A DNA stretch of 64,000 nucleotides, from NCBI RefSeq assembly GCF_014204895.1, contig NZ_JACHMF010000001.1, forward strand, positions 6,200,001-6,264,000. The letters run 5' to 3'. Of the stretch, positions 1-64,000 are shown one piece after another. The stretch's first letter is position 1, and each line of letters opens with the position of its first letter. The stretch comes from Paractinoplanes abujensis. Lineage in GTDB: Bacteria; Actinomycetota; Actinomycetes; Mycobacteriales; Micromonosporaceae. The notes under the pieces are model-generated. The model was given only the letters and a program-made list of their open reading frames with translations, ran no database searches and was not told the origin of the DNA. The translations under genes and the position numbers were made by a program.

Positions 1-1
1 C

Positions 2-1291
2 AGTGTCTTCCGTACGGCCACCGGCAGCCCGTTGCGGCTGACCGAGCGCAGGGCCGAGCCGCCCGCGCCCGGCGAGCTGGCCCTGGACCCCACCCTGGCC
101 GCCGTCCGCACCCGGTTCTGGCTGGTCGGCCGGCTGGCCGACGTCACCGCCAAGTACGGCCAGCGCGGCTATCGCTACACGCTGCTCGAGGCCGGCCACG
201 CCGCCCAGGCCCTGATCGAGATGCTGGCCGAGGCCGGTCTGCGCTGCCGCCCGTTCGGCGGGTTCGACGACCTGGCCGTGGCCCGCCGGCTGCACCTCGA
301 ACCGGGAACCGTCCCCCTGTACGCGATCGGCGTGCTCGCGGCCGAGCCGGCCCCGGTCTGGCTGCACGGGCAGCAGGTGCGCTGCGTGCTGGTCGGTGGC
401 ACTCCCCTCTACTACGCCGAGACGTTCGGTGCGCGGAACCCGGAAGGTGAGCGCGAGAGCGGCTACGGCGTGGACGTCAGCCTGCCCACGGCCCTGGCCC
501 GTGCCACCGGTGAGCTGGCCGAGCGCACCGCCCTGGTCGGCAGCGCCCGCCCGCTCGGCAACAGCAACGGCATGGCGGCCCACGTCCGGCCGGGCGCGGC
601 GAGCGACGCGGCCGTGCTCGAACTCTACGAACGACACTGCTTCATGCGCCTGTGGTTCCGCCGTGCGGCTCCGGAGGTGCTGCCCCGACCGGCCACCGCG
701 CTGGCCCGCGCCGTCGCTGGGCTGTGCCGCAAGGCCGGGGCCGAACTCGTGCTCACCGACATGACCGATCCCCGCTTCGGGGTGCCCGCGGTCATGGCGG
801 TGGCCCGCGGGGCCGGCCACGGCGGCGTGCTGATCGGCTCGGGAGCGGCCGGACGCCGTTCCCAGGCCGTCGACTCGGCGCTCCGCGAACTGGCCAAGGC
901 GCTGTTCTACCGGGTCGTGCTGCGGTCCGAGGGTGCGTTCCGGGATGAGGACCCGATGCCCGGCGAGCTCACCTCGCCCGCCGGCCACGAGGCGCGCTTC
1001 GCCCACCGGCAGGTGCCACAAGAACTCACGGCGTTCCTCACCGCGGGCCCGGCCGCGACCGCGGACGACGACCCGCCGGTCGACCTCGGCGCGCTGCGAT
1101 CGGTCGTCACCGTCGAGGATCTGTCGGCCGAGGGCCCCGATCCGGACGCGTGGTTCGTTCACCGGGCCACCTCGGACGACCTGCTGACGGTGGACTTCTG
1201 CACACCCTCGGACGCCTTCCGGGAGCGGATCGCGCGCTTGCTCGGGCCGGAGATCGAAGTGGACGGCTGGTGGCCGCATCCGCTTGGCTGA
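2..1291 (+). CDS. SagB-type oxidoreductase / YcaO cyclodehydratase fusion, 5' truncated
   Basis: The reading frame is open to the left edge, so the start lies outside the window. The TTG at 32 is probably internal. The first ~110 residues match the C-terminal part of SagB/nitroreductase-family FMN oxidoreductases (YRYTLLEAGHAAQ, then GGFDD). The rest is a YcaO domain: an ExxER element in GELAERTAL (about 511-537), GNSNGMAAHV, a second ExxER in LELYERHC, and the C-terminal WWPHPLG, which resembles the proline-rich tail of azoline-forming YcaO enzymes. YcaO proteins use ATP to cyclodehydrate Cys/Ser/Thr in a precursor peptide, and SagB-type partners oxidise azolines to azoles. Having both on one chain suggests a linear azole peptide or thiopeptide-like RiPP cluster. 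No precursor peptide is visible, since the cluster continues to the left. An MFS exporter and an ABC-F protein follow on the same strand. Confidence 0.82.
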   Translation, partial: SVFRTATGSPLRLTERRAEPPAPGELALDPTLAAVRTRFWLVGRLADVTAKYGQRGYRYTLLEAGHAAQALIEMLAEAGLRCRPFGGFDDLAVARRLHLEPGTVPLYAIGVLAAEPAPVWLHGQQVRCVLVGGTPLYYAETFGARNPEGERESGYGVDVSLPTALARATGELAERTALVGSARPLGNSNGMAAHVRPGAASDAAVLELYERHCFMRLWFRRAAPEVLPRPATALARAVAGLCRKAGAELVLTDMTDPRFGVPAVMAVARGAGHGGVLIGSGAAGRRSQAVDSALRELAKALFYRVVLRSEGAFRDEDPMPGELTSPAGHEARFAHRQVPQELTAFLTAGPAATADDDPPVDLGALRSVVTVEDLSAEGPDPDAWFVHRATSDDLLTVDFCTPSDAFRERIARLLGPEIEVDGWWPHPLG

Positions 1292-1324
1292 ACACACGAA
1301 ACAGGATGGGGGCAGTGCGAGCCG

Positions 1325-2575
1325 ATGGTGACGAGTGAACTGCGAACGCTGTTGCGGGACCGGCGCTTCGTGGCGTACTGGGCGGGTCAGGTCACCAGCG
1401 TGGTCGGCAACGCGCTGACGCTGGTGGTCCTGCCCGCGCTGCTGCTGCCCCGCGGCACCGAGGTGTTCGCCGTGGTGCTCGCGATTGAGGCCGCCGCGAT
1501 GGGTGGGCTGCTGCTGCTCGGCGGCACTATCGCCGACCGCTGTTCGCGCACCCTGGTGATGGCGGTGGCCGACGTGCTGCGCCTGGTCGGGATCACTGGT
1601 TTCCTGCTGTTCGGACCGGACGGCCCGCTTCCTTTGCTGTGGCTGGCCGCCGTGCTGACCGGGGCCGGGGCCGCCCTCTACGAACCGGCCCACCGGGCCG
1701 CGCTGGCCCAGCTGGTCGCCGAGCCGAACCGGCAGACCGCGCTCAGCCTGGAGTCCGCCACCAAACGGATCGGTTCGCTGGTCGGGGCCCTGCTGGCGGG
1801 GGTGCTGCTGGCCGCCGGGCCGGCTCAGCGGGCGCTGGCGGTCGACCTGGCCACCTTCGCCGTGTCGCTGGCCACCCTGCTCTGGTTGCGCCTGCCCGCC
1901 GTACGGGTGCTCGCAGCCGGCACCGGATCGGCCTGGCGTGACCTGGTCGGCGAGACGCGGGCCGGTATCCGCGAGGTCGTCCGGCGGCCCTGGGTGGCGG
2001 TGCTGATGCTGCAGGGCACGGTGCAGGTGTTCTTCCTGTTCGCCCCGAACGCGATCCTCGTGCCGCTCGTCTCCCAGGAGCGTTACGGCCCGGGCGCGTA
2101 CGCCTATGTCAGCGCGGCCACGCTGGTCGGTTCGGTGCTCGGCGCGCTCGCCGGCGGCCGACTGCGCCCGGCGCGCCCCGGCTGGTGGGCCATGCACGCC
2201 CTCGCCCTGTGCACTTTGACCCCGCTGTTCCTGGCCGTCGAGGTGCCGCTGTGGGCGTTGTGCCTGGCCGGGCTGGCCGGCTCAGCCGGCGTGGCCGTCT
2301 TCTTCATCCTCTGGTACGCCGCCCTGCAACGGGAGTTCCCCGACGAGATCCAGGGCCGGGTGTTCTCGGTGGAGTCGACGGCCAGCTTCGCCCTGCAGCC
2401 GATCGCCCTCGCGCTGGTCCCCTTCGTGGTCGGCCAGGCCGGGCTGGCCCCGGTGGCGGGCATCGCGGCCGTAGTCCTGCTGCTTTCCACGTACGCGGTC
2501 CTGGCGGTTCCCGGCGTGGCCCGGCTCGCCAGTTCCGGAGCCCACGCCCCCGTCCCCGTGCCCGCCGGTCGTTAG
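1325..2575 (+). CDS. MFS exporter, EntS/MFS_3-like
   Basis: 416 residues with about 12 hydrophobic segments. The N-terminus (RDRRFVAYWAGQ) is typical of the MFS_3/enterobactin-exporter-like group of major facilitator drug and metabolite exporters. It starts at ATG 1325, preceded by a purine-rich AGGATGGGGG, 33 nt after the YcaO stop, so the two are probably cotranscribed. The ABC-F gene follows after 7 nt, with its Shine-Dalgarno overlapping this stop codon. The position directly after a RiPP-modifying enzyme suggests it exports the mature peptide. The substrate is inferred from context only. Confidence 0.85.
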   Translation: MVTSELRTLLRDRRFVAYWAGQVTSVVGNALTLVVLPALLLPRGTEVFAVVLAIEAAAMGGLLLLGGTIADRCSRTLVMAVADVLRLVGITGFLLFGPDGPLPLLWLAAVLTGAGAALYEPAHRAALAQLVAEPNRQTALSLESATKRIGSLVGALLAGVLLAAGPAQRALAVDLATFAVSLATLLWLRLPAVRVLAAGTGSAWRDLVGETRAGIREVVRRPWVAVLMLQGTVQVFFLFAPNAILVPLVSQERYGPGAYAYVSAATLVGSVLGALAGGRLRPARPGWWAMHALALCTLTPLFLAVEVPLWALCLAGLAGSAGVAVFFILWYAALQREFPDEIQGRVFSVESTASFALQPIALALVPFVVGQAGLAPVAGIAAVVLLLSTYAVLAVPGVARLASSGAHAPVPVPAGR

Positions 2576-2582
2576 GAGCCCG

Positions 2583-4226
2583 ATGACCAGCATCAGCTGC
2601 GTCGACGCGACAGTCCTCTACGGCGGGACCACGGTGCTCGACCACGTCACGATCGGCGTCGAGCAGGGTTCCCGTACTGGCGTCATCGGGCCCAACGGGG
2701 TGGGCAAGTCGACCCTGCTGCGGGTGCTGGCGGGCGAGCTGACCCCCGAGACCGGGCAGGTCGTGCGGCGTCCGGCGTCGGCCGGGGTGCTGTTCGTGCC
2801 CCAGGGGCGCGAGGTCCGGGCGGGCGAGACCGCGGTGCGGTACATCGCACGGCGGGCCGGGGTCACCGCCGTACGGGAGGAACTGGAAACCGCGACCGCC
2901 GCGCTCACCGACGGGCAGCGCGGCGCCGACGACCTTTACGCGGAGGCGTTCGACCGGTGGCTCGCGTTCGGGGCGGCCGACTTCGACGACCGGGTCGGGC
3001 CGCTGATGACCGAACTCGGCATCGTCGACCCCGAACAGCCGGCCGACCGGCTCTCCGGCGGACAGCTGGGCCGGCTCGCGCTCGCCTCGGTGTTGCTGGC
3101 CCAGCCCGAGATCCTGCTGCTCGACGAGCCGACGAACGACCTCGACACGGACGGCCTGCACCGGCTGGAGACGTACGTGACCGGGTCGCCGGCCGGGATC
3201 GTGCTGGTCAGCCACGACCGCGCGTTCCTGGCCGCCACCGTCGACCGGGTCGTCGAGCTGGACGAGTTCACCCGCACCGCGCAGGAGTATCACGGCGGCT
3301 GGGACAGCTACGTGGCGGAACGCGCCGCGCGACGGGCCGCGGCCGTACGCGCGCAGGAGGACTACGCCGGCGAGCACCGCAAGCTCACCGAAACCGCACG
3401 GACCAAACGGGAATGGGCCCGTCAGGGCGAGCAGAAGGCGCTCAACCCGCGCCGCCAGCCCGACGGCGACAAGTTCCGCAAGGCCGCGGGCATCGCCGGC
3501 GCGCAGAACACCGGGTCCGCCGCGACCACCGCGCAGCGCAAACTGTCCCGGCTCGAAGATTCCGCGCCCCCGGTCGTACGGGAACCATGGCGGCTGCGGC
3601 TGAGCATCGCCGAAGCCCCCGCCGCGGGCCGGGTCGCGCTGGAGCTGCGCGACGCCGTGATCAGCCGGGGCGCCGTACGGCTGGGCCCGCTCACCCTGAC
3701 CGTGCTCGGCGGCGAGCGCATCCGCTTCACCGGCCCCAACGGGATCGGCAAGACCACCCTGCTCAACGCGCTGCTCGGCCGGCTCGACCTGGACGAAGGC
3801 ACCCGGATCGCGGCCCCCGCACTGGTCGTCGGCGAGATCGACCAGACCCGCGGCCTGTTCACCGGCGGCCGCAGCGCCACCGACATCGTGTGCGCGGCCA
3901 CGGCGCTCACCCCCACCGACGCGCGCACCCTGCTGGCCAAGTTCCGGCTCGGCGGCGACACCGCCCTGCGCCCGGCCGACCGGCTCACCGAGGGTGAACG
4001 GACCCGCGCCGGACTGGCCGTGCTGCAGGCCCGCGCGGTCAACTGCGTGGTGCTCGACGAACCGACCAACCACCTCGACATCGAAGCGGTCGAACAGGTG
4101 GAGGCGGCGCTGGCCGAGTTCGGCGGCACGGTCCTGCTGGTCACGCACGACCGCTCCCTGGCCCGCGGCATCCGGGTCGACCGGACCGTCGACGTCGCCG
4201 CCCTCTCCCACCGGCTCTACTCTTGA
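2583..4226 (+). CDS. ABC-F family ATPase, putative ribosome-protection self-resistance protein
   Basis: 547 residues with two ABC cassettes on one chain and no membrane segment, as in ABC-F proteins. Cassette 1: Walker A GPNGVGKST (36-44), signature LSGGQ (157-161), Walker B LLLDEPTNDLD. A charged linker follows at about 235-335 (the P-site tRNA interaction motif region). Cassette 2: GPNGIGKTT (384-392), a modified signature LTEGE (468-472) and VVLDEPTNHLD. ABC-F proteins of this type (TlrC, CarA, Vga and relatives) bind the ribosomal E site and dislodge antibiotics. Start ATG 2583 has AGGAG at 2574-2578 overlapping the upstream TAG. Its place in a YcaO operon suggests immunity to a ribosome-targeting product. 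A housekeeping EttA-like role is less likely but not excluded. Confidence 0.9.
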   Translation: MTSISCVDATVLYGGTTVLDHVTIGVEQGSRTGVIGPNGVGKSTLLRVLAGELTPETGQVVRRPASAGVLFVPQGREVRAGETAVRYIARRAGVTAVREELETATAALTDGQRGADDLYAEAFDRWLAFGAADFDDRVGPLMTELGIVDPEQPADRLSGGQLGRLALASVLLAQPEILLLDEPTNDLDTDGLHRLETYVTGSPAGIVLVSHDRAFLAATVDRVVELDEFTRTAQEYHGGWDSYVAERAARRAAAVRAQEDYAGEHRKLTETARTKREWARQGEQKALNPRRQPDGDKFRKAAGIAGAQNTGSAATTAQRKLSRLEDSAPPVVREPWRLRLSIAEAPAAGRVALELRDAVISRGAVRLGPLTLTVLGGERIRFTGPNGIGKTTLLNALLGRLDLDEGTRIAAPALVVGEIDQTRGLFTGGRSATDIVCAATALTPTDARTLLAKFRLGGDTALRPADRLTEGERTRAGLAVLQARAVNCVVLDEPTNHLDIEAVEQVEAALAEFGGTVLLVTHDRSLARGIRVDRTVDVAALSHRLYS

Positions 4227-4251
4227 ACAGGTGGGGGCCTTGACCGACGGC

Positions 4252-5568
4252 ATGGGGGAACGGCTACGCACCCTGCGGATCCAGCGCGGGCTGAGCCAGA
4301 CGACACTCGCCCGCTCACTCGTGTCGGCCAGCTACGTGTCCCTGATCGAGGCCGGCAAACGCATCCCCGACCGCGAAGTGCTCTCCGAACTCGCCCGCCG
4401 GCTGGGCACCAGCGTGGACTACCTCGAAACGGGCGTCGACACCGCCGCACTGCAGGAGCAGGAGCTGGCCGTACGGTACGCCGACCTCAGCCTGGCCAAC
4501 GGGCAGACCGACGACGCGCTGCGCTCCTTCCGTGAGCTGCAGGACGCGGCGGTGCCGTCGGTGCGGTTCCGGGCCGCCTGGGGGGTCACGCGCGCCCTCG
4601 AGCTGCGCGGCGAGCTACCCGAGGCGCTGGCCACGATCGAGCCGCTGATCACCGAGTCGCGGGCCGACCGGTTCGGCGAACCCACCCTGCTCGTGCTGCT
4701 CAACGCGCGCTGCCGGATGTACCGCGAGGCCGGCGACGTCGATCTGAGCATCACGTACGGGGAGGAAGCGCTGGCCGAGGCGGCCCGGCTGGGCCTGCGC
4801 GGCACCGAGGACGAGGTCCGCCTGGCCACCACACTGGTCGGCTGCTACTGGGACCGCGGCGACCTGACCCGGGCCCGCCTGCTGAGCACCGAAGTGATCG
4901 AACGCGCCGAACAGCACGGCACACACCGGGCCAAAGGCTCCGCGTACTGGAACGCCAGTCTGGTCGCCGAGGCTGAGGGCCGCCGCCGGCTCGCGATCAC
5001 GCTGGCCGAACGCGCGCTGGGCCTGCTCGGCGAGACGATGGAGGAACACGGCCTGGCCCGCCTGCGGATGGTGCTGGGCTGGCTGCTGCTGCGCACCGAC
5101 CCGCCGGACCTCGACCGGGCCGCGTCGCTGCTGTTCAAGGCCCGCACCACCCTGGCCGAGGTGGGCGCGGACGTCGACCTGGCCCGCTGCGACCTGCACC
5201 TTGCCCGGCTGCTGCTGATGCGCGGCTCCTACGAGGAGTCACTGGCCCGGACCGCGCAGGCGTTCCCGTCGCTCGACTCGTTACCCGTCGACCGGGCGCG
5301 AGCCCACCTGCTGCGCGGCCGCGCCCTGATCGCTCAGGGCCTGGCCGGCGAGGACGACCTCCGTACGGCGGAAGGTCTGGTCGCCGGCGCCCGCGACCGC
5401 CGCCGGGTCGCGGAACTGTGGCGTGAGCTCGCCGAGACCTGGGAGTCCGCGGGCGAGCCGGCACGGGCGCTGGCCGCCTACCGCGCGCTGGCCGACAGCC
5501 TCGGCGTGGTGTCGTGGCCCACGCCCGTCAGGCCGCGATCCGCGCGTACGTCAGCGCGGCCCGGGTGA
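4252..5568 (+). CDS. XRE-family regulator with C-terminal TPR domain
   Basis: About 438 residues. An N-terminal helix-turn-helix of the Cro/CI type lies at about 4-58 ([31 protein letters not shown]). The rest is alpha-helical, Ala/Leu/Arg-rich and TPR-like. Such HTH-TPR proteins are common pathway-specific regulators in actinobacterial biosynthetic clusters, sometimes responding to small peptides. Start choice is uncertain: ATG 4252 is used because the HTH begins immediately after it, but GTG 4231, 4 nt after the ABC-F stop, is in frame. The 3' end overlaps the convergent response-regulator gene by 41 nt. Confidence 0.82.
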
Positions 5569-6088
5569 GGTCGGCCTTGTTGCCCGCGCCCAGCTTCGTG
5601 CGGGCCCGCTTCACGTAGGTGTCCACGGTGTGCTTGCTGATCAGCAGCCGCCGCCCGATCTGCTCATGCGTCAACCCCTGCGCGACCAGCCCGACGATCG
5701 ACTGCTCCCGCGGCGAGAGCACCTGATTGCTGCGAGGTTCGGCCGGAGTGGCCACGCGGCGCACCGCATCGATGTAACTTTGCGGATGCCCCCGTTTGTG
5801 CAGAAACGCGGACGCCCCCGCCGCCATCCCCGCCTGCACCGTCTCCGGATCGTCCACGGCCGAGATCAGCAGGACCGGCACCCTCGGGGCCAGCCTCCGC
5901 ACCGCCGGGAAACACGGCACATCATCGGCGAGATGCAGGTCGAGCAGCAACACATCGAGCTCGTCCACCCGCACCCCCTCCACATCGGAGGCAGTGACCA
6001 CGACGCTGATGTCGAGAGCAACCTCCAGAGCGCCACGCAACCCGAGCAACGCAACCGGATGATCGTCAACAATCCCAACCCGAATCAC
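5528..6088 (-). CDS. NarL/LuxR-family response regulator
   Basis: 186 residues. An N-terminal receiver domain has the acidic pair D8-D9, phospho-acceptor D50 (LLLDLHL), S76 and K98. A LuxR-type HTH occupies about 124-186 ([33 protein letters not shown]). Start GTG 6088 has a strong GGGAGGAG about 7 nt upstream. No sensor kinase is adjacent, so it is an orphan here. It runs convergently against the XRE-TPR gene and may regulate the neighbouring RiPP genes; that role is inferred from position only. Confidence 0.9.
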
Positions 6089-6203
6089 AGCACTCTCCTC
6101 CCGAAGGTGCCGAAAGCATAACTAGCACTCGTGACCCCCAGTCAACGCGCTTGTCACGGCGTAGGGGTCACACCCCCACCCCTGGGGACGTCATGCTGGA
6201 GGG

Positions 6204-6920
6204 GTGCTGAGCGACCGTGATCGCACCCTGCTGGCTCCCCACGTCGCCCTGCTACGGCGGGCCCGGCGAGACCTGGCCGCCGCCGAGGCGGAACTGGCCG
6301 AGGCCGAACGCGATCAGGCCGAGTCGACCACACACACCGATTGGCGGGACCGCTTGTTCGGCGGCGTGCTGAGCGTCGACGAAGGACGGGCCCAGCAATA
6401 CCGGCGCTCCCGGAAAACGCGCAACGTCGCCGCCAAGGCGCGCGACGAAGCCCGAGCCCAATACGAGAAATACGCCGAGCGGGTCGATTCGCTGCTGGAG
6501 CCGATGCTGCTGGAGGACGACGCCGGTTACCGAGCCCGGGTGGACGCCGTACGGGCCTGCGACAAAGCACTCAAAGCCTGCGAAGACATGCGCTTCCGGA
6601 TCGTGTCCACGCAGGCCGAGCCGGCCCAGACGCCAAAGCAGGACTGGCACGAAGCCGAATTCGGGCGGCAGCGGCTCGCCGAGGTGGTGGCGGCGCTCCG
6701 GGAAGATGCGCAGCGAGTGCGCCGGCTGATCGAACGCGCGGGAATGGACGTTCCCGCACCCGACACGACCGGGCTACGCACGGCCGGCCCCCTCGCCGAG
6801 CAATCGATAAGAGGACTGCAACGCCAACTCGACGTCCTCATCAAAGAAGTCACCGAATGGCGGGCGGCGGCCCACCGGAACCGGATCACCGCACTACGGG
6901 CCGCCCACGAGTCGCTGTGA
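6204..6920 (+). CDS. Hypothetical coiled-coil protein
   Basis: 238 residues, highly charged (Ala/Glu/Arg/Asp-rich), with no signal peptide or membrane segment. Heptad-like stretches (RRARRDLAAAEAELAEAERD and the segment after 'NVAAKARDEARAQYEKYAER') suggest long coiled coils. No enzymatic motif was recognised. Start GTG 6204 has GGAGG only 1 nt upstream, so it is either poorly placed or leaderless. No in-frame ATG lies nearby. The gene is transcribed alone, divergent from the response regulator. Confidence 0.6.
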   Translation: MLSDRDRTLLAPHVALLRRARRDLAAAEAELAEAERDQAESTTHTDWRDRLFGGVLSVDEGRAQQYRRSRKTRNVAAKARDEARAQYEKYAERVDSLLEPMLLEDDAGYRARVDAVRACDKALKACEDMRFRIVSTQAEPAQTPKQDWHEAEFGRQRLAEVVAALREDAQRVRRLIERAGMDVPAPDTTGLRTAGPLAEQSIRGLQRQLDVLIKEVTEWRAAAHRNRITALRAAHESL

Positions 6921-6974
6921 CGACGGGGCCCGCGACGATTTACCGCCGCGAGCCCCGCCATTGACGCGTAAGGG

Positions 6975-7694
6975 TCAGCCGACGCCCTGAACGGCGTCCT
7001 TGTGCACGTGAACGCCGGCCCCCAGCTCGACGATCTGGGCCTCGGTGAGACCGAGACCCTGCCAAACCTGAACGATCAGGTAAACGCCGGACGGCTGCTT
7101 GATCCAAAGCTCCGAGCCGGTGTCACCGCCGGGGGCGGGCGGGACGAGACCGTCGGGGGTCACACCCTGCAGGCTCTTGAGGAGGACACCCTCCTTGTCA
7201 CCGACCTTGACCGTCTTGCCCGCGCGCGACGGACCGCTCTGATCCTTCGACTCCAGCATGATGACGATCTTGTCCGCGAACGAGTCCTTGTCGTAGACCG
7301 GGTCGGTCGACGGGTTGACGTCCGGCCCCGGGTTCTTCGCCTTGTCGGGCGCGACCGTCAAGTAACCCTGCTCGCTGGCCTGGACGAACCAGCCGTCCGG
7401 CACCTTGTCGACGGTGAAGCCCTTCGGCTGCTCACCCTTGTAAGCGACAAGCTGAACGGAGGCGACGCTGGCGGTGCCCTTGTCGGCGGGCACGGCCGGG
7501 GTGCCGCCGCTGGTGGCGACCGCGAACGCGGCGGCCAGCGCGGCGACACCGAACGCCGACCCGGCCACAGCCTGCACGGCCCGGCGGCGGCGCAACGCCC
7601 GGCGGCCCCGGGTCAGGTCGGCCTCAACCTGCTTGCTGTCAACGGCGTGCATCGGCCCGGCGATCTCCTCGAAGTGGTCACGAAGGTCGTTCAT
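6975..7694 (-). CDS. Putative membrane-anchored anti-sigma factor
   Basis: 239 residues. A basic cytoplasmic N-terminus (RRALRRRRAV) is followed by one membrane segment at about 40-61 and a ~175-residue extracytoplasmic domain. No zinc-binding HxxxCxxC anti-sigma motif is visible. The ATG overlaps the stop of the upstream SigE-family sigma gene (ATGA, 7691-7694), so the two are translationally coupled. In actinobacteria this arrangement usually pairs a sigma factor with its membrane regulator. Assignment rests on context and topology, not on a recognised domain. Confidence 0.65.
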   Translation of the reverse strand: MNDLRDHFEEIAGPMHAVDSKQVEADLTRGRRALRRRRAVQAVAGSAFGVAALAAAFAVATSGGTPAVPADKGTASVASVQLVAYKGEQPKGFTVDKVPDGWFVQASEQGYLTVAPDKAKNPGPDVNPSTDPVYDKDSFADKIVIMLESKDQSGPSRAGKTVKVGDKEGVLLKSLQGVTPDGLVPPAPGGDTGSELWIKQPSGVYLIVQVWQGLGLTEAQIVELGAGVHVHKDAVQGVG

Positions 7695-8275
7695 GGGGTG
7701 GCTCCCTGGCTGAGAAAGGTGATTTGCGCCTGGTGCAGCGCGGCACGGAGACGATCCAGACCCCGGGCGGTCTGACTCTTGACGTTGCCCTCCGAGCAGC
7801 TCAGCGCGTCCGCTGTCGCTGCCACATCGAGGTCGTAGAAGTAACGGAAGACAACCGCCGCCCGCATCTTGGGCGGCAGCTCGCGAAGCGCCTGCCTCAC
7901 GGCCTCACCGGCGGGGCCAGCGCCGGAAGACGTAACACTGGGGACGTCGGGGAGCACAGCCATGGTCTGCTCCCGGCGCCGCCAGATCCGCCGCTTCTCG
8001 TCGATCAACGCGTTGACCAGCACCCGACGCACATACCCGTCCGGGTTGTCCGCACGTTGGAAAGCCGGCCAGGCGACATACAGCTTCGTCAGCGCCGCCT
8101 GAACGAGATCCTCGGCCAGGTGGACGTCACCCGCCGTCAGCAGGGTCGCCGTGTGGAGAAGGCGAGGTCGCCGGCTGACCACAAACGCGTGGAACTGCTC
8201 GTCTCGCTCGGACCCACCCGAGCCGCTGTCTCGTCTCACACCCCGATGACGATTCGCGTTCGAGCCAGGTTGCAT
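7691..8275 (-). CDS. SigE-family RNA polymerase sigma factor (ECF type)
   Basis: 194 residues. The sigma-2 region lies at about 25-95 (ATLLTAGDVHLAEDLVQAAL, NPDGYVRRVLVNALIDEKR). Sigma-4 is at about 120-185 (LRELPPKMRAAVVFRYFYDL, then SCSEGNVKSQTARGLDRLR). This matches the actinobacterial SigE subfamily of group 4 sigma factors. The ~20 residues before the conserved part are poorly conserved, so the true start may be downstream of ATG 8275. It is coupled to the putative anti-sigma gene by an ATGA overlap. Confidence 0.87.
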   Translation of the reverse strand: MQPGSNANRHRGVRRDSGSGGSERDEQFHAFVVSRRPRLLHTATLLTAGDVHLAEDLVQAALTKLYVAWPAFQRADNPDGYVRRVLVNALIDEKRRIWRRREQTMAVLPDVPSVTSSGAGPAGEAVRQALRELPPKMRAAVVFRYFYDLDVAATADALSCSEGNVKSQTARGLDRLRAALHQAQITFLSQGATP

Positions 8276-8313
8276 CGCCCCATGATGGGATCACCCAGCA
8301 ACCCGGACTTCGG

Positions 8314-8389
8314 TGGTGCCCCCGGTAGGAATCGAACCTACGACACACGGTTTAGGAAACCGATGCTCTATCCCCTGAGCTACGAGGGC
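8314..8389 (-). tRNA. tRNA-Arg (CCT anticodon)
   Basis: Read on the minus strand, the sequence folds as a tRNA. Acceptor 5' GCCCTCG pairs with CGGGGGC (one T-G pair), the D arm is GCTC...GAGC, the T arm is GTAGG-TTCGATT-CCTAC, and CCA is encoded at 8314-8316. The anticodon loop TTCCTAA gives CCT, which decodes AGG. Positions 27/43 are a T-T mismatch. A possible -10 (TAGGAT, complement of 8401-8406) lies 11 nt upstream. The anticodon-to-5' half is partly duplicated 7.6 kb away, suggesting this tRNA served as an integration target. Confidence 0.93.
8352..8380. repeat. Left attachment-site copy inside tRNA-Arg
   Basis: The 18 bases TTAGGAAACCGATGCTCT (8352-8369) recur exactly at 15935-15952. 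The match continues imperfectly: ATCCCCTGAGC here against GTTCCTGAGC there. The segment covers the anticodon loop and the 5' part of the tRNA. An exact 18-bp match joined to a degenerate tRNA half is the pattern left by site-specific integration into a tRNA gene. Confidence 0.7.
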
Positions 8390-8563
8390 CTGCGGCCTAC
8401 ATCCTACCTACCAGGGCAGACACGGTAGTGCCCAGGCGTCCCTGGCGCTGCCCGACCATTCCCGTCGACCCCCCGTGCACACATGGGAGCGATCCCATCC
8501 CTGCTCGGAGCACGTGTCGAGCGACGGTCGGAACGAATACTGCAGCAGCGTCGTCGGGGTACC

Positions 8564-9382
8564 TCACGCACGACGTGCCCCGGCGCGCGGCTTCGACCGG
8601 TAACGACTCCACCAAGCGGCCGCGTCAGCGAGCGGGCCGAGGTGACTGGCAGACGGCCGTTGCTGTTCGCGTTCGCGGCTCAGGGTGGCAATGCCGGCGG
8701 CGAAAGCATCGACGGCCTCGCGGCGAGCGGCTGACCAGACGGGGACCAGGCCGGCCCAGCCCTCGGCTTGCTCGGGGCTGTGGCCGGCACGAACCAGTCG
8801 AATGACCATGAGAGCGGTGTCGATCCAGGCGGCCCCTCGGCATGGCATCGACCAGTCCACGAGGGTTACGCCGCCGTCATGCAGAAGGAAGTTGTACGGA
8901 GTGACGTCCGTGTGAATCAGTGTGTCCCCGTCAACCATCTCGGCCGGAATGTGATCAGCCCATCGAACGGTGGCCGGCTGCACTCGGACTGCGGGGCACG
9001 GCGTGAGCTTGGAAGCCATCGCGCTCAAAGCGGTGGCCATTGCCGGCAGATCGGACGAGCCCGGGGCGAGATCAGGATGCCGGCCGGCGACGTACTCGAA
9101 TCCGAGTAGTAGCCAGTCGTCGCGTTCGACCTGCCAGCGCAATCGAGGCAGTGGCGGCGGGAGGCAGGCGTTTATCCGGGCCTCGTTGCGATGCATCCAA
9201 CCCATGGGATTGCCGGCAGCGGCGCCCTTGCAGAAGAAGCGGCCGGTGCTGGTGCCCAGAACGACCGCGACGTCGGAGATCACCCCGGTCTCGACAGGTG
9301 TCACCTGAACGATCGGGCCGGTGCAGTTCTCTATCTCTGCTCGGACAGCAGGCGGCAGTTCGTGCCATGGATAGCGAGGCAC
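8564..9382 (-). CDS. Aminoglycoside phosphotransferase-like (APH/choline-kinase fold) protein
   Basis: 272 residues from GTG 9382, chosen because AGGAG lies about 9 nt upstream. The frame remains open to 9535, but that extension lacks a signal. The kinase-like fold is shown by the catalytic loop LIHTDVTPYNFLL (HxDxxxxN) and the metal-binding segment TLVDWSMP (the DxD/DW position). The N-terminal part contains RFFCKGAAAGNPMGW, with a possible ATP-site lysine. Substrates in this family range from aminoglycosides and macrolides to small metabolites, and no specific substrate can be assigned. A GRDP-like gene lies 62 nt upstream on the same strand. It is located in the island next to the tRNA. 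Confidence 0.75.
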   Translation of the reverse strand: MPRYPWHELPPAVRAEIENCTGPIVQVTPVETGVISDVAVVLGTSTGRFFCKGAAAGNPMGWMHRNEARINACLPPPLPRLRWQVERDDWLLLGFEYVAGRHPDLAPGSSDLPAMATALSAMASKLTPCPAVRVQPATVRWADHIPAEMVDGDTLIHTDVTPYNFLLHDGGVTLVDWSMPCRGAAWIDTALMVIRLVRAGHSPEQAEGWAGLVPVWSAARREAVDAFAAGIATLSREREQQRPSASHLGPLADAAAWWSRYRSKPRAGARRA

Positions 9383-9444
9383 AGATGCGGGCTCCTCACG
9401 TTCGCGGCTGGGGAGAGCGTACGTCCCCAGCCGCGAACTGCCCG

Positions 9445-9861
9445 CTAACGCATCGGGCTGTCGTGGCACCCGGCGTGACATTGGGTGCAGTCGGACGCTG
9501 CGGTCATCGACCACAGTTCCGGGTCGACCACGCACCCGGCCTTACGCATAGCGGCAACCGTGACCGCCAGCGTTGCCGCGCTGGCCTCCGGCACAGTCGG
9601 CCACTCGTCACCTGTCGGACTTTCGTCGGGCACGTGGTGAATGAACCGTCCGGCGATCCGATTGCAGAACTCGGCGTACTCGTGGGTGTACAGAATGAAC
9701 GTGTGCCAACCGATGTCGACGAGCTCGCTCGGCCCGATCGGCTCCGTCGCCGTCGCGCAGGCCTCCAGGAAGGCCACCGTCTGGCCCATGATGCGGTCAG
9801 GCATGCCCTCGGGTAGTTCAGGATGCTCGGAAGCGATTCGGGCGACGAGTCGATCGGCCAA
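9445..9861 (-). CDS. GRDP-like (glycine-rich-domain-protein-like, DUF1399-type) small protein
   Basis: About 138 residues. The core WHTFILYTHEYAEFC followed by GRFIHHVP resembles the GRDP-like/DUF1399 motif (WH..iL.T..Y..fC...G.fiHH.P). The C-terminus is cysteine-rich (CTQCHAGCHDS). The start is uncertain. The frame is open to GTG 10050, but bases 9883-10332 encode an ATPase remnant on the other strand, so the 5' extension is probably spurious. TTG 9861 is used here; ATG 9804 and GTG 9945 are alternatives. It probably forms an operon with the phosphotransferase-like gene. Function unknown. Confidence 0.5.
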   Translation of the reverse strand: MADRLVARIASEHPELPEGMPDRIMGQTVAFLEACATATEPIGPSELVDIGWHTFILYTHEYAEFCNRIAGRFIHHVPDESPTGDEWPTVPEASAATLAVTVAAMRKAGCVVDPELWSMTAASDCTQCHAGCHDSPMR

Positions 9862-9882
9862 TGCCGTGGGCAGCAGGAATAG

Positions 9883-10332
9883 CTCGAGCTTCTCGACGGG
9901 CTCTCGGTGGAGTTCCGCAAGCGCGGCGAAGGAGAGTACGAGCACATCGAACGGCTCGCGCACGGCCAGAAATGCACCGCCATCCTGATCATCGCATTGG
10001 CGGATGGTGCTGAACCGTTGATCATCGATTAGCCAGAGGACGCGCTGCACGCGCCCTGGATCGAGGAGTATCTCATTGAGCGGCTCCGCGGACTGCGTGG
10101 CAGCCGTCAGTATGTGTTCGCCACCCGTAGTTCAAGCCTTGTTGCGTCAGCCGACGCGGAAATGATCATTGCGCTGACGTCTGGGGCCACGCAAGGAACC
10201 ATTGAGGCGAGTGGATCGCTGGAGCGCTACGACCTCAACCGCCACGCTCTCTACCACCTCGAAAGCGGGCCGCAGCCGTTCCGACGGCGGACGACGAAGC
10301 TCGGGCCATCGATGTGCGCCGTCGTGCCCTAA
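9883..10332 (+). pseudogene. C-terminal remnant of an AAA/SMC-like ATPase with an internal stop
   Basis: In the frame starting at 9883 the translation contains RLAHGQKCTAILIIALADGA, then EPLIID*PEDALHAPWIEEY, then GSRQYVFATRSSSLVASADA. This is the C-terminal half of an ABC/SMC-like AAA ATPase, as found in several nuclease-linked defence proteins. The expected signature is S-x-GQ, followed by a Walker B of the type LIIDQPEDxLD. Here TAG (10030-10032) replaces the expected Gln codon, the signature Ser/Gly is altered (LAHGQK), and a stop at 9880-9882 closes the frame upstream. The remainder (residues after RRRTTKLG) runs to the stop at 10332. It is a decayed fragment whose 5' part is missing. 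Confidence 0.65.
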
Positions 10333-10444
10333 CCGCGAGGGGAAGGTGAGCCAACTCTGAGCTTATCGACATTGATCATCTGCCGGAGTTGGATCCCAGG
10401 CGCCACTGTCGGCGCTTGCCACCCGGTCGGCTTTCGAGCACCGT

Positions 10445-10468
10445 GCCCCTCTCGCTGGGGAGAGGGGC
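10445..10468 (-). terminator. Hairpin downstream of the small membrane-protein pair
   Basis: Nine-base-pair stem GCCCCTCTC / GAGAGGGGC with the 6-nt loop GCTGGG, 46 nt past the stop of the small-protein gene ending at 10515 (minus strand). No T-tract is present, so termination is inferred from stem strength and position. Confidence 0.4.
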
Positions 10469-10514
10469 GGTTGGCGTAGCCGGTTAAGCACTCGAGGCCT
10501 GGTGGACGGCGTTG

Positions 10515-10649
10515 CTAGTTTCCTTTGCTGACGACGGCGAACAGCAGCAGCATGAGCAGGAAGCCGAACCAGAAGTTCCAGATTGAGTTGAGCCGGTAGT
10601 AGCTCTTGACGGGTTTGCCCTGGCGGGTATGCGGTTTGACGAACGGCAT
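10515..10649 (-). CDS. 44-residue single-pass membrane protein
   Basis: Starts MPFVKPHTRQGKPVKSYYR and continues with a hydrophobic helix (WNFWFGFLLMLLLFAVV) to a short SKGN tail. Start ATG 10649 has a good AAGGAG 9 nt upstream, which overlaps the end of the upstream small gene. This supports a real translated product coupled to it. Both neighbours share a basic, aromatic N-terminus (PH-x-R, YR) and a C-terminal membrane helix preceded by Trp residues. Function unknown. Confidence 0.6.
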   Translation of the reverse strand: MPFVKPHTRQGKPVKSYYRLNSIWNFWFGFLLMLLLFAVVSKGN

Positions 10650-10663
10650 GGTCGCAGGACTCC

Positions 10664-10927
10664 TTACGCCTGTGTTATAGCGCCGATGAGGCACAAGACG
10701 AACAGCAACATGGCTAGGTAGCCCAGCCAGTCCCAGTCTGAGTTGATCGAGGTCGGTGTGGGGGTCGGGGCGGCGTTGCGCAGGTGGGATCGGACGTACG
10801 TTCCGTCGTCGCGGCGGTGGCCGCGTACGCGAATCATTCCGGCGCTGCGGACGGCCCTGGGGGTGCTTCGTCGGTAGTGCGGACGGACCCACCGGCCGTT
10901 ACGGTAGTGCCCGGAGACGTGCGGCAT
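10664..10927 (-). CDS. 87-residue basic protein with C-terminal membrane helix
   Basis: The N-terminus carries repeated GHYRNGRWVRPHYR / GHRRDDGTYVRSHLR units, i.e. two copies of a G/S-H-x-R-x-x-G-x-x-V-R-x-H-x-R pattern. A Pro/Thr linker and a membrane helix (WLGYLAMLLFVLCLIGAI) follow. Start ATG 10927 has GGAGAG 6 nt upstream. Its stop is 14 nt before the start of the second small membrane protein. The doubled His/Arg motif could bind nucleic acid, lipid or metal; that is a guess. Confidence 0.65.
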   Translation of the reverse strand: MPHVSGHYRNGRWVRPHYRRSTPRAVRSAGMIRVRGHRRDDGTYVRSHLRNAAPTPTPTSINSDWDWLGYLAMLLFVLCLIGAITQA

Positions 10928-11748
10928 GATCTACTCTCCGTGATCAAGTAGTGATAGGCGACGATGCATGATGACACGGCCGTACGACATTTCTGACGCC
11001 ACTCACTTCGATCTCATAGTGCAAAGTTGCTGATCAAGCGCTTGAAGTGCGCCGAAGCTGTTCACGTCTACCGATGGGATACTCAGATCGGCACACCGGC
11101 GCGCTCCAGCCACATGATCACTCCACGTATTCTTATGGCACTGTCCCGACTGTGCCGCGGCAGGCAGTCTCCGGACCAGGCGAACCGTCGCGGCTTGCCT
11201 CCCGCTGCGACTGCTGCAAGTCATGCCTGACGAGGAGCCCACTGTGCACGACCGGGATCCGGCCCCATCGAAGATGAAGCACCCTGGTGCGCCTATCCCG
11301 GTGAAATCACGGCGGCGTACCCCGGCATCGTGGTCAGGTGTCTCGCTGTGCCGAGCAGGTTGGGCATGCTGCGGCTGGCGCGGCGCGAGATCGGCGACGA
11401 TGACGCGCCACAGCCATCGTTGCTCGCGCTGTATCGGCGGCCGACTCGTGAGGTCTTCGACGAGCCGCCGCCCTCGTCGGCGGCGAGGACGCCACGTAGC
11501 GGGAGCTGGGCTGCCGATCCTGCGGGAACTCGGTGACGAGCAGCTTCGTGACGAAACCAAACCCGCCGTGATGCGCTGCATCGTCTCCATGATCGGTTAT
11601 CACCGTGGCGCGGGAACACTGCGGAGGTGGTAACACTCGCCGTTCACCCACGCGATTGGGTGCGAATCCATGTGCCCGCCGACGCACTGAGACGGCTCTG
11701 CCATGACGGCGACGCCGATACCGCTACGGCCCCTATACGCGTGCGCAG
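10928..11748. other. Gene-poor stretch inside the island
   Basis: No frame here shows convincing coding character. Several short frames on both strands lack a ribosome-binding site and recognisable motifs. A plus-strand segment near 11290-11470 translates to EITAAYPGIVVRCLAVPSRL and beyond, but it has no clear beginning or end. The likeliest reading is decayed island DNA. Confidence 0.4.
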
Positions 11749-12101
11749 ATGCCTCTGAAATCGAGGGCTTGGACGTTCAGGCGATCTACTCGACTGGTTG
11801 AGCAGCTCGTGAGCGGTCCTAACGAGCAAATCCATGCGATGAACGAAGTGATCCGCCACGTTCGTGAGCTCCTCGTCGGCGTCTTCGGGCACAGCTGTGC
11901 CGCCAGCGAGTACGACTAACTGACGAACTGGTCCTGGTCACGCTCGCCTGCATCGGTGAGGCCGCCGACGCCCGACTTCGGTTGGATGAGGAGATCCGCC
12001 GGCGCCTCGGTACCGCAGCGGACCGACTGCATGCCGGAGGAATCGCAGATCAACTCGCAACCTGGTGCGCCGGCGGTTGGGCCAGGGCATATCGACGTTG
12101 A
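11749..12101 (+). pseudogene. Possible small gene split by a frameshift, upstream of the helicase
   Basis: Frame 1 (11749-11919) begins with ATG and encodes 56 residues including EQLVSGPNEQIHAMNEVIRH. A second frame, open from about 11865 to the stop at 12099-12101, encodes TDELVLVTLACIGEAADARL, then RLDEEIRRRLGTAADRL and ATWCAGGWARAYRR. The second frame has no start codon, and the two overlap with similar helical character, so a single protein of ~100 residues broken by an indel fits best. It ends 82 nt before the helicase start. No family recognised. Confidence 0.35.
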
Positions 12102-12183
12102 TAGTCGGATCAACGACAGATCTTTTCGCGATTCACGTTTACCTTCAGGAGGCTTCAATTACTGCACGTCATGGGGAGGTTTC

Positions 12184-15100
12184 ATGGCGTCACTGAACGA
12201 CGTGATTGCGGCAGTTCGTCAAGCGGCGCAGCGCACGTTGAAGCCTTCTTCTGAATTCGTCCTCCGAGGCCGAGTCGACTCAGACGGCCCCAGAGGTGAG
12301 GGCTGGTACCGTCTCCGTGCCCGCCTCAATCCTGGCGATCTTGACCGGTTGGATGGCGCATGCTTGGCGCCACAGGAGGGTCCCGAGCAGCGAAGCTTCG
12401 CCGTGATCGACAGCGAAGTCGTGGACGGCGTTCTTCGGGTACGGACCCAGTCTGGCGCACCGACTCAGGGATTGTCGTTCTGGGTTCCAGCGATGGATCT
12501 TCGCGCCTCGCGTACGGCAGTGCTTGAGGGGCTGAGCGCGCTCGCACCGGTCAATCTCGTCCACCGCTTCGATCAGCAGCGACTGGATCCCTTACCGCCG
12601 GCTGGGCCATGCGACCCACGGCTCAACGCCGCACAGCAACGCGCTTCCGACGCCTGCTGCGCTCCCGGATTGCAGGTTGTGTGGGGCCCGCCGGGCACCG
12701 GGAAAACCCATGTCATCGTCAACGCCATCGAACGCCTGATGACCGCGGGAAAGCGAGTGCTACTCGTATCGAACACCAACGTGGCGGTCGACAATGCCGT
12801 CGAGGGCATTATCAACCGCCTTGCCCCCACCGCCGGCCGAGTGATCCGAGTCGGTACTCCCCGCATCACCGCGGTAGCCCGTGACGAGCGAGTCTCGCTT
12901 AACCGGCTGGTCGAAGCTCGTCAACGCACCGCCTTGGCGCGCCTAAGCCGTCTAGAGGACAGTATCGCGGAGCTGCAGAGCAATCATCCGCAGCGCCGGC
13001 TCGCCGATTCGGAGGCTAAACTGGCGGGCTTCGACCCGAGCGAGCATCGACGCCGCCAGGCGCGGCGGGACAATCAGCACCGAGCGCAGCAGCTGACCGC
13101 CCAGGTACAGGCAGCGGCTCTGCATGCCGCTGAGGCGGAGGGCAACCTCAAGCAAGCGACTGCCGACGAACTCCTGGCGCATCTGCTCGTCGCCATGGTC
13201 TATGAGCGCATAGCTCGACACGACCGGGATCAAGCAGCGCAGGGGTTGGCTGAGGAGGAACGCACCACCGGATTGTCGCGGGCGATGTCCGCGATGCGCC
13301 GCCGGCAGGCCCGCGGTGCCGCCCACCGCGCCGAGCGCGAACTGGACGCCAAACGGACGGAGCGGACCGCTGCGGAAGCCCGGTTACGGCAGGCCGGCGT
13401 GGAGGTGTCCCATGCCCTTTACGTCCAAGCGCAGGCAGCCACCATTGCCCAAGCCCACGAGTGGGCCGCACATGCCGAGCTGCACCAAAGCACAGCGGCC
13501 CGGGCCAAAGAAGCCGCAGCCGAAGCCCTGGCCACGGTTCGGCAGCGACTGAACATCGCCGCTGCGGCAGCACAGCCCTCCGAGCAAGATCTGAAACTGC
13601 TCAGTGAGGCGGAAGTGCGCGGCCTGCCGCAGCTGCACGAAGAGCTATCCGTATTGCGGCAGTCCGCTGCCGAGTGCGACCGCAAGATCCGCGAGTGCCA
13701 AACACAGCACGACCGCCTCGTGACCGACCTGGCAGACAAGCGACCCGGTATGCAAGCCGCGCTCATCGCCGAGGCCGCCGTCATCGCGACGACGCTCAGC
13801 ATGCTGACGCTCAAGAAGATGATCGCGGCCACGGCGTTCGACATTGTCATCGTCGACGAGGCCGCAGCAGCCAGCTTGCCCGAACTCATGTTCGCGGTGA
13901 AAGCTGCTCGTACCGGCGCCACGCTGCTCGGGGACTACCTGCAAAACGGACCCTTCGTCGATCCGAGCCTGCCCAAAGAAGATCTAATCAAGGCCGTCTA
14001 CACCAGAGACTGCTTCGAGATATTCGGACTGACTGATCCCGCAACCGCGTCCCAGCAACCCGGCTGCGTGGTTCTGACCGAGCAATGGCGCTTCGGACGG
14101 GAACTGACCGAGCTAGCCAACCGGGTCGCATACCGCGGACTGCTGACCGCCAAAAACCCGAAGACCTGCGAGATCGTGCTCGTCGACACCGACGGCCTCG
14201 GCAGAGCCCTCAGTGGCATACGCCGGGCGCGTCCCGACGCTGTCGCCGGGACGTGGCCGATCGGCGCGCTCATCGCTCGAGCTCTCGCCGAGTACCACCA
14301 CCCCCGTGATGGGTCCGTCGGCATCGTGACCCCTTACAAAGAGCAGGCAGAAACGACGCAGGAACTGCTGGCCGAATCCGCGTGCGGCCCAGCGATCGAA
14401 GTCGGCACAGCACACACCTTCCAAGGCCGCGAGTGCGACATCGTCGTGTTCGACATGGTCGAGGACGGCAGGGGATGGGTAGCCAAAGGCGCTCACGGCT
14501 CCGACGCATGGAAGTTGCAGGGGCTACGGTTGTTCAACGTCGCGACGACCCGGGCCCGACAACGCCTCTACCTCATCGGTGACGGCGCAGCAATAAGGCG
14601 CCGCGGCAGCGGCCCTCTTGGCGCACTGCGACACATGATTGACGCCGGCACGATCCAACGTGTCCTCGCAAGCGACCTCCTCGGCATCGACGAGGCCCAC
14701 GCGCCAGTCGAGGAAACCGTTCACCACGACCTGTGGAGTGCGCTCCAGCCGTACATACGGCTTGTCGGAATGTACGACGAGAAGCAGATCACCGCCGAGG
14801 TCCAGCAGCGCGTCGACAGCGCCGCGTCGTCGGTATGGATGTGGAGCCCCTGGGTCGGCAAACACTCCTTGGGTCTGCAGGACAGCCTGGTCGCCGCTCA
14901 CGCCCGTGGGGTCGAGGTCCGCGTCATGGCCTTGCCAGAGAAAGAGATCAACGCTGAGGTGCGGGCAACACTGAACGCCCTACGAGCGCGGCTGCCCCAT
15001 GTCGTTCTGGTGCACAAGATGCACCAGAAGATCGTCGTCGTGGACCTAAGGTGGACTTTCGTCGGCAGCATGAACATCCTCTCGCACCCTCGTCGACCGG

Positions 15101-15387
15101 CAGAGGGCCGCCACGAAGTGATGATCCAGATCGACAGCGCCCGCTTCGCGCGCCAGATCCTGTCCTTCGAGCTGGCCAACCAGATGCGTAACCCACCACG
15201 CTGCGAGACCTGCGGCAACACCATGACCGAGGCCAAAGAAGCTGGGAGGTCACCCGATCGGCGTTGGCTCTGGTACTGCGGTCGAATGATCAACGGTGAA
15301 CCGTGCCCGCAGACACTGGAGTTTCCTGAACGCACCGGCCGAAATCGCGCCGGCTCAGCCCCACTCAAGCGCAACAGCACCTCGTGA
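12184..15387 (+). CDS. SF1 (Upf1/COG1112-like) helicase fused to a PLD-type nuclease domain; Mokosh type II-like
   Basis: 1067 residues. Start ATG 12184 has GGGGAGG 5 nt upstream; the open frame before it is not used. Domains: an N-terminal region (1-145); helicase Walker A GPPGTGKT (168-175); SNTNVAVDNAV; a long Ala/Arg/Glu/Gln-rich coiled-coil insertion at about 245-520; Walker B VDEAAAA (557-563); GDYLQ (583-587); EQWRFGRE; VGIVTPYKEQ; GTAHTFQGRE (741-750); and NVATTRARQRLYLIG (785-799). The C-terminal 870-1000 is a phospholipase-D-like nuclease domain with a single H-x-K site (H947-Q-K949, then FVGSMNIL). It ends in a four-cysteine zinc ribbon (C1007, C1010, C1032, C1041). Fusion of a COG1112-type helicase with PLD is the hallmark of type II Mokosh anti-phage proteins. 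The subtype is an inference from architecture. Confidence 0.85.
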   Translation: MASLNDVIAAVRQAAQRTLKPSSEFVLRGRVDSDGPRGEGWYRLRARLNPGDLDRLDGACLAPQEGPEQRSFAVIDSEVVDGVLRVRTQSGAPTQGLSFWVPAMDLRASRTAVLEGLSALAPVNLVHRFDQQRLDPLPPAGPCDPRLNAAQQRASDACCAPGLQVVWGPPGTGKTHVIVNAIERLMTAGKRVLLVSNTNVAVDNAVEGIINRLAPTAGRVIRVGTPRITAVARDERVSLNRLVEARQRTALARLSRLEDSIAELQSNHPQRRLADSEAKLAGFDPSEHRRRQARRDNQHRAQQLTAQVQAAALHAAEAEGNLKQATADELLAHLLVAMVYERIARHDRDQAAQGLAEEERTTGLSRAMSAMRRRQARGAAHRAERELDAKRTERTAAEARLRQAGVEVSHALYVQAQAATIAQAHEWAAHAELHQSTAARAKEAAAEALATVRQRLNIAAAAAQPSEQDLKLLSEAEVRGLPQLHEELSVLRQSAAECDRKIRECQTQHDRLVTDLADKRPGMQAALIAEAAVIATTLSMLTLKKMIAATAFDIVIVDEAAAASLPELMFAVKAARTGATLLGDYLQNGPFVDPSLPKEDLIKAVYTRDCFEIFGLTDPATASQQPGCVVLTEQWRFGRELTELANRVAYRGLLTAKNPKTCEIVLVDTDGLGRALSGIRRARPDAVAGTWPIGALIARALAEYHHPRDGSVGIVTPYKEQAETTQELLAESACGPAIEVGTAHTFQGRECDIVVFDMVEDGRGWVAKGAHGSDAWKLQGLRLFNVATTRARQRLYLIGDGAAIRRRGSGPLGALRHMIDAGTIQRVLASDLLGIDEAHAPVEETVHHDLWSALQPYIRLVGMYDEKQITAEVQQRVDSAASSVWMWSPWVGKHSLGLQDSLVAAHARGVEVRVMALPEKEINAEVRATLNALRARLPHVVLVHKMHQKIVVVDLRWTFVGSMNILSHPRRPAEGRHEVMIQIDSARFARQILSFELANQMRNPPRCETCGNTMTEAKEAGRSPDRRWLWYCGRMINGEPCPQTLEFPERTGRNRAGSAPLKRNSTS

Positions 15388-15427
15388 TATCCGACAACGC
15401 AGACCGGCAACGACGGGCGAGAAAGCA

Positions 15428-15568
15428 ATGACGGCACCTCAACCAGAAGCCTCTCAGATAATCACCGATCTGCCGCACTCTGGCGGCGATGGCTCGGCCG
15501 CGCCCGACGCGCTACTACACCGTCAACTGTGCTGGATCGCTTCGGTAACAGACCGTAGGAATGCATGA
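15428..15568 (+). CDS. 46-residue micro-ORF after the helicase
   Basis: Starts MTAPQPEASQIITDL at ATG 15428 with a purine-rich GCGAGAAAG upstream, 40 nt after the helicase stop, and ends in VTDRRNA. It overlaps the next micro-ORF by ATGA (15565-15568). No similarity recognised. The coupling argues mildly for translation. Confidence 0.3.
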   Translation: MTAPQPEASQIITDLPHSGGDGSAAPDALLHRQLCWIASVTDRRNA

Positions 15569-15687
15569 CTACTTTGAAATCACCGTTGACTGAGGGCAGG
15601 CGGGGAAACGCGGTCATGCGCACTGTCGATGAATCGGCGTGGAGCCCGCTGCGGATCGCTAGAGGCATCATCTATCTTGCTATATGA
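15565..15687 (+). CDS. 40-residue micro-ORF coupled to the preceding one
   Basis: Begins MTTLKSPLTEGRR and ends in an amphipathic/hydrophobic SPLRIARGIIYLAI. Its ATG overlaps the TGA of the 46-residue frame (ATGA). It could be a small membrane-active peptide or a chance frame. Confidence 0.28.
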   Translation: MTTLKSPLTEGRRGNAVMRTVDESAWSPLRIARGIIYLAI

Positions 15688-15934
15688 GACGCCGTGCTGG
15701 ACGATCGAAGATGTATATGATTCTGGCAAAGCGGGCAGTGGTGAGCTTGAAGTTGACGCGCCTGAGCTCTTCTGATTGGGGCGCTGTCTACGGATCAGAA
15801 GGTCTGAAGTCGACTTAACGCTTGAGGTCGATAGCTCGACCCATGGAGCACAGGGCGAGCGAGCTCGCCGCAATAGCAGGGCTCGTGAAGTATGTTTCCG
15901 CAGGTAGATCGCATGGGGCGAAAGACCTGTCCGC

Positions 15935-15962
15935 TTAGGAAACCGATGCTCTGTTCCTGAGC
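15935..15962. repeat. Right attachment-site copy (degenerate tRNA-Arg fragment)
   Basis: 15935-15952 is identical to the tRNA-Arg segment 8352-8369, followed by GTTCCTGAGC, which matches tRNA ATCCCCTGAGC with changes. The rest of the acceptor half is barely recognisable (CGCCGGGGCG against TACGAGGGCC). It fits a displaced, decayed tRNA half at the far island end. Confidence 0.7.
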
Positions 15963-16231
15963 CGCCGGGGCGTTCGCAAGGGTGTCCGGGCGGCCTCTAC
16001 GGGCGCTGCCCAGCCGCTTCGCCGCTGGTGGGTGCCGCCGGAGATCAGCGCTGGTGCCGCCGTTTCAGAACGCCTGCTGTTCATCCGCGGGGCAACCCGA
16101 GAGCCGCGTCGTTGGCGGCGCGGCGATGCTTGCGCTCGCGGCCTCAGTGTTTCCACCCGCTGTCGCAACGCGTCCACCTTGGCCGCGTTCGCACGGATCT
16201 CTTCGACATCGACTGAGGGGCCTTCGGCCAT
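15963..16231 (-). pseudogene. Decayed EspC/WXG100-like (type VII secretion-associated) gene
   Basis: Starts with ATG 16231, 8 nt after the TIM-barrel gene's stop, with AGGTG upstream. It begins MAEGPSVDVEEIRANAAKVD then ALRQRVETL, which resembles EspC-type T7SS proteins (VD.e.LRa.AakldaL). After that the reading continues only by changing frame at least twice: EAASASIAAP in one frame, then RRAANDAALGLPRG in another. The end runs into the island boundary. Identification rests on about 30 residues. Confidence 0.42.
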
Positions 16232-16238
16232 TGTTCGG

Positions 16239-16943
16239 TCACCTACTTAAGGCTTGCAACGTACTGAGCGTTTCGGCGTATGAGTGGGAGCGGACTCCGC
16301 CGCGGCGGGCACTGTCGGCCAGCGTGAACCGCAGGCCGGACACGCGTGGAAGTGCCGCCGCGATTTCGTGCACGTTGTCGGGTGCGAAGTTCAGACCGAT
16401 CAGCAGGGGGTGAGCCGCGGCAAGACCGTTGAGGTCCGTGATCTGGAACTCGTTCTCGTACTCCGGTGACCGGTCGCGCAGGAAAGCCCATGAGTCGCGG
16501 TACTCCGGCAGGACGTCGGCTTGGAAGTACGCGACCTCCAGGTCGTCCGTGTCGGTGAAGTCGCTGAGGATCCAGCCCGGGTCGTCGTCGTGGGCGATCT
16601 CGATGCCGCCGTACACGATTCCGATGCCGGCGCCCTTCAACCGGGCTCGCAGGTCGGCACCAGGAATGGCCCGTCGCGCGGACTGCACGAGCGGAGCGTG
16701 TACGGCCCGCACGATCCTCAAGACATGTGCCGGATCGTCGTTGAGATCGAGCACCGGCACCAAAGAGGCACTCGACAACCTGCGGCTGATTTCCTCGGCC
16801 GTCTCCACGGTGATCTCCCGGCCGTCCCCGAAGCGGGGATCGGGTGTCAGGTCGACCCCGATCAGGCCGGCGCCAGCTTTTTCGAGGGTGACAGCTTCGT
16901 CCGCCGAGCGGATCCGATCCACCTTGATCAGGTCAGTCGTCAT
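16239..16943 (-). CDS. TIM-barrel (PRAI/TrpF-like) protein, candidate immunity protein
   Basis: 234 residues. The N-terminus LIKVDRIRSADEAVTLEKAG then AGLIGVDLTPDPRFGD and the C-terminal RFTLADSARRGGVRSHSY resemble phosphoribosylanthranilate-isomerase-like barrels in pattern. The usual K-x-C-G-I-T active-site start is replaced by KVDRI, so TrpF activity is unlikely. Start ATG 16943 lies inside the end of the upstream toxin-like gene (11-nt overlap), giving tight coupling. This is the usual arrangement of a toxin and its immunity protein, and that is the basis for the role given here. GTG 16961 is an alternative start. Confidence 0.6.
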   Translation of the reverse strand: MTTDLIKVDRIRSADEAVTLEKAGAGLIGVDLTPDPRFGDGREITVETAEEISRRLSSASLVPVLDLNDDPAHVLRIVRAVHAPLVQSARRAIPGADLRARLKGAGIGIVYGGIEIAHDDDPGWILSDFTDTDDLEVAYFQADVLPEYRDSWAFLRDRSPEYENEFQITDLNGLAAAHPLLIGLNFAPDNVHEIAAALPRVSGLRFTLADSARRGGVRSHSYAETLSTLQALSR

Positions 16944-17496
16944 AACGCACCACGTTTCCACTCAACTCGTCCGCACCCCGGAAGTCGTTCGGGATGACCC
17001 AGATCCTGCCCTGAGTCGAGGTGGAGATCTTCCAGTACGGCGACCCCGTCGGCGTGTGCCGCCCTCCGCCTGGATGCACTTGGATGTTCGCGATCTCCGG
17101 ATGGCCCTCGATGCGCACCTGCTGCGACAGCTGCGATGTGCCCCTCTTGGTGCTTTGATCGACCCGCACCTGGTAACCCGCGGCGGTGAACTGGTCGGCG
17201 ATATCGTGCGCTGACTGCCCCGCAAGAGATCTTGGGTTGCTGACGATGTTGTCTACAAACGCTTGTGGACTGTCGCGGTTCGGGCGCGCAGCACTCAGCG
17301 TGGCGTCGCCGTCAGTGCTCTGCCCGCCGCTCGTGGACGCGCGGTCACGGCCGATCTCCCCCGCCGCCAACGTGGTGGCCACCATGTTTTCCTGGGACAC
17401 CATGCCGCCGGCAGCCGGATGGGGTGTGGGTATCGGCGACGCTCCGTCGGCGCCTTCACTCTTGCCGGGCGATCCACGCGGTTTCGGCGGTGCCAT
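16933..17496 (-). CDS. Polymorphic-toxin-like protein with C-terminal effector domain
   Basis: 187 residues from ATG 17496, with GGGGG 5 nt upstream. The N-terminal ~85 residues are Pro/Gly/Ser-rich and low-complexity, like a delivery linker. The C-terminal ~100 residues are compact: SLAGQSAHDIADQFTAAGY, then EGHPEIANIQVHPGGGRH and GSPYWKISTSTQGRIWVIP. The G-x-Y...HPGGGRH...YWK pattern is typical of RNase-like polymorphic-toxin tips, but I cannot name the family with certainty. It lacks a visible LXG or PAAR trafficking domain. It is coupled to a candidate immunity gene and followed by an EspC-like remnant, suggesting T7SS-linked secretion. Confidence 0.55.
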   Translation of the reverse strand: MAPPKPRGSPGKSEGADGASPIPTPHPAAGGMVSQENMVATTLAAGEIGRDRASTSGGQSTDGDATLSAARPNRDSPQAFVDNIVSNPRSLAGQSAHDIADQFTAAGYQVRVDQSTKRGTSQLSQQVRIEGHPEIANIQVHPGGGRHTPTGSPYWKISTSTQGRIWVIPNDFRGADELSGNVVRYDD

Positions 17497-17593
17497 CAAT
17501 CCCCCGACCAGGCAACGAGCAGTGTGAATGCGCCATCGTAGTGACCGAACGCCACAATCTAGGCGCACAAGGTGACTATCCGCCGGATGGTCG

Positions 17594-17947
17594 GTGCGGC
17601 GGTTCGGACAGGCCGGTACCTTGAGCCGAAGGGTCGGCACCTGGGTGCCGGATCTGATGGTGTGGGCCAAGGAGATGCCGCCGAGTTCGGCCCGATCCAG
17701 TTGCGCGGGGACTGCCGGTCTGCTGCTCGCCGTCGAAGTTGTGTCCGGCGGTTCCGAGGTCGTCGACCGGATCATCAAGAAAGCGGAGTACGCCAACGCG
17801 GGGATCCCGCGTTACTGGTTCATCGAGCGGGACGGCGCCACTACAGTGCATCGGCACACGCTCAACGACGCCGGTGAGTACGAGCTGGAACTGAACGGCC
17901 CGCAGCCCTTTGCCTGGCTGATCACCACGGTTCCGGGCATTAGGTAA
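17594..17947 (+). pseudogene. Truncated Uma2-family (DUF820) nuclease-fold protein
   Basis: The C-terminal part is well preserved: VPDLMVWAKE, LLAVEVVSGGSEVVDRIIKK, AEYANAGIPRYWFIERDGA. This is the PD-(D/E)xK-like core of the Uma2 family (PDLVV..., L.vEV.SpGs..DR..K...YA.aGIp.YWiid). The N-terminal ~60-80 residues of the family are absent, and the region before 'GTWVPD' is not similar. The segment between WAKE and LLAVEV appears frame-disturbed. Probably a broken gene. Confidence 0.6.
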
Positions 17948-17959
17948 ACCCCGCCCGGG

Positions 17960-19387
17960 CTAGCTAGTGGAGACCACGCGGAAGGTGCGCAACGTGGGGT
18001 CGGAGGCGTCGGGGGTGGTCATGCCGGCCGCGTGGCCTGCGCGTAGGTAGTCGACTACCGCCGTTGTGAAGCGTTCGCCGGGGAGGATGGCGGGGACGCC
18101 GGGCGGGTAGGGGCTGATCATTTCGGCGGAGATGCGGCCTGCGGGATCTTCGACCTGGTCGGTGGGGGCGAAGTACGCCTCGCGCGGGTTCATGGCCTGG
18201 TCCAGGTCCAGTTCGTGCAGGGGTGGCACCGCGGGGGCGGGGCGGTCGGGGGCGGGTGGGGACGTGGCCAGCCGTTCGAAGGCGTCGGCCAGGCGGTCCA
18301 GGGCGGCGTCGTTGTCGGAGTAGGTCAGGGAGCAGATCACGCGGCGGGCGTCGCCCAGCTGGACGAGCAGGCGGGCCTCGGTGGCCATCCAGTCCGCCGC
18401 CTGGTAGCCGCTGATGCCCAGGGCGGAGACGTCGACGGAGAGTTTCAGCGGGTCCCATTCGGCGACGCTGTCGTGGCCGATGATCGTCTCGTCCATGACA
18501 GTGAGCGACGGGATCTTGGCCAGGCGGGCGCGCAAATAATTGACTCGGGCCAGCGCCGCGTCGAGGAGCTGGCGGCCTTCCGAGACCATGCGGCGGCGGA
18601 AACCGTCGATCGAGCCGTAGAGCAGCGCGGACGGGCTGGTCGTGGTGATCAGGTCCAGGCGTAGCCGCAGGTCGACGGGGTTTACGCGGTCGCTGCCGAG
18701 CAGGATCACCGAAGACTGGCACAAACCCCCGTCGGCCTTGTGCAAGCTTTGGATCGTCAGGTCGGCGCCGGCCTGGACGGCCGGTGTGGGCAGGTCGGGG
18801 TGGAACGGGAAGTGCGCGCCCCAGGCCTCGTCCACGATCAGCGGGAGGCCGCGGCGGTGGCAGATCCGGGCGATTTCCCGTACGTCGGCGCCGGTCCCGT
18901 ACTCGGTCGGGGTGATCATGAGGACGGCCGCGATGGCCGGGTCGCGGCGCAGGGCTTCGGCGACGTCGGCCGCGGCGGCCGGGTGGGCGATCCCGTTCTC
19001 GTGGTCCCAGCGCGGCCGCAGCCAGACCGGGTCGGCGCCGGCCAGGATGAGCGAAGCGACCACCGATTTGTGCACGTTGCGGTCGACCAGCACGCGTTGG
19101 CCGGGGCCCGTGACCGTCAGCAGCGCCGTGTGGATCGAGATGCTCGAGCCGCAGGTGGTGAAGACCGCCTGCCGGGCCCCCACGGCGTCGGCCATCAGGG
19201 CCTCGGCCTCGGAGACGGCCTCCTTTGCGAAGATCACGTCGGCCTCGAAGGCGCCGCGGGTGAGCACGGCGGCCGTGCGGTCGTCGAGCGACTGGCCGAG
19301 CCGGTGTCCCGGGAGCGCGAAGGAGTAGGTGCCGTCCTCGCGGAACTGTTCGATCGCTTCCAGTACGGGGGTGCGCCGCTGATCCAT
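17960..19387 (-). CDS. Orn/Lys/Arg decarboxylase family PLP enzyme (fold type I)
   Basis: 475 residues. The start is taken as ATG 19387 (MDQRRTPVLEAIEQF); ATG 19399 and TTG 19420 are in frame. Typical features: SFALPGHRLGQ; VFTTCGSSISIHTALL; VDEAWGAHFPFH with the PLP-contacting Asp; the Schiff-base lysine in QSLHKADGGLCQSS; and a C-terminal domain ending near SPYPPGVPAILPGERFT. The family decarboxylates basic amino acids to polyamine precursors. The substrate (Lys, Arg or Orn) cannot be read from the sequence. It lies just downstream of the epimerase gene and is probably cotranscribed. Confidence 0.88.
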   Translation of the reverse strand: MDQRRTPVLEAIEQFREDGTYSFALPGHRLGQSLDDRTAAVLTRGAFEADVIFAKEAVSEAEALMADAVGARQAVFTTCGSSISIHTALLTVTGPGQRVLVDRNVHKSVVASLILAGADPVWLRPRWDHENGIAHPAAAADVAEALRRDPAIAAVLMITPTEYGTGADVREIARICHRRGLPLIVDEAWGAHFPFHPDLPTPAVQAGADLTIQSLHKADGGLCQSSVILLGSDRVNPVDLRLRLDLITTTSPSALLYGSIDGFRRRMVSEGRQLLDAALARVNYLRARLAKIPSLTVMDETIIGHDSVAEWDPLKLSVDVSALGISGYQAADWMATEARLLVQLGDARRVICSLTYSDNDAALDRLADAFERLATSPPAPDRPAPAVPPLHELDLDQAMNPREAYFAPTDQVEDPAGRISAEMISPYPPGVPAILPGERFTTAVVDYLRAGHAAGMTTPDASDPTLRTFRVVSTS

Positions 19388-19423
19388 GGCGCGCCGCATC
19401 CCCAGGTTGAGCTGCGCCAAACG

Positions 19424-20311
19424 TCAGCGTGGGTGGGCCGCCACGAACGAGGCGATGTAGTCGGGCAGGCTGTGCTCGACCGTCCAGCCGAGTTCGGCCG
19501 CCTTGCCGTTGTCGGCTTGGCCGCGGGTGCGCTCGCCGCGCAGTGCGGGGGTCAGCTCGTACGGCACGCCGAACATCTTGGCCACCTCGAGGATGGGCCA
19601 TTCGTGGCCGGCGCCGAGCAGGTAGCCGTCGCCGTGGCCCTTCTGGGCGACCAGGACGATGCCGCGCACGATGTCGTCGATGTGGGTGAAGTCGCGGGTC
19701 TGCGTGCCCGGCGACACCACGGGCAGCGGCTCGCCCTTGAGGTATTTGTCTTCGAAGATGCCGATCACCGTGGCGTACTTGCCGCTGGTGATCTGGCCGG
19801 GGCCGTAGACGTTGTAGAAGTACGTGATCGCGTAGTCCAGCCCGTACCAGCTCGAGTAGTTCTTGATGTACTCGATGTTCTTGGCCTTGGTCCACGCGTA
19901 CGGGTTGAGGTTTTCGTCCTGCCCGTCGTTGCCGAACTTCGAGCTCGAGCCCGCGTAGATCAGCTTGGAGCCGTTGGCCGACGCGAACTTGACCACCTCT
20001 TTGGTTCCGAGGAGGTTGAAGTCCCAGGTCAGGTCGTGATCCTCGAACGAGGTGACGATCCGCGAGTATTCGCCCAGGTGGAAGACGATCTCGGGGCTGG
20101 GCAGGCCGCGGTCGGCCCAGATCTTGGCCAGGTCGGCAGTCGAGCCGTCGACGTAGGTCACCCGGGGGTCATTGACGTGGTTTTCCGGGACGCCGGTGAA
20201 GTAGTTGTCGAGCGACACCACCGCGGCCGCCGGGTAGTCCGTGAGCAGGGACTTGATCAGCGCGGACCCGACAAATCCGGCACCACCGGTGACCAGCAGT
20301 GTTTGACTCAA
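19424..20311 (-). CDS. NAD-dependent epimerase/dehydratase (extended SDR, GalE-like)
   Basis: 295 residues. Rossmann motif TGGAGFVGS near the N-terminus, an S-S-S stretch (YAGSSSKFG) and the catalytic NPYAWTKAKN (YxxxK), then YNVYGPGQ and a RDFTHIDDIVRGI segment typical of UDP-sugar epimerases/dehydratases. Start TTG 20311 is supported by GGGAGAGG about 5 nt upstream. The product converts a nucleotide sugar. The exact reaction (UDP-glucose 4-epimerase or a related dehydratase) is not resolved. The Lys/Orn/Arg decarboxylase follows on the same strand. Confidence 0.87.
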   Translation of the reverse strand: MSQTLLVTGGAGFVGSALIKSLLTDYPAAAVVSLDNYFTGVPENHVNDPRVTYVDGSTADLAKIWADRGLPSPEIVFHLGEYSRIVTSFEDHDLTWDFNLLGTKEVVKFASANGSKLIYAGSSSKFGNDGQDENLNPYAWTKAKNIEYIKNYSSWYGLDYAITYFYNVYGPGQITSGKYATVIGIFEDKYLKGEPLPVVSPGTQTRDFTHIDDIVRGIVLVAQKGHGDGYLLGAGHEWPILEVAKMFGVPYELTPALRGERTRGQADNGKAAELGWTVEHSLPDYIASFVAAHPR

Positions 20312-20359
20312 CGCACCTCTCCCGACTGAAGACTCCAGTCGAAGAGGCTACCAAGGCAG

Positions 20360-20393
20360 GCCCGCCCCACCCGAATCGTCGGGTGAGGCGGGC
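20360..20393 (-). terminator. Terminator-like hairpin after the beta-helix gene
   Basis: GCCCGCCCCACCCGA pairs with TCGGGTGAGGCGGGC (14 pairs, one C-A mismatch, 4-nt loop), 24 nt past the stop of the beta-helix gene and before the epimerase start. No T-run. The position fits a strong GC-type terminator or attenuator. Confidence 0.55.
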
Positions 20394-20416
20394 GATCGAT
20401 CGGGAGGGCGAGCCGG

Positions 20417-22405
20417 TCAGGGTAGCCAGGGTGACGGCGCGGGCGGGGCCACCACCGGGGGCCGGTCGTCACAGGTGATCGTGTTGGGGAGCAGCCACGG
20501 CGCGAGCCAGCCGCCGTCGTTGCCGCCACGGTCGGTGACGGTGAACTCGGAGCCGGCCGGGGTAAAGCCGAAGCTGCCGCAGTTGTTGATCCCGACGGCG
20601 CCGACGTTGCGGGCGTCGACATTCTCGAACGACGCGCCCCCGGCGACCCGCGCGCTGAGCACGCTCGTGCCGGTGCCGTCGACCCTGATGTCCTTGAAGT
20701 GGGCGTTCGGCACCGCGTAGAGGTCCTTCACCGCCCACTCGGAGACCATCATGATCGCGTTGTACGTGCTGTCGAGGTAGTGGTCGCCGGTGACCTGGAT
20801 GTCGGCCTCGATGCTGCGGTCGAGCGCGTAGACCCAGAGCGCGCCGAGCCCGATGTTCCAGTTCAGGTCGAGCGTTCCGGCCCGTACGGCGGTGTTGTTC
20901 GTGAATTTCACGAAGCCCGCGAACGGCTCGGCCCCGAACCGCGACCCGGCGTGCAGGGCGCTGCCCTCGCGGATCGGGTCGGCGATCAGGTTGCCGGAGA
21001 CGGTGATGTCCTTGCCGCCGTAGATCGCGATGCCGTTGGCCAGCACCGGGGTCTGCACGGTGTTGCGGTCGAACGTGTTGCCGGCGTTGGTGGTCTTCTC
21101 GGCCCACATGGCCAGCGCGTCGTCGCCGGTGTTGCGCAGGAAGTTGTTGCGGGCCACCGAGTTGGTGACGCCGGTGTGGAAGTTGAGACCGTCGGCGATC
21201 TGGTCGACGATGATGTTTCCTTCGACCCGGGTGTTCGTCATCGGCCCGTCGAACCACAGGCCGACCTTGGTGTGCTGCAGGTGCAAACCCTTGATCGTGG
21301 AGTCGCTCATCGCCCCGCCGACCGCGTTCACCTGGTCGGTGTCGATTCTTTCCCGTACGTCACCCTGGATCGCGAATCCGGACAGGTGCACGTTGCGGCT
21401 GCCCCCGTCGGCCGCGGACTTGCCGTAGAAGCCCACCCCGGTGTGCACCGAGCCGTCGGGCGCGGGCGCCGGCAGCGCGACCTCGCGGCCCTTGAGGATC
21501 GTGTACCAGTTGCCGGCGCCCTCGATCGTCACGTCGTCGACCAGGATGTGCCGGTTGACCTGGAACACGCCCGGGGGCACGTACACCTTGAGCTTGGTCT
21601 TCCTGGCGAACGCGATGGCCTTGTCGAAGGCCGGGGCCGAGTCACGTTTTCCGGTCGGGTCGGCGCCGAAGGCGAGCACGTTCGCCGCCACCAGGTTGAC
21701 GTACGGGAGTCCGACCAGTTCGGAGTCGAGCAGGTCGATGACCGTCCACGGCACGGCCGACGACGCGGTCAGGCGCACCTTCTCCCCCGCCGCGACCGTG
21801 CGGCCCAGCAGGAGGCGCTGCTCGTCGTAGAAGTGGCTGGGCCGGAACGGCTTGCTGATCACCGGCGCGGGCGTGGTCTGCGCGGGCACGCAGGCGCACT
21901 CGGCGATCCACCAGTCGGGGTGCAGCAGGCCGGCGTTCGGGTCGTTGGTGAACGGATATTGGTTGTAGAGCCACGAGTACTGCGAGGTCAGCGTCATGGT
22001 GCGGGAGGCGCCGCCGGCCTTGACGGCGAGCGGGGCGGTCAGGCCGCCACCGGCGGGGGCATCCGGGATGCTGTAGCGCACGGTGATCGCGTTGGCCGTC
22101 TTGGGCAGCGTGAACTCGACGTACTGGCCCGGGGTGAGGCGGACGGCGGACCGGCCGGAGGCCTCGGCGGGCAGCGTGTAGGCCGCGCGGCCGGGACCGA
22201 TGACCGTGCCGGTGGTTCTGGCCTTCTCGGCCTCCTGCTCGAGGAACGACACGGCGGCGCCTCGCCCGGCCACCAGCGACGGGTCGAGAGCGGCCCGGGT
22301 GACCGGGGACGGGGTGGCGGTGGCGGGCGCGGCCACGGCGGGGGCCGGCAGGAGTGAGATCGCGGCGACGGCGGTCAGGGCCGCCAATATCCGGGACGAA
22401 GGCAT
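20417..22405 (-). CDS. Secreted right-handed beta-helix protein, GH87/mycodextranase-like
   Basis: 662 residues from ATG 22405. A Sec signal peptide (MPSSRILAALTAVAAISLLP, cleavage near AVAA) is followed by a beta-sandwich-like region (~70-250: GQYVEFTLPKTANAITVRYS, FYDEQRLLLGRTVAAGEKVR). Next is a pectate-lyase-3-type start (FGADPTGKRDSAPAFDKAIA, VYVPPGVFQV) and a long parallel beta-helix (NNFLRNTGDDALAMW, GKDITVSGNLIADPIREG). This order is that of alpha-1,3-glucanase/mycodextranase-type (GH87) enzymes. NTGDDALAMW has the DD pair often found in such active sites. Probably degrades an extracellular polysaccharide; substrate unproven. Confidence 0.75.
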   Translation of the reverse strand: MPSSRILAALTAVAAISLLPAPAVAAPATATPSPVTRAALDPSLVAGRGAAVSFLEQEAEKARTTGTVIGPGRAAYTLPAEASGRSAVRLTPGQYVEFTLPKTANAITVRYSIPDAPAGGGLTAPLAVKAGGASRTMTLTSQYSWLYNQYPFTNDPNAGLLHPDWWIAECACVPAQTTPAPVISKPFRPSHFYDEQRLLLGRTVAAGEKVRLTASSAVPWTVIDLLDSELVGLPYVNLVAANVLAFGADPTGKRDSAPAFDKAIAFARKTKLKVYVPPGVFQVNRHILVDDVTIEGAGNWYTILKGREVALPAPAPDGSVHTGVGFYGKSAADGGSRNVHLSGFAIQGDVRERIDTDQVNAVGGAMSDSTIKGLHLQHTKVGLWFDGPMTNTRVEGNIIVDQIADGLNFHTGVTNSVARNNFLRNTGDDALAMWAEKTTNAGNTFDRNTVQTPVLANGIAIYGGKDITVSGNLIADPIREGSALHAGSRFGAEPFAGFVKFTNNTAVRAGTLDLNWNIGLGALWVYALDRSIEADIQVTGDHYLDSTYNAIMMVSEWAVKDLYAVPNAHFKDIRVDGTGTSVLSARVAGGASFENVDARNVGAVGINNCGSFGFTPAGSEFTVTDRGGNDGGWLAPWLLPNTITCDDRPPVVAPPAPSPWLP

Positions 22406-22540
22406 CGACGAGGCTCTTTCGTGAGGGGAGCGTTCCCGGTGGCGGGACGGGCGCCGATCGGGGTGGAGTGACCATAAGATTGCTGTGACGCAGTCCACAA
22501 GGTTCAGTCCATAGTTTTCGGCAGATTGCTCGGTGGTTTC

Positions 22541-23380
22541 GTGAGGCGCTCGTTTTCTTTCATCGCCGTCGCGCTGCTGATCGCCGCTTGCAGCAAACCA
22601 GAGCAAGAGCCGACCTGGTCCAAGATCGATCTGCCCGCGGACGGCAAGGTGGTGCTGCGCGACGTGGCCGACTGCGGCGACACGTGGTGGGCGGTCGGCG
22701 GAGTGCTGAGCCCGGCGGGGAGCGACGGACAAGCGGCAGCCGCGGCTCGCCCGGCCGCGTGGACCGGCGGCCCCGGCGGCACCTGGACGGCGGTCCGATT
22801 CGCTCCCCTGTCCACCAGCTACTACGGCCCGAAGCAGATCATCCGCAGCGTGGCCTGCGCGGACGGCAAGGTGGCCATGGTCGGGGCGGTCCCCGGCGGC
22901 GCACACGGCAACCCCCGGGTCAGCACGTGGCGCCTCGGAACGGATGGGCGCATGGCCGAGAACGCCGCGCCCTTCGAGACGTACGGCGGCGACGAGGCCG
23001 TGGGGGTCGGACCGATCGCGGCCGGCCCGCACGGGTTCGCGATCGCCGGCATCCGCAGCAGCGGGGCGGCCGCGTGGTTCTCACCGGACGGCCTGACGTT
23101 CACGCTGAGCGAGCTCAACGCCGCGGGTACGGCGGCCGACGACGTACGGGCGCGACCGGACGGCGGCTGGCTGGTCACGGGAACATCCGCCGACCAGCGA
23201 CCGGCTGCCTGGGTCGTCGAGGACGGGCAGTGGGCCACGGCCGCGTCGGAAACGGGCGTACGGGAAATCAGGCTTGACCCCGAGAACACCCCCGTCCAGC
23301 CGGTCGCCGTGGCCGAGCGCGGCACCACGCTGCTGCTGGCCGGGGACGACAGCCTGTGGCAGGCCACCGTTCACCGATGA
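22541..23380 (+). CDS. Secreted lipoprotein, probable beta-propeller-like repeats
   Basis: 279 residues from GTG 22541; TTG 22526 is an in-frame alternative. The signal peptide RRSFSFIAVALLIAAC ends in a lipobox with Cys at about residue 17. The mature part has recurring units of the type W-x-AVGG, VACADGKVAMVG, AAGPHGFAIAGIR and RPDGGWLVTG, suggesting a small beta-propeller. No catalytic motif seen. Divergent from the beta-helix gene (135 nt apart). Confidence 0.65.
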   Translation: MRRSFSFIAVALLIAACSKPEQEPTWSKIDLPADGKVVLRDVADCGDTWWAVGGVLSPAGSDGQAAAAARPAAWTGGPGGTWTAVRFAPLSTSYYGPKQIIRSVACADGKVAMVGAVPGGAHGNPRVSTWRLGTDGRMAENAAPFETYGGDEAVGVGPIAAGPHGFAIAGIRSSGAAAWFSPDGLTFTLSELNAAGTAADDVRARPDGGWLVTGTSADQRPAAWVVEDGQWATAASETGVREIRLDPENTPVQPVAVAERGTTLLLAGDDSLWQATVHR

Positions 23381-23419
23381 GACATCCATCGCTGTCACTT
23401 TCTTGCGATGCTCGGGGGC

Positions 23420-24613
23420 ATGACCGCCCATGAGCACGACCACCTGACCCGCCGTTCCCTGATCGCCGCGTCCGGCGGCCTGCTGGTGCTGGCCGCCACC
23501 CCGGGCAGCGCCCGGGCCAAGACGCTCAACGCCCCCACCGCACCGGGCGCCTCGCGCGCGTCGGCGATCACGCAGGGCACCGCGCTGGTGCACGCCGACC
23601 TGCACAACCACACGCTGATGTCGGACGGCGACGGCGACCCGGCCAACGCGTTCGCCTCGATGCGGGAGGCCGGCCTGGACGTGGCCGCGCTGACCGATCA
23701 CACCACGCTGTTCGCGATCGAAGGCTTGTCGTCGTCGGAGTGGCGGCGGGCCGGGCAGCTCGCCGACGCCGCCAACGACCCCGGCGTCTACACGGCGATC
23801 CGCGGTTTCGAGTGGTCGCATCCGCTGCTCGGGCACGTCAACGTCTGGTACAGCGGCAATTTCACCGACCTGGGCAGTTCGTCGAGCATGGGCAAGCTCT
23901 ACGACTTCATCGAGGGCTCGGGCGGCATCAGCGGCTTCAACCACCCGGGCCGCGAGGTTCTGCGGTTCAACGATTTCTCGTATGATGCGGCTCTGCGCGA
24001 TCAGATGGTCGGTCTGGAGATGTTCAACCGGGGCGACGACTACCTGTTCGACGGCTGGTCGAGCGGGCAGAGTTCGCCGCTCAACGCGTGCCTCAACGCG
24101 GGCTGGCGTACGGGCCTGACCGGTGTGACCGACGAGCACGGCACCAATTGGGGCTTCCCCGAGGGCAAAGGCCGTACGGGGTTGTGGGTCGCCGAGAACA
24201 CCCGCAACGGGGTGCTGGAGGCGATGCGGGCGCGGCGGTTCTTCGCCACGCGGGTGAGCGGGCTGCGGCTCGACGCGACGGCTTCCGGCGTACGGATGGG
24301 CAGCTCGCTGCCTTTCGCCCGGGGTGATGTGCGCTTCTCCGTCGACCTGGACCGGGGCCCGGAGTGGGCCGGTAAGCCGCTCAAGCTGCAGGTGCTGCGG
24401 CCCGGCACGCGAGCGCCCGAGGTGGTCGAGGTGATCGACACGACGGCCGGGCGGACCACCGAGTTCACGGTGCCGCTCGACGTCGCGGACGGCTCGTGGG
24501 TCGTGCTCCGCGTGTCCGACTCGACGCAGGCCAACGCGTCGCCGGGGCCTTCGGGTCACCCGTGTAACGACTGGGGCGTCGCTTATTCCAGCCCGTGGTG
24601 GCTGACCAGCTGA
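23420..24613 (+). CDS. CehA/McbA-type PHP-domain metallohydrolase (copy 1), Tat-exported
   Basis: 397 residues. The start at ATG 23420 is chosen by alignment with its neighbour (MTAHEHDHLTRRSL against MTPGHRHHVSRRSL). A twin-arginine signal (TRRSLIAASGGLLVLAATPG) indicates Tat export. PHP metal ligands: DLHNHT (62-64), TDH (92-94), the GFEWSH/GHVNVW region, GFNHPGR, DEHG. The C-terminal ~100 residues form a beta domain. CehA-type enzymes hydrolyse carbamates or phosphoesters. Tat export suggests a folded metal-loaded enzyme acting outside the cell. Tandem paralogue of the next gene. Confidence 0.82.
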   Translation: MTAHEHDHLTRRSLIAASGGLLVLAATPGSARAKTLNAPTAPGASRASAITQGTALVHADLHNHTLMSDGDGDPANAFASMREAGLDVAALTDHTTLFAIEGLSSSEWRRAGQLADAANDPGVYTAIRGFEWSHPLLGHVNVWYSGNFTDLGSSSSMGKLYDFIEGSGGISGFNHPGREVLRFNDFSYDAALRDQMVGLEMFNRGDDYLFDGWSSGQSSPLNACLNAGWRTGLTGVTDEHGTNWGFPEGKGRTGLWVAENTRNGVLEAMRARRFFATRVSGLRLDATASGVRMGSSLPFARGDVRFSVDLDRGPEWAGKPLKLQVLRPGTRAPEVVEVIDTTAGRTTEFTVPLDVADGSWVVLRVSDSTQANASPGPSGHPCNDWGVAYSSPWWLTS

Positions 24614-24697
24614 ACGGGCGACCTCATACGGGCAATCCTGCGGTGATGGTTGCGCGATTCGCCTGATCAACGCCTGCGGCCTTGACATGCTCCACGG

Positions 24698-25912
24698 GTG
24701 ACCCCAGGCCACCGACACCATGTTTCCCGCCGTTCCCTGCTGGCCGGGGCGGGCGGCCTGTTCGTGCTGGGCTCCGCGCCCGGCGCGCAGGCCGCACCGC
24801 GTACGGGGGCCGGACGGGCGTCGCGGATCAGCCGCGGCACCACCCTCGTGCACGCCGACCTGCACAACCACACCCTGCTGTCGGACGGCATGGGCGAACC
24901 TGAACTGGCCTACGCGTCGATGCGCAAGGCCGGGATGGACGTCGCCGCGCTCACCGACCACGCCACCGACTCGGGCTTCACCGGGATCACCACGGCCAAG
25001 TGGAAGCAGATCGGTGAGCTGACCGATCAGGCCCACGCGTCCGGCACCTACACGTCGCTGCGCGGCTTCGAGTGGTCGCACTCGCACCTCGGGCACGTCA
25101 ACGTGTGGGGCACCGACACGTTCCTGGGCGCGGGCGGGGTCAAGAAGATCTCCACCCTGTACGACTGGCTGGCCGGCACCGACGGCGTGGCCAGCTTCAA
25201 CCATCCGGGGCGGCAGCGGGAACGGTTCGACGAGTTCGCGTACGACGCCCGGGTGGCCGGCCACATGGTCGCGCTGGAAATGTTCAACAACGAGGACGAC
25301 TACCTGTTCGAGGGCTACCCGAAGTTCAGCTCGCCGCTGGTGGCCTGCCTCAACGCGGGCTGGCGGACGGGTCTGAGCGGGGTGGCCGACGAGCACGGCT
25401 TCGACTGGGGGCACGACGAGGGCAAGGGCCGTACGGGGCTCTGGGTCACCAAGAACTCCCGCTCCGGGGTGCTGGCCGCGATGCGGGCCCGGCGGTTCTT
25501 CGCGAGCCGGGTCAGCGGGCTGCGCCTGGACGCCACGGCCGACGGCGTACGGATGGGGGGTCGTCTGCCGATCGCCAAGCGCGCGGTGACCTTCCGCGTC
25601 GACCTCGACCGTGGTCCCGAGTTCGCCGGTCCGCTCAACGTGCAGGTGCTGCGGCCCGGTACCTCGGTGCCCGAGGTGGTCGAGATGCGGCAGCTGGAGT
25701 CGGGCAAGATCCTCACGTTCACCGTGCCGCTCGATGTGGCCGAGGGCGACTGGGTGGTGCTGCGGATCGCCGACCCGAGCCGCGACAACCCGGCACCCGG
25801 CCCGGCCGGGCACGCCTGCAACGACTTCGGCCTCGCCTACTCCAGCCCGTGGTGGCTGACCGGCGGATCCGTCCCGGCCAAAACATCAACTCGGCACCCG
25901 TCCGGCCGATAG
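24698..25912 (+). CDS. CehA/McbA-type PHP-domain metallohydrolase (copy 2), Tat-exported
   Basis: 404 residues from GTG 24698. Same architecture as the preceding gene: Tat signal SRRSLLAGAGGLFVLG, metal motifs DLHNHT (55-59), TDH, GFEWSHSHLGHVNVW, SFNHPGR, DEHGFDWG, and a C-terminal beta domain ending in SSPWWLT, as in copy 1. Long stretches are identical, so this is a recent tandem duplication; the divergent loops suggest different substrates. An EAL-HDOD gene follows after 7 nt. Confidence 0.82.
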   Translation: MTPGHRHHVSRRSLLAGAGGLFVLGSAPGAQAAPRTGAGRASRISRGTTLVHADLHNHTLLSDGMGEPELAYASMRKAGMDVAALTDHATDSGFTGITTAKWKQIGELTDQAHASGTYTSLRGFEWSHSHLGHVNVWGTDTFLGAGGVKKISTLYDWLAGTDGVASFNHPGRQRERFDEFAYDARVAGHMVALEMFNNEDDYLFEGYPKFSSPLVACLNAGWRTGLSGVADEHGFDWGHDEGKGRTGLWVTKNSRSGVLAAMRARRFFASRVSGLRLDATADGVRMGGRLPIAKRAVTFRVDLDRGPEFAGPLNVQVLRPGTSVPEVVEMRQLESGKILTFTVPLDVAEGDWVVLRIADPSRDNPAPGPAGHACNDFGLAYSSPWWLTGGSVPAKTSTRHPSGR

Positions 25913-25919
25913 GCAGCCC

Positions 25920-27140
25920 GTGAGATCATCGGAGTCCGCGGACGGCACCCAGCTGGTGCACGTCGGTCGTCAGCCGATCTTCGATGTGCACGGCGACGTC
26001 ATCGCCTACGAGCTGCTCTTCCGGGGCAGCATGGCGGCGGTCGCGGCGGGCCGCCAGGACACGTACGCGACCAGCACCGTCATGATCAACGCGTTCACCG
26101 AGTTCGGCATCAACGAAGTCGCGGGCGACCGGTTCTGCTTCATCAACCTGACCCGCGAGTTCCTCGCCGGGGAGCTGCCGCTGCCGTTCGGTCCGGCCCA
26201 GGTGGTGCTGGAGGTGCTGGAGACGGTCGAGATGGACGACGAGGTGATCGCCGGGATCACGAAGCTGGCCGAGGCCGGTTATCGGATCGCCCTGGACGAC
26301 TTCGTCTGGGGCGCCGGGCACGAGCAGCTGTTCAGCCTGGCCTCGTACGTGAAACTCGATCTTCTCGACGGCGACCTGAGCCACTTGGACGAGGTGGTCG
26401 CGGCCGTGCGGCAGTTCCCGAACATCCAGCTCGTGGCCGAACGGCTGGAGACCGACGAGCAGGTCGCGCTGGCCGACCACTACGGCATGGAACTGCGCCA
26501 GGGGTACGCCCTGAGCCGCCCGCAGGTGCTGACCGCGTCCAGCCTGTCCCCGTCCCGGCTGCGTCGGCTCGAGCTGGTCAACGCGCTCAGCGCCCCCGAC
26601 GCCGACATGCCGCGCATCGTCTCGATCATCGCGAGCGACCCGGCCCTGTCGTTGCGGGTGCTGCGGGCCAGCAACTCCGTCGCCGCGGGCCACGCCAACC
26701 GGGTCTCCTCGGTGCGGCAGGCCGTCGTGATGGTCGGCCTCAAACACATCAGGCAGTGGGCGATGCTCATGGTGCTGGACGACGTCGGCGGGGCCACCGA
26801 GGAACACATGCTGGGCGTGCTGACCCGGGCCCGGCTGTGCGAGAACGTGGCGCAGTGGTTCGGGGCCGCACCCGACGCGGCCTTCATGGCCGGGGTGATC
26901 ACGGGGGTGGCGGCGGTGCTGGGCATCCCGCCGGCCGCCATGACCGAGCAGTTCCCCCTGGCCCCGGCGGTGGCGGCCGCGCTCACCACCGGCAGCGGGC
27001 GGCTCGGGCAGGTGCTGCGGGCCGTCGACTCGTACGAGCGGGGTGAGCTGGGCACCTTCGACCTGGCCCCGCAGTACATGGACGCCGTGCGGTGGTCGAC
27101 GCGGGCCCTGGACGCCTCGAACCGGCTGGCCGCCGCGTAA
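25920..27140 (+). CDS. EAL-HDOD protein (YuxH-like)
   Basis: 406 residues. An N-terminal EAL-like domain: YELLFRG in place of EAL, FINLTRE, LEVLET, LDDFVWG, VKLDLL, AERLET, RQGYALSRP. A C-terminal HDOD domain starts at about 200 (RRLELVNALS, IVSIIASDPALSLRVLRASN, VRQAVVMVGLKHIRQW). Most c-di-GMP-contacting residues persist, but the DDFG motif is DDFVW, so it may be a c-di-GMP receptor rather than a phosphodiesterase. Start GTG 25920 is 7 nt after the PHP gene and weakly supported by an SD. Confidence 0.83.
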   Translation: MRSSESADGTQLVHVGRQPIFDVHGDVIAYELLFRGSMAAVAAGRQDTYATSTVMINAFTEFGINEVAGDRFCFINLTREFLAGELPLPFGPAQVVLEVLETVEMDDEVIAGITKLAEAGYRIALDDFVWGAGHEQLFSLASYVKLDLLDGDLSHLDEVVAAVRQFPNIQLVAERLETDEQVALADHYGMELRQGYALSRPQVLTASSLSPSRLRRLELVNALSAPDADMPRIVSIIASDPALSLRVLRASNSVAAGHANRVSSVRQAVVMVGLKHIRQWAMLMVLDDVGGATEEHMLGVLTRARLCENVAQWFGAAPDAAFMAGVITGVAAVLGIPPAAMTEQFPLAPAVAAALTTGSGRLGQVLRAVDSYERGELGTFDLAPQYMDAVRWSTRALDASNRLAAA

Positions 27141-27151
27141 GTTCATCCGCG

Positions 27152-27844
27152 ATGAACATCGCCATTGTCACCGGGGCCGGTTCCGGGCTCGGCCGTTTCC
27201 TCGCGGCCGGCCTGGCGGAGGACGGTCTGCACGTCATAGCGGCCGACGTCGACGCCGCCGCGGCCGCGGAAACGGCCCGGCTGACCGGCGGCACGGCCGT
27301 GCGCTGCGATGTGACCTCCCGCGCGGAGGCCGAAGCCCTGATCGCGCGGGCGGTCGAGGCCGGTGGTCCGCACGTGCTGATCAACAACGCCGGTGGCTGG
27401 ACGCCCGGGGTGCAGTTCCCCGACGCCGAGCCCGAGGCGTGGGGCCGCACCCTCGACCTCAACCTGCGCGCCCCCATGCACCTGACCCAGCTGGCCCTGG
27501 CCCCGATGGCCCGGCTGGGCGGCGGCGCGATCGTCAACATCGCCTCGTCGGCCGGGTCGGAGGAGACCCCGTACGGCTCCCCCGAGTACGGCGCGGCGAA
27601 GGCCGGGCTGATCCGGTTCACCACGGCGCTGGGCGCCCCGGACCGGATCGGCGGCACGCGGGTGACGTGCCTGGTGCCCAACTGGATCGGGCTGGACCGC
27701 GCGCACGCCGAACTGGCCGCCATGTCGCCCGAGGAGCGCGCGCAGGCGGCCCCGCTGATCCCGCCGTCCAAAGTTGTCGCGGCCGCACTCGGGCTGCTGC
27801 GGGCCGGGGCCGGCGGGACGGTGCTAGAGCTCGTCGGCGCGTGA
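27152..27844 (+). CDS. Short-chain dehydrogenase/reductase
   Basis: 230 residues from ATG 27152. TGAGSGLGRF is the NAD(P)-binding glycine motif. INNAGGW, NIASSAGSEE and the catalytic YGAAKAGLIRF (Tyr, Lys) complete the classical SDR set. Substrate unknown. Its 3' end overlaps the convergent ECF sigma gene by 21 nt. Confidence 0.85.
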   Translation: MNIAIVTGAGSGLGRFLAAGLAEDGLHVIAADVDAAAAAETARLTGGTAVRCDVTSRAEAEALIARAVEAGGPHVLINNAGGWTPGVQFPDAEPEAWGRTLDLNLRAPMHLTQLALAPMARLGGGAIVNIASSAGSEETPYGSPEYGAAKAGLIRFTTALGAPDRIGGTRVTCLVPNWIGLDRAHAELAAMSPEERAQAAPLIPPSKVVAAALGLLRAGAGGTVLELVGA

Positions 27845-28957
27845 CAGCAGGGCCCTTCTTTCCGGCCCGTCGGGGGTTTCCGCGGCCGCCCGGCGGAAGA
27901 GCCTCTTTGCGTCCTCCGGGCGGCCCGCGCGCGCTGTGAGATCCGCTTCGACGGCTGTGACCAGGGGATAATTATCCAGTTTCGGTAGCATTTCCAGACC
28001 TACCTCGGGACCGTACGCATACCCGTGCGCCACCGCCCGGTTCAGTTCGACGACAGCGGTCGGCTGCACCCGGGCCAGTTCGTCGTACCAGAGCGCGATC
28101 GACCGCCAGTCCGACTCCGCACCCACATGACCGGCGGCGATCCGGGCGTGCAGGGCGTACGGGCCCTCGATGGGTGTCCGCAGCAGGATCTCCAGCGCCT
28201 CGGCGATGGCCGCGCGGTCCCATCTCGTACGGTCCTGGCGGTCCAACGGGACGAGGTCACCGCGCTCATCGCGCCGGGCGTGCCGCCGCGAATGCTGCAC
28301 CAGGAACAACGCGAGCAGCGAGGCCACCTCGGACTCGCCCGGCATCAGCCCCGCCAGCATGCGGGTCAGGCGGATCGCCTCGTCGGCCAGCACCGTCTCG
28401 CCGTCGTAGCCCCGGTTGAACAGCAGATAGAGCACCGCCAGCACACCCGGCAGCCGCTCACCGAGCGCGTCACCCTCCGGCACCCGGTACGGGATGCGCG
28501 CCTGCGCGATCTTGGCTTTGGCCCGGGTGATGCGCCTGGTCATCGTAGGTTCGGTGACCAGGAAGGCGCGCGCTATGTCGGCCGTTGAAAGCCCGGCCAC
28601 CGTACGCAGGGTGAGCGCCACCCGGGCCTCCAGCGCGAGCGCCGGATGGCAGCACGTGAAGATCAGGCTCAGCCGGTCGTCCGTGTCGTCGTGCGGCGGC
28701 TCGATCATCACTGCCTCCCGCAGCTTGCGTTGCTCGACGGCGGCCCGCCTGATCTGGTCGAGGGCCCGGTTCCGGGCGACAGTCACCAACCAGCCGCCCG
28801 GATTGCCGGGAACACCGTCGCGCGGCCACCGTTCCAGCGCGACCGCCAGCGCGTCCTGCGCGCAGTCCTCGGCCAGCGTCCAATCCCCCGTCACCCGGAT
28901 CAGGGTCGCGACGATGCGACCCCAGTGCTCCCGGTGGGCCTGCGCGACGGCGTCCAT
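27824..28957 (-). CDS. ECF42-type sigma factor with C-terminal DUF6596/TPR-like domain
   Basis: 377 residues from ATG 28957, 4 nt after the DGPF-protein stop. Sigma-2 at about 5-85 (TLAEDCAQDALAVALERWP, NPGGWLVTVARNRALDQIRR), sigma-4 at about 105-170 (TVAGLSTADIARAFLVTEPT). A C-terminal helical domain follows, containing LYLLFNRGY, IALWYDELARVQPTAVVELN and NYPLVTAVEADL, the fused extension characteristic of ECF42. These sigma factors lack an anti-sigma and are genetically linked to DGPF/YCII proteins, as here. Confidence 0.9.
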   Translation of the reverse strand: MDAVAQAHREHWGRIVATLIRVTGDWTLAEDCAQDALAVALERWPRDGVPGNPGGWLVTVARNRALDQIRRAAVEQRKLREAVMIEPPHDDTDDRLSLIFTCCHPALALEARVALTLRTVAGLSTADIARAFLVTEPTMTRRITRAKAKIAQARIPYRVPEGDALGERLPGVLAVLYLLFNRGYDGETVLADEAIRLTRMLAGLMPGESEVASLLALFLVQHSRRHARRDERGDLVPLDRQDRTRWDRAAIAEALEILLRTPIEGPYALHARIAAGHVGAESDWRSIALWYDELARVQPTAVVELNRAVAHGYAYGPEVGLEMLPKLDNYPLVTAVEADLTARAGRPEDAKRLFRRAAAETPDGPERRALLSRADEL

Positions 28958-28961
28958 CGGC

Positions 28962-29291
28962 TCAGAGGTCGGCGTAGGGCCGCAGCTCGATACGCCCGGC
29001 ATGGGCCATCGGATGCGCGGCGGCGACCGCGATCGCCTCGTCCAAGTCGGCGCACTCGAGGATGTCGAAACCCACGATCACCTCTTTGGTCTCGGTGAAC
29101 GGGCCGTCGGTGAGCATCGTCTGACCACCCCGCACCCGTACGGTCGTGGCCGCGCTCGGCGGGGCCAGCACGTTCCCGGTCACGCGGCGCCCGGCGGCGT
29201 CGTTCTCGGCCACCCACACCTCGATGTCGGGCACCCGGGAGTCGTCGGTCTCGGGCTCGGGGTCGCTGCAGACGAACATCATGTACTTCAT
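28962..29291 (-). CDS. YCII-related DGPF-domain protein
   Basis: 109 residues, ferredoxin-like YCII fold. It contains MKYMMFVCSD, then the signature TDGPFTETKEVIVGFDILE. Strong RBS GAGGAGA before ATG 29291. DGPF proteins accompany ECF42 sigma factors and may sense or modify a signal for them; the mechanism is not established. It forms an operon with the downstream sigma gene (4-nt gap). Confidence 0.9.
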   Translation of the reverse strand: MKYMMFVCSDPEPETDDSRVPDIEVWVAENDAAGRRVTGNVLAPPSAATTVRVRGGQTMLTDGPFTETKEVIVGFDILECADLDEAIAVAAAHPMAHAGRIELRPYADL

Positions 29292-29372
29292 CGCTGTCTC
29301 CTCGATTCGGCTCGGTCAGCCTGTCACTCCGGTGACGAACGGCCGAACCCCGATCCGGACAGCTCCGCTCTC

Positions 29373-30362
29373 TTATTTCATCGGAATGTTCAGCGGGGTG
29401 ATCACCTGAACGCCGGCCGGCGCCGACCGGACCGGCCCCGGCAACGCGCCCAGCGCCTGCAGGACGGCGAGGCAGGCCAGCCGGAGGTCGGCCCGCAGGT
29501 CGTGATGCAGGACCGCGGAGAGCCGGCCCACGCGCAGCAGCTCCGCCTTGTCGTCGTCCAAGTCGTGCGCCACGAAGACGTCATAGTTGCGCCGCGCCGC
29601 CGCAAAAGCCGCCACCACGCCGGACGCGTCCCGGCCGCCCGGGTCGTAGATTGCGCGCACTGACGGGGTGACCGCCAGTTCCTCCCGCGCTTTCGACGGC
29701 GCGGCCACCAGCACCCGCCGGTTGGGGGCCCGCGACGTCAACTCGGCCCGGAAACCGGCGACCCGCTCCTGGGTCGTCGCCTCGTCCGGGGCCGGGCTCG
29801 CCGCCTTGACGTTCTGCTCGCCGGCCAGCACCAGAACCACTCCCGCGCGGTCGGCCAGCCACTGCTCGATCAGATAGGCCGCGGTCGCGCCCGCCTCACG
29901 CTCGTCAAGACCCACATGCGCGACCCGCTTACTGGCCGGCAGGTCGGTGCCCAGCGTGACCACCGGGATCTCCAGCCGCCCGATCGCCTCCACCAGCTCC
30001 GGTGTCTCGGCCGCTTGCAGGATCAGCCCCTGCGACCGCGATCGGGCGACCTTGGTCATCGCGGCCAGGGGATCGGCCGCCGAGTGGAAGCGTGGCCTGA
30101 TCACAGCCGGCCGCAACCCCGCCAGCTCGGCCCGCAACGCCGCCTCGGCCCGCACCCGATCACGCACCACCAGGTCGACGGGGAACACCCGGGACGGCAG
30201 CGGGCTCTCCTCCTGCCGCCGATCCAGCGCGGCGATGGCCTGATGCACCTCGCGAACGGTGCTCTCCCGCACCCCGCCCCGCCCGTGCAGCACCCGATCG
30301 ACGGTCGCCTGACTGAGCCCGGCCTGAGCGGCGATCTCGCGGATCCGATAGGGGTGCTTCAC
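29373..30362 (-). CDS. LacI-family transcriptional regulator
   Basis: 329 residues from GTG 30362, with GGGAGGGAG just upstream. LacI-type HTH at the N-terminus (IREIAAQAGLSQATVDRVLH), then a periplasmic-binding-protein-like effector domain (VTLGTDLPASKRVAHVGLDE, YDVFVAHDLDDD). The segment ATVDRVLHGRGGVR is typical of LacI members with sugar or cyclitol ligands. No sugar transporter is adjacent, so the target is unclear. Confidence 0.85.
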   Translation of the reverse strand: MKHPYRIREIAAQAGLSQATVDRVLHGRGGVRESTVREVHQAIAALDRRQEESPLPSRVFPVDLVVRDRVRAEAALRAELAGLRPAVIRPRFHSAADPLAAMTKVARSRSQGLILQAAETPELVEAIGRLEIPVVTLGTDLPASKRVAHVGLDEREAGATAAYLIEQWLADRAGVVLVLAGEQNVKAASPAPDEATTQERVAGFRAELTSRAPNRRVLVAAPSKAREELAVTPSVRAIYDPGGRDASGVVAAFAAARRNYDVFVAHDLDDDKAELLRVGRLSAVLHHDLRADLRLACLAVLQALGALPGPVRSAPAGVQVITPLNIPMK

Positions 30363-30489
30363 GCCCGCTCCCTCCCTCGGCCAGCCCGCCGGATTTGCCG
30401 GTTTTCTTCCTGTGTTCCCACCGCCACCCCCCGCCACCCAGGGCAGGGACGGGGTCACCCTACGCCGAGACACGCATCGCGGGTCCGGG

Positions 30490-30519
30490 TTATCCACAGG
30501 CAGATACGAGTTATCCACA
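30490..30519. promoter_or_regulatory. Pair of perfect DnaA boxes
   Basis: TTATCCACA occurs at 30490-30498 and again at 30511-30519 in the same orientation, with starts 21 bp (two helical turns) apart, in the gap between the LacI gene and the truncated sensor kinase. No replication genes are nearby, so an origin is unlikely. DnaA titration or regulation is possible. Confidence 0.5.
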
Positions 30520-30653
30520 GGGCCCGCGGCGAGGTTGCGCGAGCGGTAGCGTCCTCGCACCGGCAAGGATCCGGCCCCTCACCGGACAGCATGAGGGGTT
30601 TCTGAGGGCTTATGGAAGGACTTTGATGTTTGGTCAGCCCATTGCGCGACTGG

Positions 30654-32006
30654 TCACGCGTCACCGTCGATCAGAGCGGTCATGCGGCGGTGCTCGTCCG
30701 CCATGAGCGCCAGGATGAGGTGGCGCTGGGTGGCCGGCATCTCCGGGTTGTCGAGCAGCTGATCGAGCTGGGCGCCCATGTCGACCAGGCTCGGGCGCAA
30801 CTCGGCCACGGCCGGGGAGATGGCGGCAAATGCCGGGGCCGGCGAGCCGGTGGGCACGGCTTCGGGCGCGGCGTGCGCTGGAGCTGCAGTGGATGCGCCG
30901 GGCACCAGGACTGTCGCCGGGTCGGCAGGCGCCGGGCCTGTCGCGGGACCGGTTGAGGCCGAGGCTGCTGGGGGATCGGCGGGTCCGAGGGCGGCAGCGG
31001 AGCCGGTGGGCGCCGGCGCTCCTGCGGGATCGGTGGGCGCCGGGGCTGCTGCGGGATCGGTGGGCGCCGGGGCTGTCGCGGAGCCGGTGGACGCCGAGGC
31101 CGGCGCAAAGTCGGACCCTGGGGCTGTCGCGGAGCCGGTGGACGCCGGGGTCGCAGCGGTGTCAGCAGGCGCCGGGGCTGTCGCGGAGTCGTGGCGTGCT
31201 GGGGCCGTGCCGGGGGTGCTCTGCGCGGGCCGGGTGGCCGACTCGTCGCCGGGGTGAGTGGGCGACTCATCGGACGCGTGCCGGGGCTTGAGCGCGCGGA
31301 TCTCGACCGTGGGGGCCGCGGCGGCTTCGGACGTGGTGGTCGAATCGGTTCCAGCGAAGGAGGCGGCGGCGGGGGTGGCGGGAGATGAGGAACGCACCCG
31401 AGAAAGAAGATCGTTCAGAGCGTCAGTCAGCTCAGCCACCTCACGGGGGCTCTTCACCTCGGGCAACCGCTGCCCCGGGTCGGCCGGGTCCAGCTCCCGG
31501 GCGGCCCCCAGCAACCGCTGGAACGGCCGCAACACCAGCCCGGTAGCGAACCACACCCCGGCCGCGCTCAGGACGGCGGCGAGCAGTACCAGCAGATCCA
31601 CGACCAGCACGTTATCGGTGTGCTGCTCGGACAGGTCGTCCAGGCTCATCAGAATCTGGAGTTGCCCCCCGGTGGGCAGGGTCTGCGCGAGGGACCGCCA
31701 TTCGTCGTCTCCGGAGCTCACCGTCGAGTAGCCGTCTTTCGCCGGCATCGGGAATCCGGCGGACGACCCGACTTGTTTGAGCATTTCTCCGCCTTGGATG
31801 AGGCGGATCGCGAAGCTGCCGTCGGTGGGCAGGGACCCGTTTTTCTGCGCGGCGGCGCGTACCTGTTCGGCGCGGGCGGCGAGGACGCGGTCGAGGTCGT
31901 CGCGGTCGCGATGGTCGATCCGTACGACGATGAGCAGCCCGGCCAGCGCGACCACGAGCGCGACAAGTGCGGTGACGGTCAGCGTCAGCTGGGTGCGAAG
32001 CCTCAT
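30654..32006 (-). CDS. Degenerate sensor histidine kinase: sensor, HAMP and HisKA-like end, no catalytic domain
   Basis: 450 residues. Two membrane helices (about 8-28 and 133-158) flank an extracytoplasmic sensor region, followed by a HAMP-like segment ([20 protein letters not shown]...). A ~180-residue Pro/Ala/Thr/Ser-rich stretch then occupies the middle. The last ~54 residues ([39 protein letters not shown]) look like the two HisKA helices, but the expected SHELRTPL is AELRPSL with no phospho-acceptor His. The protein stops where the second helix should lead to the HATPase domain. No response regulator is adjacent. Either a dead kinase or a repurposed membrane protein. Confidence 0.72.
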
Positions 32007-32160
32007 GGCCGGGGCGGGTTCCTCGGGGACGACGGCGGCGTGAAGTGCGGGGGCAAGGGCGAGGCTAGTGGAGCAACGAGCAGCCGGGAAGATCGGGACG
32101 GCCTGGCGAAGGGCAATGGTGCCGATAGGTGGGACAGGACCGCGACGGCCGGCCGAACGG

Positions 32161-32170
32161 CTAAACTAGT
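32161..32170 (+). promoter_or_regulatory. Possible -10 element (TAAACT) for ahcY
   Basis: TAAACT (32162-32167) lies about 15-20 nt before the start of the riboswitch fold. It matches the actinobacterial TANNNT -10 pattern. No clear -35 was identified. Confidence 0.4.
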
Positions 32171-32181
32171 TCCTGCCCGCG

Positions 32182-32262
32182 TCGAGAGGCGCTGCGACGG
32201 TGACTGTCTTCGGCTGGTCTCCGCCACGCTCGGCCCGGGTTTCTGTAGCCAAGGGCGCCTCC
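32182..32262 (+). ncRNA. SAH (S-adenosylhomocysteine) riboswitch
   Basis: Lies between a possible promoter and the ahcY ribosome-binding site. P1: GAGGCGC (32186-32192) pairs perfectly with GCGCCTC (32255-32261). Inside are conserved-type elements GCTGCGACGG (32191-32200) and CCACGCTCGG (about 32224-32233), as in the SAH aptamer of ahcY leaders. The closing strand ends 6 nt before the SD (32268-32277). SAH binding normally raises expression of recycling genes; the control mode here is inferred. Confidence 0.75.
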
Positions 32263-32285
32263 TGATGAGGGAGGAGACCCCTCGT

Positions 32286-33761
<1,476 letters not shown>

Positions 33762-33768
33762 CAACTGC

Positions 33769-33808
33769 TTTCCCCGCCCGGCCTCATCGGTGGGGCCGGG
33801 CAGGGAAA
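33769..33808 (+). promoter_or_regulatory. Hairpin occluding the antiporter ribosome-binding site
   Basis: TTTCCCCGCCCGGCC (33769-33783) pairs with GGCCGGGCAGGGAAA (33794-33808), 14 base pairs with one C-A mismatch, 7 nt after the ahcY stop. The right arm contains the SD (AGGGAAAG) of the antiporter ATG 33810. It could be an ahcY terminator, or it could hold back antiporter translation. Confidence 0.5.
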
Positions 33809-33809
33809 G

Positions 33810-35474
33810 ATGTTCACCGTGCACGTCGAGGAATCCCTGCTCTTCATCTTGGCCGCCGTCGGCGTGATCGTGGCGATCCGGGTGGTCGCCGAGAAGACGG
33901 GCTTGCCGGCCGCCGCTCTTCTCACGATCGTCGGCATCACGTACGCGGTGCTGCCGGGGCCGAACGTCGAGCTCGAACCCGAGCTGATCATGACGTATGT
34001 GATCCCGCCGTTGCTTTACAGCGCGGCGCTGGACGCGTCCTTGCTCGATATCCGCCGGCACATGCGTACGGTCGTCAGCCTGTCGGTCCTGCTCGTGCTG
34101 GCCACGGCGTTGCTGATCGGCGTCGGCATGAACCTGTTCGTGGCCGGGGCGACGCTCGCGGCCGGGATCGCGCTCGGCGCCGCCGTGGCCCCGCCCGACC
34201 CGGTGGCTGCCCTGGCCGTGGGCCGCCGTGCCGGGCTGCCGCCCAAGATGATCACCCTGATCCAGGGCGAGGGTCTGCTCAACGACGCGACCGCGCTGAC
34301 GATTCTGACTGTGGCGATTGCCGCCACCGACGGGGACGGGTTCTCGTTCCCGTCCGCCACCTTGGAGTTCTTCATCATGGCGGCGGGCGGTGTCGTTGCC
34401 GGCATCGTGGTGGCGTACATCGTCCGTTATCTCCGGCATCTGCGGCACGACCCGCTCACCGCGAACGCGATCTCGCTCGCCACTCCCCTGGCGGCGTACG
34501 TGCTGGCCGAGTCGGTGCACGTCTCGGGTGTGCTGGCCGTCGTCATCGCCGGTCTGATCATCGGGCACGACTCGTCGCGGCACAGTGTGGCGGCCAGCCG
34601 GCTGCAGACCACCGCGGTCTGGCGGCTGGTCGATTTCCTGCTCGAGGGCCTGGTCTTCCTGCTCATCGGTCAGCAGCTGCCCACGGTGGTGGAGGGTCTG
34701 AGCGAGTACGAGACCTCGACCGTCGTCATCGCGGTGGCGGTCACGGTGGGGGTGACGCTTGTGCTGCGCCCGCTGTGGCTGATCCTGACCCAGTTGCTGC
34801 CGCGGTCGCTGCACATGCGTCTGGGTGGTGACCCGATGGGCGAGGACGACTCGGCTGACCCGGCACGCAAGGAACGCATGCGGGAGAAGGCGCTCACCGG
34901 CAAGGAGGTGACGGCGCTAAGTTGGGCCGGCACCCGTGGCGTGATCAGCTTGGCCGCCATCTTCACGCTGCCCGAGACGGTGCCGCAGCGCGACCTGCTG
35001 CATTTCTGCGCGTTCGTGGTGGTGCTGGTGACGCTGCTGGGTCAGGGTCTGACGTTTGCTCCGCTGGTGCAGTGGCTGGGGTTGCGGGCCAACAAGACCG
35101 ACGAGGCCCGGGAGCGCAACGAGGCCCGGTCGGCGTCGGTGGAGGCGGCCCTGGTGCGGCTCGACGAGATCCAGGAGGAGCAGCACGACCACGTCGAGGA
35201 CGTCGCCATCGAACACATGCGTAAGCAGCTGGAGGTGCGGCTGGAGCGGTACCGCCGCCGCCTGGACATGCTCGAGAAGGCGGAGTCGGACGAGGTGCCG
35301 GTGTCCCCGCAGTACGAGGCGGCGCTGATGGTGCGGCGCAAGGTGATCGAGGCGCAGCGCGAGGAGTTGCTGCGCTGGCGTGACGCGGGCAACTTGAACG
35401 ACGAGGGTCTGCGCATTTTGGAGCGGGAGCTCGACCACGAGGAGCGGCTGCTGCCCGACCGGGGCCGCGCCTGA
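33810..35474 (+). CDS. CPA1-type Na+/H+ antiporter (NhaP-like)
   Basis: 554 residues. A 12-TM exchanger domain (1 to ~410) has ALGAAVAPPDPVAALAVGRR and the ion-binding region LIQGEGLLNDATALTI (the ND pair of CPA1 exchangers), and TRGVISLAAIFTLPETVP. A cytoplasmic tail of ~150 charged residues follows (EERNEARSASVEAALVRLDE-like coiled coil). Start ATG 33810, 48 nt after ahcY, has its SD inside a hairpin. Exchanges Na+ or K+ for H+ at the cytoplasmic membrane. Confidence 0.92.
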   Translation: MFTVHVEESLLFILAAVGVIVAIRVVAEKTGLPAAALLTIVGITYAVLPGPNVELEPELIMTYVIPPLLYSAALDASLLDIRRHMRTVVSLSVLLVLATALLIGVGMNLFVAGATLAAGIALGAAVAPPDPVAALAVGRRAGLPPKMITLIQGEGLLNDATALTILTVAIAATDGDGFSFPSATLEFFIMAAGGVVAGIVVAYIVRYLRHLRHDPLTANAISLATPLAAYVLAESVHVSGVLAVVIAGLIIGHDSSRHSVAASRLQTTAVWRLVDFLLEGLVFLLIGQQLPTVVEGLSEYETSTVVIAVAVTVGVTLVLRPLWLILTQLLPRSLHMRLGGDPMGEDDSADPARKERMREKALTGKEVTALSWAGTRGVISLAAIFTLPETVPQRDLLHFCAFVVVLVTLLGQGLTFAPLVQWLGLRANKTDEARERNEARSASVEAALVRLDEIQEEQHDHVEDVAIEHMRKQLEVRLERYRRRLDMLEKAESDEVPVSPQYEAALMVRRKVIEAQREELLRWRDAGNLNDEGLRILERELDHEERLLPDRGRA

Positions 35475-35490
35475 AAACGTGGCACGTTCG

Positions 35491-35526
35491 CTACACACGT
35501 GTGTAGTAACCTACACATGTGAGTAG
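35491..35526. promoter_or_regulatory. TetR operator pair overlapping the -10 of a leaderless transcript
   Basis: CTACACACGTGTGTAG (35491-35506) is a perfect 16-bp palindrome. It is followed by TAAC and CTACACATGTGAGTAG (35511-35526), a related imperfect copy. TGTGTAG-TAAC-CTACACA is also a perfect inverted repeat. TAGTAA (35505-35510), a fair -10, lies 9 nt before GTG 35519, and there is no ribosome-binding site. Binding there would block transcription of the tetR-ABC operon. Confidence 0.7.
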
Positions 35527-36124
35527 CGATCTGACCGCCCGTGCCCGCATCCGTGACGCCGCCATCGAGCTCTTCGCGGAGCGTGGCGTCGAGGGCGCGA
35601 CGATCCGCGACATCGCGCAGCAGGCCGACGTGTCATCCGGCCTGCTGCGTCACCATTTCGGCTCCAAGGAGGGGCTGCGTGACGCCTGCGACGAGTGGGC
35701 GCTCCACGAGCTGACCAAAGTCAGCGGCCAGTTCACCGAGTTCTCCTCCCTGGACGGCTTCACGCCGCGGACCCGGCTGCTCCAGAGCTATCTCATCCGC
35801 TCCATCCTGGACGGCTCACCCGCCGGCACCGCGATGTTCGACCGCATGCTCGAGTTCGGCGAAAGCTGGCTCGCCACCACGGATCTCAAGGTCGAAGATG
35901 CGCGGGCCTTCGTCGCGGCGCTGTCCGTGATGAAGATGTCGCTGTTCACGATGAGTGACCTCATGTCGCGGGCACTCGGCGTCGACGTCACTCAGCGCGA
36001 GGGCTGGGCTCGCATGCTGCGGGCCTCGCTCGACGTGTTCTCGCAACCCCTCATCACCGAAGCGCAGGCCCTGCAGGCTCGGGCCGCCATCGACCGGATC
36101 GCCGCCGGGGAGGACGCATCATGA
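35519..36124 (+). CDS. TetR-family repressor
   Basis: 201 residues. N-terminal [43 protein letters not shown]. The C-terminal ligand-binding domain is all-helical. GTG 35519 has no SD and lies inside a palindromic operator, so translation is probably leaderless and the gene autoregulated. The stop overlaps the ATG of the ABC ATPase (ATGA 36121-36124), giving one operon tetR-ABC-ABC. Likely controls efflux by that transporter. Confidence 0.92.
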
Positions 36125-37017
36125 CCGAGGCCATCGAAGCGACGGGGCTCGTCAAACGGTTCGGCAAGGTCACCGCCCTGGACGGGCTCGACCTGCACGT
36201 CCGTACGGGCGAGGTGCACGGGTTTCTCGGTCCCAACGGGGCTGGCAAGACCACCACCATCCGCATCCTGCTCGGTCTGGCCCGGCACCACGGCGGGACG
36301 GTCCGCCTGCTCGGCGGCAACCCGTGGACCGAGGCGACCGAGCTGCACAAACGTCTCGCGTACGTGCCGGGTGACGTCACGCTGTGGCCCGCGCTGACCG
36401 GCGGCGAAGTGATCGACCTGCTCGGCCGGCTGCGCGGCGGGCTCGACCCGAGGCGCAAGGCGGAGTTGCTGGAGCGCTTCCAGCTCGATCCGCGCAAGAA
36501 GGGCCGCACGTACTCCAAGGGCAATCGGCAGAAGGTCGCCCTGATCGCGGCCCTTTCGTCCAATGTGGAGCTTTTGATCCTGGACGAGCCGACCTCGGGC
36601 CTGGACCCGCTCATGGAGGAGGTCTTCCGCGAGGTCGTCCTGGAGGAGAAACGGCGCGGCGACCGTACGGTCCTGCTCTCCAGCCACATCCTGGCCGAGG
36701 TCGAGGTGCTGTGCGACCGGCTGACGATCATCCGCGACGGCCGTACGGTCGAGACCGGCACACTGACCGAGATGCGGCACCTGACCCGCACGACCATCCA
36801 GGCCGAGCTGACCGGGCCGCCGGACGGGCTGGCCTCGCTGGCCGGGGTGCACGACTTCCGGCTCGATCACGATCGGGTGCGCTTCGACGTCGACACCGAC
36901 GCCCTTGAACCGGCGCTGCGGACCCTGGTCGAGGTCGGGGTGAGGAGCCTGGTCAGCCAGCCGCCGTCGCTGGAGGAGCTGTTCCTGCGGCAGTATCAGA
37001 AGGACGAGCAGCGATGA
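36121..37017 (+). CDS. ABC transporter ATP-binding protein (TnrB/tetronasin-type exporter)
   Basis: 298 residues. Walker [10 protein letters not shown] (37-45), a variant signature YSKGNRQK (131-138) in place of LSGGQ, Walker [13 protein letters not shown], and an H-loop [12 protein letters not shown]-terminal ~85-residue domain follows ([20 protein letters not shown]). It belongs to the DrrA/TnrB drug-efflux group. The ATGA overlaps on both sides couple it to the repressor and the permease. Confidence 0.92.
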
Positions 37018-38591
37018 CCGGCACCGGCAAGCTGATCCGGCTGATCCTGCGCCGTGACCGCGTCGTCCTGCCACTGTGGGTGATCCTGCTGGGGCTCGTC
37101 CCCGCGGGTTACGTCGCCTCGTTCGAGGGGCTGTTTCCGACAGCGGCCCAGCGGGCCGAGTATGCACAGGTCGGCGCGGGCAACGCGGGTTTCGTCACCC
37201 TGTACGGGCCGTTGCACGGCTCGTCGCTGGGTGAGCTGGTGGCCTGGCGGGCCGGTTTCCTGCCCGTCCTGGTGGCGCTGTGTGCGCTGCTCGCGGTGGT
37301 GCGGCACACCCGCACCGACGAGGAGTCGGGCCGCACCGAGCTGGTCGGCGCGGCCGTGGTCGGCCGGCACGCCCAGCTGGCGGCCGCGCTGATCACCACG
37401 TGCGCCGCGAGCGTGCTGCTGGGTCTGGTGCTGACGGCGGCGATGATGGGGCAGGGCCTGCCGGCCGCGGGTTCGCTCGCCTTCGGGGCCGAGCTGGCCC
37501 TGGCCGGGTGCGTCTTCGCCGGGGCCGGTGCGGTGACGGCCCAGCTCACCGGCAGTGCGCGCGGGGCCCGGACGATCGGGCTGATGGCGCTCGCGTCCGC
37601 TTTCGTGCTGCGCGTCGGCGGCGACGTCTCGGCTCTGGGCGACGGGTCGCTCGCGTGGCTGAGCTGGCTCTCGCCGATCGGCTGGGTGCAACACCTCTTC
37701 CCGTACGGGGTGAACGACTGGCGGCCGGCCGCGGCGGCGCTCGTTGCCGTGGCCGGCCTGGCCGGGCTGGCCGGGCTGCTGCTGACCCGGCGCGACCTGG
37801 GGGCCGGTCTGCTGCCCGCGCGGCTGGGCCCGGCGTCGGCCCCACCCGGGTTGGGCACGCCGTTCGGGCTGGCCTGGCGCCTGCACCGGGGCCTGCTGCT
37901 GGGCTGGGGGGCCGGGTTCGCGCTGCTGGGCCTGGTCTTCGGTGGGGTCGGCGGCAGCGTGCTCGACATCGCGTCCGACAACGCCGGGCTGAGCGAGATC
38001 TTCGCCCGTCTCGGCGGCTCGGATGCGCTGGTCGACAGCTACTTCGCGGGCCTCGCGGGCGTGGTGGGGCTGATCGCGGCCTGTTACGCCGTGCAGGCCA
38101 CGCTGCGGCTGCGCGACGAGGAGCAGACCGGGCACGCCGAGGCGGTGCTCAGCACGTCCGTCTCCCGTTACGCGTGGGCCGGCGCGCACCTGTTCTTCTC
38201 GCTGCTCGGCCCGGCCGTGGTGCTGGCGGCGGAAGGGGCGACGGCCGCGCTCGCTTACCCCGAAGGTGACGCGGGCGAGATCGTCGGCGGTGTGCTGGTG
38301 CAGCTGCCCGCGGTGTGGGTGCTGGCCGCGCTCGCGGTGCTGGCGTTCGGCCTCGTGCCCCGCCTGTCCGCGGTGGCCTGGGCGGCGCCCGCGCTCTGCC
38401 TGCTGATCTTGCTGGTCGGCCAGACCCTCCAGCTCGACCAGTGGTTCCTCGACCTGTCCCCGTTCACCCACATCCCCAAGCTGCCCGGCGGTGACCTTTC
38501 GGCCCTGCCCTTGGTGACGTTGGTGGTCGTGGCGGCGGCGCTGACGGCAGTGGGTCTGGCCGGTGTGCGCCGCCGCAACATCCCTGACTAG
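37014..38591 (+). CDS. ABC-2-type transporter permease (tetronasin-resistance-like)
   Basis: 525 residues with about 12 predicted membrane segments in two halves, like the fused permeases of TnrB3-type multidrug exporters. Starts with ATG 37014 overlapping the ATPase stop. Its stop codon shares a CTAG with the stop of the convergent M4 protease (38588-38591). Substrate unknown, presumably hydrophobic or polyether-like given the family. Confidence 0.9.
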
Positions 38592-41500
38592 CTGACGGTG
38601 AGCCTCATCGACGGGGTGAAGCCGTACGCGTTGGTGCCACCGCCGGTGGCCACGACGCGCAGGGTCCACGTGCCGCGGGCGAAGGCGCGGGCGATCGAGT
38701 AGTTGCCGGCCGCGGTGATCTGGGTGCTCTGGATGGTCACCCACTCGCCGTCGGTGTAGCGCTGCAGGCTGGCCTGCACGCCGGAGGTGGCCGGGCGGAC
38801 CGTGCCAGTGAAGGTGACCGTCTTGTTGGCCGTGGTCGACGTGGTGCTGGGGGTGGCCGTGACGGCATAGCGGACCGTGATCGCCGACGTGGGCGACGTC
38901 GCGCGCCACAACCCCGTTCGGGCCGGCACGTACGACGCCCGGTAGGCCGTCGTCACGGTGGGGTTCACCGTGTGGGTCCACGCTCCCGTCGCGTCCGCCT
39001 TGATCTGAGCCACCTGTGTCCACGTCGTCGCGGTGGCCGCCTTCTGCTCCACCACGACCGTGGCGGCGTTGGCCGGGGCCGGGGTGACCGTGCCGGTCAG
39101 CGTGACGGGGTTGGCGTAACCGGCGATCAGCGACGGCGGTGAGATCGTCACGTCGGCCCCGGACGGTTCGAGCTTCAGGATCTTCTCGGCGCTGTCGGCC
39201 CGGTTGCCACGCGCCCGGATGCCGATCTCGTACGTCCGCCCGGGGTCGAGTCCGGGCACGGTGAGCGTGGTGGTCGTGGCCGGCAGCACCCGCTCCGAGC
39301 CGGGCGTGATCCGCACGACGTAGCCGGTCACCGTGGGACCGCCGGGGGCCGAGTCCCAGCGGATGAACACCGTGCCGTCGGAGTCGGTGGGCTGCACATA
39401 ACCCGTCGGTGTCACCGGCGGCACCGGCGGCGCGACCGTGTACGGCTGGGCGAAGACCGCCGTCTCGCCGTCGTCGTCGGTCACGGTGTATCGGAACGTC
39501 CCGGTGCCCTCCCGGGTCGGCGTGCCCTGCACTGTCACCCTGGTCATAAAGGGGATGCCCGGCTCCGGGGCGGCGGTGGCGGTCAGCCCGTCGGGCAGCC
39601 CGGTCGTCTCCACGGTGACCGGCTGCCGGTCGTTCAGGTAATAGTCGGGATAGTCGTCGAAGCGGACGAGGAACGAGACCTCGGCGCCGACGTTGAAGGT
39701 GTGCGAGGCGGGCAGCGGCGAGATCGGTTCCGGCGGCCCCTTGATGTACCAGGGCGCCGGCGTGAGGCTGGTCCGGTTGCCGTCCGGGTCGGTGGCCTCG
39801 ATCCGCACGGACGCCCGGACCTTGACCGTCGGCGTGCCGCTGATCAGGCCTTCAGGGGTGATCGTGAGGCCGGTGGGCAGCTCGGACGCCGACCACACGA
39901 CGGTTTGCCCCTGCGGGTCGCGGCCGGTCAGTTGAAGCTGCACCGCCGTGCCGATGTGGCCCGTCGCGAACTCGACCGGGTCGATCACGGGTGCGGTCGT
40001 CGACGGCGGCAGGGTGCCCGAGCCGTCCACGCCGACCGCCAGCCACGCGGCCTGCACACTGGACCGCTCGGGGCTGTCCGCGCCGTACAGGTCGGTGGCC
40101 GCCTGCAGCGTGGCCGTGCGCGCGCCGGCGAAGTCGGTGCTGGAGACCATGTAGGTGGTCAGCGCGCGATACCAGATGGCGCCGGCCGCGTCGTTGCCGA
40201 TGCCGGTGACGGGAGCGGCACCCCCGCACGGGGAGCTGCTGCCCCACTGCGTCGTGCCGCTGCCCACGGCCAGGTTGTAGAAGAACTTGTTCGCGATGCC
40301 GGACGAGCGGTGCACGTCCAGGTCCTTGATCGTCGGGGTCCAGCACGACACCGAGCGGCCGACCCGGGTGGGCTCGTCCATCCGGCGCAGCGGCTCCGGG
40401 CCGGTCATCTCGGCGACCAGGTAGTCGGGCTCGTCGGCCGGGTTGTTCGCGGCGAACTCGACCAGTGTGCCGAAGATGTCGCTGGTCGCCTCGTTCAGGC
40501 CGCCCGACTCCCCCTCGTAGACCAGATCGGCGGTGCGGAAGGTGACCCCGTGCGCGAGCTCGTGGCCGACGATGTCGAGCGACGTGAACGGTTTGCGGCT
40601 CCCGTCGCCGTCACCGAACATCACGCAGGCGCAGAGGTCGCTCCAGGATGCGTTCGCCTCGTTGACGTCGTGGTGCACGTACGCGGTGGTGCCTTTGCCG
40701 TCGCCGGCGACGCCCGCGCGGCCGAACGTGCCGGCGAAGTAGTCCCACGTGCGGGCCAGGCCGTAGTGCACGTCGGCGCCCGCGGTGGCCCGGTCGGCCA
40801 TCGTGCCGTCGCCCCACACGTCGTCGGCGTCGGTGAACGCCCGCGAGTTGGCCTCCGTGGGCGAGGCGGTGCTGTTCAGCGCATCCCGCGTCGAGCTGCC
40901 GCCCCGGTCCGGGTCGGTCAGGTCGAAAGCGCCTTCGGCCGTACGGGTGGTGGACAGCTTGACGTCGCCGTTGTGCAGGCCGTGCCCGGTCGACGTGTCG
41001 GCCGCGTGCACGAGCTCGTACGTGCGCCGGGTCTTGCCCGTGGTGGCGTCGACGATCACCACGCGGCGGTCCGCGACTGTCACTTCCCAGGCCAGAGCGG
41101 GCCGGCCCGCGTGGGCGTCGACTACCAGCCGGGCCTCGGCCGGCTTCTGCTTGGCCGCTTTGACGGCGGCCGCCTTCGAGATCTTGGGTTTGCGGGGGAC
41201 GTCGATCGCCGCGTCCTGCGCCACAGTGGCGCCGGTGAGCTTGCCTGAGCCGCTGGTGTGCACGACGAAGTCGCCGCCCAGCACGTCGAGGCCGTTCCAG
41301 GTGCGGTCGAAGCGGACGTGCCGGTCACCGTCCCGGTCGGCCACGACGTCGCGCGCCTGGTACTTCTCGCCCGCGACGGCCCGAACGACCTTCTTGTTGG
41401 CGCGGACGACCTTGACCGCGGCGTCGACCTGCGCGGGCTCGGCGGCGGGCGGGGTGGACCGGCCGGCCTCGGCCGGTGCGCGCGACGGGACCGGCGTCGG

Positions 41501-41647
41501 CCGCCCGGCCGCAACCGTCTCCGGCGCCTGGGCCTGGCCGGACGGGGACGAGGGCGACGACACCGCGGCGTAGGTGCCCGCCCCGATCAGGGCCGCGGCG
41601 GCCACCGTGGCGATGATGATCCGGGCGTGGCTGCGCCTGACCGACAT
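38588..41647 (-). CDS. Secreted M4 (thermolysin-like) metalloprotease with C-terminal beta-domains
   Basis: 1019 residues. Signal peptide (about 10-30), FTP/PepSY propeptide (~70-220), then the M4 catalytic domain: zinc site HELAH (362-366) with the third ligand in NEATSD (about 385-390), and YVHHDVNEANASW. Beyond ~540 come a cadherin/Ig-like domain (FATGHIGTAVQLQLTGRDPQ), a fibronectin III-type domain (PTVTGYVVRITPGSERVL) and two terminal Ig-like modules. Start ATG 41647 fits a typical M4 preproprotein. A secreted protease that binds a surface or polymer through its C-terminal modules. Confidence 0.9.
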   Translation of the reverse strand: MSVRRSHARIIIATVAAAALIGAGTYAAVSSPSSPSGQAQAPETVAAGRPTPVPSRAPAEAGRSTPPAAEPAQVDAAVKVVRANKKVVRAVAGEKYQARDVVADRDGDRHVRFDRTWNGLDVLGGDFVVHTSGSGKLTGATVAQDAAIDVPRKPKISKAAAVKAAKQKPAEARLVVDAHAGRPALAWEVTVADRRVVIVDATTGKTRRTYELVHAADTSTGHGLHNGDVKLSTTRTAEGAFDLTDPDRGGSSTRDALNSTASPTEANSRAFTDADDVWGDGTMADRATAGADVHYGLARTWDYFAGTFGRAGVAGDGKGTTAYVHHDVNEANASWSDLCACVMFGDGDGSRKPFTSLDIVGHELAHGVTFRTADLVYEGESGGLNEATSDIFGTLVEFAANNPADEPDYLVAEMTGPEPLRRMDEPTRVGRSVSCWTPTIKDLDVHRSSGIANKFFYNLAVGSGTTQWGSSSPCGGAAPVTGIGNDAAGAIWYRALTTYMVSSTDFAGARTATLQAATDLYGADSPERSSVQAAWLAVGVDGSGTLPPSTTAPVIDPVEFATGHIGTAVQLQLTGRDPQGQTVVWSASELPTGLTITPEGLISGTPTVKVRASVRIEATDPDGNRTSLTPAPWYIKGPPEPISPLPASHTFNVGAEVSFLVRFDDYPDYYLNDRQPVTVETTGLPDGLTATAAPEPGIPFMTRVTVQGTPTREGTGTFRYTVTDDDGETAVFAQPYTVAPPVPPVTPTGYVQPTDSDGTVFIRWDSAPGGPTVTGYVVRITPGSERVLPATTTTLTVPGLDPGRTYEIGIRARGNRADSAEKILKLEPSGADVTISPPSLIAGYANPVTLTGTVTPAPANAATVVVEQKAATATTWTQVAQIKADATGAWTHTVNPTVTTAYRASYVPARTGLWRATSPTSAITVRYAVTATPSTTSTTANKTVTFTGTVRPATSGVQASLQRYTDGEWVTIQSTQITAAGNYSIARAFARGTWTLRVVATGGGTNAYGFTPSMRLTVS

Positions 41648-41658
41648 TTATTTGTCCC

Positions 41659-41677
41659 CCGTCAATATTGATGACGG
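41659..41677. promoter_or_regulatory. Short inverted repeat between the M4 protease and the solute-binding lipoprotein
   Basis: CCGTCA-ATATTGA-TGACGG (6-bp arms, 7-nt AT-rich spacer) in the 46-nt gap. It could be an operator for the protease or a weak terminator for the gene upstream. AT-rich for this genome. Confidence 0.3.
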
Positions 41678-41693
41678 CAAGGACAATAGACGA

Positions 41694-42572
41694 TCAGGTG
41701 CCGCTGACGCTGCCCGTGGTGATGGCGCCGCTGCCGATGCCCCAGCGCTGCAGCAGCTCGGTGTAGACGCCGGTGCGGACCAGCTCGTCGAAGGCGGCCT
41801 GGACGGCGTCGCGCAGCTCCGGGGAGTTCTTGGCGAACGCCATGCCGAACAGGCCCGGCTCGTACTGGGTGGTCGAGGCCAGCTGGTAGAAGGCCTTGGT
41901 GCGGGTGTCAGTGGCCAGGTAGGCGGCGGGCGGGAAGTCGTTGAGGACGGCGGCGGCGCGGCCCGTGCGCAGTTCGACCAGGGCGTCCGCGTTGGTCTTG
42001 TAGAGCTTGATCGTCATCGGGTTGGCGCCGCAGGCGCGCTGCGACCTGTGGAGCAGGTCGGCCTGCACGGTGCCGCGCTCGGTCGACACCACCAGGCCGC
42101 ACAGCGAGCGGAAGCCGGTGACGCCCTTGGGGTTGCCGCGCTGCACGATGATCGCCGTGCCGGTCGTGAAGTAGTCGACGAAGTCGGCCTTCTTGCGCCG
42201 CTCGGCGGTGTTGTTCATCGAGGACAGCACGCCGTCGTACTGACCGGCAGCCAGGTCGTCGAGCGCGGTGTGGAAGTCGCCCTGCACCATCTCGGCCTGG
42301 ACGCCCAGCACCGAGCCGAGCGCGCTGGCCAGGTCGGGTGAGAAACCGATGATCGTACGGCCGTCGGCCGCGAACTGCTCCATCGGCGCGTAACTGGCGT
42401 CGGTCATGAAGCGGATCGTGCCGCGGGCCCGGATGCTCTCGGGCAGGCTGTCGTGCAGCGCCTGGTCGACCGCGATGCCTCCGTCGCTGGTCGGCACGGC
42501 TGCCGTTCCGGCCGGCGCGGCGCATCCGGCCACGGCGGCGAGCAGGACGGCGGCGAGCAGGACACGTTTCAC
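41694..42572 (-). CDS. ABC-type solute-binding lipoprotein (SBP_bac_3, amino-acid type)
   Basis: 292 residues from GTG 42572. Lipoprotein signal [16 protein letters not shown]. Family-3 binding-protein motifs: [66 protein letters not shown]. The start overlaps the stop of the GGDEF-EAL gene (GTGA), so the two are coupled. No ABC permease or ATPase is adjacent, so it may act as a sensor input for the GGDEF-EAL protein rather than in uptake. Confidence 0.88.
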
Positions 42573-44491
42573 GATACGGCTCCGGTGATCTCGTACGTCT
42601 TGATCTCGGCCCAGGGCACCGGGCGCGAGTACAGATAGCCTTGGGCCTCGTCGCAGCCGGCCCGGCGCAGCCAGTCGGCCACCTCCGGCGTCTCGATCCC
42701 CTCGGCGGTGACGCGGCTGCCCAGGCCGTGGGCGAGGGCGATGACCGCGCGGACGATGGCCTGGCTCGGCGGCGCGTCCAGCACGTCCTTGACGAACGTA
42801 CGGTCGATCTTGACCTCGGCGATCGGCAGGCCGCGCAGCTGCGACATGCTGGTGTAGCCGGTGCCGAAGTCGTCGACCGAGATGCCGATGCCGCGGGCGG
42901 TCAGGTCGATCACCGCCTGCTCGGCCAGGCGGGTGTCGGCGGCCAGCGCGGTCTCGGTGATCTCGAGGAGCAGCCGGTGCGGCGCGGTGCCGTGCCCGGC
43001 CAGCAGGCCCGAGACGAAGTCGGCGAAACCGGGCTTCTCCACGTTGCGCGCCGAGACGTTGACCGACACGTCCCAGGTGCGGCCGGCGGCCGTCCACGCG
43101 GCCTGGTCGGCCAGTGCTCGCCGCAGCACCCAGGCGGTCAGCGGCTCGATCAGCCCGGACTGCTCGGCGGCGGGCAGGAACTCCGACGGCGGCAGCAGGC
43201 CCCGCTGCGGGTGCTGCCAGCGCACCAGCGCCTCGACCCCGACCACGGCACCCGAACGCAGGTCCACCTTGGGCTGGTAGTGCAGCACGAGCTCGTCGCG
43301 GGCCAGCGCGTGCCGCAGCTCGGCCTGCACGACCAGCCACTGGGTGGGGTGCGCCATGTCCTCGCCGGCGTAGACCACGATGTCGGCCGAGCCGCGCTTG
43401 CCGTGATACATCGCGGCGTCGGCCCGGCGCAGCAGCTCGCCGACCTCGTGACCGTGCTCGGGATACAGCGCGACACCGAAGCTGGCCTCGATGCTCAACG
43501 GCACCCCGTCCAGCACGACCTCGGTGGCCAGCGCCGCGCTCAGCGCGTCGAGCAACTCGCGTACGGTCGCGGCGTCGCTGCGCGGCAGGATCAGCGCGAA
43601 CTCGTCGCCGCCGAGCCGGGCCAGGGTGTCGGCCGGGCGCAGCCCCGCCCGCAGCCGGCCGGCCACGACCGCGAGGAGCTCGTCGCCGGCGTGGTGGCCG
43701 AGGGTGTCGTTGACTTCCTTGAACCGGTCGAGGTCGACGAGCACGATGGCGCCGGGCTCGCCGTCGGGCGCGACCGCCGCGCGGGCCCGCTCGTGGAACG
43801 CGGCCCGGTTGGGCAGGCCGGTCAGCGCGTCGTGCAGCGCCTCGTGCGCCTGCCGCTGGGCGTAACGGCGCAGCGAGCGCGTGGTCGACCAGGAGATGAG
43901 GCCGAGCACGAGGTAGAGCAGCCCGAGGCCGCCGCCCAGCCGCCAGTAGGTGACCGTGTTCTGCTCGTGCAGGCGGGCCGCGATGTGCTCGTACGGCAGG
44001 TAGAGCTCCAGCACCCCCACCGACTGGCCCGAGGCGCTGGCCACGATCGGTTGCAGCACCCGGATGACCTGACCGGCGGGCGCCTCGGGCGCGCTCAGCA
44101 GGCCGACCTCGGTGTGCCCGGCGGCGGCGGACCGGAACGCGGGGTCGCTGATCGAGACCCCGCCCGCGGTGGTGCCGTCGTCCGAGAAGACCACCTGACC
44201 GGTGAAGCCGCGGACCCGCAGCCGCAGCACGGAGTCGTTGTAGATGGCCAGGTCGGTGGCACGCTGCAGCCGGTCCCGCTGCTCGGTGGTGAGCCCGGCG
44301 GCCAGGTCGGCCTCGGCCAGCGCGGGCGCCACAGCCATCTCGGCGATCACGGCGGCCTGCGCGCGGCCCTGGTCCTGACCCCAGCGCCGGGCGTCCTCGG
44401 CGGTGCCGTGCAGCATCACCGCGCCCAGCGTCCCGATCGGCACCAGGCTGGCCACGGCGTACGCGGCGAACAGACGCGTGCTCGTCCGCAC
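42569..44491 (-). CDS. Membrane GGDEF-EAL bifunctional c-di-GMP enzyme
   Basis: About 640 residues from GTG 44491, chosen for AGGGCGGG just upstream; GTG 44521 is an alternative. Two membrane helices ([37 protein letters not shown]) flank a ~150-residue extracytoplasmic sensor. GGDEF motif intact ([11 protein letters not shown]). The EAL domain has [42 protein letters not shown] and AEGIET, so both activities look possible. Coupled by GTGA overlap to a solute-binding lipoprotein. Confidence 0.93.
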
Positions 44492-44527
44492 ACCCGCCCT
44501 GGTTGATCCGCGTCGCCACACGGCGAG

Positions 44528-45676
44528 TTAATCGACGGCGCCCCGGGCGTCTTGAGAGTTCCGGTGGTGCCGGTCACGGGTGCGGAGCAGTGCGGTTGCG
44601 CCGAGGGCCGCGATCAGCGAGCCCAGCAGCACGCCGACCTTGGGTTCGGGAGCAGCGCCGAACGCGAGCTCGCCGATCAGCAGCGACACCGTGAACCCGA
44701 TCCCGCCCAGGACGGACAGGCCGAGCAGGTCGAGCCAGGACACCCCGGCCGGGAGTTCGGCCCGGGTGAAGCGCTGCACGAGCCAGGTGGCGCCGGTGAT
44801 GCCGACGGTCTTGCCGGCCACGAGACCCACCACGATGCCGACCGTGACCGGGTCGAGCAGGGCCGCCCCGAAGTCGCCGCCGACCGTCACCCCGGCCGCG
44901 AAGAACGCGAAGACGGGCACGGCGACGCCGGACGAGATCGGCCGCCAGACATGCTCGAAACGTTCGGCCGCCGCGGGTTCGCGGACCGGGACGGTGAAGG
45001 CCAGCAGCACCCCGGCCACCGTGGCGTGCACCCCGGATTCGTGCATCAGCGCCCACGCGGCGGCGGCCAGGGGCAGCAGGGCCCACCAGGCCCGGACGCC
45101 CCGCTGGGTCAGGAACCCGAACACCGCGATCGGCAGCAGGCTGAGCAGCAGCGCGACGACGTGCAGGGAGGAGGTGTAGAAGATCGCGATCACGGCGATG
45201 GCCAGCAGGTCGTCCACCACGGCCAGGGTGAGCAGGAACAACCGCAGGCCCGGCGGCAGGCTGCGGCCCACGACGGCCAGCACGGCCAGCGCGAACGCGA
45301 TGTCGGTGGCGGTGGGGATCGCCCAGCCGCGCAGGCCGTCACCCCCGCCCACCAGGTTGATCACCGTGTAGAGCACGGCCGGCACGATCATGCCGCCGAC
45401 CGCGGCCGCGACCGGCAGCGTGGCCTTGCGCGGATCCCGCAGGTCACCCATGACCAGTTCGCGCTTGAGTTCGAGGCCGGCCACGAAGAAGAAGATCGCC
45501 AGCAACCCGTCCGAGGCCCACTTCGCGACGGTCAGCCCGAGATCGGCTTGCGCGATCGCGTGATAACTGCCCGACCACGGCGAATTCGCCCAGACGAGGG
45601 CAGTGAACGCGGCGCCCAGCAGAAGGAAGCCGGCGGTGGTGTCACTGCGCAGGGCAGCGGCGAGGCGGGTGAGCAC
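44528..45676 (-). CDS. nhaA: NhaA-type Na+/H+ antiporter
   Basis: 382 residues from GTG 45676 (TGGAGAC about 6 nt upstream); GTG 45733 is in frame. Key residues: [13 protein letters not shown] and [13 protein letters not shown], corresponding to the conserved Asp cluster (D133, D163, D164 in E. coli). [12 protein letters not shown] is also diagnostic. About 11-12 membrane segments. Exports Na+ or Li+ in exchange for H+ at alkaline pH. Confidence 0.95.
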
Positions 45677-45786
45677 GGGCGTCTCCAGGGTCGGCGAAGC
45701 GATCGCCGACCAGACTTCCCGGCACACCGTCACCCACCCTATCGAAAATCGCGTTGCCGTTCCGGTGCGTGCCGCGTTGACACGGC

Positions 45787-46932
45787 GTGCGTATCTCAGA
45801 GCATGTCCGCCGGGCTGTCGTGGCCGGCGCCGCGGCCCTCGCGGTGGGCGTCACCGCCCAGCCCGCCCTGGCCGTGGTCGGTGCGAGCGCGGCCCGGACG
45901 GCGCCGTCGTTCAACGGATCGGTCTACGCGATCGCGTACCGCGGCGACACGGTCTACGTCGGCGGCTCCTTCACCCGCATGACGATCGAGGGGCGCACGG
46001 TGACCCGCAACCGGCTGGCCGCCTTCTCGGGGCGCACCGGCGAATTGCTCGACTGGGCCCCGTCGGCCGACGGCACCGTACGGGCCCTGGCCGTCGTCCC
46101 CGGCCACGTCTACGTGGGCGGCGACTTCGACGAGGTCAACGGCGAGGAGCGGGACTCGATCGCCCGGATCGACGCGGGTTCGGGCGAGACCGGCGCGTTC
46201 GCGCACAGCATCGAAGGCGGTGTGCGCGCGCTCGCCGTCGGGCACGGCCGCCTGTACGCGGCCGGGACGATCAGCGAGGTCGACGGCGACGACCGGGGCA
46301 ACGTGGCGGCCTTCGCGCTGGCTGACGGCCGGGTCGACGACGACTGGACCCCGCGCACCGACGGGCTGGTCAACGCTCTCGCCGTACGAGGGAACCGGGT
46401 CTATCTGGGTGGCAGCTTCCACCGGACCAACGGCGTGAGCACCGCCCGCCGGCTGGCCGCGGTGCGGGCCGGCGACGGTGAGGTCGACCGGGGCTTCCGC
46501 GCCTCGGCCCCCGCGCTCGTGCACGCCCTGGCCGTCGACAACTCCGGCGTCTACGCGGCGATGGGCGGCGCGGGCGGACGGGCCGCGGCGTACTCCACCG
46601 GCGGGCAGAACCGCTGGACCCGGGTCTTCGACGGCGACGCGCAGGCCGTCGCGGTGCTCGACGGCGTCGCGTATGTGGGCGGCCACTTCGACCGGGCCTG
46701 CGCGAACGGCGACGACGCGGACAACGGCGAATGCGACGCGGGCTCGGTGCGGCGGGTCAAACTGGCCGCGGTCGAGCGCGACGGCTCGCTCAGCCGGTGG
46801 GCGCCGCAGGCCAACGGCGTGATCGGCGTGCGCGCACTGGCGGTGAACCCGGACCGGGGCACGGTGGCCGCGGGCGGCGACTTCACCACGATCGGCGGGC
46901 AGGCGCAGCGGCGTTACGCGTCGTTCGGCTGA
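45787..46932 (+). CDS. Secreted beta-propeller protein (delta-60-like repeats)
   Basis: 381 residues from GTG 45787. Signal peptide ([20 protein letters not shown]). About six repeats of the form V-x-ALAV..G.-V-Y-V/L-GG-x-F ([78 protein letters not shown]). Extracellular, of unknown function. Followed after 4 nt by a LamG-like secreted protein. Confidence 0.75.
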
Positions 46933-46936
46933 TCCG

Positions 46937-47638
46937 GTGTTGCGACACGCTCTGCTCAGCTCCCTGGCCCTGCTCGTCGCGGGCACGGCGACCGCGGCCC
47001 CGGCGCAGCCGGAGAGCACGGTCCGCTACACCTTCGACGGGCCGTCGCCGCTGGCCGACGTCAGCGGGCACGGCCACGATCTGACCCCGGTCAGCCGCAA
47101 CGGCGGCACCTTCGGCACGGTCGCCCGCAACGGCGGGAAGGCACTGGTCTTCCCACCGCCGTGTGCCCAGGAGCCCTGCCCGCGGATCGCCCTGCGTGCG
47201 CCGACCACCGCGCAGCTCAACCCGGGGCGGCGGCCGATCCGGTTCGGCGCGTCGGTGCGGCTGGCCGCCGACCAGACCACCAAGGGCGAGAACGTGATGC
47301 AGAAGGGCTACTCCGTACGGGGCAGCCAGTACAAGCTGCAGATCGACGGGCTGGCCGGCCGGCCCAGTTGTGTGCTGGTGGACGACCGCCGGCCCGACAT
47401 CCACGCGGCGATCAGCGGCGTGGGCGTCGCCGACGACCGCTGGCACGACCTGGAGTGCCGGCGCCGCGGCACCCGCCTGACGATCCTGGTCGACGACGTG
47501 GTGCGCGGCCGGGCCACCCTGCCGGCCGACCTGTCGGTCAGCAACCACATCCCGTTCAGCCTCGGCGGCAAGGGTTCGTTCGCCGACAACGACCAGTTCC
47601 AGGGCATGCTGGACGACGTCTGGGTGCAGATCGGCTAG
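46937..47638 (+). CDS. Secreted LamG/concanavalin A-like domain protein
   Basis: 233 residues from GTG 46937. Signal peptide (HALLSSLALLVAGTATAAPA). The beta-sandwich begins with VRYTFDGPSPLADVSGHGHD, and continues with FGASVRLAADQTTKGENVMQ and DDRWHDLECRRRGTRLTILV, as in laminin-G-type domains. It has one Cys pair (C..EPC) in the middle. Probably binds glycan and is secreted together with the upstream propeller protein. Confidence 0.75.
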   Translation: MLRHALLSSLALLVAGTATAAPAQPESTVRYTFDGPSPLADVSGHGHDLTPVSRNGGTFGTVARNGGKALVFPPPCAQEPCPRIALRAPTTAQLNPGRRPIRFGASVRLAADQTTKGENVMQKGYSVRGSQYKLQIDGLAGRPSCVLVDDRRPDIHAAISGVGVADDRWHDLECRRRGTRLTILVDDVVRGRATLPADLSVSNHIPFSLGGKGSFADNDQFQGMLDDVWVQIG

Positions 47639-47645
47639 GTGTGCC

Positions 47646-47674
47646 GCCCAGCCAGGTCAGGAACGCGGCTGGGC
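47646..47674. terminator. Convergent hairpin terminator
   Basis: GCCCAGCC (47646-47653) and GGCTGGGC (47667-47674) with a 13-nt loop, between the convergent LamG and DUF1707 genes. A bidirectional terminator is likely, though without a T-run. Confidence 0.45.
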
Positions 47675-47680
47675 CGAACC

Positions 47681-48244
47681 CTAGGCCGGCGGCAGCTTGT
47701 AGGGCTTCGAGACGACCTCGACGTTGCTGAACCAGCTCGTCAGGTGAATGCGGACCTCGGGTGTGCCGGCCACCCGGGGCACCGCGGCCAGGTGCATGTT
47801 GCGGCTCGAGAAGACGACCGTGCCGCTCAGGTCGACCTCGACTCCCTCGGGCACGATCACCTTGAACTCGCCGAACAGGCTGGTGCCGGCGATCTCGATG
47901 ACGTCGGCGCCGGTGAGCACCTCGCGCAGGTCGAGCTCGGTCGCGCCGAACATCGTGAACACCTTGAGCCGGGGCGTGCGCAGCCGCCAGCGGCCCCGGC
48001 GCTTGTTCTCGCTGAAGACGGTGACGACCTGGTCGACGGTGCTGGCCGAGCCGACGATCGGGGTCTGGTCGAGCCCGTCGGTGGCCCGGGCCAGCTCGTC
48101 GGGGGTGTCGGCGGCCCAGACCGCGCCGACCCGCACGCTGAACTGCTCCAGGGTCAGCCGGCCGTCGCCCGCCGCCCGCTGCAGCAGCTCGGCGGCGCGC
48201 TCGCGCTCGGGTTCGGACGGCGGCACGCGCATCGGAGTGGTCAC
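47681..48244 (-). CDS. DUF1707/cell-wall-active-antibiotic-response-like protein
   Basis: 187 residues. The N-terminal DUF1707 domain (SEPERERAAELLQRAAGDGRL then TLEQFSVRVGAVWAADTPDE) is followed by a LiaF-like C-terminal beta-helix region (LKVFTMFGATELDLREVLTG, IEIAGTSLFGEFKVIVPEGV). No membrane segment or signal peptide. LiaF-like domains regulate cell-envelope stress two-component systems. Start GTG 48244; ATG 48232 is an alternative. Confidence 0.82.
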   Translation of the reverse strand: MTTPMRVPPSEPERERAAELLQRAAGDGRLTLEQFSVRVGAVWAADTPDELARATDGLDQTPIVGSASTVDQVVTVFSENKRRGRWRLRTPRLKVFTMFGATELDLREVLTGADVIEIAGTSLFGEFKVIVPEGVEVDLSGTVVFSSRNMHLAAVPRVAGTPEVRIHLTSWFSNVEVVSKPYKLPPA

Positions 48245-48254
48245 CGGAGGAATC

Positions 48255-49046
48255 CTAGGACTTGCGGGCCACGACGCCGTAGACCGCGACCTCGGCCGGT
48301 GTCGGCCGCGGGCCGGGTTCCTCGTCGGCGCGCCACTCGCTGACCGGCACGATCCCCGGTTCGAGCACCTCGAGCCCTTCGACCAGCACCCCGACCTCGT
48401 CGGCGGTGCGCACGAACGCGTCGAGCTGACCCCGGGCCATCAGGGCGGCGAACCGGGCCCGGGTCTGCTCGTCGGCGAAGTCGGCCGTGCCGTTGCTGAT
48501 GGCCACGAAACTGCCGGACGGCAACGCGTCGAGCAGCGTGCGCACGATGCGGGCGGCCTCGCCGGTGTCCTCGATGAAATGCAGCACCGCGATGAGCATG
48601 ACCGCCACCGGCTGCCGCAGATCGAGCACTTCGCGCAGGGCCGGGTCGGCCAGGATCTTCCCGGGGTCGCGCAGGTCGGCCTCGATGTACGCCGTACGCC
48701 CCTCGGGGGTGCTGGTCAGCAACGCGCGCGCGTGCACCAGCACCATCGGGTCGTTGTCGACGTAGACGATCCGCGCGTCGGGAGCGATGCGCTGGGCCAC
48801 CTCGTGCGTGTTGTTGGCCGTGGGCAGGCCGGTGCCGATGTCGAGGAACTGGCGGACGCCGGCCTCCGCCGCGAGGTGGGTGACCGCGCGGCGGAGGAAG
48901 CCCCGGTTCTCGACCGCGGTGATCCGGATCGTCGGGAAGTTCTTGGCGATCAGGTCGCCCGATTCACGATCGACGGCGAAGTTGTCCTTTCCGCCGAGCC
49001 AGTAGTTGTAGCGGCGGGCGGAATGCACTCGCGTCTCGTCGACCAT
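48255..49046 (-). CDS. DUF574 SAM-dependent methyltransferase
   Basis: 263 residues. VHSARRYNYWLGGKDNFAVD is the diagnostic N-terminus of the actinobacterial DUF574 (Methyltransf_19) family. The SAM site is FLDIGTGLPT, with IVYVDNDPMV at the acidic-loop position. Substrate unknown. The paralogue group is large in actinobacteria. Stop is 10 nt from the DUF1707 gene start (transcribed in the same direction, upstream of it). Confidence 0.92.
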   Translation of the reverse strand: MVDETRVHSARRYNYWLGGKDNFAVDRESGDLIAKNFPTIRITAVENRGFLRRAVTHLAAEAGVRQFLDIGTGLPTANNTHEVAQRIAPDARIVYVDNDPMVLVHARALLTSTPEGRTAYIEADLRDPGKILADPALREVLDLRQPVAVMLIAVLHFIEDTGEAARIVRTLLDALPSGSFVAISNGTADFADEQTRARFAALMARGQLDAFVRTADEVGVLVEGLEVLEPGIVPVSEWRADEEPGPRPTPAEVAVYGVVARKS

Positions 49047-49091
49047 CGCCGGATTCTAATCCAAAGTGGATCAATTTATGGGTGACCGGTT

Positions 49092-50507
49092 TCAAACTTG
49101 CCGGAAATCGATGCCCAGCAGTGAGGCCGCCGCCTTGTAGTCGGCCGCGCGGTGCCCGAGCGAGAGCGACCAGTGGTGACCGACCCCCGAAGCGCTCCAG
49201 TCGTCGACCCACTCGCCGGGGTCGCGGCCGAAGTCGACCCGGCTCGTGGTGTTGCCGATGGCCAGCAGCGGGCCGTCGACCACGGTGCCCTCGCCCGCGA
49301 TGAACGACAGCGAGCCGTCCCGGTCCTGGCCCAGCCCGAGCAGGGTGACCGGCCCCGGCCGTACGTCGAACTCGACCGAGACACCCCAGCCGCGCTTGCC
49401 GTGATAGACGCCGAGACCTCGCAGCAGCGGCTGTTTCGCGCTGACGGCCAGGTGAGCCGGGCCGTCGTGGCCCATCTCGACCACGTTGTCCTCGAAGTTC
49501 AAAGCCTGGATCTCGCAGAAGGATCCGCCCGCCCCGGCCACCTGAGTGGCCAGCTGGGCCACGGTCGTGCGCAGCTCGTACTCGCCGGTGGCCGGGATGC
49601 CCCGCGCGGTCAGCAGCGACGCGCCCAGGATCATGCCCGCGCCCAGCCGTTCGTGCTGCTCGCCGGCCAGCCCGCGGTGGTAGTAGGCCAGGCTGTCCAG
49701 GTCGAAGTCGTCGGCCAGCCGGTCCAGCCCGACCGAGACACGGGCGCCCCAGGCGAAGTCGTCCTCGTTGACCGAGTCGTCCAGCACGAAGATCTTGCGG
49801 GCCAGGTCCATCCGCTCGGCCACCTCGTCGTCGCTGACGGCGAGGGTGCGTTCGCGCAGGTCGTCGAACTCGAGCACCTCGACGTGGGAGCCGAACGTGG
49901 TGGGCAGCAGGGTCAGGTCGGTCGAGACGTCGAGCATGCCCGGATAGAGGTGACCCATCAGGCCGTGCCGGGCCTCGCGCAACGCCGCCCGTACGCGGGC
50001 GGCGGTGATCCACTGCGAGATGCGGGCCCAGGCCGACTCCTGCCGCAGCCAGCCGGTGACCGAGCGGAACGGGATGCCGGCCCGGCGGAACAGGTTGCCC
50101 ACCTCGGGCACCGGGCACTGCCCGCAGTAGGCCAGCCACGAGCCGGTGTCGAAGGAGGCGTGGTCCATCTTCTCGGTCGGCTGCAGGTCGATGACCAGCA
50201 CCGGGCTGCCGGCCCGCTGGGCGATCGGCAGCACCATCGACGAGGTGAGATAGGTGGTCAGGAACAGCACGATCAAGTCGCAGTCGGCCCGGCGCAGCTG
50301 CTCGGCGGCGGCCGTGCCCTCCTGGGCGTCCGAGATGAACCCGACGTCGGTGACCTCGGCGTCCATCTCCTGGAAACGCTCGGAGACGTAGCGGGCGGAC
50401 TCCTGCAGCTGGGGCAGCAGGTGCGGGAACTGGGGCCAGTACGTGCCGAGGCCACCGGCCACCAGCCCGATACGGATCTTCCGGCGGGGTTTCGGGGTAA
50501 GGATCAT
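49092..50507 (-). CDS. L-arabinose/L-fucose isomerase family protein
   Basis: 471 residues from ATG 50507, with AGGAGG 4 nt upstream and an ATGA overlap with the lutC stop. Motifs of the FucI/AraA fold: RIGLVAGGLGTYWPQFPHL, IVLFLTTYLTSSMVLPIAQR, VLVIDLQPTEKMDHASFDTG, GSFCEIQALNFEDNVVEMGH, HWSLSLGHRAADYKAAA. Last gene of the operon after an aldolase, kinase and LutABC. It probably isomerises the 6-deoxyhexose (L-rhamnose or L-fucose) at the start of the route. No canonical L-rhamnose isomerase is in this window. Family confident, substrate inferred. Confidence 0.85.
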   Translation of the reverse strand: MILTPKPRRKIRIGLVAGGLGTYWPQFPHLLPQLQESARYVSERFQEMDAEVTDVGFISDAQEGTAAAEQLRRADCDLIVLFLTTYLTSSMVLPIAQRAGSPVLVIDLQPTEKMDHASFDTGSWLAYCGQCPVPEVGNLFRRAGIPFRSVTGWLRQESAWARISQWITAARVRAALREARHGLMGHLYPGMLDVSTDLTLLPTTFGSHVEVLEFDDLRERTLAVSDDEVAERMDLARKIFVLDDSVNEDDFAWGARVSVGLDRLADDFDLDSLAYYHRGLAGEQHERLGAGMILGASLLTARGIPATGEYELRTTVAQLATQVAGAGGSFCEIQALNFEDNVVEMGHDGPAHLAVSAKQPLLRGLGVYHGKRGWGVSVEFDVRPGPVTLLGLGQDRDGSLSFIAGEGTVVDGPLLAIGNTTSRVDFGRDPGEWVDDWSASGVGHHWSLSLGHRAADYKAAASLLGIDFRQV

Positions 50508-51097
50508 GCTGCCTCCTGGACGAGGACGATGTGGAGATGGCGGGGGCCGTGCACCCCCTCGACGCGGTTGAGCTCGATGTCGCTGGTCGCCGACGGGCCG
50601 CTGATCCAGGTCAGCGGGCGGCCGGGGGTCAGGCGGGCCACGGCCTCGGGCACGCTCGCCACCACCTGATCGGCGCGGAGCACGCAGATGTGCAGGTCGG
50701 GCAGGAGGGAGAGGATGCGGCGGCCCTGATCCTCTCCGGCGTCCAGCACGACGGTGCCGGTCTCGACCACCGCCACCGCGGCCGCCGTGACCACGCCGTC
50801 GGCGGCGGCGATCTGATCCTGACTCAGGCCGTCGTCCCGGATGAATCGGACCGCGAGCCATTCGTCGGGCACTCCGGGCGGCACGACGACCTGGCCGTCA
50901 CCGACGATCTCGCGGATCGTGCCGGAAATATCGGCCGTGCGGTGGACGACGGCCTGGTAATCGACCAAGCGCTCGACCAGCAAGTCAAGATCGACGGGGG
51001 CCTCGCCGCGACGGTAGTCCCGCGGCACCTCCGGCTCGGACGGGTTCTCGCCGAGCGCCTCCCGGATCCGGCGCAGAATCAGGTTCTTGCTGCTCAT
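50504..51097 (-). CDS. lutC: LutC/YkgG-type lactate-utilisation protein (LUD domain)
   Basis: 197 residues from ATG 51097 (MSSKNLILRRIREALGENPS); GTG 51106 is in frame. LUD domain: VTAAAVAVVETGTVVLDAGE, LSLLPDLHICVLRADQVVAS, TWISGPSATSDIELNRVEGV. One of three components (LutA, LutB, LutC) converting L-lactate to pyruvate. It is reached from lutB through a 32-bp repeat holding three ATGA-coupled 11-codon frames, an unusual leader. Its stop overlaps the isomerase ATG. Confidence 0.9.
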   Translation of the reverse strand: MSSKNLILRRIREALGENPSEPEVPRDYRRGEAPVDLDLLVERLVDYQAVVHRTADISGTIREIVGDGQVVVPPGVPDEWLAVRFIRDDGLSQDQIAAADGVVTAAAVAVVETGTVVLDAGEDQGRRILSLLPDLHICVLRADQVVASVPEAVARLTPGRPLTWISGPSATSDIELNRVEGVHGPRHLHIVLVQEAA

Positions 51098-51198
51098 CGT
51101 CCCCACCGCCGCTCGCCGCCGCTGCTCATCGTCCCCACCGCCGCTCGCCGCCGCTGCTCATCGTCCCCACCGCTGCCCGCCGCCGCTGCTCATCGTCC
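51091..51198 (-). repeat. 32-bp tandem repeat duplicating the lutC start region
   Basis: Four near-identical start segments at a 32-bp period. Minus-strand ATGs lie at 51193, 51161, 51129 and 51097, each preceded by GTGGGGACG or a close variant (the copy at 51193 by the lutB end) and followed by AGCAGC. The last is the real lutC start. Because 32 is not divisible by 3, each copy is an 11-codon frame (MSSGG..RWGR) whose TGA overlaps the next ATG. The first ATG overlaps the lutB stop. Confidence 0.8.
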
Positions 51199-52599
51199 TC
51201 GCCACCAGTCCCGGAACGTCTCGGCCGGCGGTTCCGGCAGATCACGGCTGGCCGCCCACCCGTTCAGTGGCGGTGGCAACCCCCGCCCGCGCCGGCCGAG
51301 CAGTTTGGCCGCCTTGGCCGCCCGCTGCGCCCGCTCGTAGAGCTTGGGGTGGTCCATCGTGTACGCCGCCGCGGCCATCGCCGTCTTCTCCGAGCGCGGA
51401 TGCGGGGCCTGGTTACGCAGGTGCACGAGGATGGACGGGATGTCGATCTTGACCGGGCACGCATCGAAGCAGGCGCCGCACAGCGACGACGCGTACGGCA
51501 GGGACGCGTTGTCCTCGACGCCGGTGAGCTGGGGCGACAGCACCGCGCCGATGGGGCCGGGATAGACCGAGCCGTACGCGTGCCCGCCCGTCCGCTCGTA
51601 CACCGGGCACACGTTGAGGCAGGCCGAGCAGCGGATGCAGTGCAGCGCGGACCGTCCCACCTCGTCGGCCAGCACCGCCGTACGCCCGTTGTCCAGCAGC
51701 ACCAGGTGGAAGTTCTGCGGCCCGTCGCCCGGCGTCACCCCGGTCCACATCGACGTGTACGGGTTCATCCGCTCGCCGGTCGACGCGCGCGGCAGCAACT
51801 GCAGGAACACCTCGAGGTCCTGCCAGGCCGGGACGACCTTCTCGATGCCCATCACGGTGATCAACGTGTCGGGCAGGGTCAGGCACATCCGGCCGTTGCC
51901 CTCGCTCTCGACCACCGCCAGCGTGCCGGTCTCGGCGACGCCGAAGTTCGCGCCGGACACGGCCACCTTGGTCGACAGGAACGTCTCGCGCAGGTAGCGC
52001 CGCGCCGCCCCGGCCAGCTCGGGCGGATCGTCGGTCAGCGCCGGGTCGACCCCGGGCATCTCGCGCAGGAAGATCTCGCGGATCTCGGAGCGGTTGCGGT
52101 GGATCGCCGGCACCAGGATGTGCGACGGCTTGTCGTGCCCGAGCTGCACGATGAGTTCGGCCAGGTCGGTCTCGACCGGCGTGATCCCGGCGCCCTCCAG
52201 GGCCTCGTTGAGCCCGATCTCCTGAGTGGCCATCGACTTGACCTTGATGACCCGTTTCTCGCCCGTCGCCGCGACCAGCTCGGTGACGATCCGGTTGGCC
52301 TCCTCGGCGTCGGCCGCCCAGTGCACCACCCCGCCCGCGGCCGTCACGCGCTCCTCGAGCTGTTCGAGCAGCCGGGGCAGATTCGCCATCGTGTACGCCT
52401 TGAGGGCCGAACCCGCCGAGCGCAGTTCCTGCCAGTCCGGCAGTTCGGCGATCACCCGGCCCGACTTGCCGCGGATCGTGGTGGTGGCGTGCTGCAGGTT
52501 GCGCCGCAGCTGCGGGTCGGCCAACGCGACCTTGGCCGCCGCGGGGAAGGGCCGGTCGCCGCGCAGATGCCCCACGCCTTTGGGTGCGTGCGTGCTCAT
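51190..52599 (-). CDS. lutB: LutB iron-sulfur lactate-utilisation protein
   Basis: 469 residues from ATG 52599, in ATGA overlap with the lutA stop. LUD domain in the N-terminal half (MSTHAPKGVGHLRG..., IKVKSMATQEIGLNEALEGA). C-terminal ferredoxin-like part with CIRCSACLNVCPVY and CGACFDACPV, two 4Fe-4S sites. Electron-carrying subunit of the L-lactate oxidation system. Ends in an ATGA with the first repeat copy. Confidence 0.95.
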   Translation of the reverse strand: MSTHAPKGVGHLRGDRPFPAAAKVALADPQLRRNLQHATTTIRGKSGRVIAELPDWQELRSAGSALKAYTMANLPRLLEQLEERVTAAGGVVHWAADAEEANRIVTELVAATGEKRVIKVKSMATQEIGLNEALEGAGITPVETDLAELIVQLGHDKPSHILVPAIHRNRSEIREIFLREMPGVDPALTDDPPELAGAARRYLRETFLSTKVAVSGANFGVAETGTLAVVESEGNGRMCLTLPDTLITVMGIEKVVPAWQDLEVFLQLLPRASTGERMNPYTSMWTGVTPGDGPQNFHLVLLDNGRTAVLADEVGRSALHCIRCSACLNVCPVYERTGGHAYGSVYPGPIGAVLSPQLTGVEDNASLPYASSLCGACFDACPVKIDIPSILVHLRNQAPHPRSEKTAMAAAAYTMDHPKLYERAQRAAKAAKLLGRRGRGLPPPLNGWAASRDLPEPPAETFRDWWRGR

Positions 52600-53333
52600 G
52601 CCGTCGCCTCCGTACTCGCCAGGATCTCCGCCAGGTGGACCGTTCGCACGCCCGTACGCAGCCGGGACAGTCCGCCACCGATGTGCATGAGGCAGGACGC
52701 GTCGCCCGCCGTGCAGACGTCGGCGCCGGTGTCGAGCACGTGCCGCATCTTGTCGGCCAGCATCGCCGTCGACGTGTCGGCGTTCTTGACCGCGAACGTG
52801 CCGCCGAACCCGCAGCACTGCTCGGCCTGCGGCAACTCGACCAGGTCGAGCCCGCGCACCTGGCGCAGCAGCCGCAGCGGGCGGTCGCCGACCCGCAGCA
52901 CGCGCAGCGAGTGACACGTCGGGTGATAGGTGACCCGGTGCGGGTAGTAGGCGCCCACGTCTTCGATCTTGAGCACGTCGATGAGCAGCTCGGACAGCTC
53001 GTACGTGCGCTCGGCGACGGCCTCCGCGCGCGCGGCCAGCCCTTCCTGCCCCGCCTGTCGCGCGACCGTCGCGTGCTGGTGCCGGATCGAGCCCACGCAA
53101 CTGCCCGAGGGGGCCACCACCACGTCGCACGGCTCGAACGTGCGCACATATCGGCGTACGAGGGGAAGGGCTTCTTTTTGATAGCCCGTGTTGACGTGCA
53201 TCTGGCCGCAGCAGGTCTGCTCGGGCGGGAAGACGACCTCGTGGCCGAGCCGCTCGAGCAACTGAACTGTCGCCTTGGCCGCCGCGGGGAACATCGTGTC
53301 GGCCAGACAGGTCGCGAACAACGCGATACGCAC
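52596..53333 (-). CDS. lutA: LutA cysteine-rich (CCG) lactate-utilisation protein
   Basis: 245 residues, GTG 53333. Two CCG domains, with TCCGQMHVNTG and QCCGFGGTFAVK. Part of LutABC, taking L-lactate to pyruvate. 4 nt after the kinase stop; ATGA-coupled to lutB. Confidence 0.93.
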   Translation of the reverse strand: MRIALFATCLADTMFPAAAKATVQLLERLGHEVVFPPEQTCCGQMHVNTGYQKEALPLVRRYVRTFEPCDVVVAPSGSCVGSIRHQHATVARQAGQEGLAARAEAVAERTYELSELLIDVLKIEDVGAYYPHRVTYHPTCHSLRVLRVGDRPLRLLRQVRGLDLVELPQAEQCCGFGGTFAVKNADTSTAMLADKMRHVLDTGADVCTAGDASCLMHIGGGLSRLRTGVRTVHLAEILASTEATA

Positions 53334-53337
53334 CGGT

Positions 53338-54663
53338 TTACCTCCCTGCGGGGTTGTACCGGACCACCTGCTGAGTGTCGCGCAGAACCGAGCGCAGCGC
53401 CGCCAGGTCGCCCTCGATCACCCCGGCCGCGCGCGCCTGCACCAGCAGGTTGCCGAGCGCGGTGGCCTCGACCGGGCCGGCCAGCACCGGCAGCCCGCAG
53501 GCGTCCGCGGTGAGCTGGCACAACAGCTCGTTGCGGGCGCCGCCGCCGACGATGTGCACCGCGTCGACGTGCCGGCCGGAGAGCTCCTGGGCCTGCTCCA
53601 CTGCCTTCTTGTGAGCCAGCGCCAGACTGTCCACGATGCACCGGGTCAGCCGGGCCGGGCTGGTGTCCGCGGGCAACCCGGCCGCCCGGGCGACGCGCTC
53701 GGCCATGTTTCCGGGCGGCAGGAAGGCCGGGTCGTCGATGTCGATCAGCACCGGCTTCTCCCGCGACGCCTGCCGCAACAGGTCACCGATGTCGGGCGAA
53801 CCCCATTCGCGCATGCATTCCTGCAGCGGCCAGAGTCCCATCACATTGCGCAGATAACGGATCGTGCCGTCGACGCCGCCCTCGTTGGTGAAGTTGGCTT
53901 TCCGCGATTCCGGGCCGAGCACCGGGTGCGTCAGTTCGAGCCCGACCAGCGACCACGTGCCGCACGAGATGTATGCGAAGTTCTCCCCGTCGGCGGGCAC
54001 CCCCACGACCGCCGACGCGGTGTCGTGCGAGCCGACCGCCACGACTTTCGCTTTTTCGTACTCGCCGATCGTCTCGCCCGGTCGGCGGATCGGCGGCAGG
54101 CTCAGTCCCAGCCCCGAGGTCAAAGGCGCAGACCATTCCCGCGTACGCACGTCGAGCAGCCCGGTGGTCGACGCGTTGGTGTACTCGGCGCCGATCTCGC
54201 CGGTCAGCCAATAGGCCAGCAGATCGGGGATGAGCAGCATCTGCCGGGCCATCGCGAATTGCGGCGTCTCCTGCGCGGCGGCCAGCTGATAGATCGTGTT
54301 GAACGGCAGTTTCTGCAGGCCGTTGATCTCGTACAGCTGCTCGTCGGAGATGTCGAGCCGCACATTGTCGGTGCGGCTGTCGCGATAGTGCACGGGATTG
54401 CCGAGCAATGCACCGCCGGCGTCGAGCAGGCCGTAGTCGACCGCCCAGGAGTCGATCCCGATGCTGTCGACCGGGCCCGCCTTCTCGATTCCCTTCAGCA
54501 CTTCGCGATAGAGGCCCAAGATGTCCCAGTGCAGACTCCGGGTGCGCACCGGCTCGTTGGCGAACCGATGCGTTTCCTCCAGCTTCAGGCCTTTGTCGTG
54601 AACGCGGCCGACCATGACGCGCCCGCTGGACGCGCCGAGGTCGACCGCGGCGAAGGTCCTCAT
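53338..54663 (-). CDS. rhaB: Rhamnulokinase (FGGY family)
   Basis: 441 residues from ATG 54663 (TGATG overlap with the aldolase stop); GTG 54666 also in frame. Sugar-kinase features: AAVDLGASSGRVMVG, IGIDSWAVDYGLLDAGG, YRDSRTD, SHDTASAVVGVP, and the C-terminal VHIVGGGARNELLCQLTADA. The RhaB-type FAAVDLGASSGR and HYRDSRT fit rhamnulokinase. Phosphorylates L-rhamnulose at O1. Confidence 0.9.
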   Translation of the reverse strand: MRTFAAVDLGASSGRVMVGRVHDKGLKLEETHRFANEPVRTRSLHWDILGLYREVLKGIEKAGPVDSIGIDSWAVDYGLLDAGGALLGNPVHYRDSRTDNVRLDISDEQLYEINGLQKLPFNTIYQLAAAQETPQFAMARQMLLIPDLLAYWLTGEIGAEYTNASTTGLLDVRTREWSAPLTSGLGLSLPPIRRPGETIGEYEKAKVVAVGSHDTASAVVGVPADGENFAYISCGTWSLVGLELTHPVLGPESRKANFTNEGGVDGTIRYLRNVMGLWPLQECMREWGSPDIGDLLRQASREKPVLIDIDDPAFLPPGNMAERVARAAGLPADTSPARLTRCIVDSLALAHKKAVEQAQELSGRHVDAVHIVGGGARNELLCQLTADACGLPVLAGPVEATALGNLLVQARAAGVIEGDLAALRSVLRDTQQVVRYNPAGR

Positions 54664-56693
54664 CACCGCAGGAAGGCCGCGGCCACGCCGGCGTCGACCG
54701 GGATGTGCAGGCCGGTCGTGTGGGTGAGGTCGCCCCCGGTCAGCGCGAACACCGCGTTGGCCACGTGCTCCGGCAGCACCTCCCGCTTGAGCAGGGTGCG
54801 CTGCGCGTAGTACTCGCCCAGCTTCTCCTCCGGCACGCCGTAGACCGCGGCCCGCTTGGCGCCCCAGCCGCCCGCGAAGATGCCGGACCCGCGCACCACA
54901 CCGTCCGGGTTGATGCCGTTGACCCGTACGCCGTAAGCCCCCAGCTCGGCCGCGAGCAGGCGCACCTGGTGGGCCTGGTCGGCCTTGGTCGCGCCGTACG
55001 CCACGTTGTTGGGCCCGGCGAAGATCGAGTTCTTGCTGGAGATGTAGATGATGTCGCCGCCCAGGCCCTGCGCGACCAGGATGCGGGCGGCCTCGCGGGA
55101 CACCAGGAACGAGCCCTTGGCCATCACGTCGTGCTGCAGGTCCCAGTCCTGCTCGGTCGTTTCCAGCAGCGGCTTCGAGATGGACAGGCCGGCGTTGTTG
55201 ACGACCAGGTCGACGCCGCCGAACGTGGTGACCGCTTCCCGCAGGGAGGCCTTGATCGAGTCGGCGCTGGTCACATCAGCGGTCACGGCGAGGGCGACGT
55301 CGCTGCCGCCGATCTCGTCCGCTGTCCGCTGCGCGGCTTCCGCGTCCCGGTCGGCGACGACCACGCAAGCGCCCTCGGCGGCCAGGCGCAGGGCGATCGC
55401 GCGGCCGATGCCCGAGCCGCCACCGGTCACGTACGCGATCCGGGTCGCCAGCGGCTTCGGCTTGGGCATGCGCTGAAGCTTGGCCTCCTCGAGCGCCCAG
55501 TACTCGATCCGGAACTTCTCGGCCTCGTCGATCGGCGCGTACGTCGACACCGACTCGGCGCCGCGCATCACGTTGATCGCGTTGACGTAGAACTCGCCGG
55601 CCACCCGCGCGGTCTGCTTGTTGGCCCCGAACGAGAACATGCCCACGCCGGGCACCAGCACGATGGCCGGGTCGGCGCCGCGGATGGCCGGGCTGTCCGC
55701 CGTGGCGTGCCGGTCGTAGTAGCCGCGGTAGTCCGCGCGGTACGCCTCGTGCAGCTCCTTGGCCCGGGCCACGACCTCGTCGAGCGGGGCGCCGGGCGCG
55801 GTGTCCAGCACCATCGGCTTGACCTTGGTGCGCAGGAAGTGGTCGGGGCAGGAGGTGCCCTTCTCGGCCAGCTCGCCGAGGCGCTCGCTGTTCACGAAGT
55901 CGAGCACGACGTCACTGTCCGTATAGTGTCCGACTTGCGCGCGATCGGTGGACGCGAGACCCCGCAGAACCGGGAAGAGGGCGGCCGCCCGCTCGTCCCG
56001 CTCCGTTTTGGACAGCGATTCGACGACCGCAGCGCCGAACGGATCGCGGCGACCGTTCTGCTCCAGATAGCGCGCGGCCCGCTCGATGATCTCGACCGAG
56101 TTGCGCTCGCACTCCTCGCTGGTCGCGCCCCACGCCGTGATCCCGTGCCCGCCCAGGACGACGCCGATGGCCTGCGGGTTGGCCTTCTGCACGGCGGCGA
56201 TGTCGAGCCCTAGCTGGAAGCCGGGCCGGCGCCACGGCACCCACAGCACCCGGTCGCCGAAGATCTCCTTGGTCAGCGCCGGCCCGTCGGCCGCGGTGGC
56301 GATCGCGATGCCCGAGTCGGGGTGCAGGTGATCGACGTGCGCGACCTCGACCAGGCCGTGCATCGCGGTGTCGATCGACGGGGCCGCGCCACCCCGGCCG
56401 TGCAGGCAATAGTCGAACGCGGCGACCATTTCGTCCTCGCGCTCGACGCCCGGGTAGGTGCCGGTGAGGGCCCGCAGCCGGTCCAGGCGGAGCACGGCCA
56501 GGCCGTTCTCGGTGAGGGTGCCGAGGTCGCCCCCGGAGCCCTTGACCCACAACAGATCGGCCGGCTCGCCGGTGACCGGGTCGGTCTCGGTGCCCTTGGC
56601 CGAGGTGTTGCCACCTGCGTAATTGGTGTTGCGCGGGTCGGCGCCCAGCCGGTTGCTGCGCTCGAGGAGGTCACGCACTGCGGGGTTCGTCAT
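54663..56693 (-). CDS. Bifunctional rhamnulose-1-phosphate aldolase / L-lactaldehyde dehydrogenase
   Basis: 676 residues. The N-terminal class II aldolase/adducin domain (1 to ~400) has NTNYAGGNTSAKG, DHLHPDSGIAIATA and VLGGHGITAWG. The C-terminal SDR domain has YVTGGGSGIGRAIALRLAAE, NNAGLSISKPLLE, SSKNSIFAGPNNVAYGATKA and a conserved end. This is the RhaEW/RhaD-like fusion of actinobacterial and other rhamnose pathways, splitting rhamnulose-1-P into DHAP and L-lactaldehyde and oxidising the latter. First gene of the operon; a LacI-type operator lies just upstream. Confidence 0.94.
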   Translation of the reverse strand: MTNPAVRDLLERSNRLGADPRNTNYAGGNTSAKGTETDPVTGEPADLLWVKGSGGDLGTLTENGLAVLRLDRLRALTGTYPGVEREDEMVAAFDYCLHGRGGAAPSIDTAMHGLVEVAHVDHLHPDSGIAIATAADGPALTKEIFGDRVLWVPWRRPGFQLGLDIAAVQKANPQAIGVVLGGHGITAWGATSEECERNSVEIIERAARYLEQNGRRDPFGAAVVESLSKTERDERAAALFPVLRGLASTDRAQVGHYTDSDVVLDFVNSERLGELAEKGTSCPDHFLRTKVKPMVLDTAPGAPLDEVVARAKELHEAYRADYRGYYDRHATADSPAIRGADPAIVLVPGVGMFSFGANKQTARVAGEFYVNAINVMRGAESVSTYAPIDEAEKFRIEYWALEEAKLQRMPKPKPLATRIAYVTGGGSGIGRAIALRLAAEGACVVVADRDAEAAQRTADEIGGSDVALAVTADVTSADSIKASLREAVTTFGGVDLVVNNAGLSISKPLLETTEQDWDLQHDVMAKGSFLVSREAARILVAQGLGGDIIYISSKNSIFAGPNNVAYGATKADQAHQVRLLAAELGAYGVRVNGINPDGVVRGSGIFAGGWGAKRAAVYGVPEEKLGEYYAQRTLLKREVLPEHVANAVFALTGGDLTHTTGLHIPVDAGVAAAFLR

Positions 56694-56723
56694 GGTGTCC
56701 TTCGCGCTCTTTTCGCGGCGTCG

Positions 56724-56735
56724 TGAAACGTTTCA
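56724..56735. promoter_or_regulatory. LacI-type operator TGAAACGTTTCA before the rhamnose operon
   Basis: Perfect 12-bp palindrome 31 nt upstream of the bifunctional aldolase start. The same pattern with a central A (TGAAACATTTCA) occurs twice before the sugar importer at 61144 and 61164. Probably bound by the LacI regulator at 59890-60927. Confidence 0.75.
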
Positions 56736-56928
56736 TTGATTGCCGACAGGTTACGGCCCGGCACCACTGGTGGTCAAGATGCTCAGCTCTCCCAGCCGTC
56801 GTACAGGCGCTATACAGCACATGGCCCGGGAGTACGCGAAAGGCCCCGAACCGTTGCGCCACTCCGTTTCAGTTCGAGATGATGCATCGTGTCCATCGGA
56901 CGAAACGGTCACATCCGTGCCGTTCGGC

Positions 56929-56946
56929 CGACCCCCGAAGGGGTCG
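56929..56946. promoter_or_regulatory. Short GNRA-loop-like hairpin in the divergent intergenic region
   Basis: CGACCCC / GGGGTCG with a CGAA loop, in the ~410-nt gap between the rhamnose operon and the Roadblock genes. Function unknown. The rest of the gap shows only a GATAAT (57049-57054) as a possible -10 for the plus-strand genes. Confidence 0.3.
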
Positions 56947-57103
56947 TCCGATCAGGGGACCGCGATCTTTGGCTTGACCTGCGCGGATTGCTCGCCTCAT
57001 CACTGCTGAACGCCTGCCCGTCGTGCCAAGGTTGGCGCCGATAATCCTCACGGGTCCCGACCTCGTGACCGATAGTGACGGCACACGAGAAGGAGGAAGA
57101 AAA

Positions 57104-57475
57104 ATGGCGAACATCGAGACTTCCCTCAAGGAAGCCATGACGATCGAGGGCGCGATCGGCGTTGCCCTCGTCGACTACACCAGCGGCCTGACGCTCGGTG
57201 TCATGGGCGGCGGCCTCAACATGGACATGAACATCGCCGCCGCGGGTAACACCGACGTGATCCGGGCCAAGGTACGCACCCTCGAAATGCTGGGCCTGGC
57301 CGACTCGATCGAGGACATCCTGATCACCCTCGACAGCCAGTACCACCTGATCCGCCTGCTCCAGGGTCGCGGCAACGAGGCGTTCTTCCTCTACCTGGCG
57401 CTGAACAAGAACCGCGCCAACCTGGGCCTGGCCCGGCACCAGCTGCGTAAGATCGAATCGGAGCTCGACGTATGA
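57104..57475 (+). CDS. Roadblock/LC7-domain protein 1
   Basis: 123 residues, ATG 57104 with AAGGAGGAAG just upstream. Roadblock fold: GAIGVALVDYTSGLTLGVMG, then MDMNIAAAGNTDVIRAKVRT and DILITLDSQYHLIRLLQGR. MglB/LC7-like proteins act as GTPase regulators or scaffolds. No GTPase is adjacent. The stop overlaps the next ATG (ATGA). Confidence 0.8.
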   Translation: MANIETSLKEAMTIEGAIGVALVDYTSGLTLGVMGGGLNMDMNIAAAGNTDVIRAKVRTLEMLGLADSIEDILITLDSQYHLIRLLQGRGNEAFFLYLALNKNRANLGLARHQLRKIESELDV

Positions 57476-57918
57476 CAGCCGTTGACGACACCGGACTCGG
57501 CATCCGAAGCACCACCCAGCTGATCGGCGACGCCGTCAAGCAGTTCCGCGCCCAGGTGCCCGAGTGCGTCGGCGCCGGCCTGGTCGACATGTCCACCGGC
57601 ATGCTCCTGGCCGCGGACACGCTCGACGAGCACCCCGGCGAGGTGCTGGACCTGCTCGCCGCAGCCACGTTCGACCTGTTCCAGGGGCGCAACGTGGTCA
57701 TGATCGAGGACATCTTCAAGGCCCGCTACGGCGTGCTCGACGACCGCCACTACTTCCAGGAATTCATGGCGCAGAGCGACTCGCACGTACACGTCTTCCT
57801 GCGGAGCTACAACCAGGACATCGCCGCCGTCGTGGTCGCCCGCAAGACCGCGAACACGGGCATGATCCTGACGCAGTCCCGCCTCGTCATGAAGCAGCTG
57901 GACGCCGGCCTCAATTGA
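57472..57918 (+). CDS. Roadblock/LC7-domain protein 2
   Basis: 148 residues in ATGA overlap with the previous gene. Roadblock core VGAGLVDMSTGMLLAADTLD and FLRSYNQDIAAVVVARKTAN. Paralogous to its neighbours, with an N-terminal extension. Stop/start TGATG with the third gene. Confidence 0.78.
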   Translation: MTAVDDTGLGIRSTTQLIGDAVKQFRAQVPECVGAGLVDMSTGMLLAADTLDEHPGEVLDLLAAATFDLFQGRNVVMIEDIFKARYGVLDDRHYFQEFMAQSDSHVHVFLRSYNQDIAAVVVARKTANTGMILTQSRLVMKQLDAGLN

Positions 57919-58544
57919 TGATCGTGCCGCCGCTGACGGAGGCGCTGGGCATCCCCGGCGCCCACGCGGTGTCTCTGCTGGACCCCGACGGTCCCAGAGT
58001 GCTGTGGTGGGCGGGTGAGACAGCGCCGACCGACCAGGAGTCCGCCGCCGCCGTCACGCTCGCCGCGGCGGCGGCCGGTCTCGTGCTGCTGGACGGAAAC
58101 GGCGGCGACGAGCTCAGCGACATCCTGCTCACCAGCGCGGACGCCTTCCACGTCGTACGGCTGGTGGGTTCGGACCTGCCGCTGGTCGCCCACCTGACCC
58201 TGCGCCGGGCCGGCGCCAACCTGGCGATGGCCCGGCGGGAGTTCGGCACCATGCTGGCGGCGTACGCCCGCGAACTGGCCCCCGCACCCACCGACGGCAC
58301 CCCGGCGCTCGGCTCCTCGCTCGACCTGACCCTCGTCCCCCGAGACCTCGGCGGCGGCACCGTCGACCTCAGCGACGCCATCAAGGTCCCCGACACCCCC
58401 GAAGGACTACTGCCCCGGCGACACCGTCTCGACCAGCCCGAGACGGACGAAGAAGCCTCAGACCTGCTCAGTCTGCTCGGCCGCCCGTACGTGACGGACG
58501 ATGCAGTATTGGACCGCGTGCTGGTCGCCCTCCGCGCGTTGTAA
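57918..58544 (+). CDS. Roadblock-like protein 3 with a C-terminal extension
   Basis: 208 residues, starting at ATG 57918 in a TGATG overlap. The N-terminal ~115 residues are Roadblock-like (SLLDPDGPRVLWWAGETAPT, DAFHVVRLVGSDLPLVAHLT). A ~95-residue polar C-terminus follows, ending in DLLSLLGRPYVTDDAVLDRV. No known domain in the extension. Confidence 0.7.
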   Translation: MIVPPLTEALGIPGAHAVSLLDPDGPRVLWWAGETAPTDQESAAAVTLAAAAAGLVLLDGNGGDELSDILLTSADAFHVVRLVGSDLPLVAHLTLRRAGANLAMARREFGTMLAAYARELAPAPTDGTPALGSSLDLTLVPRDLGGGTVDLSDAIKVPDTPEGLLPRRHRLDQPETDEEASDLLSLLGRPYVTDDAVLDRVLVALRAL

Positions 58545-58658
58545 CTCCGCACCGCGTGCCGGGCGTCCTTGTGCGCGCCGCTTTTTTGCGCACCGCTTCT
58601 CTGCGCATCGTAAGACCGCTCCACCCCCTCCGCAGGCCCCCCACACCTGGAGAAAGAC

Positions 58659-59069
58659 GTGCAACCCTCCGACCCGTTCCAGGCCGTCCGCGCCGAAATC
58701 GCTGCCCTGCGGCACCAGGTCACCGGGGTACGCGGCTGCGTCATCGCCGGAGTCGACGGCCTGCTGATCCTGCACGACACCGTGGCCGGCCCCGAACCTC
58801 ACGACATCGCCGCCCTGGCCGCGGGCGCCCACGGCATCAGCCGCACCTGCGGGGCCGCCCTCAACCAGGGCACGTTCCAAGAAGTGACGATCCGCAACCA
58901 GGGCGGCTACCTGTCCGTCTACGCCGTGGGCGACCTCGCCCTGCTGGCCGTGATCGGCGACAGCGGGCTGAACATCGCCCGCCTGCACCTGGAGGCGCGC
59001 CCCGTCACCACCCGACTGGGCAGCCTGCTCCGCATCCAGACCGTGGAACCGTCGGGCTACTTCAGCTAG
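58659..59069 (+). CDS. Roadblock/LC7-domain protein 4
   Basis: 136 residues, GTG 58659 with GGAGAAAG upstream. GVRGCVIAGVDGLLILHDTV and LSVYAVGDLALLAVIGDSGL are Roadblock-like. The fourth paralogue of the cluster, after a 114-nt gap. Confidence 0.8.
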   Translation: MQPSDPFQAVRAEIAALRHQVTGVRGCVIAGVDGLLILHDTVAGPEPHDIAALAAGAHGISRTCGAALNQGTFQEVTIRNQGGYLSVYAVGDLALLAVIGDSGLNIARLHLEARPVTTRLGSLLRIQTVEPSGYFS

Positions 59070-59193
59070 CCCCGGCCCCGCCGCCGATCTTGCTCGGCTC
59101 GGCCCCGCATATGGCCCACCCTCCACGGGGGTCCACCGCCACTGCCCATTATCCCGGAACCCGCTGATCAACGGGCGCCGACAGCGGTCAGCC

Positions 59194-59219
59194 TGTGGAC
59201 AACCCGGGATTGTGGATAA
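59194..59219. promoter_or_regulatory. Pair of DnaA-box-like sites
   Basis: TGTGGACAA (59194-59202, complement TTGTCCACA) and TGTGGATAA (59211-59219, complement TTATCCACA), starts 17 bp apart, same orientation, downstream of the Roadblock cluster. The second is a perfect DnaA box, the first a one-base variant. Confidence 0.45.
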
Positions 59220-59239
59220 CGCGAACTGGCTTATGCCCA

Positions 59240-59272
59240 GGCCGCGGCGTTTCGGGACGCCGCGGCCTTTTT
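59240..59272 (+). terminator. Strong intrinsic terminator
   Basis: GGCCGCGGCGT / ACGCCGCGGCC perfect 11-bp stem, 6-nt TTCGGG loop, then TTTTT (59268-59272). Ends the Roadblock transcription unit on the plus strand. Confidence 0.85.
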
Positions 59273-59889
59273 GGTTGCCCGCTCCGCCACGGCGGGACAC
59301 GGACGTTGAAGACGCGCTCGACCGGCTGCGCACCAGCAGGCGGGGCCGGCGATCGAACGGGCCGACTGGTGGTGGGTGACCGGGACCCGTGCCGTCCGAG
59401 AGCTCACCGCCTGCGCCTCGTCGATCCACGAGCTGCGGAGCGGGCGAAGTGGGCGGGCCGATGAGCAGGCGGGCCAGCAGCAGGGCAGGCCGCGAGCTGA
59501 GGGGCCCGCAAGCTGAGCGGGCCAACCGAAAAGGCGGCCGATGGCGAAGCTGGTGGGCGGGTAGAGCTGGTTAACGGATAGAAGCAGCCTGGTAGGCGAC
59601 AGGCGCGGACGGGTAGGACCGACAGCGGGTCGGGCGTACAGGTACTGGCCAACGAGCGACAGGGCGGCGGGCGACCCCGGCCGCCGGAAACCGGCCGGCG
59701 GGCAGGAGCTGGTCGGCGGGCACGACCTGATCGGCGGGCAGGACCTGGTCGGTGGCGATGAGCTCGGTGGACACGAGCTGGACGACAGATGCAAGCCGGA
59801 CAAAAGCGCAAGCCGGACGCAGGCGAATATCACCGACAGGCGAACCGGCCTGAGGCGCGATCGACGGCGGGCAGGAGCCGGGCCGCCGT
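59273..59889. other. Gene-free low-complexity region
   Basis: 617 bp with no supported gene. The part around 59700-59775 is made of degenerate ~18-bp units (CTGGTCGGCGGGCA-type), which on the minus strand read as (A)DQVLPADQVVPADQ. Several short open frames lack ribosome-binding sites. Confidence 0.5.
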
Positions 59890-60927
59890 TCAGAGGGCGC
59901 GCCCCCGGCTGACCGTGGACGAGCGGGCGACCAGTTCCGGCGTGAACTGCAGCTGCTGGTGCCGGTGATCCGGGTTTGTGGCCTCGTCCAATACCAGGTG
60001 CGCCGCGGCGCGGCCCAGTTCCTGGCGGGGCTGGCGGACCGAGGTCAGCGGCACGGCGGCCGCCGCGGCGAACTCGATGTCGTCGAAGCCGACGATGGCC
60101 AGGTCGTCGGGGACGCGCAGGCCGGCCCCGATGCTTTGTTGCAGCAGGCCCAACGCGAGCAGGTCGTTGGCGCAGAACGCGGCCGTGGGGCGGCGCCGCG
60201 CGGGCAGGCCGGCCAGCCGCTCCCCCGCCGAACGGCCCTCGGCCACGGTCAGCGCTTCGGTCGGCAGGTAGATCAGGTCGTCGGGGTCGCGGCCGAGTGA
60301 CTGCCAGATCTCGCGGGCGCCTTGCAGACGTTCCCCCACTTGGCCCAGCGAGTCGGGGCCGCCCACGAAAGCGACCCGGGTGTGCCCCTGCTCGGCCAGG
60401 TGTTCGACCGCGATGCGGCCACCCAGCACGTCGTCGACGGAGACCGAGCAGCAGCTGTCGGCGCCGCGCACCCGGTCGACGATCACCAGGGGGACGCCGC
60501 GCCGGGAGAGCTCGTCGAGGTGGGCCGCGGCCGGGTCGACGGGGGTGATCAGGATGCCTTGCACCCGCTGCTGGAGCAGCCGGTCGAGGTGCACCTCTTC
60601 GCGGGCCGAGCGACTGTTGCTGTTGCAGATGAACAGCGACAAGTCGGCGTCCTCGGCGGCGTTTTCGATGCCCTGCGCCACGTCGTGGAAGAACGGGTTG
60701 GTGCCGTCGAGCATCACGTACGCCAGGGTGCGGCTCGTGCCGGCTCGCAACTGGCGGGCTGATTCGTTGCGTACGAAACCCAGCTCGGCCATGGCCCGCT
60801 CGACCCGCTCACGGGTGCGTGCGCTCACCACTTCGGGGCGGTTCATCACGTTGGAGACGGTGCCCAGCGAGACACCGGCGGCCGCGGCCACATCCTTGAC
60901 GGACGGCGTCCTGCCGTTCAGCACCAA
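59890..60927 (-). CDS. LacI-family repressor of the rhamnose regulon
   Basis: 345 residues from GTG 60927, AGGAGGT 6 nt upstream. N-terminal HTH SVKDVAAAAGVSLGTVSNVM then NRPEVVSARTRERVERAMAE. The effector domain is LacI/PBP-like (LSLFICNSNSRSAREEVHLD, GFDDIEFAAAAAVPLTSVRQ). Divergent from the importer genes, with TGAAACRTTTCA palindromes in the shared region and before the aldolase operon. L-rhamnose or its phosphate is the likely inducer (inference). Confidence 0.9.
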   Translation of the reverse strand: MVLNGRTPSVKDVAAAAGVSLGTVSNVMNRPEVVSARTRERVERAMAELGFVRNESARQLRAGTSRTLAYVMLDGTNPFFHDVAQGIENAAEDADLSLFICNSNSRSAREEVHLDRLLQQRVQGILITPVDPAAAHLDELSRRGVPLVIVDRVRGADSCCSVSVDDVLGGRIAVEHLAEQGHTRVAFVGGPDSLGQVGERLQGAREIWQSLGRDPDDLIYLPTEALTVAEGRSAGERLAGLPARRRPTAAFCANDLLALGLLQQSIGAGLRVPDDLAIVGFDDIEFAAAAAVPLTSVRQPRQELGRAAAHLVLDEATNPDHRHQQLQFTPELVARSSTVSRGRAL

Positions 60928-61022
60928 GACCTCCTGAGCGGGGTGTAGCGGGCCGGGGATCGCAAACTTTTACCAGGTCGGCCGCCGGGACGAGCCCCGG
61001 CCGCGCCGTGCCGCGCCGTCTT

Positions 61023-61034
61023 TGAAACGTTGAA
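61023..61034. promoter_or_regulatory. Degenerate operator copy near the lacI-type gene
   Basis: TGAAACGTTGAA, 9 of 12 matches to TGAAACGTTTCA, about 100 bp upstream of the LacI gene start. A second partial match (GTTTCT-containing) lies at about 61078-61090. Could serve autoregulation. Confidence 0.35.
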
Positions 61035-61143
61035 GCCGCATCTTACGGCACTGGACGGTCGCGCGACGGCCGTGTTTCCACAACGTTTCTGGCCAACGCT
61101 TGACAGGTGTGATCGGGGCCACCTACGTTCGTCTCACCGCTCA

Positions 61144-61155
61144 TGAAACATTTCA
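61144..61155. promoter_or_regulatory. LacI-type operator 1 of the importer promoter
   Basis: TGAAACATTTCA, one of two copies 20 bp apart (start to start) upstream of the sugar importer. About two helical turns of spacing favours cooperative binding. Confidence 0.75.
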
Positions 61156-61163
61156 ACAGCTAT

Positions 61164-61175
61164 TGAAACATTTCA
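61164..61175. promoter_or_regulatory. LacI-type operator 2 of the importer promoter
   Basis: TGAAACATTTCA within the 14-bp palindrome TTGAAACATTTCAA (61163-61176), 34 nt before the GTG of the ATPase gene. Confidence 0.75.
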
Positions 61176-61209
61176 AGTATTGTTCCCACAAGCGACGTGG
61201 AGGTGGCTC

Positions 61210-62898
61210 GTGGCGGAGGCAAACGCCCGGCCCCAGAACGACCCCGCGCGCTCCCCGCAGCCCGCGCCCCAGAACGACCCCGCGCGCCCCCAGCAGCCCG
61301 CGCCCCAAAATGAATCCGCGCGCTCCCAGGAGCCAGCGCCCCAAAACGATCTCGCGCGCACCCCGCAGCCCGCGCCCCAGAACGACCCCGCGCGCCCCCA
61401 GCAGCCCGCGCGACTCGAGGTTCAGAACGTCACCAAGTCCTTCGGCGCGGTCGCCGCCGTGCAAGGGGTCACCTTCCCCCTCCACCCCGGCGAGGCCCAT
61501 GCGCTGGTCGGTGAGAACGGGGCCGGCAAGTCCACCATCGTGAAGATGCTGGCCGGCGTCCACCGTCCGGACACCGGCACGCTGCGGGTCGACGGCGTCG
61601 ACGTGGATTTTGCCGGCCCCGCCGACGCCAAGGCGGCCGGCATCGCCGTCATCTATCAGGAGCCGACCCTCTTCCCCGATCTGTCAGTGGCCGAGAACAT
61701 CGCGATGGGCAACCAGCCGCTGACCAAGCTGCGGCAGATCGATCGCAAGGAGATGCACGCCAACGCCGAGCGGCTGTTCCGCCGGCTGGGTGTTCCGCTC
61801 GACCCGACGCGTCCGGCCCGTGGCTTGTCGATCGCCGATCAGCAGCTGGTCGAGATCGCGAAGGCGCTGTCGTCCGAGGCCCGGGTGCTGATCATGGATG
61901 AGCCGACCGCCGCGCTGTCCGCCGTCGAGGTGGAGCGGCTCTTCGCGGTGGTGCGGTCGCTGCGGGACGAGGGCGCCGCGATCATGTTCATCTCGCACCG
62001 GTTCGAGGAGATCACTGCCCTGTGCGAGCGGGTCACGATCATGCGGGACGGCAAGCACGTCGCCACCGAGCTGGTCGCCGACCTCAGCGTCGACGACATG
62101 ATCCGGCGCATGGTCGGGCGTGACCTGAGCGCGCTTTTCCCCAAGCAGGACGTCGAGCCGGGCGAGGTCGTGCTCGAGGTCGAGGGCCTGTCCCGCGAGG
62201 GCGTTTTCCGAGAGATCTCCTTTTCCGTACGGGCGGGAGAGATCGTCGCCTTGGCCGGGCTCGTGGGCGCGGGCCGTTCCGAGGTCATGCAGGCCGTGTT
62301 CGGCGTGGACCCGTACGACAGCGGGGTTGTCAAGGTGCACGGCAGGCGTCTCAGGAAGGGGGATCCGCGCGCCGCGATGGCCGCCGGGATGGCTCTTGTG
62401 CCCGAGGATCGCCGTCAGCAGGGCCTGGTGATGGACCTGTCGATCGAACGCAACGTGACCTTGCCGCGCGCCCGCAAGCTGGCCCGGCTGGGTCTGCTGT
62501 TCGGCGGCAGCGAGCGCGCGGCCGCCGAGACCTGGACCCGCAAGTTGCAGACCAAGCTGGGCCGGCTCTCCGACGCCGTGGGCACGCTCTCGGGCGGCAA
62601 CCAGCAGAAGGTCGTGCTGGCCAAGTGGCTGGCCACCGGGCCCAAGCTGCTGATCGTCGACGAGCCCACGCGCGGCATCGACGTCGGCACCAAGGCCGAG
62701 GTGCACCGGCTGATGTCGTCGCTCGCGGCGGACGGCCTGGCGGTCGTCATGGTCTCGTCGGAGCTGCCCGAGGTCCTGGGCATGGCCGATCGGGTCGTGG
62801 TGCTGCGCGAGGGCCGCGTCGCCGCCCAGCTCACCCGGGCTGAGGCAACCGAGGAGTCCGTGATGTACGCGGCCATGGGACAGGAGGTCGCGGCATGA
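61210..62898 (+). CDS. Sugar ABC transporter ATP-binding protein (RhaT/RbsA-like) with repeated N-terminal extension
   Basis: 562 residues from GTG 61210 (GGAGGTG 4-5 nt upstream). Residues 9-68 are five 12-residue repeats of the QNDPARxPQPAP type, absent from the family as I know it. The ABC part starts at ~70: Walker [10 protein letters not shown], then the first-domain [20 protein letters not shown] and DEPTAALS. The second ABC domain has a degenerate Walker A (GLVGAGRSE), [15 protein letters not shown] and [15 protein letters not shown]. As in the RbsA/MglA/XylG group, two cassettes on one chain. The binding protein is not in the window. Confidence 0.92.
61234..61413 (+). repeat. Five 36-bp tandem repeats in the ATPase N-terminus
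   Basis: Encode units of the pattern [14 protein letters not shown], five copies in frame (residues 9-68). Internal differences are mostly substitutions. Proline-rich and probably disordered. Confidence 0.85.
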
Positions 62899-62932
62899 CC
62901 GGCCGCACCGGAACGGGCCCGGGAGGCTCAGC

Positions 62933-63955
62933 ATGACGGCGACCTCGCTCGAGGCTCCCGCGGCGAAGCGGTTCGAGCCCAAGAACCTGCTCAGGACGCG
63001 CGAGCTGGGCATTGTGCTCGCGCTGGCGCTGCTCATCGCGTACACGGCGATCGACAACCCCCGCTTCTTGAGTGGTCAGAGCATCCGCGACAACCTGCTC
63101 AACACGGCCATCCTCGCGGTCATGGCCACCGGCCAGGCGATCGTGGTGATCACCCGGAACATCGACCTCAGTGTGGGCTCGGTGCTCGGCATCAGCGCGT
63201 TCACCGTGGCCACGATGATGAGCACCAACCCGGGCCTGCCGATGATCGTGGCGCTGCTGGCCGGCTTGGCCGTGGGCGCGGTGGCCGGCCTGGTCAACGG
63301 CGTTCTCGTACGCTTCGGTAAGGTGCCCGCGCTCGTCGTCACACTGGGCACGCTCTACATCTACCGCGGCATCACGTATTCGTGGGCCGGCGGCTCGCAG
63401 GTCAACGCGGACGAGCTGCCTCGGCACTTCTTGACGTTCGCCAACGACAACCTGCTGGGCATCCCCTGGCTGGTGCTGATCGCGCTGGTCGTGGTGGGCG
63501 CGGGCTCGCTGATGATGCGCAACTACCGGGTCGGGCGGGAGCTGTACGCGATGGGGTCGAGCCCCGCCGCGGCCGAGCTGGCCGGCATCAAGGTCGCCCG
63601 CAACCTGCTCGGGGCGTTCGTTCTCAGCGGCGCGCTGGCCGGGCTGGCCGGGGTGCTGTACGCGGCCCGGTTCGGCACTGTCGACGCCGCGGCCGGCACC
63701 GGCATGGAGCTCAACGTCGTGGCCGCGGTCGTGGTCGGCGGCGTGGCCGTCTTCGGCGGCAGCGGCTCGGTCTGGGGTGCGGCCCTCGGCGCCCTGCTGC
63801 TCACGGTGATCGGCAGCGCCCTGGCGGTGCTCGACATCAACCAGTTCTGGCAGCAGGCCATCGTCGGCGCGCTGATCATCCTGGCCATCTGCGCCGACCG
63901 CCTGGTCGCGGTCCGCATCGCCCGCAGCCTGCGGAAGAGGGACGCCCATGTCTGA
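62933..63955 (+). CDS. Sugar ABC transporter permease (RhaP/RbsC-like)
   Basis: 340 residues, ATG 62933 with GGGAGG upstream. About 10 membrane segments. Family motifs: SVGSVLGISAFTVATMMSTN, VNGVLVRFGKVPALVVTLGT, AELAGIKVARNLLGAFVLSG, VVGGVAVFGGSGSVWGAALG. One of the two permeases of a rhamnose-type importer. The end overlaps the next permease by 8 nt. Confidence 0.92.
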   Translation: MTATSLEAPAAKRFEPKNLLRTRELGIVLALALLIAYTAIDNPRFLSGQSIRDNLLNTAILAVMATGQAIVVITRNIDLSVGSVLGISAFTVATMMSTNPGLPMIVALLAGLAVGAVAGLVNGVLVRFGKVPALVVTLGTLYIYRGITYSWAGGSQVNADELPRHFLTFANDNLLGIPWLVLIALVVVGAGSLMMRNYRVGRELYAMGSSPAAAELAGIKVARNLLGAFVLSGALAGLAGVLYAARFGTVDAAAGTGMELNVVAAVVVGGVAVFGGSGSVWGAALGALLLTVIGSALAVLDINQFWQQAIVGALIILAICADRLVAVRIARSLRKRDAHV

Positions 63956-64000
63956 GGCCCGGAAAAGACTGACCAGCTGGGACAGCATCATCCTGGTGCT
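63948..64000 (+). CDS. Second sugar ABC permease (RhaQ-like), 3' cut by window edge
   Basis: Begins MSEARKRLTSWDSIILVL at ATG 63948, overlapping the previous stop. Only the first ~17 residues are in view. The identity is inferred from the RhaT-RhaP-RhaQ order of this operon type. Confidence 0.65.
   Translation, partial: MSEARKRLTSWDSIILV

Follow-up and report, generated by a model that had tools for sequence, protein, structure and literature searches.

In this soil actinobacterium, the minus strand of the window (the whole 64,000-nucleotide stretch of DNA analyzed) carries an FGGY kinase gene (rhamnulokinase-like), lutA, lutB, lutC, and an ORF without a Pfam match; the lutC stop codon overlaps the ATG of the next ORF at 50507 (ATGA). 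Between the lactate-use genes lutB and lutC lies a 32-bp tandem array, which amounts to an insertion of 96 bp (3 × 32 bp) from the lutB stop to the lutC start (Table 1). The lutB stop codon TGA (51192-51190, minus strand) overlaps the ATG of the first of three mini-ORFs at 51193, and the path from the lutB stop through these mini-ORFs to the lutC start runs over four stop/start joins, every one of them ATGA. Both differences between unit 1 and units 2 and 3 change an amino acid.

A first-pass annotation made from the sequence alone had described a repeated 32-bp unit, with each copy encoding 11 codons and ending in a TGA that overlaps the next ATG. All of this proved exact: Tandem Repeats Finder returned a period of 32 for the array at 51089-51198, three 11-codon ORFs were read on the minus strand, and the four ATGA joins extend from the lutB stop to the lutC start.

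Table 1. Features of the lutABC region and inserts found at lutB/lutC joins
Feature	Position	Strand	Description
lutA	52596..53333	-	Cysteine-rich CCG domains; PF02754, E 4.2e-36; stop overlaps lutB ATG at 52599 (ATGA)
lutB	51190..52599	-	LutB/LldF family iron-sulfur protein, 469 codons; TIGR00273, 447.3 bits (cut-off 444.8)
lutC	50504..51097	-	LUD domain, 197 codons; PF02589, E 3.9e-23; ATG at 51097
32-bp tandem array	51089..51198	-	Tandem Repeats Finder: period 32, 3.4 copies, 97% matches
Repeat unit 1	51162..51193	-	Differs from units 2 and 3 at 2/32 positions
Repeat unit 2	51130..51161	-	Identical to unit 3
Repeat unit 3	51098..51129	-	Identical to unit 2
Mini-ORF 1	51158..51193	-	MSSGGGQRWGR, 11 codons; ATGA overlap at both ends
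Mini-ORF 2	51126..51161	-	MSSGGERRWGR, 11 codons; ATGA overlap at both ends
Mini-ORF 3	51094..51129	-	MSSGGERRWGR, 11 codons; ATGA overlap at both ends
Insert in source genome	lutB/lutC join	-	3 × 32 bp chain
Insert in G002	lutB/lutC join		2 × 29 bp; second link ends in TGATGA
Insert in G016	lutB/lutC join		77 bp, MIRU-like unit
Insert in G021	lutB/lutC join		47 bp; junction identical to Actinoplanes flavus
Insert in G039	lutB/lutC join		35 + 29 bp with GTGA; junction identical to Actinoplanes palleronii
Insert in Micromonospora craterilacus (L096)	lutB/lutC join		77 bp, build like the G016 insert
Insert in G107 (L228)	at lutB stop		56 bp, diverged copy of lutB tail and lutC head

Length of the repeat unit and chance expectation

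The unit length of 32 bp is 2 mod 3, and a tandem copy of an ATGA join with this length gives a chain automatically: at this period, reading on from any ATG leads into the TGA of the following copy. To form a chain, a tandem duplication that spans an ATGA join must have a length of 2 mod 3, as one random length in three does. Because the unit is 2 mod 3, any whole copy number keeps lutC coupled; whole-unit slippage thus cannot switch lutC off, and on/off phase variation does not follow. The first-pass annotation had proposed a phase-variation-like adjustment of lutC by repeat number. We find no support for this part, since the chain persists at every whole copy number, and we rejected on/off switching by repeat number on the arithmetic alone. 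We saw nothing here to indicate that the array acts as a switch.

Phase-variable simple-sequence contingency loci carry tandem repeats with a changeable copy number. The array resembles them in being a tandem repeat that could change its copy number; it differs in that whole-unit changes leave coupling intact and have no on/off outcome.

Short ORFs linked by NTGA overlaps are not rare in this DNA. On both strands of the window we counted nine runs with at least three links, the array included and some of the runs sharing links. In the 1.264 Mb of genome sequence covered by the window and 60 sampled stretches (genes called by a crude codon-composition script), a direct NTGA overlap occurs in 125 of 571 same-strand neighboring pairs and a mini-ORF chain of any kind in 22 of 571; lutB/lutC is the sole pair with three links and has the sole internally repeated chain. 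The presence of chance mini-ORF chains elsewhere in the genome counts against reading the array as a relay that carries ribosomes from lutB to lutC. What is unusual about this chain is that it exactly fills the gap between two real genes and that it is a repeat.

Comparison of lutB/lutC joins

LutC was found in 65 of the 67 genomes of the genus. In 60 of these 65, no insert of at least 47 bp separates the lutB stop from the lutC start; the closest relative by LutC (Paractinoplanes lichenicola, 89% identical) is one of the 60. None of the other 64 genus genomes with lutC has the 32-bp array at its join.

We then considered 225 loci, comprising the 65 genus genomes, 80 named loci, and 80 other family regions (non-genus matches among the matches listed, the last five of those listed being left out), with a few genomes giving two joins. 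Distinct 120-nt contexts among these loci defined 165 distinct joins. A direct 4-base NTGA overlap leads into lutC in 147 of the 165, whereas one overlaps by a single base and ten overlap by more. Inserts of 47-96 bp were present in seven, and in all seven a chain without a break leads into lutC; none of the 165 joins read leaves an untranslated gap ahead of it. At the lutB stop itself, NTGA is found in 162/165 joins, in some of which lutC really starts further upstream.

The link lengths of the seven chains are 32 × 3, 29 + 29, 77, 77, 47, 35 + 29, and 56 bp, all 2 mod 3. If lengths fell at random modulo 3, the six non-77 link types would all be 2 mod 3 with p about 0.0014, or p = 0.0041 when the same test is made by the five joins holding these types; the events are few, and the two 77-bp inserts come from a repeat type of constrained length. 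The distance to the LutC motif was measurable in 161 of the 165 joins, and at least 12 extra bases were present in 11 of the 161, namely the seven chains and four joins (L142, L220, L224, and L227) in which 12-27 extra bases read straight into LutC as an in-frame N-terminal extension. Among the four joins outside the 161, L215 has 12 extra bases in frame, as judged by eye, and the remaining three lack an insert. Uncoupling of lutC occurs in 0 of the 11 measured joins with at least 12 extra bases (p about 0.012 if one third of insert lengths broke coupling), a weak test, given that the 11 include four short in-frame extensions of LutC from distant loci.

In a quick LutB tree, the seven chain-bearing joins were scattered and required seven changes, three of them forced by well-supported branches. 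The lutB/lutC join can be viewed as a natural experiment, in which different insertions in different lineages follow the same length rule. That different insertions share this rule argues that NTGA coupling is under selection and that short reinitiation relays are tolerated. The comparison of joins supports the view that the coupling of lutB and lutC is conserved, and the insert of L228 shows directly how a junction repeat can arise by duplication of the join.

Separately, in 7 of the 65 genus genomes (L025, L030, L035, L036, L038, L053, and L059) the LutB C terminus runs 10 to 80 codons past the conserved FRxWW motif. These are upstream in-frame extensions and were left out of the insert count.

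Translation signals at the array

SD-like complementarity at the four starts was predicted at -8.7, -7.2, -11.8, and -11.8 kcal/mol. At the lutC start, the predicted anti-SD pairing of -11.8 kcal/mol is stronger than the median over 64 genus joins (-8.55 kcal/mol, source join included), and an SD-like GGTGGGG lies in the last unit, ahead of lutC. With this SD-like sequence of its own in the last unit, lutC could start independently. One may therefore ask whether lutC is started de novo from GGTGGGG, the mini-ORFs being incidental. De novo starts at overlapping pairs are known in E. coli, according to PMC6728339, and the pairing energies point the same way. Against this stand the joins themselves, 0/165 of which have a gap before lutC and 0/11 of which are uncoupled when at least 12 extra bases are present (p about 0.012, weakened by the four in-frame extensions). 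We consider this explanation unlikely.

In silico accessibility of the start site fell from 0.51 without a unit to 0.42 with one unit and then stayed flat up to five units. This bears on a graded form of the first-pass proposal, in which copy number would serve as a rheostat, each reinitiation step passing on a fraction of the ribosomes so that the number of units tunes LutC relative to LutB. An array with two identical units may vary by slippage, and reinitiation below 100% per step would be expected to give a geometric fall with copy number. The slight drop in accessibility from zero to one unit, followed by a plateau, argues against it, as does the fact that every whole copy number stays coupled, which leaves no on/off switch. 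We regard the rheostat as rather improbable. Quite doubtful as well is a scheme of heritable, graded LutB:LutC ratios, in which a slippage-prone 2 mod 3 array would vary the number of reinitiation steps with lutC never off.

A function of the 11-residue peptides themselves is extremely improbable. Their frames are open and carry SD-like sequences, but none of the other 64 genus genomes has the peptides at its join, the only two positions at which the copies differ both alter the amino acid, and the mini-ORFs at other joins are unrelated.

Relation to MIRU elements

The array resembles the mycobacterial interspersed repetitive units (MIRUs). MIRUs insert at start codons, and their internal ORF is coupled with a -4 spacing (PMC12548453, citing Supply et al. 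1997). The tandem units at senX3-regX3 measure 77 and 53 bp according to PMC4213456, both 2 mod 3 like 32, and the same paper says that this repeat region can drive regX3 independently. Like MIRUs, the array sits intercistronically between co-directional operon genes, and its last small ORF is coupled to lutC at -4. This shared build, in which an operon holds a small ORF flanked by ATGA on both sides, raises the question of whether a MIRU-type mobile repeat was inserted here, the more so as G016 carries a 77-bp MIRU-like unit at its lutB/lutC join and Micromonospora craterilacus a similar 77-bp insert.

The array unit is 32 bp, however, rather than the 77 or 53 bp given for senX3-regX3, and no dispersed homologous copy turned up when we searched the source genome with the array (119 candidates, 40 scored). 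That search gave three other matches only (L002-L004, 74-75%), all of them GC-rich low-complexity sequence, and we rejected them as copies. The 77-bp unit, for its part, matches two places in the source genome, neither of them the array. We therefore rejected membership of the array among the MIRUs, for want of dispersed copies and by unit size, and consider a MIRU-type insertion very unlikely. The likeness lies in the translational mode, an internal ORF coupled at -4, as described for MIRUs such as senX3-regX3; the array differs in being local, with a 32-bp unit and no dispersed copy found, and duplication of the join is the simplest account of its origin. In contrast to the account of regX3 as independently driven, a simple sigma-70-type scan found no promoter-like site at the array. 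Over 50950-51350, that promoter scan, which covers sigma-70-type sites, and a terminator scan gave no promoter-like or terminator-like site.

Of the three rejected matches, L002 (about 1440-1640, around 7793538-7793683 of the source genome) is GC-rich and of low complexity, and several of its reading frames stay open over long distances.

The G016 insert of 77 bp is one member of a dispersed family that matches 30 of the 67 genus genomes (E ≤ 0.001, some partial). The source genome has two (L242 2001-2081 and L243 2001-2081), both outside the window. We read the 27 copies in L230-L251 that aligned over more than 60 bases, and all 27 begin with ATGA, encode a 26-residue ORF (mostly MSELASES...), and end in an ATGA or GTGA that opens the next ORF. 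The upstream frame ending at the first TGA of the element is at least 100 codons long in 18/27 and shorter in 9/27, and head-to-tail pairs 77 bp apart occur at five loci. In a class-wide sample of 296 genomes, 13 match the element, 12 of them outside the source genome and those only in part. The 5' end was read in five partial copies from four loci, and four of the five (L324, L325, and L329 twice) share this end structure at a length of 77 or 80 bp; the units in these three loci, which come from other families of the class, run from ATGA to ATGA, encode MSELASES.. or MSERSER.., and include one head-to-tail pair. The partial copy in L323 departs from this pattern, as it lacks the overlap at its end. 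Among the papers searched by whole words, none names both "Actinoplanes" and "MIRU".

Discussion

The explanation we favor, with a probability of about 0.7, is that the array would be a local, near-neutral tandem expansion, tolerated since it keeps lutB coupled to lutC by termination-reinitiation. The ancestral join would have been a simple ATGA overlap of four bases, where ribosomes ending lutB restarted on lutC. In the source lineage, a 32-bp stretch carrying this join would have been repeated in tandem, each copy forming an ORF of 11 codons whose stop falls on the ATG of the one after it. Ribosomes would then pass from lutB to mini-ORFs 1, 2, and 3 in turn and on to lutC, and coupling would survive the 96-bp insertion. 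Such a relay through the mini-ORFs probably operates. The array would have been filtered by selection for LutC coupled to LutB and is most likely not a regulator, and we infer that it has little effect on the level of LutC.

The unit seems most simply derived from the join itself. With the end of lutB it has the join core GGACGATGAGCAGC in common, and with lutC nine bases counted from the ATG; the remainder of the unit has no evident source.

In six E. coli and Haloferax pairs, hardly any reinitiation was left with gaps of about 20 nt; two E. coli pairs needed no more than the final 15 nt of the upstream gene, and one of these also bridges a 15-nt gap (PMC10666635). Judged by these published pairs, lutC would be expected to lose its coupling across a silent gap of 96 bp, which the chain would prevent. 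In PMC6728339, four Haloferax pairs were strictly coupled and the E. coli pairs tested were coupled but for one; one coupled E. coli pair was only about 60% coupled, with nearly 40% independent initiation.

The likeness to the -4 pairs of these two studies (Huber et al. 2019, PMC6728339; 2023, PMC10666635) lies in the ATGA overlap of neighboring operon genes. A -4 or -1 overlap marks each step of a coupled pair, and all four joins here are ATGA; the difference is that here four such joins follow one another and three very short ORFs separate the two genes. The first-pass suggestion that a chain of reinitiation steps feeds lutC agrees with the joins (0/165 with an untranslated gap, 7/7 inserts of at least 47 bp coupled); its phase-variation component is not supported. 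Judged from the search listing, we found no relevant paper that treats tandem repeats, translational coupling, and reinitiation together. Joins with 0, 1, 2, or 3 links provide a ready series for determining the loss of expression per reinitiation step.

Two other tandem arrays are present in the window, at 30928-31190 and 61225-61411, with periods of 27/51/81 bp and 36 bp. These periods are multiples of 3, and the arrays are possibly in-frame coding repeats.
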